The notes under the pieces: generated by a model
Database searches by the model: none
What the model was told of the DNA's origin: nothing
What the model saw: only the letters and a program-made list of their open reading frames with translations
Program-made: the position numbers and the translations under genes
In this document: piece after piece, positions 1-42,867 of the stretch
How the letters are laid out: the number at the start of each line of letters is the position of its first letter
Position numbering within the stretch: position 1 is the first letter of the stretch
Assembly: GCA_903928745.1 (NCBI GenBank)
Contig: CAIYRR010000069.1
Span: 1 to 42,867, forward strand
Reading direction: 5' to 3'
DNA from: an uncultured Actinomycetes bacterium
GTDB lineage: Bacteria; Actinomycetota; Actinomycetes; Nanopelagicales; Nanopelagicaceae
Length of the DNA: 42,867 nucleotides

Positions 1-332
1 ATCTCAGAAATAGACTCGCCAATTTTTTGACGTGGATTCAGTGATGAGTATGGATCTTGGAAAACTAATTGGACGACAGATCGACGAGCACGGAAAAGAT
101 TTCGCGCTTTATCAGTCATGGCCTCGTTGGCCCATGAAATTTCACCAGCAGTTGTTCGCTCTAACCCTGAAATAAGACGTGCGAGGGTGGATTTTCCGCA
201 ACCACTTTCGCCAACAATTCCTAAGGTTTGGCCTTTTTCAACTCTAATTGATACTCCATTAAGAGCATTAATAAGGCTTCCGGTTGCTTGAATTTTGTAT
301 TGCTTGCGAACATTTGAAATCTCTAAACTCAT
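1..332 (-). CDS. Oligopeptide/dipeptide ABC transporter ATP-binding protein (OppF/DppF-like), partial, truncated by window edge
   Basis: Reverse-strand translation from ATG at 332: [67 protein letters not shown]...FQDPYSSLNPRQKIGES; Walker A GESGCGKST and OppF-type Q-loop. ATGA overlap with the upstream gene. Confidence 0.9.
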   Translation of the reverse strand, partial: MSLEISNVRKQYKIQATGSLINALNGVSIRVEKGQTLGIVGESGCGKSTLARLISGLERTTAGEISWANEAMTDKARNLFRARRSVVQLVFQDPYSSLNPRQKIGESISE

Positions 333-1297
333 TGCGCACCTCCAACTGGATGGAAGCATGCAACACTTTTTTCCAAAGTTCCAACTAAATGCGGTGCTTG
401 AGATCTACATTCGGGGGTAACAAATCCACATCTTGGCGCGAATGCACATGTGTTGCCCACTAACCAAGGTTTTTCAGGGACTCCAGCAATTGAAGTGAGT
501 CTCTTGCGGGTCTTATCAGTAGTTGTTGGAAGTGATGAGAGCAGGCCAGCGGTATATGGGTGTTGAGGGTTAGAGAAGATTTCTTTAACGCTTCCTGATT
601 CCACAATCCGCCCCGCATACATAACAACCAATCGATCCACAAGGTTGGCAACCACGCCAAGATCGTGAGTAATCCAAAGCATCGACATGTTCCGTTTTTG
701 TCGCTCCTCGGCTACCAAAGCAAGAATCTGTTGCTGGATAGTGACATCCAGTGCAGTCGTTGGCTCATCAGCAATCAAGAGTTTAGGTGAAAGGATCAGA
801 GCCATCGCAATCATGACCCTTTGGCGCATTCCGCCAGAAAATTCATGCGGATAGCTTTCAATCGCGCGATTTACATCGGGAATACCAACTTCTTCTAGCG
901 CTTGACGCACTCGATCCAGGGAGGAGTCATCCAATGTTTCATGAGATTCAATGACTTCTAGAAGTTGTTTACCAATTTTCATCACTGGATTAAGTGCGGT
1001 CATCGGATCCTGGTAGACCATGGAAATATCAAGGCCGCGAAGTTTACGAAGTGACTCAGCATCCAAAGAAAGTAGATCTGTACCATTGAATTTGATCGAT
1101 CCCGCCGAAACTCCCACACCACGAGGCAGAAGCCCTAAGACTGATAAAGCTGAGAGGGTCTTACCGGATCCGCTTTCACCAACAACACCTACTGCTTCAC
1201 CTGCGTGAATTTCAAAATTGACATCGTTGACCAAAATCCGTGGATCTTGAATTGTCGAAATGGAAAGATCTTTGACTGAAAGAAGAGGCTCGTTCAT
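329..1297 (-). CDS. Oligopeptide/dipeptide ABC transporter ATP-binding protein (OppD/DppD-like)
   Basis: 322 aa; Walker A GESGSGKT, signature SGGMRQR, C-terminal oligo_HPY-type Cys-containing region ([16 protein letters not shown]). Confidence 0.93.
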
Positions 1298-2154
1298 GAA
1301 CTTCTCCTTGCAGGATCAAGTGCGTCGCGTAAACCATCGCCCACTAGATTGAGGCCAACAACGACAATGGTGATAAATAATGAAGGGAATACGAGCGTCC
1401 ACCATGCAAATGCAGCGAGAGGTTGCGCATCGGAAACCATTAGACCCAAGGAAGCATTTGGTGGCTGAGTACCGAGGCCTAGAAAACTCAAACCCGATTC
1501 AGTCAAGATCGCCCAGGAAAGTGAAAGTGCAATCTGTACGACAATCGGGGCAAAGACATTTGGCAAAATATGTTTGATGAGAATTCGTGGCGACGAATAA
1601 CCCAAGATTCGAGAAACCTTGATGTAATCCATCTCTTTGACGCTCAAGACAGGACCGCGGGCCACACGTATAAAGATTGGCGTGTAAACAATGGCAATGG
1701 CTAGAGAAGTTTCATACCAAGCATTTCCCAAGCTTGCTACGATTGCCAAAGCCAAAAGGATTGCAGGAAAAGCAAAGAACACGTCACTTACTCGTGTAAT
1801 CACCATGTCAAACCATTTACCGAGGTAGCCGCCCAAGATACCTAGCGTGATTCCTACGATTGCCGCGAGAGATACGGCGGTGATGGATACGGTCAAAGAA
1901 CGACGCATTCCATCTAGTGTCCGAGAGAAAACATCACGACCAAAATCATCCGTGCCAAACCAGAACTTGCTTGATGGAGCATGGAGAAGGCTCTCAATAT
2001 TTTGATCCAATGGGTTATGAGGAAGCCAACCCATTGCAGCGCAAATCGAAACAATGATCATGAAGAGCAACAACACTGCTCCTACTACCCCGCTAGTACT
2101 TTGGAGGTAGTAGTGAACGGCGCCTCTTTGGCTGACTTCTTTTTTCTTGGCCAT
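1294..2154 (-). CDS. Peptide ABC transporter permease (OppC/DppC-like)
   Basis: 286 aa; TM-rich, FGTDDFGRDVFSR and EXLSFLGLG motifs typical of DppC/OppC; 4-nt overlap with the next gene. Confidence 0.92.
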   Translation of the reverse strand: MAKKKEVSQRGAVHYYLQSTSGVVGAVLLLFMIIVSICAAMGWLPHNPLDQNIESLLHAPSSKFWFGTDDFGRDVFSRTLDGMRRSLTVSITAVSLAAIVGITLGILGGYLGKWFDMVITRVSDVFFAFPAILLALAIVASLGNAWYETSLAIAIVYTPIFIRVARGPVLSVKEMDYIKVSRILGYSSPRILIKHILPNVFAPIVVQIALSLSWAILTESGLSFLGLGTQPPNASLGLMVSDAQPLAAFAWWTLVFPSLFITIVVVGLNLVGDGLRDALDPARRSS

Positions 2155-3135
2155 TTATTTAATCCGCGGATCTACTCGTCGATACACCAAGTCGGTCAAT
2201 ATATTGATCGTTACAAACATGATGGCAAAAACCATGACGCTACTTTGTACAGTTGCATATTCGCGTCGTGTGATGGCCTCAAGAACTTGGCGGCCCATTC
2301 CAGGTAGGGCGAAAATCTTCTCAACAATTACTGCACCACCGAGTAAATAGCCAAACTGGATTCCTGTCATCGTGACAATAGGAATCAGAGAATTACGTAG
2401 TACATGTTTGAACTGAACTTTTCGGGAGGGAACACCTTTTCCGAAAGCAGTGCGAACAAAATCTTTATCTACCGTCTCTAAAAGAGCGGACCTTGTCGTG
2501 CGCATTACAGGTGCGGCAACGGCAATTCCTAGCACCAATCCAGGAAACATCATCTGTTGGAAATTCATCCAAGGATCTTTCCAGGGAGGCATATATTCAA
2601 GGCTGTTGGGAAAATAATGAAACTTATTAGCCATGATTGTGACTATCGCTGTACTTAAAACGAACCCAGGGATCGCTAATGCGAGAAGACCAAAAAGTTG
2701 CCCACCGAAATCGCGAAGACTTCCTGGCTTGCGGGCACTAAACATGCCGATTGCGATTCCCATGATTACACCAAGGATGGTTCCGATGAATGCCAGTTCA
2801 ACAGTGACCGGCAGTGCAACTTTGGTGAGGGTGAATACAGAACGCCCTGTTGCAAATGAATACCCAAAATTCCCGCTGAGGAAGCTTCTCATCCAGGAGA
2901 TATATTGCATCACCATGGGTTGGTCGATGCCGTAATAATGACGAAGTTCGGCAATTTGCTGCGGATTTAGAGCGCCAGTTTCAATTCCAAATGCTCCAGT
3001 GATGGTGTTGCCTGGAATTACACGTAGAACTAAGAAAACAAATACTGAAATTCCAAAAAGAGTTGTGATCGCACTTGCTATACGTATAAATGTTGAAGAG
3101 AAAACTAATCGCCGCAGTTTGCTTATGCCCTGCAT
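2155..3135 (-). CDS. Peptide ABC transporter permease (OppB/DppB-like)
   Basis: 326 aa; N-term FLVLRVIPGNT, C-term VIVEKIFALPGMGR motif of DppB/OppB permeases. Confidence 0.92.
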   Translation of the reverse strand: MQGISKLRRLVFSSTFIRIASAITTLFGISVFVFLVLRVIPGNTITGAFGIETGALNPQQIAELRHYYGIDQPMVMQYISWMRSFLSGNFGYSFATGRSVFTLTKVALPVTVELAFIGTILGVIMGIAIGMFSARKPGSLRDFGGQLFGLLALAIPGFVLSTAIVTIMANKFHYFPNSLEYMPPWKDPWMNFQQMMFPGLVLGIAVAAPVMRTTRSALLETVDKDFVRTAFGKGVPSRKVQFKHVLRNSLIPIVTMTGIQFGYLLGGAVIVEKIFALPGMGRQVLEAITRREYATVQSSVMVFAIMFVTINILTDLVYRRVDPRIK

Positions 3136-3186
3136 TGCGATGAGCCTCCTTGGTTTAACGAATAAATATCAGAAAGAAAATGAATA

Positions 3187-3222
3187 GTGGCGGTGCTCAA
3201 GAATTAACCTGAGCACCGCCAC
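3187..3222 (-). terminator. Strong intergenic hairpin between substrate-binding protein and permease genes (attenuator or mRNA-stabilising stem-loop)
   Basis: Perfect 13-bp inverted repeat GTGGCGGTGCTCA/TGAGCACCGCCAC with 10-nt loop, just 3' of the SBP stop codon. Confidence 0.75.
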
Positions 3223-3229
3223 AGTTCAA

Positions 3230-4747
3230 TTAGTTCATATCCACCTTACGAAGTTCAAGAAGTGAACCTGTAGCTAGTGGAACGAAGCCAGTTACGTTCT
3301 TTGCAGTAACGCGATACTCAAGCGGAGCAAAGAGCCATACCCACGCGGCGTTATTCTCGAGTTCTGCTGAGATTGCCTTATAGATGGCGGTGCGTTGTGT
3401 AACGCTGCCTGAAGCCTTGCCCTGTGTGAATAGGGAATCAAGAGTTGCTGATGAATAACCAGCTACCTTGTTCAAGTTACCTGTTGATGTGAAGTAACGG
3501 GTGTACATAGTGTCTGGATCAATCTTTCCGCCGTTGTTTGCAATTGCAGTACCGAAGTCTGCTGCCAACCAACGAGATACGAAAGTTGAATCATCGACAA
3601 CATCAAGTTCCATAGTGATTCCAGCCTTTGCCAACTGTGACTTCAAGCTCTGGCCAATGCCAGCGATTGTTGCCTGTTGGGTTGGTGCAACCATGGTCTT
3701 AAATGTTAAGCCGTTTGGATATCCAGCAGCAGTTAGGTAGGCCTTGGCCTTTACTAGATCAACTTCTGGACATGGACGAGCTTTTGGATCTGACTTGTAT
3801 GCAGGGCTGGTGATTGGTCCGATAACGGATCCATCTCCTGAAGCAGCTGTCTTTACAACTTCTGCACGGCTGATTGCACACTGAACAGCCAAACGCACGT
3901 TGAGATTATTAAATGGTGCTTGGCGAGCGTTGATCTGAAGTGCCATGTATGCAAGACCAGGAGTCTTGTACATGGTCAAGTTAGAACTAACTTGCTTTGC
4001 AACAAGTGGTGAGGTGATAACTGCGAACTGAACTGTTCCTGCATTCAGTGCTGAAAGGATTGATGCTTCAGTTGGGATAACGCGGAATGTAACGGTATCC
4101 AACTTTGGAGCGCCGCCCCAGTATGTTGAATTCTTTGTCAACTTAACTGATTGACCAGCATCCCATGAAACAAACTTGAATGGGCCGGTTCCGTTAACGG
4201 ATCCTGCTTTGCCAACATTTCCAGCAGCAATATCTGTGCTTGAGAGCATGGCCATATTTACGCCATCGAGAGCTGCAAGAATTGGAACGTTAGGCTGGGT
4301 CAAAGTCAAAGTGACGTTGAGTCCAGATGCACTAATTGATTTAATAGTTGCGATGTTCGCACGAGCAGCAGCCTTGTTGGCTGGGTCAAGGATTCGATCC
4401 AATGATGCCTTTACATCTGTTGCATCAAATGCCGAACCGTCTTGGAACTTAACGCCCTTGCGAAGGTGCAAACGCAATTCTGTTCCGGCGGCATTGAAGC
4501 CCCATGATGTTGCAAGACCTGGACGAATCTGAAGCTTTGGACCAACTTCTACAAGTGATCCGTAGACCAATCCGAGTGCGCGAACAGTTGAGAAACTGGT
4601 TGCGCCTTGTGGATCGAGCTTGTCGATATCAAGAGTGATACCAACGACGAGATCCTTGCTTGCTGCCTGGGCAGGTGCCACGAGCACCACGCCTGCAACC
4701 AGTGCGGTGGCAACGCCAACGACTGCGATTTTCTTTCTTAACTTCAC
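3230..4747 (-). CDS. Peptide ABC transporter substrate-binding protein (SBP family 5)
   Basis: 505 aa; signal peptide MKLRKKIAVVGVATALVAGVVLVAPAQA; SBP_bac_5-like body (LHLRKGVKFQDGSAFDATDVKASLDRI, NGTGPFKFVSWDAGQSVKLTKNSTYWGG). Confidence 0.93.
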   Translation of the reverse strand: MKLRKKIAVVGVATALVAGVVLVAPAQAASKDLVVGITLDIDKLDPQGATSFSTVRALGLVYGSLVEVGPKLQIRPGLATSWGFNAAGTELRLHLRKGVKFQDGSAFDATDVKASLDRILDPANKAAARANIATIKSISASGLNVTLTLTQPNVPILAALDGVNMAMLSSTDIAAGNVGKAGSVNGTGPFKFVSWDAGQSVKLTKNSTYWGGAPKLDTVTFRVIPTEASILSALNAGTVQFAVITSPLVAKQVSSNLTMYKTPGLAYMALQINARQAPFNNLNVRLAVQCAISRAEVVKTAASGDGSVIGPITSPAYKSDPKARPCPEVDLVKAKAYLTAAGYPNGLTFKTMVAPTQQATIAGIGQSLKSQLAKAGITMELDVVDDSTFVSRWLAADFGTAIANNGGKIDPDTMYTRYFTSTGNLNKVAGYSSATLDSLFTQGKASGSVTQRTAIYKAISAELENNAAWVWLFAPLEYRVTAKNVTGFVPLATGSLLELRKVDMN

Positions 4748-4889
4748 TTAATTCCCCTTTCAAGGATGGAACCATGGAGGACACAATGCCATGAAAAAAA
4801 ACTTCATCGATTGACATCGACTGTGTAAATCATCGCCTTATTTAGAGCACAGGTCAAGCCGAACATGGTCACAGAGTTGTTATAAAACG

Positions 4890-5816
4890 CTATTCGGTTG
4901 CTAGCGCCTGGCGTACACGATTGGACGCACTATGCAGGCGATCTCGGGCTGCTGATGCATCGAGGCTAAGTAATAACATCAATATTGCAACTTTCACTTC
5001 ATTCCCAGAATCCAAGAGCGCTTTCTTTGCTTCAGATCGTGTAGCCCCCGTGGCTTTTTCGATAATGCGAATAGCGCGATCTTGAAGTTTCTCATTGGTA
5101 ACTTGTAGATCCACCATCAGATTTCCAAATGTCTTCCCTAAACGCACCATTGTGATTGTAGAAATCATATTAAGAACTAATTTCTGAGCCGTCCCAGATT
5201 TCAAACGAGTAGATCCAGCAAGTAATTCTGGTCCCGAATCAACTTCGATTGGGTGGTCAATATCTTTCGACATTTCAGAATTCGGGTTTGAAGTGAGTCC
5301 AATTGTTAGGGCGCCAAGTTTCTTCGCGTAAGCCAGTGCTCCCATGACATAAGGAGTCCGGCCGCTTGCAGCAATTCCTACAACACAATCTTTAGTTGTC
5401 AGATTCGCATGAACCAATTCCTGCTCACCTGCCGCAAAATCATCTTCGGCGCCTTCAACAGCATGCTTAAGTGCGCGATCGCCCCCTGCAATAAATGCAA
5501 TCACCTGCTCTTCTGTCACAGAAAATGTTGGTCCACACTCGGCGGCATCTAAAACGCCCAATCGTCCAGATGTTCCTGCTCCAATATAAATAAGTCGACC
5601 ACCTTGCAACATTCGATCAACAATTGCATCTATCGCACGTTCGATATTCGGCAGGACTAGCGCTACAGCTTTAGGAACTTCGGAATCACTTTCATTCATT
5701 GCTTGCAATAGTTCCGAAACGGACATGACATCAAGCAGGTGAAATTTGGCATCTACTTGTTCGGTGCGCAATTGCCCTAAATGGCCGAGTGATGCGTCTT
5801 CAGTCCCGTTTGTCAT
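4890..5816 (-). CDS. murQ: N-acetylmuramic acid 6-phosphate etherase
   Basis: 308 aa; SIS domain with IYIGAGTSGRLGVLDAAECGPTFSV and GSTRLKSGTAQKLVLNMIST, diagnostic for MurQ. Confidence 0.95.
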   Translation of the reverse strand: MTNGTEDASLGHLGQLRTEQVDAKFHLLDVMSVSELLQAMNESDSEVPKAVALVLPNIERAIDAIVDRMLQGGRLIYIGAGTSGRLGVLDAAECGPTFSVTEEQVIAFIAGGDRALKHAVEGAEDDFAAGEQELVHANLTTKDCVVGIAASGRTPYVMGALAYAKKLGALTIGLTSNPNSEMSKDIDHPIEVDSGPELLAGSTRLKSGTAQKLVLNMISTITMVRLGKTFGNLMVDLQVTNEKLQDRAIRIIEKATGATRSEAKKALLDSGNEVKVAILMLLLSLDASAARDRLHSASNRVRQALATE

Positions 5817-5894
5817 GAATACCTTTCGTAGTAAGAAAAGGATAAGCCTGAAAGTGAGTTTTGGAAACCAGACTAGGGGTTCTAGGCTGAAGTC

Positions 5895-6452
5895 ATGTCG
5901 AGCTACTTACTCGCGGGACTAGTTATATTGATCGCAAATTTACTTCCTGCTTTTGCGCCACCGACCTGGTCAATACTTGTCTATTTTGTATTTCGCGAAC
6001 ATATGAATCCCGCACTCTTGGTGTTAATAGGTGTCGCATGCGCCACTCTTGGACGTGCTGGTCTAGCGATAACCTTCAGGAAAATTGCACCGCGATTACC
6101 TCGTGGTTACGTTGCCAATTTGGAACGTTTAGGCGCGCGTGTTAATACTGACTCGCGTAGCACCTGGGGGCTCCTCCTGCTTTTCTTTGTATCCCCCATT
6201 ACTTCTGCACAATTATTCGAAGCAGCAGGCATCATTAAACAAATCGCATTGAAGCCGCTCCTTGTTGTTTTCGCCATGGGCCGCATCATCAGCTATTCGT
6301 TTTATGTATCGGGTGCTCACGTTTTAAGTTCGACTTCACTTGGCTCATTGATCTCACGCGAAATAACATCACCGCAGGCGATAGCTCTTCAAGTGCTCTT
6401 CATTGTTGGGCTTATAGCCCTCGGAAATGTGAAGTGGAAACAGCGACCTTAA
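5895..6452 (+). CDS. Integral membrane protein, possibly DedA/VTT-like; function unknown
   Basis: 185 aa, about five hydrophobic segments; no motif recognised with certainty. Stop codon overlaps the clpC stop codon (TTAA). Confidence 0.7.
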
Positions 6453-8950
6453 GCAGTCGGCGCTTCCGTCAAATCTCCAGGCGTATCAGGCATGAGTGCC
6501 TTAAGCGAACCCGCAAAAGTAAATTTCGCTTCCGCGCCTTCTCCTTCAACGTCGACAACAATGATTTCTCCTGCTTTGAGTTCTCCGAAGAGAATCTTTT
6601 CAGAGAGCGCATCTTCGATTTCACGTTGAATAGTGCGGCGCAATGGACGCGCACCCATCAATGGGTCGTATCCGCGAGCAGCAAGTAATTCCTTGGCAGC
6701 CGAGGTCAATTCAATTCCCATGTCCTTGGCCTTCAAGCGATCATCAAGATTGGTGATCATGAGATCAACGATCTGAATGATCTCCAACTTGGTGAGCTGG
6801 TGGAAGACGATGATGTCATCGATGCGGTTCAGGAACTCTGGACGGAAATGAGTTTTGAGTTCATCTCCAACCTTTGCTTTCATGCGCTCGTAGTTGCTCA
6901 GCTCATCTTCAGAGTTAGCAAATCCGAGGCCCGCGCCCTTTGAAATATCGCGAGTACCTAAGTTGGTGGTCATGATGATGACGGTGTTCTTGAAGTCAAC
7001 AACGCGACCTTGAGCATCTGTAAGTCGTCCATCTTCAAGCACCTGCAAAAGTGAATTAAAGATATCTGGGTGAGCCTTTTCAATTTCATCGAAAAGGACA
7101 ACAGAGAATGGCTTACGGCGTACTTTCTCCGTCAACTGTCCACCCTCGTCATATCCGACAAACCCTGGAGGCGCACCGAAAAGACGTGATGCGGTGTGGC
7201 GCTCGGAGTATTCAGACATATCCAATTGAATAAGTGAGTCTGAACTTCCAAATAAGAATGCTGCCAAAGTACGCGAAAGTTCTGTTTTTCCAACACCAGA
7301 TGGACCAGCGAAAATGAAAGAACCACCAGGACGCTTTGGATCTTTCAGTCCAGCACGTGTACGACGAATTGCTTGTGAGAGAGCCTTAATCGCTTGATCT
7401 TGGCCGATAACACGACGATGCAATTCATCTTCCATGCGAAGCAGACGTGCGGTTTCTTCTTCAGTTAATTTAAATACAGGAATACCTGTTGCAATAGAAA
7501 GTACTTCGGCAATGAGTTCTTCATCAACCTCGGTGACCATATCCAGGTCGCCGGCTTTCCATGTCTTTTCACGCTCTGATTTTTCAATCATTAAATTCTT
7601 TTCAGTATCGCGAAGTGCCGCAGCCTTCTCGAAATCCTGTCCATCAATGGCGGATTCCTTTTCTTTGCGTACCTTTGCGATTTTGTCATCAAATTCGCGA
7701 AGCTCTGGTGGCGCCGTCATGCGACGAATGCGCAGACGCGATCCTGCTTCATCAATGAGGTCAATCGCCTTATCTGGCAAGAAGCGATCTGAAACATATC
7801 GATCTGCCAACGTTGCGGCGGATACGAGTGCTGCATCGGAGATTGAAACACGGTGGTGGGTTTCGTAGCGATCACGAAGACCTTTGAGAATCTCAATTGT
7901 CTGCTCTAGAGATGGTTCAGCAACCTGAATAGGTTGGAAACGACGCTCAAGCGCGGCATCTTTTTCAAGGTGCTTGCGATACTCATCCAAAGTTGTTGCG
8001 CCAATTGTTTGGAGTTCGCCACGTGCGAGCATTGGCTTCAAAATACTTGCAGCATCAATTGCACCTTCTGCTGCGCCCGCACCAACAAGAGTGTGAATCT
8101 CATCGATGAACAAAATAATGTCTCCGCGGGTGCGAATTTCTTTCAGTACTTTCTTCAGACGTTCTTCGAAATCTCCGCGGTAACGGCTTCCAGCAACTAG
8201 TGCTCCAAGATCCAGGGAATACAGTTGCTTGTCTTTCAATGTTTCTGGAACATCTCCACGAACGATTGCTTGAGCAAGTCCCTCAACAACAGCAGTTTTA
8301 CCAACGCCCGGCTCACCAATAAGTACTGGGTTATTTTTTGTGCGGCGAGATAAAACCTGCATTACGCGTTCGATTTCTTTTTCGCGACCAATAACTGGAT
8401 CGAGTTTTCCCTCGCGAGCAGCTTGCGTGAGGTTGCGCCCAAATTGATCAAGAATTAGTGAAGTCGAAGGAGTTCCTTCAGCCGGTCCGCCTGTTGTGAC
8501 GGTCTCTTTACCTTGATAACCAGAAAGAAGTTGAATCACTTGCTGGCGAACGCGCGCAAGATCGGCCCCTAACTTCATCAAAACTTGAGCAGCAACGCCT
8601 TCGCCTTCGCGAATAAGTCCAAGCAAAATATGTTCAGTACCGATGTAGTTGTGTCCCAACTGCAATGCTTCGCGAAGTGAAAGCTCGAGAACTTTCTTCG
8701 CGCGCGGAGTAAAAGGAATGTGCCCACTTGGTGCTTGTTGACCCTGTCCGATGATTTCCTCGACCTGCGAGCGCACCGCTTCAAGAGAGATGCTCAGGGA
8801 TTCGAGCGCTTTGGCAGCAACGCCTTCGCCTTCATGGATAAGACCCAGAAGGATGTGCTCAGTACCGATGTAATTGTGGTTGAGCATGCGTGCTTCTTCT
8901 TGAGCCAAAACAACAACACGTCGGGCTCGGTCTGTAAAGCGCTCAAACAT
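6449..8950 (-). CDS. clpC: ATP-dependent Clp protease ATP-binding subunit ClpC
   Basis: 833 aa; two Clp_N repeats ([13 protein letters not shown] x2), two AAA+ Walker A motifs ([17 protein letters not shown]), UVR-type middle region. Confidence 0.97.
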
Positions 8951-8996
8951 CAGGACTCCTTCTTGAAAACTGGCTAGTCGCTAAGCCTAATGCCAC

Positions 8997-9011
8997 GCAG
9001 GGTAGCCCTGC
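8997..9011. promoter_or_regulatory. Short perfect palindrome/hairpin in the argA-clpC intergenic region
   Basis: GCAGGG-TAG-CCCTGC; 46 nt upstream of the clpC start on the minus strand. Confidence 0.4.
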
Positions 9012-9079
9012 GAGGCGAGCTTGTTCGTCACCTTTACAACCCTAGATATGGGCGATTTATGCCCGAGTCAACGGTAGAT

Positions 9080-9574
9080 CTAGAGATATTTGAGCATGCG
9101 GGTATTACCCAGAGTATTGGGCTTGACGCTCTCAAGATCCAGGAATTCGGCGATACCAGTGTCATAGGAATGCAGAAGTTGCTTATACACCTCAGGCTCG
9201 ACGGGGGTTCCCTCGATTTCTTCAAAGCCATGGCGCCCGAAAAATTGCGTTTCGAATGTGAGACAAAAAATACGTGAGACGCCGATATCTCGTGCACGTT
9301 TGATGATTGCCTCTAGAAGCAGGTGACCTACGCCTTTTCCACGCAAATGTTCTGCGACACCAACGGTACGAACTTCAGCCAAGTCTTCCCAAAGAACGTG
9401 AAGAGCTCCGCATCCAACAACTTCACCATCTTCTATTGCCACAGTAAATTCTTGGACGCTTTCATACAAAGTAACGGTCTCTTTTGAAAGTAAACGACGA
9501 GCCGGAGCATAGGTATCAATAATCTTACGAATACCTTTAATGTCAGTGGATTTTGCTGGACGAATTTCTATCAT
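9080..9574 (-). CDS. argA: GNAT-family amino-acid N-acetyltransferase (actinobacterial short ArgA-like)
   Basis: 164 aa GNAT fold; GCGALHVLWEDLAEVRTVGVAEHLRGKGVGHLLLEAIIKRA, resembling the single-domain actinobacterial N-acetylglutamate synthase type. Confidence 0.75.
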   Translation of the reverse strand: MIEIRPAKSTDIKGIRKIIDTYAPARRLLSKETVTLYESVQEFTVAIEDGEVVGCGALHVLWEDLAEVRTVGVAEHLRGKGVGHLLLEAIIKRARDIGVSRIFCLTFETQFFGRHGFEEIEGTPVEPEVYKQLLHSYDTGIAEFLDLESVKPNTLGNTRMLKYL

Positions 9575-9576
9575 TG

Positions 9577-11079
9577 CTATTCACTCTCAGGCTTTACAAG
9601 TGGAAATAGAATTGTTTCGCGAATTCCTAAACCGGTGAGCGCCATCAGTAAACGATCTACGCCCATTCCGAGTCCGCCCATCGGAGGCATTCCAAATTCC
9701 ATCGCGCGTAAGAAATCTTCATCCACACTCATGGCTTCGAAATCACCTTTAGCGCCAAGGGTCGCTTGCTCGACAAGACGCTCGCGCTGAATTACAGGAT
9801 CGATGAGTTCGGAGTATCCCGTTGCTAATTCAAAACCATCCACATAGAGATCCCATTTTTCTACAACGCCTGGGAGTTCGCGATGGCCACGAACAAGTGG
9901 TGCATTATCGACAGGAAATCCCATAACGAATGTTGGTTCGTTAAGTTTGCCAGCAGTTACATGTTCGAAAATCTCTTCTGCCAATTTTCCAGTAACCCAG
10001 TTGGGGTCAATCTTCATTCCTAGTTTTTCAGCAATTTTCTTAAGGTCGCCAATAGATGTCAGCGCAGTTACATGTTCGCCGACTCCTTCAGAGATTGCGT
10101 CATAGAGTGAAATCTCTTTCCATGTTCCGCCAAGGTCAGATTCGCGACCATCATGATGGAGGGCAATGTGAGATCCAAAAATTGCAGTAGCTGCATCTTG
10201 AACGAGTGATCTGGCAACATCGGCGACCGTGCGCCAATCACCATAAGCTTCGTAACTTTCAATCATTGCAAATTCAGGTGAGTGACTTGAGTCGGCCCCT
10301 TCATTTCGAAAGTTTCGATTAATCTCGAAGACTCGCTCAATTCCGCCAACCACGCAACGCTTTAAGAAAAGTTCTGGCGCAATGCGCATGAACAAATCCA
10401 TGTCATAGGCGTTGCTATAGGTCTTGAATGGTCGAGCTGCTGCGCCGCCATGTTGTACCTGCAGCATCGGTGTTTCTACTTCCAAATAATTTCGCGCATG
10501 AAATGTCTCACGGAGTGAGCGCATGACCGCTGGTCTCATGCGAGCATTAGAACGCGCTTCTGGGCGAACAATGAGGTCCACATAACGCATCCGAACGCGA
10601 GTCTCTTCAGACATCGGTTTGTGGTCATTTGGTAATGGACGCAAAGATTTCGAAGCTAACTGCCATGAGTTAGCAAGAATTGAAAGTTCGCCGCGCTTGG
10701 ATGTAATGATTTCACCCGTGACGCTAACAATGTCGCCTAGGTCAATTTCACTCTTCCATGCATCAAGGGACTCTTCTCCAACTTTGTCGAGGGAGAACAT
10801 GGCTTGCAGTTCTGTTCCATCGCCCTCACGTAAAGTTGCAAAACAAAGTTTTCCTGTGTCGCGCTTGAAAATTATGCGTCCAGCAACGCTCTCAATATCT
10901 CCGGTGGCAACATCAACTTCGAGACCAACATACTTGGTGCGAATATCAGCCAAAGATTTTGTTCGAGCAACACTGACGGGATAAGGCTCGACGCCTTTTT
11001 CGATCAGCCCAGCGCGCTTTTCCCGACGAATGCGTAATTGCTCGGGTAGGTCATCTTCAACAATTGGATTCTCAGTCAT
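9577..11079 (-). CDS. lysS: Lysyl-tRNA synthetase (class II)
   Basis: 500 aa; class II motifs (RYVDLI, FEINRNFRNEGADSSHSPEFAMIESYEAY, GLGMGVDRLLMALTG). Confidence 0.96.
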   Translation of the reverse strand: MTENPIVEDDLPEQLRIRREKRAGLIEKGVEPYPVSVARTKSLADIRTKYVGLEVDVATGDIESVAGRIIFKRDTGKLCFATLREGDGTELQAMFSLDKVGEESLDAWKSEIDLGDIVSVTGEIITSKRGELSILANSWQLASKSLRPLPNDHKPMSEETRVRMRYVDLIVRPEARSNARMRPAVMRSLRETFHARNYLEVETPMLQVQHGGAAARPFKTYSNAYDMDLFMRIAPELFLKRCVVGGIERVFEINRNFRNEGADSSHSPEFAMIESYEAYGDWRTVADVARSLVQDAATAIFGSHIALHHDGRESDLGGTWKEISLYDAISEGVGEHVTALTSIGDLKKIAEKLGMKIDPNWVTGKLAEEIFEHVTAGKLNEPTFVMGFPVDNAPLVRGHRELPGVVEKWDLYVDGFELATGYSELIDPVIQRERLVEQATLGAKGDFEAMSVDEDFLRAMEFGMPPMGGLGMGVDRLLMALTGLGIRETILFPLVKPESE

Positions 11080-11099
11080 AGTGGGAGAACTCTACCGAC

Positions 11100-11867
11100 T
11101 CAGGCATTTCTCTCGTGAATTAGGCGAAGGCCGATCAAGGTTAAGTCGGGTTCGTGATGATTAATCGTCTCTGAGATTCCCAATACGAGGGGCGCAAGTC
11201 CACCTGTCGCAATAACGGCAGGAGTTCCAGAATAAGTAGCACTGAGTTCTTGGCAAATTCGATGAACCAATCCATCGACTTGGCCAGCAAATCCGTAAAT
11301 CGTGCCCGATTGAAGGGCTTCTACAGTGTTCTTGCCGATCACCGAACGTGGAAGCACAAGTTCTACTTTGCGCAATTGAGCGGCTCGTGCGGCAAGTGCA
11401 TCAACAGATATTTCAATACCTGGAGCCAAAGCTCCCCCTAAAAACTCTCCTTTGGGTGAAACAACATCCAGATTGGTAGATGTTCCAAAATCAACAACGA
11501 TTGATGAGCTATTTGGATAAAGCGTGTGGGCGGCTAGCGAGTTAACAATTCGATCTGCGCCGATTTCTTTTGGATTATCAACCAGAAGTGGGACGCCTGT
11601 TTTAATTCCCGGTTCAACAATCGTCACTCTGATATCGGAAAAATATGTGGCAATCATGGTGCGCAATTCGCGGAGAGTGGATGGAACCGTCGAACAAACA
11701 GAGAGTCCATCTATTTCATATCCAGCTATTAGCGCGCTGTACTGCAACCACAATTCATCTGCGGTGTTGCGTGGATCTGTTTTTACTCTCCACGATCTTG
11801 CTAGGCCTGAACCTTGAAAAACTCCAAGGACTGTATTGGTATTTCCTACATCAATAGTAAGTAGCAC
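11100..11867 (-). CDS. coaX: Type III pantothenate kinase
   Basis: 255 aa; MLLTIDVGNTNTVLGVF, VVDFGTSTNLDVVSPKGEFLGGALAPGIEIS. Confidence 0.95.
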   Translation of the reverse strand: MLLTIDVGNTNTVLGVFQGSGLARSWRVKTDPRNTADELWLQYSALIAGYEIDGLSVCSTVPSTLRELRTMIATYFSDIRVTIVEPGIKTGVPLLVDNPKEIGADRIVNSLAAHTLYPNSSSIVVDFGTSTNLDVVSPKGEFLGGALAPGIEISVDALAARAAQLRKVELVLPRSVIGKNTVEALQSGTIYGFAGQVDGLVHRICQELSATYSGTPAVIATGGLAPLVLGISETINHHEPDLTLIGLRLIHERNA

Positions 11868-12716
11868 TTAGATCTCCGCCTTTAGGTCGAGTCCGATGTC
11901 TAATACTGGCGCAGAATGTGTGAGCGCGCCAATGGCTATGTAATCAACTCCCGATGCCGCATATGCACCTGCGTTTTCCAGGGAGATTCCCCCAGATGCC
12001 TCCAATTTGCAACGACCTGCCGTGATTACAACAGCCTGCGCACATTGCGCGGGAGTCATGTTATCTAGAAGTACTAGGTCTGGCTTGTGGGCCAGAATTT
12101 CACGCAGTTGATCCAAGGTATCCACTTCGATTTCGATATCAATCTCGGGAAATTGTTTACGAACTCGTTCGAAAGCCAAACTTACATTTCCGGCCGCTTC
12201 AATGTGATTATCTTTAATCAACGCAGATTCGCTCAGTGACATTCGATGATTTATGCCGCCGCCCATTCTCACCGCGTACTTCTCTAGTTCGCGATAACCG
12301 GGAGTTGTTTTTCTCGTATCGCGAATTTTCGTCTGAGTACCAGAAACTGCATCTACCCATTGACGAGTTAATGTAGCAATTCCGCTGAGGTGTCCGAGGA
12401 AATTTAGAGCGGTTCTCTCTGCAAGCAGAAGTTTCCTGGTGCTTCCTTTAGCACGAAGGATTTCCGTACCTGATTTTACATAATCGCCATCGCCAACCAT
12501 CAGTTCGATATCCGTAATACCCACACTTTCGAGCGTCGCCTTCGCAACCGCTAACCCTGCAATTACTCCTGATTTTCGCGCAGCAAAGTGCGCGGTCGCT
12601 TGTTCCTGATCGTTTACGGTCGCAACCGAGGTGACATCTTCTCCGCCAGCTAGATCCTCAACTAAAGCGCGTTGAATAAGGTCATAAGTTGCTGATGAAA
12701 CGGAATCATGACTCAT
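11868..12716 (-). CDS. nadC: Nicotinate-nucleotide pyrophosphorylase (carboxylating)
   Basis: NadC motifs (RKSGVIAGLAVAK, LNFLGHLSGIATLTR, KIRDTRKTTPGYRELEKYAVRMGGG). Start revised to internal Met (MSHDSVSS) giving an ATGA overlap with nadB; the ORF track extends to 12749. Confidence 0.94.
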   Translation of the reverse strand: MSHDSVSSATYDLIQRALVEDLAGGEDVTSVATVNDQEQATAHFAARKSGVIAGLAVAKATLESVGITDIELMVGDGDYVKSGTEILRAKGSTRKLLLAERTALNFLGHLSGIATLTRQWVDAVSGTQTKIRDTRKTTPGYRELEKYAVRMGGGINHRMSLSESALIKDNHIEAAGNVSLAFERVRKQFPEIDIEIEVDTLDQLREILAHKPDLVLLDNMTPAQCAQAVVITAGRCKLEASGGISLENAGAYAASGVDYIAIGALTHSAPVLDIGLDLKAEI

Positions 12717-14326
12717 TGCTTGTCTACCTCTTGAAAAGTTGTGTGCCAATTACCTGACTTATCCATCTGCTGAAGAATTCTCTTAGACCAAGCGGGTAAC
12801 TTCTCGGGGAAATCTTCCCGCCAATGCGATCCGCGAGTTTCCTCCCGCTGCAAAGCCGAGCGCACAATCGCTTGAGCAAGTTGGAATAGGTTTGTTGTTT
12901 CCCACGCTTCCACGCACGGGCCATCACTTCTATGTTTTCTTATTTCATCGAGATCAATTTCTGTTGAGGTCAATGATTCACGCGAACGTAAAACACTTGC
13001 TCCTCGACTCATTGTTGCTTGAATTTGTTTACGTATCTGAGGATCCAAGAGAAATGTTGGCTCATCAACAATAACTGGAGCAGAGAATTCCCTCGTGCTC
13101 GACGCAATATCTGCAGCGATACGGGCACTGAAAACAAGTCCTTCAAGCAATGAATTCGATGCGAGTCGATTTGCGCCATGCACGCCCGAGCATGCGGTCT
13201 CACCACAAGCATAAAGTCCTTCAACGCTTGTGTGACCATTGAGATCTACACGCACTCCTCCAGATGCATAATGTGAAGCTGGGGCAACTGGGATTAAATC
13301 TTTTAGCGGATCAATTCCATGCGCCAAACATGAGGCATAAATTGTTGGGAAGCGCTCTGCAAAACCTTCAATGTGGCGCACATCGAGCCAAACGTGCCGA
13401 GCACCTGTTTCATTCATGTGGCGCATAATCGCCTTTGCAACAACATCGCGCGGTGCCAATTCTGCAAGTTGGTGAATTCCTTGCATAAAACGAACGCCTT
13501 TATCATCAACAAGATATGCACCTTCACCGCGAACTGCTTCACTAATCAATGGCTGCTGACCCTGTGAACCATCACCTAACCATAAAACTGTTGGGTGGAA
13601 CTGAATGAATTCAACGTCAGCAACATTCGCACCGGCGCGAAGAGCAAGTGCAACTCCATCACCTGTTGATACAGATGGATTAGTTGTCTGAGCAAATACT
13701 TGACCAAGGCCACCTGTAGCTAGAACGACAGCTCTTGCCATTGCCTGTCCAACGCCATCTCGTGTTCCTGCCCCAATGACGTGCAAAGTAACTCCACATA
13801 CTGCGCCACTGCTGTTCTTAAGCGCATCCAATACAAGGGCGTGTTCTACAACCTCAATTTCAGGATCGTTGTGGACTGCAGCCAAGAGAGCGCGTGAAAC
13901 TTCTGCACCTGTTGCATCCCCGCCTGCATGAAGGATTCGATTTCGCAGGTGCCCACCTTCACGGGTCAGCGCAATTTCACCAGTTGCTTCTTTATCAAAG
14001 ACAGCTCCACGAGCGATTAATTTGCGAACCGCCTCTGGTCCCTCTGTAACAAGAACTCTGACAGCTTCGATATCGCATAATCCCGCTCCTGCAACGAGGG
14101 TATCTTTTTCGTGTTGGTCAGGAGAATCACCAGGCCCAAGAGCAGCGGCAATTCCTCCTTGTGCCCACTTGGTAGATCCTTCATCCACGCTTGCTTTCGT
14201 CACAAGTAAGACAGAAAGTCCGTATGTTCGAATTTGTAGCGCAGTGGTTAATCCAGCAACTCCAGAACCAACAACAATCACATCAGCTGATGCGGTCCAC
14301 CCAGGCTTTGGTGCTAGCAATTTCAT
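12713..14326 (-). CDS. nadB: L-aspartate oxidase
   Basis: 537 aa; FAD-binding VVGSGVAGL, TKWAQGGIAAALG, FHPTVL, ASGGVRVDLNGHTSVEGLYACGETACSGVHGANRLASNSLLEG. Confidence 0.95.
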   Translation of the reverse strand: MKLLAPKPGWTASADVIVVGSGVAGLTTALQIRTYGLSVLLVTKASVDEGSTKWAQGGIAAALGPGDSPDQHEKDTLVAGAGLCDIEAVRVLVTEGPEAVRKLIARGAVFDKEATGEIALTREGGHLRNRILHAGGDATGAEVSRALLAAVHNDPEIEVVEHALVLDALKNSSGAVCGVTLHVIGAGTRDGVGQAMARAVVLATGGLGQVFAQTTNPSVSTGDGVALALRAGANVADVEFIQFHPTVLWLGDGSQGQQPLISEAVRGEGAYLVDDKGVRFMQGIHQLAELAPRDVVAKAIMRHMNETGARHVWLDVRHIEGFAERFPTIYASCLAHGIDPLKDLIPVAPASHYASGGVRVDLNGHTSVEGLYACGETACSGVHGANRLASNSLLEGLVFSARIAADIASSTREFSAPVIVDEPTFLLDPQIRKQIQATMSRGASVLRSRESLTSTEIDLDEIRKHRSDGPCVEAWETTNLFQLAQAIVRSALQREETRGSHWREDFPEKLPAWSKRILQQMDKSGNWHTTFQEVDKQ

Positions 14327-14781
14327 ATTGAGTCCAACTGCAACGAAGAAAGTAATTGTTCAACAGGGCCATGTCCTGGAAGTTGAGCCTGAGGATCTAT
14401 TTCTAACCATGGAGCAAGAACAAATGCTCGCTCATGAGCCCGCGGGTGTGGCAACAAAACATCGGGGTCGGAACTAACAAGATCTCCATATGTAATGAGA
14501 TCTAGATCAATCACACGTGGGCCCCATTTTTCTTCGCGCAAACGACCCATACTTTTTTCAATTCCGTGCATGAGATTGAGTAACTCACGAGGAGTTAATT
14601 CACTTTCAATAATGCATATTGCATTGAGAAAATCATCCTGTGGTGGCCCACCTACAGGCTTTGTTTTATGAAAAGATGAAACGGCTAAGAAATCTGTTGC
14701 TTCTTTGAGAAGTCCCACCGCGAGTTCCATTGCTGCTTTGGGGTCATCAAGATTCGCACCTAATGCGATTACAGCCTTCAT
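14323..14781 (-). CDS. folK: 2-amino-4-hydroxy-6-hydroxymethyldihydropteridine pyrophosphokinase
   Basis: 152 aa; ALGANLDDP, KTKPVGGPPQDDFLNA, WGPRVIDLDLITYG, LPHPRAHERAFVLAP. Confidence 0.95.
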   Translation of the reverse strand: MKAVIALGANLDDPKAAMELAVGLLKEATDFLAVSSFHKTKPVGGPPQDDFLNAICIIESELTPRELLNLMHGIEKSMGRLREEKWGPRVIDLDLITYGDLVSSDPDVLLPHPRAHERAFVLAPWLEIDPQAQLPGHGPVEQLLSSLQLDSI

Positions 14782-15140
14782 CGTTGACGTTCAATCGAGA
14801 CAGAAATGTCGAGGATTTCGACATTCACGGGTGCTTGCGGTTTGTGAACAATGACCTTTACGGAATCGACTAAGAGGAATTGCTTCAAAATATCATCGGC
14901 AATATCTGCCGCCAACTTCTCAATAAGTTGTACTGGTGTTCCTACAATATGAGTAACTACAACATCGCAGACCGCTCCGTAATCAATCGTGTCTTCCAAT
15001 GAGTCGGTTTGTGATGCCCTCGTTAAATCGGCAGAAAGTTCAATATCAACAAAGAACTCTTGGCCGTTCTTACGTTCATGCTCAAATACTCCGTGATAAC
15101 CAAAGCCTTGTATCCCCTGAAGTGAGATGACATCACTCAT
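14778..15140 (-). CDS. folB: Dihydroneopterin aldolase
   Basis: 120 aa; GIQGFGYHGVFEHERKNGQEFFVDIEL, DTIDYGAV, KPQAP. Confidence 0.94.
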   Translation of the reverse strand: MSDVISLQGIQGFGYHGVFEHERKNGQEFFVDIELSADLTRASQTDSLEDTIDYGAVCDVVVTHIVGTPVQLIEKLAADIADDILKQFLLVDSVKVIVHKPQAPVNVEILDISVSIERQR

Positions 15141-15949
15141 CGGAGCCGCCCTGCAATTGCGATGGCATCTCTATGTGGTCTCACGCTGTGAACTCTAACT
15201 CCCCAAATGCCCTGGTTTGCAATCAGGGCAGTAAGGGCCACCGTCGCTTCCTCGCGATCATCTGGGGATTGCGCATTTACGGCAGATCCAAGGAATCTCT
15301 TGCGGGAAGCCCCGATTAATACTGGAAAACCAAGCTCTTTAATGGCATCTAGATTATTGAGGAGCGCCCAGTTGTGATCTGCTTCTTTTGCGAAACCTAA
15401 ACCTGGATCCAAGATGAGATTGCTGCGCGAAATTCCAGCCGCGAGTGCTTCTCTTGCCCGTTCTGCTAATTCTGCAAGAACATCCTTCACCACGTCCTGG
15501 TAAACCGCGAGAGATCCCATCTCCTGGGAATTTCCGCGCGAATGCATCGCAATATATGGACACCCCAGCGATGCAACAGTCGCCAACATGTCTGCATCAG
15601 CCAAACCTGCGCTAACGTCATTCACGATTGTTGCACCGCTTTGAATTGCTGCGCGAGCAGTCGATGCTTTTTTTGTATCAATACTTATGGCCACGCCGGT
15701 TCTCTTAAGTGCCTCAATTACAGGTATGACCCGCGATTGTTCTTCATCTGTAGAAATTTGCTCTGCACCTGGACGCGTTGATTCACCACCAATATCAATT
15801 ACGTCTACTCCTACATCTATCATCACCAACGCACGTGCTACCGCTAAATCAGTTGTGTGAAAGCGCCCGCCATCGGCAAATGAATCAGGTGTGACATTGA
15901 GAATCCCCATGACAATCATGCGATCTGAAGGTAGACCAAGAATTGTCAT
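15137..15949 (-). CDS. folP: Dihydropteroate synthase
   Basis: 270 aa; MGILNVTPDSFADGGRF, DIGGESTRPGAEQIS, LDPGLGFAKEADHNW, GASRKRFLG. Confidence 0.96.
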   Translation of the reverse strand: MTILGLPSDRMIVMGILNVTPDSFADGGRFHTTDLAVARALVMIDVGVDVIDIGGESTRPGAEQISTDEEQSRVIPVIEALKRTGVAISIDTKKASTARAAIQSGATIVNDVSAGLADADMLATVASLGCPYIAMHSRGNSQEMGSLAVYQDVVKDVLAELAERAREALAAGISRSNLILDPGLGFAKEADHNWALLNNLDAIKELGFPVLIGASRKRFLGSAVNAQSPDDREEATVALTALIANQGIWGVRVHSVRPHRDAIAIAGRLR

Positions 15950-15955
15950 GTTTAC

Positions 15956-16567
15956 TTACCGTTTTGTAATAAGGCTAATTGCTTCGGCGCGCGTTGTGGA
16001 ATCTCTCAATACACCGCGCACCGCGCTAGTAATTGTTCGGGCTTCTGTTTTTCTTACACCACGCATAGACATGCATAAGTGTTCACATTCAATAATCACA
16101 ATTACTCCTGCAGGATTGAGAATTTCCACAATTGCATCAGCGATTTGAGAGGTCATGCGCTCTTGTACCTGCGGACGACGTGCGTAGAGATCCACTAGTC
16201 GTGCAATTTTCGATAGACCCGTTACGCGACCCGATGGGATATATCCAACGTGTGCAACTCCATGAAAAGGTGTCAGGTGATGCTCGCAGTGTGAGAAGAC
16301 ATCAATGTCACGAACAATCACTAGCTCTTCGTGGCCGATATCAAATGTTGTTGCTAAGACATCCTCTGGAGATTGCCAAAGCCCCGCGAAGTTTTCCGCC
16401 AACGCGCGTGCAACTCGTGCAGGTGTTTCGCGTAAGCCTTCTCTCTCTGGATCTTCTCCAATAGAAAGGAGTAATTCCTTTACCGCAGCTTCGGCACGAT
16501 TTTGATCAAAGGCGTTACTTGCCCGTCCATCATTTGGCCCCATGGAAATAGGCGAAATGTCACTCAC
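15956..16567 (-). CDS. folE: GTP cyclohydrolase I
   Basis: 203 aa; [60 protein letters not shown]. Confidence 0.96.
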
Positions 16568-18581
16568 TGGTTTTCTTTGCCTTTCGCGCCTTTTTTACTG
16601 GGGCAACTTCAACAGGAGCAAGGGCTGGCTGAGTTGGCACGGGTGGGAGCTCGGAAGGGATTCGTGTTGGCGAGCCTGTCCATTTAGGTCGCTTATCCCA
16701 TGTCTTTACTTTGGCGAAAATTTCTGCGATCTCTTCTTTGTTGAGTGTTTCTCGCTCAAGAAGTTGAACAACCATTTCATCAAGAATCGTTCGGTTCTGC
16801 TCCAAGATGTCATAAGCCTCTTGATGCGCAGTTTCAATCAGACGGCGAATTTCTGAATCGACAACTGCGGCAATGCTTTCAGAGAAGTCACGGGTGTGTC
16901 CGTAATCGCGACCCATGAATGGTTCGGAAGCGTCGGTACCAAGTTTGATCGCACCAATTGCTTCTGTCATTCCATATTGCGTAACCATTGCACGTGCCAG
17001 TGATGTTGCTTTTTCAATGTCATTGCTTGCGCCCGTGGATGGATCATGGAAAATTAATTCCTCGGCGGCGCGTCCACCTAATGAATATGCCAATTGATCA
17101 AGTAATTGATTTCGAGTCACTGAATACTTATCTTCATCAGGTAAAACCATTGTGTAACCCAGCGCACGACCACGAGGCATAATCGTAATTTTGTGAACTG
17201 GATCCGTATGTGGCATTGCGTGAGCAACGAGTGCGTGACCTGCTTCGTGATAAGCAGTGACTCGGCGTTCTTCTTCGCTCATGAGACGGCTCTTGCGCTG
17301 TGGACCGGCCATAACGCGATCGATTGCCTCATCTAATTCGGAATTGCCAATAACTTTCTTTTCCTCGCGCGCAGTAAGCAAAGCCGCTTCGTTCAAGACA
17401 TTTGCTAAGTCAGCGCCAGTAAACCCAGGGGTACGACGTGCATAGGCAAGAAGTTCCACGTCTTTAGCAATCGGCTTACCTTTTGCATGAACAGTAAGGA
17501 TTGCCTCGCGCCCCTTTAGATCTGGACGCTCTACGGGAATTTGTCGATCAAAACGTCCTGGACGAAGTAGCGCAGGATCCAAAACATCAGGTCGGTTTGT
17601 CGCGGCAATCAAAATAACTGAACCGTTGCTTTCGAAACCATCCATCTCAACGAGAAGCGCATTGAGGGTCTGTTCACGTTCATCGTGGCCACCACCCATA
17701 CCCGCGCCACGTTGGCGGCCCACTGCATCAATTTCATCAACGAAAACAATGGCAGGGGCGTTCTCTTTTGCTTGAGTGAAAAGGTCGCGAACACGAGCGG
17801 CTCCGACACCGACAAACATTTCAACAAAATCTGAACCTGAGATGGAATAGAAAGGCACGTTCGCTTCTCCTGCAACAGCCCGCGCAAGTAGCGTTTTACC
17901 TGTTCCTGGAGGGCCATAAAGCAAGACACCTTTAGGAATCTTGGCACCCAGAGCAACATATTTAGGTGGGTTCGCAAGAAAATCCTTAATCTCCATCAAT
18001 TCTGCAACAGCCTCTTGCGCCCCAGCAACATCTGCAAATGTTGTTTTAGGAACATCGTTGGTCTGTAATTTCGCTCGGGATTTTCCAAATGAGAATGCGC
18101 GAGCGCCACCATTGGCTTGACTCATCATTAAGAAGAATAGGAAACCGATAATTAATATTGGTCCGAAAGAGAAGAAGATGGAAAGCAAAAGCGATTGGCT
18201 AGCAACTTTAACCGTCCAGGATCCAGGAGGTGGGTTGCTTGTGAGTGCGTCAATCAGGGTTGGTTCTTCGCCAGTTATATATGAAGATTGAACTTTCGTT
18301 GCGCCTTTAATTGTGTTTCCTGATTTAAGGATCGCTTGAATCTTTTGGTCTTTATCGACGAGAACAACGGATTCAACTTGACTCTTCGCAATAGCATCCA
18401 AAATCTGAGAAGTACTGACTTGAGTGTATTGATTACCCGCGCTAGAGATCTGTCCAAAAATTGTTACACCGACAATCGCAGCAAGAATCCAGAAAAGTGG
18501 CCCGCGAAGTATCCGTTGATACCGAGTCATCGGTTTCTTCGGCTTCACATTCTTGGAAAGCTTCTTTTTTTCATCCGCCAT
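16560..18581 (-). CDS. ftsH: ATP-dependent zinc metalloprotease FtsH
   Basis: 673 aa; N-terminal TMs, Walker [43 protein letters not shown], zinc motif HEAGHA. Confidence 0.97.
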
Positions 18582-18602
18582 GATTTTTTGTGAACTCTTC
18601 TC

Positions 18603-19154
18603 TTAGGAGTAAATGTGCTTAGCTAAAACGCCAACAAAGGGTAGGTTGCGATATTTCTCGTTGTAATCAAGTCCGTAGCCCACAACGAAATCAGATGGAA
18701 TTTCAAATCCAACATACTTCACAGGCACTTCGACTTTAGCAGCATCTGGTTTGCGCAAGATCGCAAGAATCTCAACACTCTTTGCTCCACGCGATTCGAG
18801 GTTGGACTTAAGCCATGAAAGAGTTAAACCTGAATCAACGATGTCTTCAACGATAAGAACCTCACGCCCAGTGATATCGCGATCAAGATCTTTCAAAATG
18901 CGTACGACGCCACTTGATTTGGTTCCGGAACCGTAAGAAGAAACAGCCATCCAATCCATTTCAACATGTTGCTGCAGTGCACGAGCCAAATCAGCCATTG
19001 CCATCACTGCACCTTTAAGCACACCAACTAATAAGAGATCACGATCTGCATAATCTGCATCGATACGCGCAGCTAATTCTTTAATTTTTGCTTGAAGGTC
19101 TTCTTCGGTCACGATGACGCGTTCTACGTCGTTGCCAATTGCTGAAAGATCCAC
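18603..19154 (-). CDS. hpt: Hypoxanthine phosphoribosyltransferase
   Basis: 183 aa; [20 protein letters not shown] motif [20 protein letters not shown] start. Confidence 0.95.
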
Positions 19155-19169
19155 GGTGCCTCGCTGCTC

Positions 19170-20177
19170 TTAAGTCGGGTCGGATGATGGGGCTAAGAGC
19201 GAAAGTCTGCCCGATAATCGCGCAACCTTCACACCGCCCGGAAGGCTAGAGGCTCCCTGACCATGCCAAGAGGTGACCAAAGCCTCAATAGTGCTCACAT
19301 GATCGGCGCTAATTGAGCCTGAAGGGGCGCCTGCCGCATAAATGGCCAGACGGATAATTCGGGTGCGGACGGCTTTTGGGAGTTTCTCCAAGAGGGAAAT
19401 ATCCAGCGAACTTGGATCCATCGCAGAATATTCACGCCAGGCCCAATCATCGAGGGCATCGGCATCATCTCGAAGAAGATCAGCGCTGCGAGCCAGGGCG
19501 TGAGAAACGCCAGGCCCTAGTGAATCTTCAAGGATGGGCAAAAGTGTGTGGCGCACGCGAACGCGTAAATAAGCCTCGTCAATATTCTGAGGATCATCCC
19601 AAGGGGTAAGTCCTACTTCAGCGCAGGCAGAAATGGTTTCTGCGCGAGTGATGCCCAGCAAAGGGCGCGAATAGATGCCATTGTCCTTAGCCATTCCTGA
19701 AAGCGAACGCGCTCCCGAACCCCGTGCAAGTCCAAGTAAAACTCCTTCGGCTTGGTCATCGAGTGTGTGACCTAGAAATACTTTTGTCGCACCATACTTC
19801 TCCGCCATTGCATCCAGTGCTTCGTATCTGGCCCGACGAGCCGATGCTTCCATGCCATCGGTTAAATCAACCGTGACCGGCAGATTTTCACATTTCTCGA
19901 TTCCAAAACCCAACATTTGTTGAATCACTTTGGCAGCCTGTAAATCCGACCCCGCCTGCAGTTGATGATTGATCGTTACGCCAATTACATCAATGACTAA
20001 CTTCTTTGCTTCGATAGCAATTGCATAACTCATGGCCAAAGAATCTGCGCCACCAGAACAGGCAACAATTATTTTCTCGCCCGGTGCACACTTGATTAAT
20101 TCGCTTCGCACAGCGCTACGGATTCCCACCATCGCGCTATTCGCCATCATGGAGATAAGACTAGACCCGACCGCCAA
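19170..20177 (-). CDS. tilS: tRNA(Ile)-lysidine synthetase
   Basis: PP-loop VACSGGADSLAMSYA, GHTLDDQAEGVLLGLARGSG. Start uncertain; internal Met codons at about 20150 or 20132 are alternatives. Confidence 0.93.
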   Translation of the reverse strand: MAVGSSLISMMANSAMVGIRSAVRSELIKCAPGEKIIVACSGGADSLAMSYAIAIEAKKLVIDVIGVTINHQLQAGSDLQAAKVIQQMLGFGIEKCENLPVTVDLTDGMEASARRARYEALDAMAEKYGATKVFLGHTLDDQAEGVLLGLARGSGARSLSGMAKDNGIYSRPLLGITRAETISACAEVGLTPWDDPQNIDEAYLRVRVRHTLLPILEDSLGPGVSHALARSADLLRDDADALDDWAWREYSAMDPSSLDISLLEKLPKAVRTRIIRLAIYAAGAPSGSISADHVSTIEALVTSWHGQGASSLPGGVKVARLSGRLSLLAPSSDPT

Positions 20178-21384
20178 ATGGCATAAGCCCGTTGATGCTG
20201 TACATATTGGAATAAATCAGGCCCTTACTGCGCGAATTTGCTTCCCACATCATTCCATTGCCGGCATAAATCGTAATGTGGTGGATTGACCCAACCGTTC
20301 CATTAAATGAATAAAAGAGAAGGTCTCCGGGCACTAGGTCAGCAAATTTAACGTGCATCGTCGCAACTGAATAAAGGGCCGCGTTCAGGCGATCCCATCC
20401 TGGATACCCAAGACCTGCAGATTTGTAGGCTGCATAAACTAAACCAGAACAGTCATAGGAATTTGGACCTTGCGCGCCCCACACATATGGCTTGCGCGCC
20501 AGAACTTGCTTCTTCGCATATGCGACAGCTTTTATTCGCTGAGCCTCCGTAGATCGAATCGTTGAGCGACCCTTAAATCCGAGATCTGGCCACACTTTCT
20601 TCTGTCCTGGAGTTACTGCTGCCTGATTAGCGTTAGCTTCTTCAAGAAGTGCAAGTTGCCTTTGCTGTTCAAGCGTCGTGCGAACTTTCTTTGCACTTGC
20701 TAATTCCTTCATCAATTTATCTTGAACCTTTTGTAACTTGCTCACTTCAACTTGTTGAGCGGCCTTTGCATCATCGGCAATCTTTTTAGCCGCTGCAACT
20801 TTTTCGGTAGCCACTATCTGAGCGGCCTTTGCATCATCGGCTTGCTTCTTTGCCGCGCGCGCAACAATTTCTGCAGCTTTATATCGATCAAGCGCGGTGG
20901 AGTTATTTGAACCCAGTGTTCCGAGAATTGAAAGTCGATCTGCAAGATCTTGTGGGCCATTTGAACTCAAGAGCGGTTCGATATCTGTGAGTCCTCCACC
21001 CATGATGTAAGCATTGGAGGCAAGTCTTCCGATTACACGATGTGCTGCAGAGACAGCCTCTGAAGTTAATTTCGCATGTGCAGCTGCTGCTGTGGAAACC
21101 TTGATGGCGACACTTAACTCCGCTTGCGCGCGTTGATAAGAAGCTCTCGCGGCGTCAGATTTTGCAGTGAGCGTTCGAAGAGTTTGATTTGCTGCATTAA
21201 GTGTCGCTGCGGCTTTATTGGCTGCGGTTCTCTTTGCTGCTTCTGCTTTTTTTGCCGCTTCAATTTGAGCCAAAGTTGGTTTAGGGGTTTTTGCGTACGC
21301 CGGAGTTGTACTGCAGAGCAATCCTGCAACCATGGCAAAAGCAATCACGCGCGTGCGTCTCACTGGGGAACCTCCTGAGGGCAT
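20161..21384 (-). CDS. Secreted NlpC/P60 peptidoglycan hydrolase with N-terminal coiled coil
   Basis: 407 aa; signal peptide, Ala/Lys-rich coiled coil, C-terminal NlpC/P60 (NSYDCSGLVYAAY, PGDLLFYSFNGTVGSIHHITIYAGNGMMWEA). Confidence 0.92.
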   Translation of the reverse strand: MPSGGSPVRRTRVIAFAMVAGLLCSTTPAYAKTPKPTLAQIEAAKKAEAAKRTAANKAAATLNAANQTLRTLTAKSDAARASYQRAQAELSVAIKVSTAAAAHAKLTSEAVSAAHRVIGRLASNAYIMGGGLTDIEPLLSSNGPQDLADRLSILGTLGSNNSTALDRYKAAEIVARAAKKQADDAKAAQIVATEKVAAAKKIADDAKAAQQVEVSKLQKVQDKLMKELASAKKVRTTLEQQRQLALLEEANANQAAVTPGQKKVWPDLGFKGRSTIRSTEAQRIKAVAYAKKQVLARKPYVWGAQGPNSYDCSGLVYAAYKSAGLGYPGWDRLNAALYSVATMHVKFADLVPGDLLFYSFNGTVGSIHHITIYAGNGMMWEANSRSKGLIYSNMYSINGLMPFGGRV

Positions 21385-21433
21385 AATGCTAAATCATTGA
21401 CCTGCAATTAATGAGTAGAAATGGCCCGTGTCT

Positions 21434-22225
21434 TTAGTTGGCCACATCTCTGCGCCTAAATAAAACAGAGATAACTACCACTCCAACAACGAGATAGGCC
21501 GATACCACCCACATTGCATGCGAATACGAAGCGGTGAAATCCCCGCCTGATGACAAAGTTGTGATTAGTTGTCCAGGCATCCATTTCCCAGAATTCTTAA
21601 CTGTTGCGGCAATGATGTTTTCAATAATCAAAAGCCAAGCAACTCCCAAAGAAATAGCTGGAATTGGTGCGCGGAAAACTAAACCAAGAATCATTCCCAC
21701 TGTTCCATATGCAATAACAGAGAGGAAAACATTGATGAATGTATGGATCAATGAAGTCCCTGCATCAGCCGTCGTCCATGCAGTTGTAACAACTTTTGCC
21801 TTACCAGAGAGTCCAAAGGCAAGGGCCGTACTCACTGTGGCGGAGACGATTACCGAGACCAGTGCAAAGGAGCACATTGACAAGAACTTACCTAATAACA
21901 AAGTAAGTCTTTTGGGTTGGCGAACCAATAAATTGCGAAGCGTTCCATGTGTGTATTCCTGCGCAGTTTGAGATGCAAAAACGCAGAGCGCAACTAGACC
22001 AAGTAATCCCGCAGAACTACTAAAACCAATAGTCAGTCCATGAGCAAGCTCAAGAGTTTGACGCGTAACCATTTGTCCTTCACGAGCGTTACCTCGGGCA
22101 GAATCGATGAGTAGGAAAAGTAAGGAGGTAACCAATGCAGTTACTCCAGCCACGGCGCCCATGGTTCCCAGAAAGAGTGTTGGACGGCGAAGTTTGCGCC
22201 ATTCGGCAAAGAAAACGCGAATCAT
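21434..22225 (-). CDS. ABC-2 type transporter permease
   Basis: 263 aa, six hydrophobic segments, SQTAQEYTHGTLRNLLVRQPKR typical of ABC-2 permeases; adjacent to ATPase. Confidence 0.85.
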   Translation of the reverse strand: MIRVFFAEWRKLRRPTLFLGTMGAVAGVTALVTSLLFLLIDSARGNAREGQMVTRQTLELAHGLTIGFSSSAGLLGLVALCVFASQTAQEYTHGTLRNLLVRQPKRLTLLLGKFLSMCSFALVSVIVSATVSTALAFGLSGKAKVVTTAWTTADAGTSLIHTFINVFLSVIAYGTVGMILGLVFRAPIPAISLGVAWLLIIENIIAATVKNSGKWMPGQLITTLSSGGDFTASYSHAMWVVSAYLVVGVVVISVLFRRRDVAN

Positions 22226-23145
22226 TCTGAGTCCCCCGTCATTTCAAAGAAGGTTTCTTCCAGTGAAGGCAATACCGGTGCAAGTTGCGACAAAATTATT
22301 CCTGCATCGAATGCCATCTTGTTAAGAATCGGTGCCCACTCTGTTGGTCCAAGAATGTGTGCAGCATCTTCGATAATTGTTCCTTCATGTCCTGCGTTGT
22401 GTGCAATCTCTAGTAACTTCTTGAGATCTTGCGAATCCAAACTCTTGGCAATAATTGTTGGTTGTTGACGCAGCAATAGATCTTGAGTTTTGCCAGCAAA
22501 TATGACTTCACCTTTGCGCAACATCACTAATGAATCACTAATCACTTCAATTTCAGAAAGTAAGTGTGAGGAAACAAAAACAGTGGTTCCCTCATTTGCG
22601 AGTTCACGTAGTAATTCGCGAATCTCCTGTATGCCTGCAGGATCGAGTCCATTTGTTGGTTCATCGAGCATCAACAAATGTGGACTTGGTAATAACGCAG
22701 CTGCAATACCAAGTCGTTGCTTCATTCCGAGTGAATATGTTTTATATTTTGAATCTCCGCGATCACCAAGACCGACGCGATTGAGCAAACCTTGAACCAT
22801 GTCGGTGTCATATCCGCCGAGAGTTGCGAGCACTCTTAAGTTCTCCGCACCAGACAAAGCGGGATAAAACGCTGGCCCTTCAATCATTGCGCCTACTCGA
22901 TGGAGATAACGCTCTGGATGATTAATTGGTTGACCCAAGATCGTGCCACTTCCACCGGTTGGGGTGATTAAACCCAACAACATTCGCATAGTTGTGGTCT
23001 TGCCAGAGCCGTTAGGGCCAACGAAGCCACAAACGGTGCCGAGTGGAACTTCGAAATTCGCATGCGAAACAGCTGGTCTTTCACCATAGATCTTGGTGAG
23101 GTCTTTAACTGAAATCGCCAGCTCAGGATTTGTTTGAGTAGACAT
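22222..23145 (-). CDS. ABC transporter ATP-binding protein (ABC-2 exporter)
   Basis: 307 aa; Walker A GPNGSGKTTTMRMLLGL, signature YSLGMKQRLGIAAALL, Walker B LLMLDEPTNGLDPAG. Confidence 0.93.
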   Translation of the reverse strand: MSTQTNPELAISVKDLTKIYGERPAVSHANFEVPLGTVCGFVGPNGSGKTTTMRMLLGLITPTGGSGTILGQPINHPERYLHRVGAMIEGPAFYPALSGAENLRVLATLGGYDTDMVQGLLNRVGLGDRGDSKYKTYSLGMKQRLGIAAALLPSPHLLMLDEPTNGLDPAGIQEIRELLRELANEGTTVFVSSHLLSEIEVISDSLVMLRKGEVIFAGKTQDLLLRQQPTIIAKSLDSQDLKKLLEIAHNAGHEGTIIEDAAHILGPTEWAPILNKMAFDAGIILSQLAPVLPSLEETFFEMTGDSE

Positions 23146-23167
23146 GTTCGCACCTTACACTTGCCAC

Positions 23168-24385
23168 ATGAGTAAACGCCCCTGGGGTTATCAACCTCAG
23201 AACCAACGCCCCGAACCATCTTGGGAGTTGCACCCTGACACGCATGCAATACGCACGGGTTTGGCTCGTTCGGGCTTTGGGGAAACATCTGAGGCGCTTT
23301 ATCTCAACAGTGGATTTACCTATTCAAGCGCCGAACAAGCGGAATCTTCTTTCGCTGAAGAAACAGATCACTTTCTTTATGGACGTTTCGCAAACCCAAC
23401 AATTTCAATGTTTGAGCAACGCCTCGCCGCAATCGAAGGCGCGGAGTTATGCGTCGGTACAGGTTCTGGCATGTCTGCAATGTTTGCCTCCATTGCATGT
23501 CTCGTTAAAGCCGGAGATCACATCGTCGCTTCTGCCTCAATGTTTAGCTCTTGCTATGTAGTCCTTATGGAAATCCTTCCAAAGTGGGGAATCACCACCG
23601 AACTCGTTAAAGGTAATGACCCAGATGTTTGGGCAAAAGCGCTTTCCAAACCAACGAAAGTTGTTTTCTTGGAAACACCAAGTAATCCAATGTTAGATGT
23701 TGTCGATATTCGAATGGTCAGCGAATTGGCACACAAAGTTGGTGCGACAGTGATCATCGACAATGTGATGGCTTCTCCTGTATTACAAAAGCCACTCGAA
23801 CACGGCGCAGATGTGGTTATGTACTCTGCAACCAAACATATCGACGGCCAAGGTCGCGTTCTGGCTGGAGCGATCTTGGGAAGTGCCGCCTACATCAAAG
23901 AACAACTCAATCCTTTTATCCGCCATACCGGACCATCTCTGAGTCCTTTCAATGCGTGGGTTCTCGTTAAATCATTAGAAACGATGAGTATGCGCGTCGA
24001 GCGCATGAATACCAGCGCACAGTTAATTGCTGAATTCCTAGAAACGCGTCCTGAAATCAAATCAGTTCGTTATCCCGGCTTGAAATCCCACCCAGGTTAT
24101 GCGGTTTCTCAAAAGCAGATGGATGGTGGCGGATCTACCATTGGAATCGAATTTGCGGGAAAACGCGCTGAAACATTTGCCTTCATGAATGCACTGCGAG
24201 TTATAGACATTTCCAATAACTTGGGTGATAGCAAATCGCTTATTACGCACCCTGCATCAAGTACGCATAGGCGTTTAGCCCCTGAAGTCCAAGCTGAAAT
24301 GGGAATTACTGAGTCAGTGTTAAGACTTTCTGTTGGACTCGAACATCCTGCAGATCTACTGAGGGATATTGAACAAGCGCTTTAA
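23168..24385 (+). CDS. metZ: O-succinylhomoserine sulfhydrylase (Cys/Met PLP-dependent enzyme)
   Basis: PLP lysine motif VVMYSATKHIDGQGRVLAG, ETPSNPMLDVVDI, C-term LRLSVGLEHPADLLRDIEQAL. ORF track begins at 23144; MSKRPWGYQ start at 23168 preferred. Confidence 0.88.
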   Translation: MSKRPWGYQPQNQRPEPSWELHPDTHAIRTGLARSGFGETSEALYLNSGFTYSSAEQAESSFAEETDHFLYGRFANPTISMFEQRLAAIEGAELCVGTGSGMSAMFASIACLVKAGDHIVASASMFSSCYVVLMEILPKWGITTELVKGNDPDVWAKALSKPTKVVFLETPSNPMLDVVDIRMVSELAHKVGATVIIDNVMASPVLQKPLEHGADVVMYSATKHIDGQGRVLAGAILGSAAYIKEQLNPFIRHTGPSLSPFNAWVLVKSLETMSMRVERMNTSAQLIAEFLETRPEIKSVRYPGLKSHPGYAVSQKQMDGGGSTIGIEFAGKRAETFAFMNALRVIDISNNLGDSKSLITHPASSTHRRLAPEVQAEMGITESVLRLSVGLEHPADLLRDIEQAL

Positions 24386-25275
24386 ATTACGAGTTGAGCC
24401 ACAACTAAAAGCAATGAATACAAACTCAAATACGTAATGGACCAATGAAAGATTTTTCCGGCAGTTTTTGCATATGAGTCTGAATTATCTCGCAATTGCA
24501 GGAGTTGATAAGCAAATACCAATCCGAGTGCAATCGTAATGATTAGGGCCCAAAGTGGAAGTTTTGCTGTCTCAATTAATACGACCGATGAAATGATCAT
24601 CGCAATTGTGTGAAACCACATTTCAACTCGGACGCGGGCCCTTGTTGCAACGACAGGAAGCATAGGAACACCAGCTGCTGCATAGTCATCTTTATATTTG
24701 ATTGCCAGAGCCCAAAAATGTGGTGGTGTCCAAAAGAAAATTACTAAGAAAAATGCGAGCGCGGACACTGACAATGAGTTTGTAATTGCTGCCCATCCGA
24801 TGAAAACAGGCATACATCCCGCTGCTCCACCCCACACAATATTTTGTGCAGTCCGGCGCTTTAGCCCCATTGTGTAAACAAGAACGTAAAATGCAATCGC
24901 TACAAGAGTTAACAACGTAGCCATCGGCGTTGTGAAAAACCAAAAGATGATGAGAGAAAGCAAACCAATTGCAGTTGCAAATATTGTTGCTTCTTTCTTA
25001 TTAAGAACTCCAGTAACAAGTGGGCGTTTTGCGGTTCGCGCCATTAATTTATCTAAATCATTTTCAATAACCATATTGAATGCATTTGCCGACCCTGCAG
25101 CTAAGGTTCCGCCACCAATTGCAGCCAGTGTTACACCCCAACCAGGTAATCCTTTTTGGGCCAAGACCATCGCGGGCAAAGTTGAGATCAATAAAAGCTC
25201 GACAACCCTCAATTTCATGAGATCTATGTATCCACGGGCTTGTTCGCGCATGGGAGCACGCGTGGGGATTGTCAT
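24382..25275 (-). CDS. ctaB: Protoheme IX farnesyltransferase (heme O synthase)
   Basis: 297 aa; UbiA-family NAFNMVIENDLDKLMARTAKRPLVTG, ALAIKYKDDYAAAGVPMLPVV. Confidence 0.94.
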   Translation of the reverse strand: MTIPTRAPMREQARGYIDLMKLRVVELLLISTLPAMVLAQKGLPGWGVTLAAIGGGTLAAGSANAFNMVIENDLDKLMARTAKRPLVTGVLNKKEATIFATAIGLLSLIIFWFFTTPMATLLTLVAIAFYVLVYTMGLKRRTAQNIVWGGAAGCMPVFIGWAAITNSLSVSALAFFLVIFFWTPPHFWALAIKYKDDYAAAGVPMLPVVATRARVRVEMWFHTIAMIISSVVLIETAKLPLWALIITIALGLVFAYQLLQLRDNSDSYAKTAGKIFHWSITYLSLYSLLLVVAQLVI

Positions 25276-25364
25276 TGGGCAAGATTACTCAGCAATGCTG
25301 AACGCTGTTCCCAGGATCCTCACAGATAGACGGGTTAATTTTCACCTAACGAAAGGGAGTCACC

Positions 25365-25781
25365 ATGACAACGAATACGCCAAAGCCTGAATGGTTTCAG
25401 CTCGCAGATGCCGATAACGAGGGCGCACTAAGCCGCCGTAGCCGGATTACCCGCCGTGGACGCGTTGTGGCCTTGACTGCTCCCCTTCTCCTAGTAGCCA
25501 CCGCCTTTGGCTTTGCCCAAGCATCCGAGCAAGGAAGCACCATTGCCACCCAATCTGTGGCCTCGGCCCCTGTTGCTCAAACTTCTCCTGCTTCGACACC
25601 TGATGTAAGCCAACCAGTGTCCGTAGCGACACACACTGCCTCCCAAAGTTCTTTATCTAAGCCAGCCTCTTCCACTTCACTTGGAGCGCTGAGCGCACCA
25701 AAGGTGAAGATTGCTGCTGGATCCGGCGACGATGGAGAAGGCGATGACGAAGGCGACGATCAAGAAGGCGAAGACGACTAA
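25365..25781 (+). CDS. Membrane-anchored or secreted protein with Ser/Thr/Ala-rich linker and highly acidic C-terminal tail
   Basis: 138 aa; one hydrophobic segment after an Arg-rich N-terminus (RRSRITRRGRVVALTAPLLLVATAFGFA), C-term GSGDDGEGDDEGDDQEGEDD; good RBS (AAAGGGAG). Confidence 0.8.
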   Translation: MTTNTPKPEWFQLADADNEGALSRRSRITRRGRVVALTAPLLLVATAFGFAQASEQGSTIATQSVASAPVAQTSPASTPDVSQPVSVATHTASQSSLSKPASSTSLGALSAPKVKIAAGSGDDGEGDDEGDDQEGEDD

Positions 25782-25799
25782 GGAAGATATTCTCAGGGG

Positions 25800-26921
25800 A
25801 TGCGACCGCGTCCCTTCATCTTCATGCTTCTGAGCGCCCTTTTATTTGCCGCAAGTTTCACATCTGAATCCAATGCTGATGACACTCTCACCGCAACGAC
25901 TCGTTCAGTAACGACAAGTTCGGTTTCCACAAAACTTGTTCTTGCCAAAACAATTTTTGGCGTGATCACACCGAAGTCTGTCCGTGCTTCAGGAACTGGA
26001 CTCGTCAGCGCACATAACATGATGTATCGCCACTCTGTAACTATTTACGACTCTCACACTCTTGAACTACTCCACACCGTGCCTGACACGGTTGAACTCT
26101 CGAAATTCGGATACACGCAATATTCCGGGAATTACAAAGGTGCGCCGGTTGAGGGGTCATATTCACCCGACGGAAAATATCTTTATGTAACAAATTACGC
26201 GATGTACGGAAAAGGGTTTGACCATGAAGGTCATGACACCTGCAGCCCCGCATCGAAATTTGATCGAAGTTTTCTCTACCGGATTAATCTGACTAGCTAC
26301 GAAATCGACGCGATCTACCAAGTGGGAGTAGTGCCTAAGGTTGTTGAAGTCACGCCAGATAATAAATATCTTCTCGTAACCAATTGGTGTTCCTATGACC
26401 TCACTGTCATTTCTGTAGCAAGTCAAAAAGTTATCAGGACAATTCCTATCGGCGCCTACCCACGAGGCATTGTTGTTTCGAAAGATTCAACGACTGCCTA
26501 CGTTGCACAAATGGGCGGAGCAACTATTCACCAAATCGATTTGAAAACATTCAAAACCAAACTAATTCCGATTGGTGTGAATCCTCGCGCCATCGTTTTA
26601 TCCCCTGACAATACAAAACTCTACGCAACACTCAATCTGTCAGGAAAAGTCACCGCTTACGACCTTCTTAAGCACCGAACAATCGCCACGGTAACAACAG
26701 GCAAAGCAGCTCGAAGTCTTGCAATTTCAAGTGATGGGACAGCCCTATTTGTAGTTAATTTTGAAAGTGGAACAGTTTCAAAGTTAAATGCAGCAAATTT
26801 GAAGATCCTTCAAACTGTAAAAGTCTGTACGCAACCCATCGGTGTTACATACGATTCAACAACAGATAGAACCTGGGTCGCCTGTTATCTAGGACAAATA
26901 AAGGTCTTCAATAACCTCTAA
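25800..26921 (+). CDS. Secreted YVTN-family beta-propeller protein
   Basis: 373 aa; signal peptide and repeated PDGKYLYVTN / PDNKYLLVTN / SPDNTKLYATL / SSDGTALFVVN blades. Confidence 0.88.
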   Translation: MRPRPFIFMLLSALLFAASFTSESNADDTLTATTRSVTTSSVSTKLVLAKTIFGVITPKSVRASGTGLVSAHNMMYRHSVTIYDSHTLELLHTVPDTVELSKFGYTQYSGNYKGAPVEGSYSPDGKYLYVTNYAMYGKGFDHEGHDTCSPASKFDRSFLYRINLTSYEIDAIYQVGVVPKVVEVTPDNKYLLVTNWCSYDLTVISVASQKVIRTIPIGAYPRGIVVSKDSTTAYVAQMGGATIHQIDLKTFKTKLIPIGVNPRAIVLSPDNTKLYATLNLSGKVTAYDLLKHRTIATVTTGKAARSLAISSDGTALFVVNFESGTVSKLNAANLKILQTVKVCTQPIGVTYDSTTDRTWVACYLGQIKVFNNL

Positions 26922-28111
26922 ATAGTTGGACTTGGCGAGGTTTCAGAAGTTGGTTCCACTACGGGAGCGCTCAACGGAGCGGCCAATTTTCCAAATAATT
27001 TATCAATCACCGTACGTGCATTATTAGTTGGAGTCCAACCCACGCGAATTCGATCAGCAATTGCCACAACTATGTATTGGCGATCAGCTGAATCAACATA
27101 ACCAGCCAAGCTCACCGTTCCATCTAAAGTTCCAGTTTTTGCATGAACAAGACCGACAGCTTGCGGTGCGGTTGTTAAATATCTTTTTTCGAGAGTTCCA
27201 GAGACTCCAGAGATCGGAAGTCCTTCATAAATCGGAAGAAATTTTGGATTGTCTCGGATGGTTTGCAAAAGATCAGCAACTACTTTCGCGGTCACCCGAT
27301 CTTCTTTGGATAATCCACTTCCATCGAAAATCTCAAGTCCGGTTGTGTTAACTCCAAGCCGAGCTGCAGCGTCGTGAATTGTAAGAGAGACGCCTAACGG
27401 GCTCATGCCATATCCGGCAACACTGGCTGCGTTGAGAACCATCCGATTGGCCAAATTATTATCACTCCATAAAATCGCGAACTCAACCATTTCTCGGACT
27501 GTTGGAGAAATTACTGTCGCGATTTCTTCCTTTGAATTAGCAGCGACATCACCGGGTGATATTGGAGTAAGTGTTGCTTTAAAACCTGCATCCTTAAATG
27601 CAGATTTAATTAAATCTGCATCTTTAGTAAAGATTCCGGTGTAATGAATCACAACACTCTGAAAGGCTTTACCTTGGGAATTCTTCAATACTGGGATGGC
27701 TTTTTTCACTAGATTGCCGATCCAGGCTCTCTTATTAGAGACTGAATCTTTATATGTTGCCGTTAACCAAGGATCATGCGAGCCAACAAGAACCAAGTTT
27801 GCCGACTTACTCCCAGAAAAAAGATGAGTCGCATATCGAGTTTCCGGATCCAAGAACTCCAAAGTCGCGGTCGCTGCAAAAACCTTCATCACCGAGGCCG
27901 GTTTTCGAGGGGATGTGGAATCTTTTTCAAAAACAACTTCTCCCGTCGAGCGATCAATAACGATCATCGCTGGGTTGGCAAGTGAAGGAGAAAGTGCAGC
28001 TTGCTCAAAGTACTGAACGATTTTCGATGGAGGAAGGGTCGTCGCACCATGGGCAGGGAAAACGCCAAAGTTGAGGATGACAACTAATGACGTTGCGAGA
28101 ACCTTCTTCAT
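26918..28111 (-). CDS. dacB: D-alanyl-D-alanine carboxypeptidase/endopeptidase (PBP4, DacB family)
   Basis: 397 aa; SVMK (SxxK), SDNNLANRM (SxN), HAKTGTLDGT (KTG), signal peptide. Confidence 0.92.
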   Translation of the reverse strand: MKKVLATSLVVILNFGVFPAHGATTLPPSKIVQYFEQAALSPSLANPAMIVIDRSTGEVVFEKDSTSPRKPASVMKVFAATATLEFLDPETRYATHLFSGSKSANLVLVGSHDPWLTATYKDSVSNKRAWIGNLVKKAIPVLKNSQGKAFQSVVIHYTGIFTKDADLIKSAFKDAGFKATLTPISPGDVAANSKEEIATVISPTVREMVEFAILWSDNNLANRMVLNAASVAGYGMSPLGVSLTIHDAAARLGVNTTGLEIFDGSGLSKEDRVTAKVVADLLQTIRDNPKFLPIYEGLPISGVSGTLEKRYLTTAPQAVGLVHAKTGTLDGTVSLAGYVDSADRQYIVVAIADRIRVGWTPTNNARTVIDKLFGKLAAPLSAPVVEPTSETSPSPTI

Positions 28112-28115
28112 AAAA

Positions 28116-28490
28116 CTATTTCCAGAAAAGCGCGATGAGAATGTTTAGCGTTGTGAGTCCTACCAAAGTGAGCCAGATAGAGTTCTTAAGCTCTGGCTTC
28201 TTCACATTGCGGAATCCGATAACGATTATCGCTAGAAGAACAAGTAACTTTACGGAAACCCAACCGTTATTAAGTAGGGGCCATTTCTCTGCGTCTTGCG
28301 TGTGCAAAGGCGTACGCAGTCCAACCATGGCGACACCCGCGACAAGAGCGGTGAGCGCTGTATGCATGGCACCAGGATGAAGTTTGCGAGGGTTCTTCTT
28401 AAATTGGTGGAGCAAAAGTCCTAGCAGCGCAGAAATACTGAGCACATGAATAATAAGTAAAATCGAACTAACCCAACCAAGTGCACTCAT
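28116..28490 (-). CDS. Small four-TM membrane protein, unknown function
   Basis: 124 aa, four hydrophobic segments, directly upstream of dacB on the same strand. Confidence 0.7.
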   Translation of the reverse strand: MSALGWVSSILLIIHVLSISALLGLLLHQFKKNPRKLHPGAMHTALTALVAGVAMVGLRTPLHTQDAEKWPLLNNGWVSVKLLVLLAIIVIGFRNVKKPELKNSIWLTLVGLTTLNILIALFWK

Positions 28491-28553
28491 GTTTTCTCCT
28501 TAGCGCGTGCGCGCAAATAGCGTTTCCAATGTATTCAGTTTAGAGTGCTCATC

Positions 28554-29192
28554 ATGCTTCCACCTGCAACCATCGGCCCTGGGGAATTTTTCCCAGTTGT
28601 CGGCGTTGGTCCGCATCCGGACCCTTTGCCAACGGAGGCCCACTTTGACCCTGAACTTCTCGCCAACGGCGATCGCAGAAATGTACTAGATAAATATCGT
28701 TATTGGAGTGTTGAAGCAATAGTTGCCGATCTCAATACCAAGCGACATGGTTTGCAGATAGCAATCGAAAATTGGCAACACGATTTAAATATCGGCTCCA
28801 TTGTTCGTACAGCAAACGCGTTTAACGTCTCAGGTGTACATATAGTGGGTAAGCGTGACTGGAATAAGCGCGGTGCCATGGTGACCGATCGCTATCTCAG
28901 CGTTCATCATCATCCAACAGTTGAGGACTTGGCGGCTTGGGCTGCTGAAAATAGCCTTCCACTCATTGGGATCGACAATGTTCCTGGATCTCTTCGCCTA
29001 GAAGGTGCTCAATTGCCTGAGAATTGTCTGCTTTTGTTCGGTCAAGAAGGTGCCGGAATGTCGGATGAGGGCATTGCTGCTTGCTCGGTTATGTATGCAA
29101 TTGATCAATATGGTTCGACAAGGTCGATGAATGCCTCAGCAGCAGGGGCAATCGCTATGTATCACTGGGCGTTGCAGCATCTTCCTCGATAA
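28554..29192 (+). CDS. TrmH/SpoU family RNA methyltransferase
   Basis: NIGSIVRTANAFNVSGVHIVG, LLLFGQEGAGMSDEGI, GSTRSMNASAAGAIAMYHW (SPOUT motifs 1-3). GTG at 28545 is an alternative start. Confidence 0.92.
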   Translation: MLPPATIGPGEFFPVVGVGPHPDPLPTEAHFDPELLANGDRRNVLDKYRYWSVEAIVADLNTKRHGLQIAIENWQHDLNIGSIVRTANAFNVSGVHIVGKRDWNKRGAMVTDRYLSVHHHPTVEDLAAWAAENSLPLIGIDNVPGSLRLEGAQLPENCLLLFGQEGAGMSDEGIAACSVMYAIDQYGSTRSMNASAAGAIAMYHWALQHLPR

Positions 29193-30114
29193 GAAGTTCT
29201 GAAACAGAGGCAAGTCGCCTCACTATTTCATCTGCTTCATCGATTCGACCCAATGTGCGCATGACATCAGCCATCCGCGTTTCAACATCAATAATGAATT
29301 CAAAATCTCTTGGATCTTCATCTGTGGATGTTTGCAAAACTCGGTCCAAGGTTGCCAAACCATCATCCAATTTACCCAAAAGTATTTGAGCTTTGCCGTA
29401 TTCCAACAATGCAAAAGTTTCGCGTGAATGATCATGAGCTGTTTCGAAAACATCAAGTGCTTTTCGCGCGGTTTCTAAAGCCAAATCCCCTTGTCCTAAT
29501 TCAACAAGGCACCCCGCAATCTTTTGATCACAGCGTCCCACATGAATAACTTCACGATTCTTCTTATACAAGGCCCGTGCTTCAGTAAAACTTGCGAGCG
29601 CATCATCCCAATTCTTTACTTCGCGATATGCGCACCCAATCAGGTGCAAATCATTTGCCGCACCGATTTCGTCGCCATCAACTAAATGCTCTTGTGCGCA
29701 TTCGCGCATAGTGTCGATAACTTTCTGATAATTCTTAGATGAATACCACCACTCGCCGAGTGTGCATGCGAGTTCGAGAGCAATGGGAGATTTGTTCGTA
29801 CGCAAAATTTCGACAGCCTTACTCATTGCGTGTGCTGCTTCTTCCATGCGCTTGAGTTGGTTGAGGTTGTATCCAATTGCTGAATACGCCTGGGCGAGTC
29901 CTTCACTTGGCGCGTTGGCACCCAAATCCGAATAAATATCGCAAGCAGTTTCGGCAAGCGCTAAAGCTTCGTCATATTGTCCGCGCGCATAAATACGCGC
30001 ACTTAATTCATAGTATGTGCTGGCACGTTCGGCTCCATCAACTTCAGGAATGCGATCCCACAGCATCTCCTCGGTTACGAGCTCGTCCTGACCTGCTTCG
30101 TCATCTTCGCTCAT
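29155..30114 (-). CDS. Tetratricopeptide-repeat protein
   Basis: 319 aa, repeated TPR-like helices (GQYDEALALAETACDIYSDLG, KNWDDALASFTEARALYKKN, GQGDLALETARKALDVFE). Confidence 0.8.
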   Translation of the reverse strand: MSEDDEAGQDELVTEEMLWDRIPEVDGAERASTYYELSARIYARGQYDEALALAETACDIYSDLGANAPSEGLAQAYSAIGYNLNQLKRMEEAAHAMSKAVEILRTNKSPIALELACTLGEWWYSSKNYQKVIDTMRECAQEHLVDGDEIGAANDLHLIGCAYREVKNWDDALASFTEARALYKKNREVIHVGRCDQKIAGCLVELGQGDLALETARKALDVFETAHDHSRETFALLEYGKAQILLGKLDDGLATLDRVLQTSTDEDPRDFEFIIDVETRMADVMRTLGRIDEADEIVRRLASVSELLIEEDAATPSDT

Positions 30115-30175
30115 GCCACCTCCATCACCCTTCGAACTCTATACTTAGAGCCAAGAGACGGTGAGCATAACGGGT

Positions 30176-31870
30176 ATGAATAAACTAGAAGGTTCGCGCT
30201 GGAAAGTGCTCTTAGCGGCCCGAATTCTGCTGGTTTTGGGGCTGGTCAATATCGGTTCCAGCGTCTCTAAACCCTTTCATAATCGCCTCCATTTAATTGA
30301 GTCGGTTCTGCCTAAAGGTCTGCCCGACCTAGCAACTGCCGCTTCCATCATTGTCGGAGTGCTTTTGATCGTCCTCTCATTTGCCGTGGCTCGGCGTAAC
30401 CACCTGGCACATCTCATCACCGAAATCTTGCTAATTGTTAGTGCGGGACTTGAAATTGCTAAAGGACTTTACATTGCACCAGCGCTTGCCGCATTATCGT
30501 TGGCGACCTTCCTGTTCTTAATACGCAGAGAGTTTTACGCTAAGCCCGTCCGTAAAGTCATCACTCGGGCTGCGATTATTTTCGGGCAATTTTCGCTGTT
30601 GAGTTTCACTATCGGTCTTGTTCTACTTTTTGCACCAGACCGACTCTTTAATGGTGAAGTCAGTTTGGTTCATATGGCACAAACTGTAATTCGTTCGCTT
30701 GTCGGACTTTCTGGTCCTTCATATTTCGTGAGCCATCGCGAACAAGATGTTTTTGATTATGCAATGGCTGGCCTTGGCTTACTCACTGTTGTTTCTCCCC
30801 TTTTAGCTCTGCTTCAACCAAGTCCTCCCAAACCACACATGAGTGATGCTGATGAGTTGGCACTAAGAATACTTTTACAAGAATTTGGTGAGCGCGATTC
30901 TGTGGGTTATTTCGCACTTCGTGAAGATAAGAGCATCATCTGGTCCAACAGTAGAAAATCGGCAATCACATATCGCGTCGTCGGTGGCTGCGCACTTGCA
31001 AGTGGAGATCCCATTGGAAATCCTGATACATGGCCACAAGTGATGCATGAATTTATTGAATTATCCCAACGTAATGGATGGACTCCTGGGGTTGTTGGTT
31101 GTAGCGAAGAAGCTGGTGAGATTTGGGTACGTGAAACCGACATGATTGCTCTCGAAATTGGCGATGAGGCAGTTGTAAACGTATCTGAATACGAACCTGA
31201 TAATCCTCGCTATCGCAATGTTCGCCAATCTGTTCGGCGAATTCTTAAACAAGATTACATAACCCATGTGTATAGATCTTGCGATATGAATCCGCAAATG
31301 CGTGCAGAACTCACTCAGGATTCAAAGAAATGGCGCGACGGTGCCACAGAACGCGGATTTATGATGGGGCTTGGACGAATTGCAGAAATAAATGAACCCG
31401 ATTTATTGATTGTTACTGCATCTAAAGATGGGCAGCTGCGTGGAATCTTGCAATACGTTCCTTGGGGCGAGAAAGCACTTTCGCTTGACCTTATGCGTCG
31501 AGCCCCGCACGCCGATTCTGGAATTAACGAATTAATGATTGATGCGACGATAAATTACGCCCGCGAGAATGGGATAGATCGTGTGTCGCTTAATTTCGCA
31601 ACTTTTCGATCAGCATTCGAAAGAGGCGCACAGTTGGGTGCCGGTCCCATTATTAAGTCCTGGCGTAGCATTCTGCTGTTTTTCTCTCGCTGGATTCAGA
31701 TGGAATCCCTCTATCGATTCAATTCAAAATTTCGCCCCGAATGGGTTCCTAGATACATCATCTTTAGAAAGAACTCTGACTTGCCAAAACTTGGTCTTGC
31801 CACACTCAGAGCAGAGGCCTTCATTGGCACACGCACAGTAGAAACGAAAAAAACCACCACCCTGGATTAA
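30176..31870 (+). CDS. Membrane protein with C-terminal DUF2156 / phosphatidylglycerol lysyltransferase (MprF-C)-like domain
   Basis: About six N-terminal hydrophobic segments then GNAT-like domain (VVGGCALASGDPIGNPDTWPQVMHEFIELSQRNGWTPGVVG, LSLDLMRRAPHADSGINELMIDATINYARENGIDRVSLNFA). GTG start at 30161 also possible. Confidence 0.85.
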   Translation: MNKLEGSRWKVLLAARILLVLGLVNIGSSVSKPFHNRLHLIESVLPKGLPDLATAASIIVGVLLIVLSFAVARRNHLAHLITEILLIVSAGLEIAKGLYIAPALAALSLATFLFLIRREFYAKPVRKVITRAAIIFGQFSLLSFTIGLVLLFAPDRLFNGEVSLVHMAQTVIRSLVGLSGPSYFVSHREQDVFDYAMAGLGLLTVVSPLLALLQPSPPKPHMSDADELALRILLQEFGERDSVGYFALREDKSIIWSNSRKSAITYRVVGGCALASGDPIGNPDTWPQVMHEFIELSQRNGWTPGVVGCSEEAGEIWVRETDMIALEIGDEAVVNVSEYEPDNPRYRNVRQSVRRILKQDYITHVYRSCDMNPQMRAELTQDSKKWRDGATERGFMMGLGRIAEINEPDLLIVTASKDGQLRGILQYVPWGEKALSLDLMRRAPHADSGINELMIDATINYARENGIDRVSLNFATFRSAFERGAQLGAGPIIKSWRSILLFFSRWIQMESLYRFNSKFRPEWVPRYIIFRKNSDLPKLGLATLRAEAFIGTRTVETKKTTTLD

Positions 31871-31872
31871 CC

Positions 31873-31886
31873 AAAGCAGCGGCTTT
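31873..31886. terminator. Possible weak bidirectional terminator between convergent genes
   Basis: AAAGC-AGCG-GCTTT stem-loop followed by CTTC; short stem. Confidence 0.3.
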
Positions 31887-31902
31887 CTTCGTACCCGAGA
31901 AA

Positions 31903-32148
31903 TTACTTCTTCTTTGTTGCTTTCTTGGCGCTCGCCTTAACAATGGCCTTCTTCTTTGTCTTTGTTGTGCCTTCTTCAGATTGAGTCGAAGATGATTCAC
32001 TCATTTCATGAGTGGCAGTGCCTTCTGCGGCTGCTGCAGGCTTTGTTGGCTTCTTAATAGATGGTGCAGTGGTGGCTGCAAATGAAACGGAAGATCCGGC
32101 AACAACCAAAGATGTTGCTAATGCAAATACGGCGAGAGTCTTTTTCAT
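31903..32148 (-). CDS. Small secreted protein with Lys/Ala-rich C-terminal tail
   Basis: Start at internal Met: MKKTLAVFALATSLVVAGSSVSFAA signal peptide, tail KTKKKAIVKASAKKATKKK; SD-like AAGGAG upstream (GGAGCAGAAC). Confidence 0.75.
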   Translation of the reverse strand: MKKTLAVFALATSLVVAGSSVSFAATTAPSIKKPTKPAAAAEGTATHEMSESSSTQSEEGTTKTKKKAIVKASAKKATKKK

Positions 32149-32314
32149 GTTCTGCTCCTTGTTGTTGGGTTGTTGGCTTTTTACGTAAGAGTTTCGGACA
32201 GGGGGGAATATTGACAAATTCAGTTGAGAGTCTGGTGAGAATGGGGGGATTACAACCTGGGAATGCGCTCAATTTCGAGTGGACGGGGCCAAGATCTGGC
32301 TTTACCCTTGCTAC

Positions 32315-32331
32315 TTGCAAATCGTTTGCAT
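32315..32331. promoter_or_regulatory. Candidate Nur (nickel-responsive Fur-family) operator
   Basis: TTGCAA-ATCGT-TTGCAT, one mismatch from the Streptomyces Nur box form tTGCaa-N5-ttGCAA; 31 bp upstream of a NiCoT start codon. Confidence 0.6.
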
Positions 32332-32362
32332 CTAGGAAATCAGGTCATCGGGAGGCTCCGCC

Positions 32363-33550
32363 ATGAATATCGTCGTAAAGGAGCCCCAGCGCACCCCGTT
32401 GCGCGAGCGCCTCTCCCGCGATGAGTGGCGCCGGATCTACGCGATGTTCGGCTTTATCGCCTTTCTCCATGTAGCCGGAGCCGCCCTAATGTTCGCCGCT
32501 ACGAGCGGTCATTACAAACTCTCTGATGGATCACTTTTTGGTTGGGGTACCGCTGCATTGGCCTACACGCTTGGTATGCGCCATGCCTTTGATGCTGATC
32601 ATATTTCTGCGATTGATAACACGACGCGCAAACTCATGAGCGAAGGCAAGCGCCCATTAGCTGTTGGTTTCTTTTTCTCATTGGGACATTCATCAGTGGT
32701 AGCGACTCTCGCGATCTTGCTCAACTTTGGGATCAAGGCGCTAGGTGTACAACTTAAGGATCAGAACTCATCCCTCCACCATTACACGGGGCTTATTGGG
32801 ACAACCGTCAGTGGAACATTCTTGATGCTGATTGCAATATTGAATTTAGTTGTTTTGATTTCCATTCTTCGAGTCTTTTTCGATATGCGCAAAGGCATGT
32901 ACAACGAAGAAGAGTTAGAGAAGCATCTAAATTCGCGCGGCTTGTTGATGCGATTCTTTGGTCCGATTGCACGTCGAATTGATGCAAGTTGGAAGATGTA
33001 TCCACTTGGAATTCTCTTTGGTCTTGGATTTGATACGGCAACGGAAATCGGTCTTCTGGTTCTTGCTGGATCATCTGTTATTGCAGGTTTGCCATGGTGG
33101 GCAATTCTTTCATTGCCGTTCTTCTTCGCTGGTGGAATGAGTTTGCTCGACACTATCGATGGTTCCTTTATGAACTTCGCATATGGTTGGGCCTTTTCAA
33201 AGCCAGTGCGAAAGGTCTATTACAACATTGTTATCACTGGTCTTTCTGTTGCCGTCGCACTCTTTGTTGGTGGTTTAGAAATCTTGCAAGTAATTAGCAA
33301 GCAACTTAATCTCTCAGGCGGCTTCTGGAATTACACGAATAGTTTTAATCTCAACTCAGCAGGTTACATAATCGTGGGGCTTTTCGCTGTTGTATGGATA
33401 GTTGCTCTAACTCTTTGGCGCTACGGCAAGGTTGAAGAACGCTGGCACAACATGGCGCATGCTTCACAATTGCAACGTGGTGAACAAACCGATCACGCTA
33501 AAGCGGGTATTGAACTAGGGCCTATTAGGGATGCTTTTCAAATCGATTAA
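32363..33550 (+). CDS. Nickel/cobalt transporter, NiCoT (HoxN/NixA) family
   Basis: 395 aa; signature RHAFDADHISAIDNTTRKLM, FFFSLGHSSVV, LGFDTATEIGLL, FFAGGMSLLDTIDG. Confidence 0.95.
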   Translation: MNIVVKEPQRTPLRERLSRDEWRRIYAMFGFIAFLHVAGAALMFAATSGHYKLSDGSLFGWGTAALAYTLGMRHAFDADHISAIDNTTRKLMSEGKRPLAVGFFFSLGHSSVVATLAILLNFGIKALGVQLKDQNSSLHHYTGLIGTTVSGTFLMLIAILNLVVLISILRVFFDMRKGMYNEEELEKHLNSRGLLMRFFGPIARRIDASWKMYPLGILFGLGFDTATEIGLLVLAGSSVIAGLPWWAILSLPFFFAGGMSLLDTIDGSFMNFAYGWAFSKPVRKVYYNIVITGLSVAVALFVGGLEILQVISKQLNLSGGFWNYTNSFNLNSAGYIIVGLFAVVWIVALTLWRYGKVEERWHNMAHASQLQRGEQTDHAKAGIELGPIRDAFQID

Positions 33551-34436
33551 ATCGAATTCTCCCCTGGCTTATTGCCGCACCTAGCAAAACAATTACGCCA
33601 CCTAATGGCTCATACCAAGTGACGCTCTCCCCTAAAAAGAGGACTCCGACTGCAACAGCAACGACAGGGGTCACGTAGGTTACCGAGCTAGCGATTGCAC
33701 TTCCGGCAGCTGCCAAGATTTGAAAATTCCAAATGTATGCAAAGCCAGTACCAAATACCCCGAGGGCAATCATCGCAAATACGGGTCCCGGGCGGTAATA
33801 ATCTCGTGCGATTCCATCTATCAAATAGAAAGGTAAGAGCGTTGCTGCAGCTAGAGAAACTTGAGTTGTCGCAGCGGCTTCAGGCTTCAATTTATAGGGA
33901 AGTACAAATTTGCGTGAATACGGAAATGAAAAACCATAACAAAGGACGGCAAGAAGTAGCGCAAGAATTGCTGAAACTGGATTGGAGCCAAGACCTTGCC
34001 ACGCACCTAGGACAGTAAGAACGCCAATGAATCCGATCGCTAACCCCGCGACCTGATAACTCTTAGCTTTTTCCTCGCGGAAGACAATCATCATTACCGA
34101 CAAGGTCATCAAAGGTGTTACCGCATTAATAATTCCTGCCAAGATCGATGTCACATGAGTTTCGGCAATAGCAAAAAGAACGCCCGGAACAACATTGAGC
34201 AACATGGCAACAACCCACAAATGCGCCCAAATTCTCTTATCGGTTGGCAGAGAAATTTTGCGAGACTTACTGATCACTACAAGGGCAAGCGCGCCTAGGG
34301 CTGTTCGGCCAAAGGCAACTCCTACAGGGGTAAGGAATTCAAGACCTAATTTAATGAATATGAAAGAACAACCCCAGACCATCCCGAGTGCGACATAAGC
34401 AGGGAGCCAAGATTTGTCATTTAACGAAGAAGGCAC
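33525..34436 (-). CDS. EamA/DMT-superfamily transporter
   Basis: 303 aa, ten hydrophobic segments, two EamA repeats; GTG start at 34436. Confidence 0.9.
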   Translation of the reverse strand: MPSSLNDKSWLPAYVALGMVWGCSFIFIKLGLEFLTPVGVAFGRTALGALALVVISKSRKISLPTDKRIWAHLWVVAMLLNVVPGVLFAIAETHVTSILAGIINAVTPLMTLSVMMIVFREEKAKSYQVAGLAIGFIGVLTVLGAWQGLGSNPVSAILALLLAVLCYGFSFPYSRKFVLPYKLKPEAAATTQVSLAAATLLPFYLIDGIARDYYRPGPVFAMIALGVFGTGFAYIWNFQILAAAGSAIASSVTYVTPVVAVAVGVLFLGESVTWYEPLGGVIVLLGAAISQGRIRFNRFEKHP

Positions 34437-34463
34437 CGCGCAAGGTTAGCGCAGTGCCTTCTT
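34427..34463 (-). terminator. Hairpin downstream of ctaE copy 1, likely intrinsic terminator
   Basis: AAGAAGGCAC-C-GCGC ... GCGC-A-GTGCCTTCTT long stem with loop AAGGTTA; lies between the ctaE stop and the eamA start. Confidence 0.6.
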
Positions 34464-34482
34464 TCGAGGGTGAAGGGAAGAT

Positions 34483-35091
34483 TTATTTGAAGGAGAGTGC
34501 AAATGCTCCAAATAATGAGGAGACGGTCATCCAGATCCACCACACATTGACGATATCTACGTGCCAATGATCAGCAACATAAATACCCAAACGCGAGCGG
34601 TTCCAGTTACCCAACGCGATAAATACCGTGAAGAGCAAGTGCATGACATTGAGTCCGGCGATCAAGAAATAGCAGGATGCGTAAGCACCCATTGTGATGG
34701 TGAATGAGGTGCCATTCATCAAAATCACTTGATAGGCCAGCGCCACAACGCTTGCAACTAAAGCAAGCAACGAACCCAATTTCAGCTGAGTCTGATTCTT
34801 GGCACGTGCTCCAAGTAGTGCGTAGCGATGTGTCACCAATCCGAGTGCTGCGATGATGGTGACATACCAAGCACCGGCAACGGCAACTGGAGTTGTTGCA
34901 GCAGCGGTGTCACTCGCTTTGGGCAACCACAATCCATTCACATTTTGCTGACGCAGGTAGAAGTACACAAAGAGCACGCTCAGTGCGAAGGCAATATCTG
35001 CGACAAGGATCAGAACAACGCCAAGGCGATTGCGCGATCCCACTGCATCTGGATGTTCGTGATGTGCGGTGTGTGCGTGATCGACGCTCAT
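34483..35091 (-). CDS. ctaE: Cytochrome c oxidase subunit III (copy 1)
   Basis: 202 aa; five TMs, DHWHVDIVNVWWIWMTVSSLFGAFALSFK C-term typical of COX3. Confidence 0.93.
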   Translation of the reverse strand: MSVDHAHTAHHEHPDAVGSRNRLGVVLILVADIAFALSVLFVYFYLRQQNVNGLWLPKASDTAAATTPVAVAGAWYVTIIAALGLVTHRYALLGARAKNQTQLKLGSLLALVASVVALAYQVILMNGTSFTITMGAYASCYFLIAGLNVMHLLFTVFIALGNWNRSRLGIYVADHWHVDIVNVWWIWMTVSSLFGAFALSFK

Positions 35092-36968
35092 GATTGTGCC
35101 TTTCCGTAACCGTACGCATCTTCAGTAACTACTGGGAGAACATCAAAGTTCTCTAGCGGAACAGGGTAGGCAACGCTCCACTCAAGAGACTTGGCGAACC
35201 AAGGATTTTGTGTGGCCTTGGTTCCCCAGACCCATGAAACTACAACGCCATGAAGCAAGACCAACATGCCCGTCATGATGATGTAGGCGCCCATGGTCGT
35301 GATGGAATTTCCCTTGTCGTAGAAGGCTGATATTGCGCCAACACGACGAGGTTGACCAGCAAGACCAACCATGAACATTCCCATGAAGGCGATATTGAAT
35401 CCGACTTGAGTGATCCAGAAAGCAGTCCAACCAAGTTTCTTGTCGAACATGCGTCCTGTCATCTTAGGGAACCAATACACCAAAGCACCGATGGCCGAAG
35501 TTAATCCAGCGCCCATTAACGTGTAATGGAAGTGTGCGGTCACGAAAATCGACCCGTGAAGCGCAGCATCGGCAGAAACATCAGAGAGGTAGATGCCAGT
35601 AATTCCACCGATGGTGAAGTTAAAGAGCACGGCATAAATGGCCGCGGTCGGCAGAGTGATCCACACTCGGCCACGCCAGAGAGTGCCGATTAGCACCAGG
35701 AACAACATTCCTGTTGGAATCGAAATTAATTCGGTCGTCAACATAAATGGTCCATTAAGGAGTGGAGCCCAACCACTGACATACAAGTGGTGCGCCCACA
35801 CAAGAACAGATAGTCCCGAAATTCCAGCGATTCCCATGATTGCCAAGTTGAAGCTAAAGAGCGGACGTCGCGTAAAGACTGGCGCCATCTCCATCAACGC
35901 AGCAAGTGCAGGAATCAAGATGACGTAGACCTCAGGGTGTCCCATGATCCAGAACAAGTTCTCGTAAAGCCATGGACTACCGCCACCGCGCACATCAAAG
36001 AATGTTGACCCTGTTGCGCGATCTAGTCCTGAGAGAACTTGGGAAAGGAAGAAGACGGGAAACACGGGAAGAGCCAATGCAACAGATGCGACAACACCGT
36101 AAATAAAGATTGGTGTGCGATTCCATGTCATTCCCTTAGCGCGCATTTTCACTGCAGTTGCTGTGATATTTGCACCGGCAACCATTGTTGAAATTGCGAA
36201 GATACAGATGGCCATGATGAAGCCATCCATTCCTGGAGGCGCCTGATTTTCCAGTGGGTTATATGCAGACCAGCCTGTTGGAATTCCACCTAACCAGATG
36301 GATGAAAGTAGAGGTGGAACAGCTGCAACAACTAACCAGAAACTCAAAGCGTTAAGGCGAGGGAAAGCCATATCGCGTGCACCAATCATGATTGGCATGA
36401 TGAAGTTTCCGAAAGGTCCTGTAATCATGATGATTGCACCAACGACCATCGTGATTCCGTGAAGACCCACGACGGTGTTGTAAGTCTGAGGTTGTAACCA
36501 GTTACCACCGGCATGACCCAAGTTAGTGCGGATCAACATTGCAAGAACGCCGCCAACAAAGAAGATGACCATAGTGATTACTAAATATTGAATACCAACG
36601 ACCTTGTGATCTGTTGTATATCGGAAATAGCGTTTTACTCCTTGATCTTTTCCGGCATAAAACAAGGTCTCATCATGTGTGAGATCTTTTCCAAGTAACC
36701 AACGAAATGGTCCAATGAGTGCGCCGATTCCTGTCATGAAACCAACGAACCAACCGATCATCGCAATGAATACTTCTTGATCCATACGGGTCTTGATGTA
36801 TGAACCATCTGTATTCACTGGCAAGAAAGTCCGTGCGAGATACCAAGCAAGGACTGCGCCAACAATGCCGAGGAGTAAACCGGTGATGATGCTGAGTCTT
36901 TCAATGAGCGCTTTCTTTGGCGCTGATGGACCTGCTGATGCTGGTCGATTTGTCACTGTTGTCATCAG
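35088..36968 (-). CDS. ctaD: Cytochrome c oxidase subunit I (copy 1), heme-copper oxidase with N-terminal extension
   Basis: YTTDHKVVGIQYL, FGNFIMPIMIGARDMAFPRLNALSFW, FWIMGHPEVY, WAHH, AHFHYTLMG. Start revised to MTTVTNRPAS for ATGA overlap with ctaC (ORF track to 36995). Confidence 0.95.
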   Translation of the reverse strand: MMTTVTNRPASAGPSAPKKALIERLSIITGLLLGIVGAVLAWYLARTFLPVNTDGSYIKTRMDQEVFIAMIGWFVGFMTGIGALIGPFRWLLGKDLTHDETLFYAGKDQGVKRYFRYTTDHKVVGIQYLVITMVIFFVGGVLAMLIRTNLGHAGGNWLQPQTYNTVVGLHGITMVVGAIIMITGPFGNFIMPIMIGARDMAFPRLNALSFWLVVAAVPPLLSSIWLGGIPTGWSAYNPLENQAPPGMDGFIMAICIFAISTMVAGANITATAVKMRAKGMTWNRTPIFIYGVVASVALALPVFPVFFLSQVLSGLDRATGSTFFDVRGGGSPWLYENLFWIMGHPEVYVILIPALAALMEMAPVFTRRPLFSFNLAIMGIAGISGLSVLVWAHHLYVSGWAPLLNGPFMLTTELISIPTGMLFLVLIGTLWRGRVWITLPTAAIYAVLFNFTIGGITGIYLSDVSADAALHGSIFVTAHFHYTLMGAGLTSAIGALVYWFPKMTGRMFDKKLGWTAFWITQVGFNIAFMGMFMVGLAGQPRRVGAISAFYDKGNSITTMGAYIIMTGMLVLLHGVVVSWVWGTKATQNPWFAKSLEWSVAYPVPLENFDVLPVVTEDAYGYGKAQS

Positions 36969-37732
36969 GCGTTTCCTCCTTGGTTTTGAACCCACGCGTC
37001 ATAATCTGCTTGGCTCACAACGTGTACTTTCTTCTGCATGTACGCGTGATAGAGGCCGCAAAGTTCTGCGCACCGCAAGTCATACACGCCAATCTTGTTT
37101 GGTGTTGTACCTGTCTCTGTCACATAACCTGGGTTCGCATCGACCTTGATACCCATCTGAACAATCCAGAAAGAGTGCATCACATCGGTACTTGTTACGT
37201 GAAATAGAACTGGCTTATTTACAGGTAGATAAAGATCAGCACTTTGTGCGCCACCGTTATCTACATACTTAAAGTTCCAAACCCATTGTTGCCCTGTGAC
37301 ATCAATATTGATTGGGTTGGCAGTTCGAAGTTTATTCTCATCTGCCTGGACCAAAACCATTCCGTAGATAACCGCAAAGAGGCAGAGCAGCGTGGATACA
37401 ACTACCCATGTTGCTGCAACTCTTGGACTGTTTCGGATTTCATGTTCAGCCTCAGGCGGTGGGTTGTCGCCAAAGTGACGCTGACCCAACAGCGTTGTAA
37501 TTGTTAGTGCGGCAACCAAACCTGCAACAGGAGCCGCAGCCCATGTAAAGATTTTCACCATATTTATGGTGTTCGACATATTTTCAGATGCAGGTGAACC
37601 CATCGCGCGCGATTGAATTATTGAAGCGGTATATCCGATGATCGCTGTAAAAATTACCCAAAGAAATATTGCTTTCTTTGCATCAGAGCGCTTCCACCAA
37701 GAAGGACGTTGTGTTGTTTCTAGTTCAGACAT
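36965..37732 (-). CDS. ctaC: Cytochrome c oxidase subunit II (copy 1), CuA-containing
   Basis: 255 aa; GQQWVWNFKY, DVMHSFWI, CuA motif CAELCGLYHAYM. Confidence 0.93.
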   Translation of the reverse strand: MSELETTQRPSWWKRSDAKKAIFLWVIFTAIIGYTASIIQSRAMGSPASENMSNTINMVKIFTWAAAPVAGLVAALTITTLLGQRHFGDNPPPEAEHEIRNSPRVAATWVVVSTLLCLFAVIYGMVLVQADENKLRTANPINIDVTGQQWVWNFKYVDNGGAQSADLYLPVNKPVLFHVTSTDVMHSFWIVQMGIKVDANPGYVTETGTTPNKIGVYDLRCAELCGLYHAYMQKKVHVVSQADYDAWVQNQGGNA

Positions 37733-37744
37733 GTGCGCGCCCCC

Positions 37745-38434
37745 TTATGCTTTCACGACGGAGAAATTACCGGCCATATAACCTTGTGTGGACATTGGTC
37801 CACCAAAGCGAGCTGTTGTTCCATCACCACATGGGTATTCGCAGTTCCAAACATATTCGCCGGCATCACCGGTGATAAATGAAAATGTGACAACTCGTGG
37901 TGATGTTGTGTATCCACTATCAGGCATATCTGCCTCTTCAACTGCAGGTAGGGGAACACTGACAAAGAGTTGAGATTTTGCATCTGCTAAACCATGCAGT
38001 GTAAAAGTATGTCCAACATGCTCTGGATCAACATTGGTGATTGATTGCCCATCCAATGTCGCCGTTCCATCGAGAGTTCCATGAACAGTTGCAAAGAAGT
38101 CGTTACTCAAACGTTCACCTGAGTCGTACTGCTTAATGGTGATCGTGATGACTGAATGCGCAGGAACTTTAAAATTAGTTACAGGTCCGTAGGAAACCCA
38201 ATCAGGATGAACACCACCATCGGCGCCATGACTTCCTGACATGGAATCTGGATATGCGGACATATCGAGTGTGTAGTGAGGCAACGTTCCCTCTGGCGTC
38301 TCCATTGTTCCTGCAGGAGTTGCTTCAAGCACTCGTGAATCATTCTTTGCACTTGCGACATACGTGCCGATGCCAGCGATTACCGCTGCGCCAAGAATGA
38401 CTGTTCCGAGTGCGGCGATATACCGCTTATTCAT
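37745..38434 (-). CDS. Membrane-anchored cupredoxin-like protein with CEYPC motif (copy 1)
   Basis: Start at MNKRYIAALG; N-terminal anchor; HVGHTFTLHG and GEYVWNCEYPCGDGTTARFGGPMSTQGYMAGNFSVV resembling a COX2/cupredoxin C-terminus. Confidence 0.82.
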   Translation of the reverse strand: MNKRYIAALGTVILGAAVIAGIGTYVASAKNDSRVLEATPAGTMETPEGTLPHYTLDMSAYPDSMSGSHGADGGVHPDWVSYGPVTNFKVPAHSVITITIKQYDSGERLSNDFFATVHGTLDGTATLDGQSITNVDPEHVGHTFTLHGLADAKSQLFVSVPLPAVEEADMPDSGYTTSPRVVTFSFITGDAGEYVWNCEYPCGDGTTARFGGPMSTQGYMAGNFSVVKA

Positions 38435-38439
38435 AGAAA

Positions 38440-38452
38440 CCCCCCTCGAGGT
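38440..38452 (-). promoter_or_regulatory. Translation-initiation leader shared by both oxidase operons (RBS)
   Basis: Minus strand ACCTCGAGGGGGG 5 nt upstream of ATG; identical 13-mer upstream of copy 2. Confidence 0.6.
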
Positions 38453-38540
38453 GAACCAGGTCACAGGAGGGTAAGGGTTGGCTCCCTATACGTTAAGGGA
38501 AATTCGGAAGGGTACCTCTCAAACTGAGAATTAGCCTATA

Positions 38541-38574
38541 AAAAACCACCCAGCGCACGCGGCGCAGGGTGGTT
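38541..38574 (-). terminator. Rho-independent terminator between oxidase operon copy 2 and copy 1
   Basis: Minus strand AACCACCC-TGCGCCGCGTGCGCT-GGGTGGTT followed by TTTT, just downstream of the ctaE copy 2 stop. Confidence 0.88.
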
Positions 38575-38592
38575 CTTTAGGGATTTCCTGAT

Positions 38593-39207
38593 TTACGCGA
38601 AAGAAAGCGCGAAGGCTCCAAGCAACGACGAAACGGTCATCCAGATCCACCAGACGTTGACGATATCTACATGCCAATGATCAGCAACATAGATTCCTAG
38701 TCGTGAGCGATTCCAGTTACCGAACGCAATAAATACTGTGAGTACTAAGTGCAAAGTATTTAGCGCGGCGATTAAGTAATAGCAAGATGCGTAGGCGCCA
38801 GAAGTGGTTGTAAATGGCGCGCTACTAATTTGCATGAACTGGTAGATAAGCGCAGCAAGACTAAATACAAGTGCGACGCCGCCGCCCAAAACTAATTGAG
38901 TGCGATTAGCTGCACGAACACCTTTGAGCCCGTAGAAATGTGCAGCTGCGCCAAGGCCAGCGAGTGCAGTGACATACCAAGTTCCTTTACTTGATAACGC
39001 AAGTACAGCTGGTGAATCTGGCGTTGCTGCCGGCAACCACATGTCATTGACGTTTTGACCTTTTAGATAAAAGAAAACGAAAAGAACACTGAGCGCCATT
39101 GCAATATCTGCAACCAGAATCAAAATCACTCCAAGACGATTGCGACTTCCAACTACATCTGGATGTTCGTGATGTGGGTTGGAGTGTGAATGAGTTTCGA
39201 CGCTCAT
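38593..39207 (-). CDS. ctaE: Cytochrome c oxidase subunit III (copy 2)
   Basis: 204 aa; strongly similar to copy 1 including DHWHVDIVNVWWIWMTVSSLLGAFALSFA. Confidence 0.93.
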   Translation of the reverse strand: MSVETHSHSNPHHEHPDVVGSRNRLGVILILVADIAMALSVLFVFFYLKGQNVNDMWLPAATPDSPAVLALSSKGTWYVTALAGLGAAAHFYGLKGVRAANRTQLVLGGGVALVFSLAALIYQFMQISSAPFTTTSGAYASCYYLIAALNTLHLVLTVFIAFGNWNRSRLGIYVADHWHVDIVNVWWIWMTVSSLLGAFALSFA

Positions 39208-41084
39208 GATTGTGCCTTTCCGTAACCGTAAGGATCAGAAGTAATTACAGGCAAAGTTTCAAAGTTCTCAAGTGGAACAGGATTAGCTACTGTCCATTCG
39301 AGAGTTTTTGCTTGCCATGGATTCATCGGTGCCTTCACGCCATTTCTCCAAGAGGAGATAACCCCGTGCAAGAGAACCAACATTCCAGCCATGATCGTGT
39401 AAGCGCCCATCGTCGTAATGAGGTTCCCCTTATTAAAGATGGAGGCGTATGACTCAACACGTCGTGGCTGACCTGCAAGGCCAACCAGGAACATTCCGAT
39501 GAATGCGACGTTGAAACCAATTTGAACGAGCCAGAATGAAACCCAAGAAAGAGTCTTATCAAACATGCGCCCAGTCATCTTTGGGAACCAATAAACAAGT
39601 GATGCCAATGCACCCGTAAGTCCTGCGCCCATCAAGGTGTAATGGAAGTGCGCAGTGACGTACATAGATCCATGCAAGAAAGCATCTGCTGGAACATCAG
39701 AGAGATAAATTCCTGTGATTCCACCAATCATGAAATTCCAAAGAAGTGCGAAGATCGACATCAACGGCATCGTCATCCAAAGACGACCGCGCCACAAAGT
39801 TCCGATAAGCACCAGGAACAACATTCCTGTCGGAATCGAAATCAACTCGGTCGTCAACATAAATGGCGCATTGAGCAATGGAGCCCAACCGCTTATATAC
39901 ATATGGTGAGCCCAAACAAGTACAGATAGTCCGCTGATTCCAGCGATACCCATGATTGCCAGGTTAAAGCTAAAGAGAGGGCGACGAGTAAATACTGGCG
40001 CCATCTCCATAAGTGCTGCAACGGATGGAATCAAGATTACATAGACCTCAGGGTGACCCATGATCCAGAACAAGTTTTCATACAACCAACCGCTACCTCC
40101 GGCCGCCGAATTGTAGAACGATGTAGCAAAAGCCCGATCCATAGCGGACATGATTTGCGATAAAAAGAAAACAGGAAAAGCAGGAAGTGCCAAGGCAACA
40201 GATGCCACAACACCGTAAATAAAGATTGGTGTGCGATTCCAAGTCATTCCCTTTGCACGCATCTTCACAACTGTGGTTGTGATATTTGCGCCAGCGACCA
40301 TTGTGGAGATTGCGAAAATACAAATGAAGGCGATGTAACCGTTCATTCCAAGTCCGGCTTGTGATGCCAATGGATTGTAAGCAGACCAGCCTGTTGTGAT
40401 ACCTCCGGTGAAGAAGGAAATAAAGACAGGTGGAATTGCCGCAACAATCAACCAAAAACTGAGTGCGTTAAGACGAGGGAATGCCATGTCTCTCGCACCA
40501 ATCATGATTGGCATGATGAAGTTACCGAATGGCCCCGTAATCATGATGATGGTTGCGACGATCATGATGATTCCGTGCCAACCAACAATTGCGTTATATG
40601 CCTGCGGATGAATCCATCCGCCTTGTGGGTGACCTAGGTTGGTGCGAATCAACATTGCGAGCGTGCCACCAACAAACAAGATGATGATCGTGATCACCAA
40701 ATATTGAATACCCACAACTTTATGATCAGTTGTGTAGCGGAAATATCTTTTGATTCCTTGATCTTTTCCAGCAAGGAACATGTTCTCGTCATGATTGAGA
40801 TCTTTACCGAATGCCCATCGGAATGGGCCAATGAGTGCTCCGATTCCTGTCATGAATCCCACGAACCATGCAATGAGTGACATCAAGGATATTTTGTCTT
40901 CACGATTGAAGAAGGACGCTGTTTCAGCATCTTGCGGTAAGAAATGCAGCGCAAGTTGCCAGATAACAATTGCAGAAACGGTGCCTACTACTAACGCGGT
41001 GACAATATTCAATCTCTCAATTAGAGGCTTGCGACCTGAGGCATCCCCTGGAGCCGAGGCTGGACGATTCATCATTGTTGTCAT
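39204..41084 (-). CDS. ctaD: Cytochrome c oxidase subunit I (copy 2)
   Basis: 626 aa; same motifs as copy 1 (MIGARDMAFPR, GHPEVY, WAHH, AHFHYTLMG). Confidence 0.95.
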   Translation of the reverse strand: MTTMMNRPASAPGDASGRKPLIERLNIVTALVVGTVSAIVIWQLALHFLPQDAETASFFNREDKISLMSLIAWFVGFMTGIGALIGPFRWAFGKDLNHDENMFLAGKDQGIKRYFRYTTDHKVVGIQYLVITIIILFVGGTLAMLIRTNLGHPQGGWIHPQAYNAIVGWHGIIMIVATIIMITGPFGNFIMPIMIGARDMAFPRLNALSFWLIVAAIPPVFISFFTGGITTGWSAYNPLASQAGLGMNGYIAFICIFAISTMVAGANITTTVVKMRAKGMTWNRTPIFIYGVVASVALALPAFPVFFLSQIMSAMDRAFATSFYNSAAGGSGWLYENLFWIMGHPEVYVILIPSVAALMEMAPVFTRRPLFSFNLAIMGIAGISGLSVLVWAHHMYISGWAPLLNAPFMLTTELISIPTGMLFLVLIGTLWRGRLWMTMPLMSIFALLWNFMIGGITGIYLSDVPADAFLHGSMYVTAHFHYTLMGAGLTGALASLVYWFPKMTGRMFDKTLSWVSFWLVQIGFNVAFIGMFLVGLAGQPRRVESYASIFNKGNLITTMGAYTIMAGMLVLLHGVISSWRNGVKAPMNPWQAKTLEWTVANPVPLENFETLPVITSDPYGYGKAQS

Positions 41085-41860
41085 CAGGCTGCTCCCTCAA
41101 GTGCTGCTCTTGTTTTAAGCCACGAGTCATAATCGGCTTGGCTCACCACGTGAACTTTGTTTTGCATATATGCATGGAGTAATCCGCAAAGTTCTGCGCA
41201 TCGGATATCAAAAACGCCAATCTTGTCTGGGGTAACCGCTGTTTCGGTGACATAACCTGGATTTGCATCCATCTTTATGCCCATTTGAACAACCCAGAAT
41301 GAGTGCTTTACATCTTTACTTGTTATGTGAAAAACAACTGGTTTATTAACGGGTAAATAGAGAACTTCACTACGTACGCCATCACTTTCTGGATAGTCAA
41401 AATTCCATACCCACTGCTGTCCAGTGACATTGATGTTGATTGCTTTGGCATCAAGCAAAGATTTTGCATCTTTCTGTAAAACAATTAAGCCAGTTATAAG
41501 TGCAAATAAACATAAAAGGGTTGAAACGATTACCCATGTCGCTGCCGCGCGTGGGCTGTTGCGGATCTCGTGATCTGCTTCCTCTGGTGGATTGTCGCCA
41601 TAGTGACGATCACCAAGAAGTGCCGTGACGGCTAGTGCAGCAACCAAACCAGCGACAGGGGCTGCAGCCCAAGTAAAGATTCCCATCAGTGACTTCACTG
41701 AGGCCATTACTTCAGAAGCTGGTGCCCCAATAGATCGCAACTGAACTACGGTGCCGACATATCCGATGATTGGCGTAAGAATTACCCAAAGGATTGCGGT
41801 CTTCTTTACATCCGCGCTTTTCCACCACTGTGCTTTATTTGATGTATGCAATTCGCTCAT
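41084..41860 (-). CDS. ctaC: Cytochrome c oxidase subunit II (copy 2)
   Basis: 258 aa; GQQWVWNFDY, DVKHSFWV, CuA motif CAELCGLLHAYM. Confidence 0.93.
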   Translation of the reverse strand: MSELHTSNKAQWWKSADVKKTAILWVILTPIIGYVGTVVQLRSIGAPASEVMASVKSLMGIFTWAAAPVAGLVAALAVTALLGDRHYGDNPPEEADHEIRNSPRAAATWVIVSTLLCLFALITGLIVLQKDAKSLLDAKAININVTGQQWVWNFDYPESDGVRSEVLYLPVNKPVVFHITSKDVKHSFWVVQMGIKMDANPGYVTETAVTPDKIGVFDIRCAELCGLLHAYMQNKVHVVSQADYDSWLKTRAALEGAA

Positions 41861-41870
41861 AGTGAGTCCC

Positions 41871-42560
41871 TTAACCCTTCACAACGTTGAAGTGGCCGGA
41901 CATGTAACCCATGCTGGACATTGCGTTACCGAATTTCGCGATTGTTCCGTCGCCACATGGGTATTCGCAGTTCCATACATATTCACCAGCATCGCCGGTG
42001 ATCACAGTGAAGACAGTTACGTTAGGAGTTTTTGTGTAGCCCTCCTCGGGCATATCTTCTTCTGCAACAGCTTTCATCGGAACGCTAAAGAAGAGTTCGC
42101 TCTGGCTACTTGCAATACCGTGCACGGTAAATGTGTGGCCTACATGGTCTGAAGGTACCGACGTAATTCGTTCACCATTAAGAGTTGCGCTGCCATCAAT
42201 CGTTCCGCGAATTTTTCCGAAGAAATCATTGTTGAGTGTTTCTCCGCCATCGTAATTTGTTACCGTGATGGTGATCGCAGAATGTGCGGGTACTTCAAAG
42301 TTTGTGATGGGTCCATAACTCACCCAATCAGGATGCGCGCCGCCATCAGTGCCGTGCATGCCACCCATGCTGTCTGGGTAGGAGGAAATATCTAGGGTGT
42401 AATGCGGCAACGTTCCTTGCGGAGTTTCCATTGTGCCTGCTGCCGTAGCTGCCAACACTCGTGAATCATTCTTTGCATTTGCAACATATGTGCCGATGCC
42501 AGCGATTACCGCTGCGCCAAGAATGACTGTTCCGAGTGCGGCGAAAAACCGCTTGTTCAT
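41871..42560 (-). CDS. Membrane-anchored cupredoxin-like protein with CEYPC motif (copy 2)
   Basis: 229 aa; HVGHTFTVHG, GEYVWNCEYPCGDGTIAKFGNAMSSMGYMSGHFNVV. Confidence 0.82.
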   Translation of the reverse strand: MNKRFFAALGTVILGAAVIAGIGTYVANAKNDSRVLAATAAGTMETPQGTLPHYTLDISSYPDSMGGMHGTDGGAHPDWVSYGPITNFEVPAHSAITITVTNYDGGETLNNDFFGKIRGTIDGSATLNGERITSVPSDHVGHTFTVHGIASSQSELFFSVPMKAVAEEDMPEEGYTKTPNVTVFTVITGDAGEYVWNCEYPCGDGTIAKFGNAMSSMGYMSGHFNVVKG

Positions 42561-42564
42561 ATTT

Positions 42565-42577
42565 CCCCCCTCGAGGT
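42565..42577 (-). promoter_or_regulatory. Translation-initiation leader (RBS) of oxidase operon copy 2
   Basis: Minus strand ACCTCGAGGGGGG, identical to 38440-38452. Confidence 0.6.
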
Positions 42578-42620
42578 CAATGACTCGGCACGAGAGCGCG
42601 GAGCCATTGGAGAGAGCGTA

Positions 42621-42668
42621 GAGGGCTATCCCTCAAAAACCTAGACGTTTCCCAGGGCTACCTCAGGG
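42621..42668. promoter_or_regulatory. Paired AGGGCTA repeats upstream of oxidase operon copy 2
   Basis: GAGGGCTATCCCTC (42621-42634) and CAGGGCTACCTCAGGG (42653-42668); AGGGCTA cores exactly 32 bp apart. Confidence 0.45.
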
Positions 42669-42765
42669 AAATTTCATATTCGTGCCACTGCTCCATCCAT
42701 CCCACGCCTACTTTTCACGATGAAACCCTCGCGCGCACCCAACATTGGGTTTACTCTCGCAACCT

Positions 42766-42867
42766 ATGAACATGGGCCCAATCACCGACTTCTGGACCAG
42801 TTGGCAATTCGCCCCCGCAATCACCATTCCTTTATTGATCGCCGAATATCTCTACCTTCGAGGGACG
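42766..42867 (+). CDS. N-terminus of a membrane protein, possibly CtaG-type cytochrome c oxidase assembly factor (truncated by window edge)
   Basis: Translation MNMGPITDFWTSWQFAPAITIPLLIAEYLYLRGT; resembles the start of caa3-type CtaG proteins and is divergent from a cox operon. Confidence 0.5.
   Translation, partial: MNMGPITDFWTSWQFAPAITIPLLIAEYLYLRGT

Follow-up and report, generated by a model that had tools for sequence, protein, structure and literature searches.

Two old lineages of a cupredoxin-linked terminal oxidase operon in tandem in a freshwater Nanopelagicales genome

Nanopelagicales (acI and their relatives) rank among the most abundant bacteria of fresh waters, and a search by title or abstract found no paper on duplicated oxidase operons in this group. 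The closest described enzymes are terminal oxidases of the '2TM' family-A type. According to Degli Esposti et al. 2021 (PMC8239418), the genes for 2TM COX1 cluster with caa3_CtaG, and a figure legend of the same paper places membrane-bound cupredoxins in 2TM clusters.

The stretch of DNA analysed (the window, 42,867 nucleotides) is the whole of contig C69 of a 1.65 Mb metagenome-assembled genome (MAG), 88% complete in 132 contigs. The host, labelled G000, is a freshwater, acI-related member of Nanopelagicales, to which other Nanopelagicales MAGs and acI genomes (IMCC19121 and IMCC26103 among them) are the closest relatives. On the minus strand at 34483-42560, two cupredoxin–COX2–COX1–COX3 operons, both intact, follow each other head to tail, with copy B occupying 38593-42560 and copy A occupying 34483-38434. 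This order and position had been given in a sequence-only reading, and are borne out by the open reading frames (ORFs), the Pfam matches and the constant spacing (4.11-4.13 kb) of the nucleotide repeats between the copies. The features of the locus are as follows.

42766..42867, plus strand: 5' end of the divergent ctaG (caa3_CtaG-type assembly factor), cut at the contig end; tblastn with the ctaG of locus L033, 67% over 36 aa
41871..42560, minus strand: copy B cupredoxin-like protein of 229 aa with an N-terminal membrane anchor; ORF, fold predicted on the copy A homologue
41084..41860, minus strand: copy B COX2, complete CuA motif; Pfam COX2 4e-19, TIGR02866 above cut-off, CuA ligands invariant
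39204..41084, minus strand: copy B COX1, 626 aa, fitting the '2TM' type; Pfam COX1 1e-114, haem, CuB, Tyr and Glu residues invariant, K354 absent
38593..39207, minus strand: copy B COX3; Pfam COX3 1e-6, 4-nt overlap with COX1
38435..38592, minus strand: spacer between the copies, 158 nt, with the copy B terminator and the copy A upstream region and Shine-Dalgarno (SD) site
37745..38434, minus strand: copy A cupredoxin-like protein, 229 aa; ORF, which a GTG at 38464 could extend
36965..37732, minus strand: copy A COX2, complete CuA motif; Pfam COX2 2.5e-18
35088..36965, minus strand: copy A COX1, 625 aa, fitting the '2TM' type, of the faster-evolving lineage; Pfam COX1 1e-116
34483..35091, minus strand: copy A COX3; Pfam COX3 2e-8
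34430..34460, minus strand: terminator-like hairpin 3' of copy A; dG -22.7 kcal/mol, z -4.2
33525..34436, minus strand: EamA transporter, conserved on the 3' side of the locus; Pfam EamA, synteny
32363..33550, plus strand: NicO/NiCoT transporter, conserved on the 3' side of the locus; Pfam NicO, synteny

The copies encode proteins of 229/229 (cupredoxin), 255/258 (COX2), 625/626 (COX1) and 202/204 aa (COX3) in A/B, which are 72%, 66%, 75% and 67% identical, respectively, and the Pfam COX1, COX2 and COX3 matches are strong for both alike. Of the ATGA overlaps named in the sequence-only reading, the one at COX1/COX3 (4 nt) holds; COX2 and COX1 overlap by 1 nt. The tandem is known from one MAG contig, which stops ~300 nt beyond copy B, so that the ctaG side is thinly sampled.

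The same gene order, near-equal lengths and constant 4.1 kb spacing are what a tandem duplication of one operon within the lineage, followed by divergence, would leave, and this was the view of the sequence-only reading. The phylogeny makes it highly improbable. In the concatenated tree, copy A groups with the operon of G010 (support 100) within one oxidase lineage, and copy B with those of G009 and G020 (98-99) in another, which is sister to the acI oxidases. Sisterhood of A and B was rejected (delta lnL 694, AU p = 1e-5), as was monophyly of the oxidase within the genus (AU p 1.7e-4). Single-gene trees placed copy B in the same clade in 4/4 cases and copy A always in the same lineage, strongly with G010 in three; in the cupredoxin tree this pairing is not tight. 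The grouping of B with acI is strongly supported in the concatenated tree and more weakly in some single genes. The division into two lineages is seen in each of the four genes. A duplication within the genus is thus rejected, and the idea could be rescued only if the event predated the separation of the genus and acI. A tandem duplication in the ordinary sense is therefore not supported: the copies are not sisters, and the lineage of B is closer to the acI oxidases than to the lineage of A. An apparent tandem 'duplication' can thus consist of two lineages that have been separate since ancient times.

A species tree was built from FtsH and ClpC (rpoB was left aside, being only a fragment in G000), and places G000, G010, G014, G009 and G020 as a tight cluster inside a monophyletic genus. 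The oxidase types therefore cut across species relations. In relatives this locus is occupied by one operon only, which may be of either type, with ctaG divergent upstream and, in most, EamA and then NiCoT downstream. Among 80 loci of public genomes, of which 39 have at least 3 kb on both sides, no tandem was seen. In G010, the A-type operon lies at a contig end and a hidden second copy was considered; this was discarded, as the two contigs meeting there (C25/C14, loci L119 and L120) overlap inside the same cupredoxin gene, which places a single A-type operon next to ctaG. The overlap spans ~140 nt with two mismatches near its end, apparently a strain-variant assembly break. The A-type enzyme is the sole 2TM oxidase of G010.

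G002 is the only other genome with both types, which lie on separate contigs. Its native locus (L061) holds an A/C-type operon, and on contig C60 (L036) a B-type operon is accompanied by a ctaG of its own, and an AbiE-type toxin-antitoxin-like gene pair comes after it. This B-type operon may be a gained module or a binning error.

That the tandem is unique among relatives and comes from a MAG, and that both cupredoxin 5' ends have 55 identical nucleotides in common, raises the idea of an assembly chimera, in which a B-type contig of another species was joined to an A-type contig. We regard this as improbable. The sequence across the join (B-COX3, spacer, A-cupredoxin) is unique, has a terminator and an SD of its own and is not part of the shared repeat; the distance of B from G009 is near the genome-wide G000–G009 distance, as expected of a native B; and the region on the ctaG side of B has its closest counterpart in G010. 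In the spacer, a hairpin at ~38543-38575 (dG -22.1 kcal/mol, z -3.2) followed by a T run forms the copy B terminator, and the SD-side sequence ACCTCGAGGGGGG is the same as that before copy B and in near relatives. Congeners match the spacer only over 26 nt at its SD side. The hairpin 3' of copy A is kept in the downstream alignment of G010, G014, G009, G020 and G007. The two operons do not share an upstream region or a terminator. A sigma-70 promoter scan found no promoter-like site on the operon strand, with fewer matches than in shuffles.

The sequence-only reading had held that its view would fall if relatives lacked the tandem and the assembly broke between the copies, or if the copies belonged to unrelated clades acquired separately. 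About half of this was found: relatives lack the tandem and the copies sit in separate clades, but both clades fall within a single oxidase family and occupy a single locus, and no sign of assembly error is seen at the junction.

We therefore think it probable, with real room for doubt, that two old oxidase lineages stand in tandem at a ctaG–oxidase–EamA–NiCoT locus of which relatives each lost one. The two lineages would have separated before the genus diversified, and the two-copy state was probably present at least in the ancestor of the five-species cluster. It would then have been resolved by loss, G010 keeping A, G009 and G020 keeping B, and G000 both. Loss alone does not explain every genome, because the distance between the G014 operon and copy A is greater than expected from the species tree. 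Its oxidase (L058) differs from copy A by an operon dN of 0.136 against a species background of 0.035, and the operon history of G014 differs from that of G010.

The second lineage could have entered by a very old duplication or by an old transfer from an acI-side relative via homologous flanks. The latter is a specific version of the preferred explanation, with a B-type operon landing beside a resident A-type one to give tandem xenologues that were then sorted by loss; we put it a little short of an even chance. In its favour are the sister position of the B clade to the acI oxidases (98-99), the rejected monophyly of the oxidases of the genus and the homology of the locus flanks in acI, and the G002 operon beside AbiE-like genes looks like such a gained module. 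However, the flanks of B in G000 look native and not donor-like, oxidase distances compared with the genome background reveal no recent donor, and an ancient duplication with sorting predicts much the same pattern.

Divergence from the nearest orthologues was compared with the genome background. For B and G009, dN 0.059 and dS 1.53 stand against 0.044 and 1.56 for G000–G009, and for A and G010, dN 0.065 and dS 0.95 against 0.032 and 1.38; the dS values are near saturation, so that dating from them gives rough numbers. As these divergences are near the background, both copies look long resident in the genome, and neither appears to be a recent arrival. To this extent the earlier claim of an old rather than passing event stands, with synonymous sites near saturation and both copies under purifying selection: the ratio dN/dS against the nearest orthologues is 0.02-0.11, with 0.068 (A–G010) and 0.038 (B–G009) for the operon. 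The A lineage (copy A and G010) evolves faster. At COX1 sites at least 90% conserved elsewhere, it carries 28 changes, common to copy A and G010, compared with 1 in B and 5 in G014; one of the 28, M394L, adjoins the CuB histidines. This faster rate might suggest that one copy is a decaying remnant, which we find scarcely credible, since both copies are open with all ligands kept, operon dN/dS is ~0.04-0.07 against the nearest orthologues, and the A-type enzyme is all that G010 has of this type.

Patches of high DNA identity had also been taken as evidence of continuing exchange between the copies, a claim that comparison with other genomes does not support. Compared with cross-genome pairs of A-type and B-type operons, the A–B identity within G000 exceeded theirs by 5 points in one window of the alignment and by 10 points in none, and this excess is no greater than for other pairs. 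The most striking high-identity patch, cupredoxin codons 1-32 (42465-42560 and 38339-38434), is equally strong with single-copy species: synonymous identity there is 86-93% among both G000 copies, G010, G011 and G007, compared with ~40-60% in the rest of the gene, and ~50% with G009 and G020, although synonymous sites outside the patch are saturated. RNA-level constraint or exchange between species may explain it.

The COX1 proteins fit the '2TM' family-A type because of two extra N-terminal helices, found by hydropathy at 26-44 and 66-84 in A and at 27-45 and 67-85 in B, and at 26-47 and 60-80 in a structure model of copy A. The family-A haem and CuB ligands and cross-link tyrosine (H169, H343, Y347, H392, H393, H478 and H480) are invariant in 52 sequences, as are GHPEVY and the D-channel aspartate. 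Position K354 (P. denitrificans numbering), that of the usual K-channel lysine, is L, I or M in 52/52 COX1 sequences of the family; the lysine is present in the canonical CtaD of G000 itself (C1:81150). Against TIGR02891, the canonical CtaD equivalog, the two COX1 proteins score 497 and 512 bits, under the 670.75 cut-off. A caa3_CtaG gene, a mark of 2TM clusters, lies upstream in divergent orientation in relatives; in the window it is cut short. Both operons thus appear to encode the known 2TM type without the K-channel lysine, an assignment drawn from helices, residues and ctaG. In COX2, the CuA motif is complete (H186, C221, E223, C225, H229 and M232 invariant), which points to a cytochrome c or cupredoxin oxidase, not a quinol oxidase.

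The first gene product matched no Pfam family. A confident model of the copy A protein (pLDDT 83.5) has a predicted cupredoxin fold, with auracyanin as best match. Residues H142, C198, C202, M214 and M220 are invariant in the family and H147 nearly so. The type-1 blue copper ligand set is absent, with C-x3-C and no histidine between C198 and M214; in its C-x3-C the protein is closer to CuA than to type-1 copper. The cupredoxin would be the electron donor: a periplasmic protein with an N-terminal anchor, it would pass electrons to CuA of COX2 and on through haem a to the haem a3–CuB centre of COX1, where O2 would be reduced. The proton path would be D-type, lacking the usual K-channel lysine. 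Activity is expected of both enzymes, each being encoded by an operon with a separate upstream region and terminator, and we infer pumping as well.

Beside the two 2TM-type oxidases, G000 has a canonical aa3 (G000:C1:81150-82664, qcrB close by; named from sequence) and a cytochrome bd (G000:C29), so that the earlier count of two A-type oxidases was too low. This makes four terminal oxidases in a small genome, and specialisation is therefore reasonable; division by oxygen, light or donor is plausible, and would agree with the faster change in copy A and with the separate upstream regions and terminators of the operons. In a fuller reading, which we offer as rather unlikely, copy A would be functionally altered (the 28 COX1 changes, with Met to Leu by the CuB histidines) and kept with a conservative B for a different oxygen or donor regime, both being fed by a cupredoxin with an unusual His/His/Cys/Cys/Met copper centre between type 1 and CuA. 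A locus holding either or both old lineages offers a natural comparison of the role of each version in small genomes.

Two further observations concern this respiratory context. Beside qcrB and the canonical aa3 operon, a small secreted protein (L222:10367-10999 on G000:C1) carries a CuA-like motif (HGFW...CNILCGRGHAGM). In G002, a cydA remnant (G002:C84:16743-16937) has two in-frame TGA stops; cydA is intact in most congeners.

Among known systems, the single-copy locus of acI (IMCC19121, CP015605; IMCC26103, CP015604) shares the four genes, their order and the ctaG, EamA and NiCoT neighbours, and its COX1 is 83-85% identical to copy B; it differs in having one copy and a ~25-residue insertion in the cupredoxin of both strains. 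The actinobacterial aa3 (CtaD/CtaC, bcc-aa3 supercomplex) has the same family-A active site and a CuA subunit II, but shows ~37% identity, lacks the extra N-terminal helices and retains the K-channel lysine. Auracyanin B (1QHQ/1OV8) shares the cupredoxin fold and a similar G-x-Y-x-x-x-C-x-x-P signature; in the protein described here the second His ligand is replaced, there are long insertions, and an extra invariant Cys at +4 is CuA-like. The 2TM oxidases, as described in PMC8239418, share the two extra COX1 helices, the adjacent caa3_CtaG, a membrane cupredoxin nearby and a non-canonical K-channel. In comparison, the present enzymes belong to freshwater Actinobacteria not known as iron oxidisers, and two diverged operons stand in tandem. 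A cupredoxin-linked 2TM oxidase lacking the K-channel lysine is thereby placed in common lake bacteria, in a genus whose members carry a canonical aa3 as well and, for the most part, bd.
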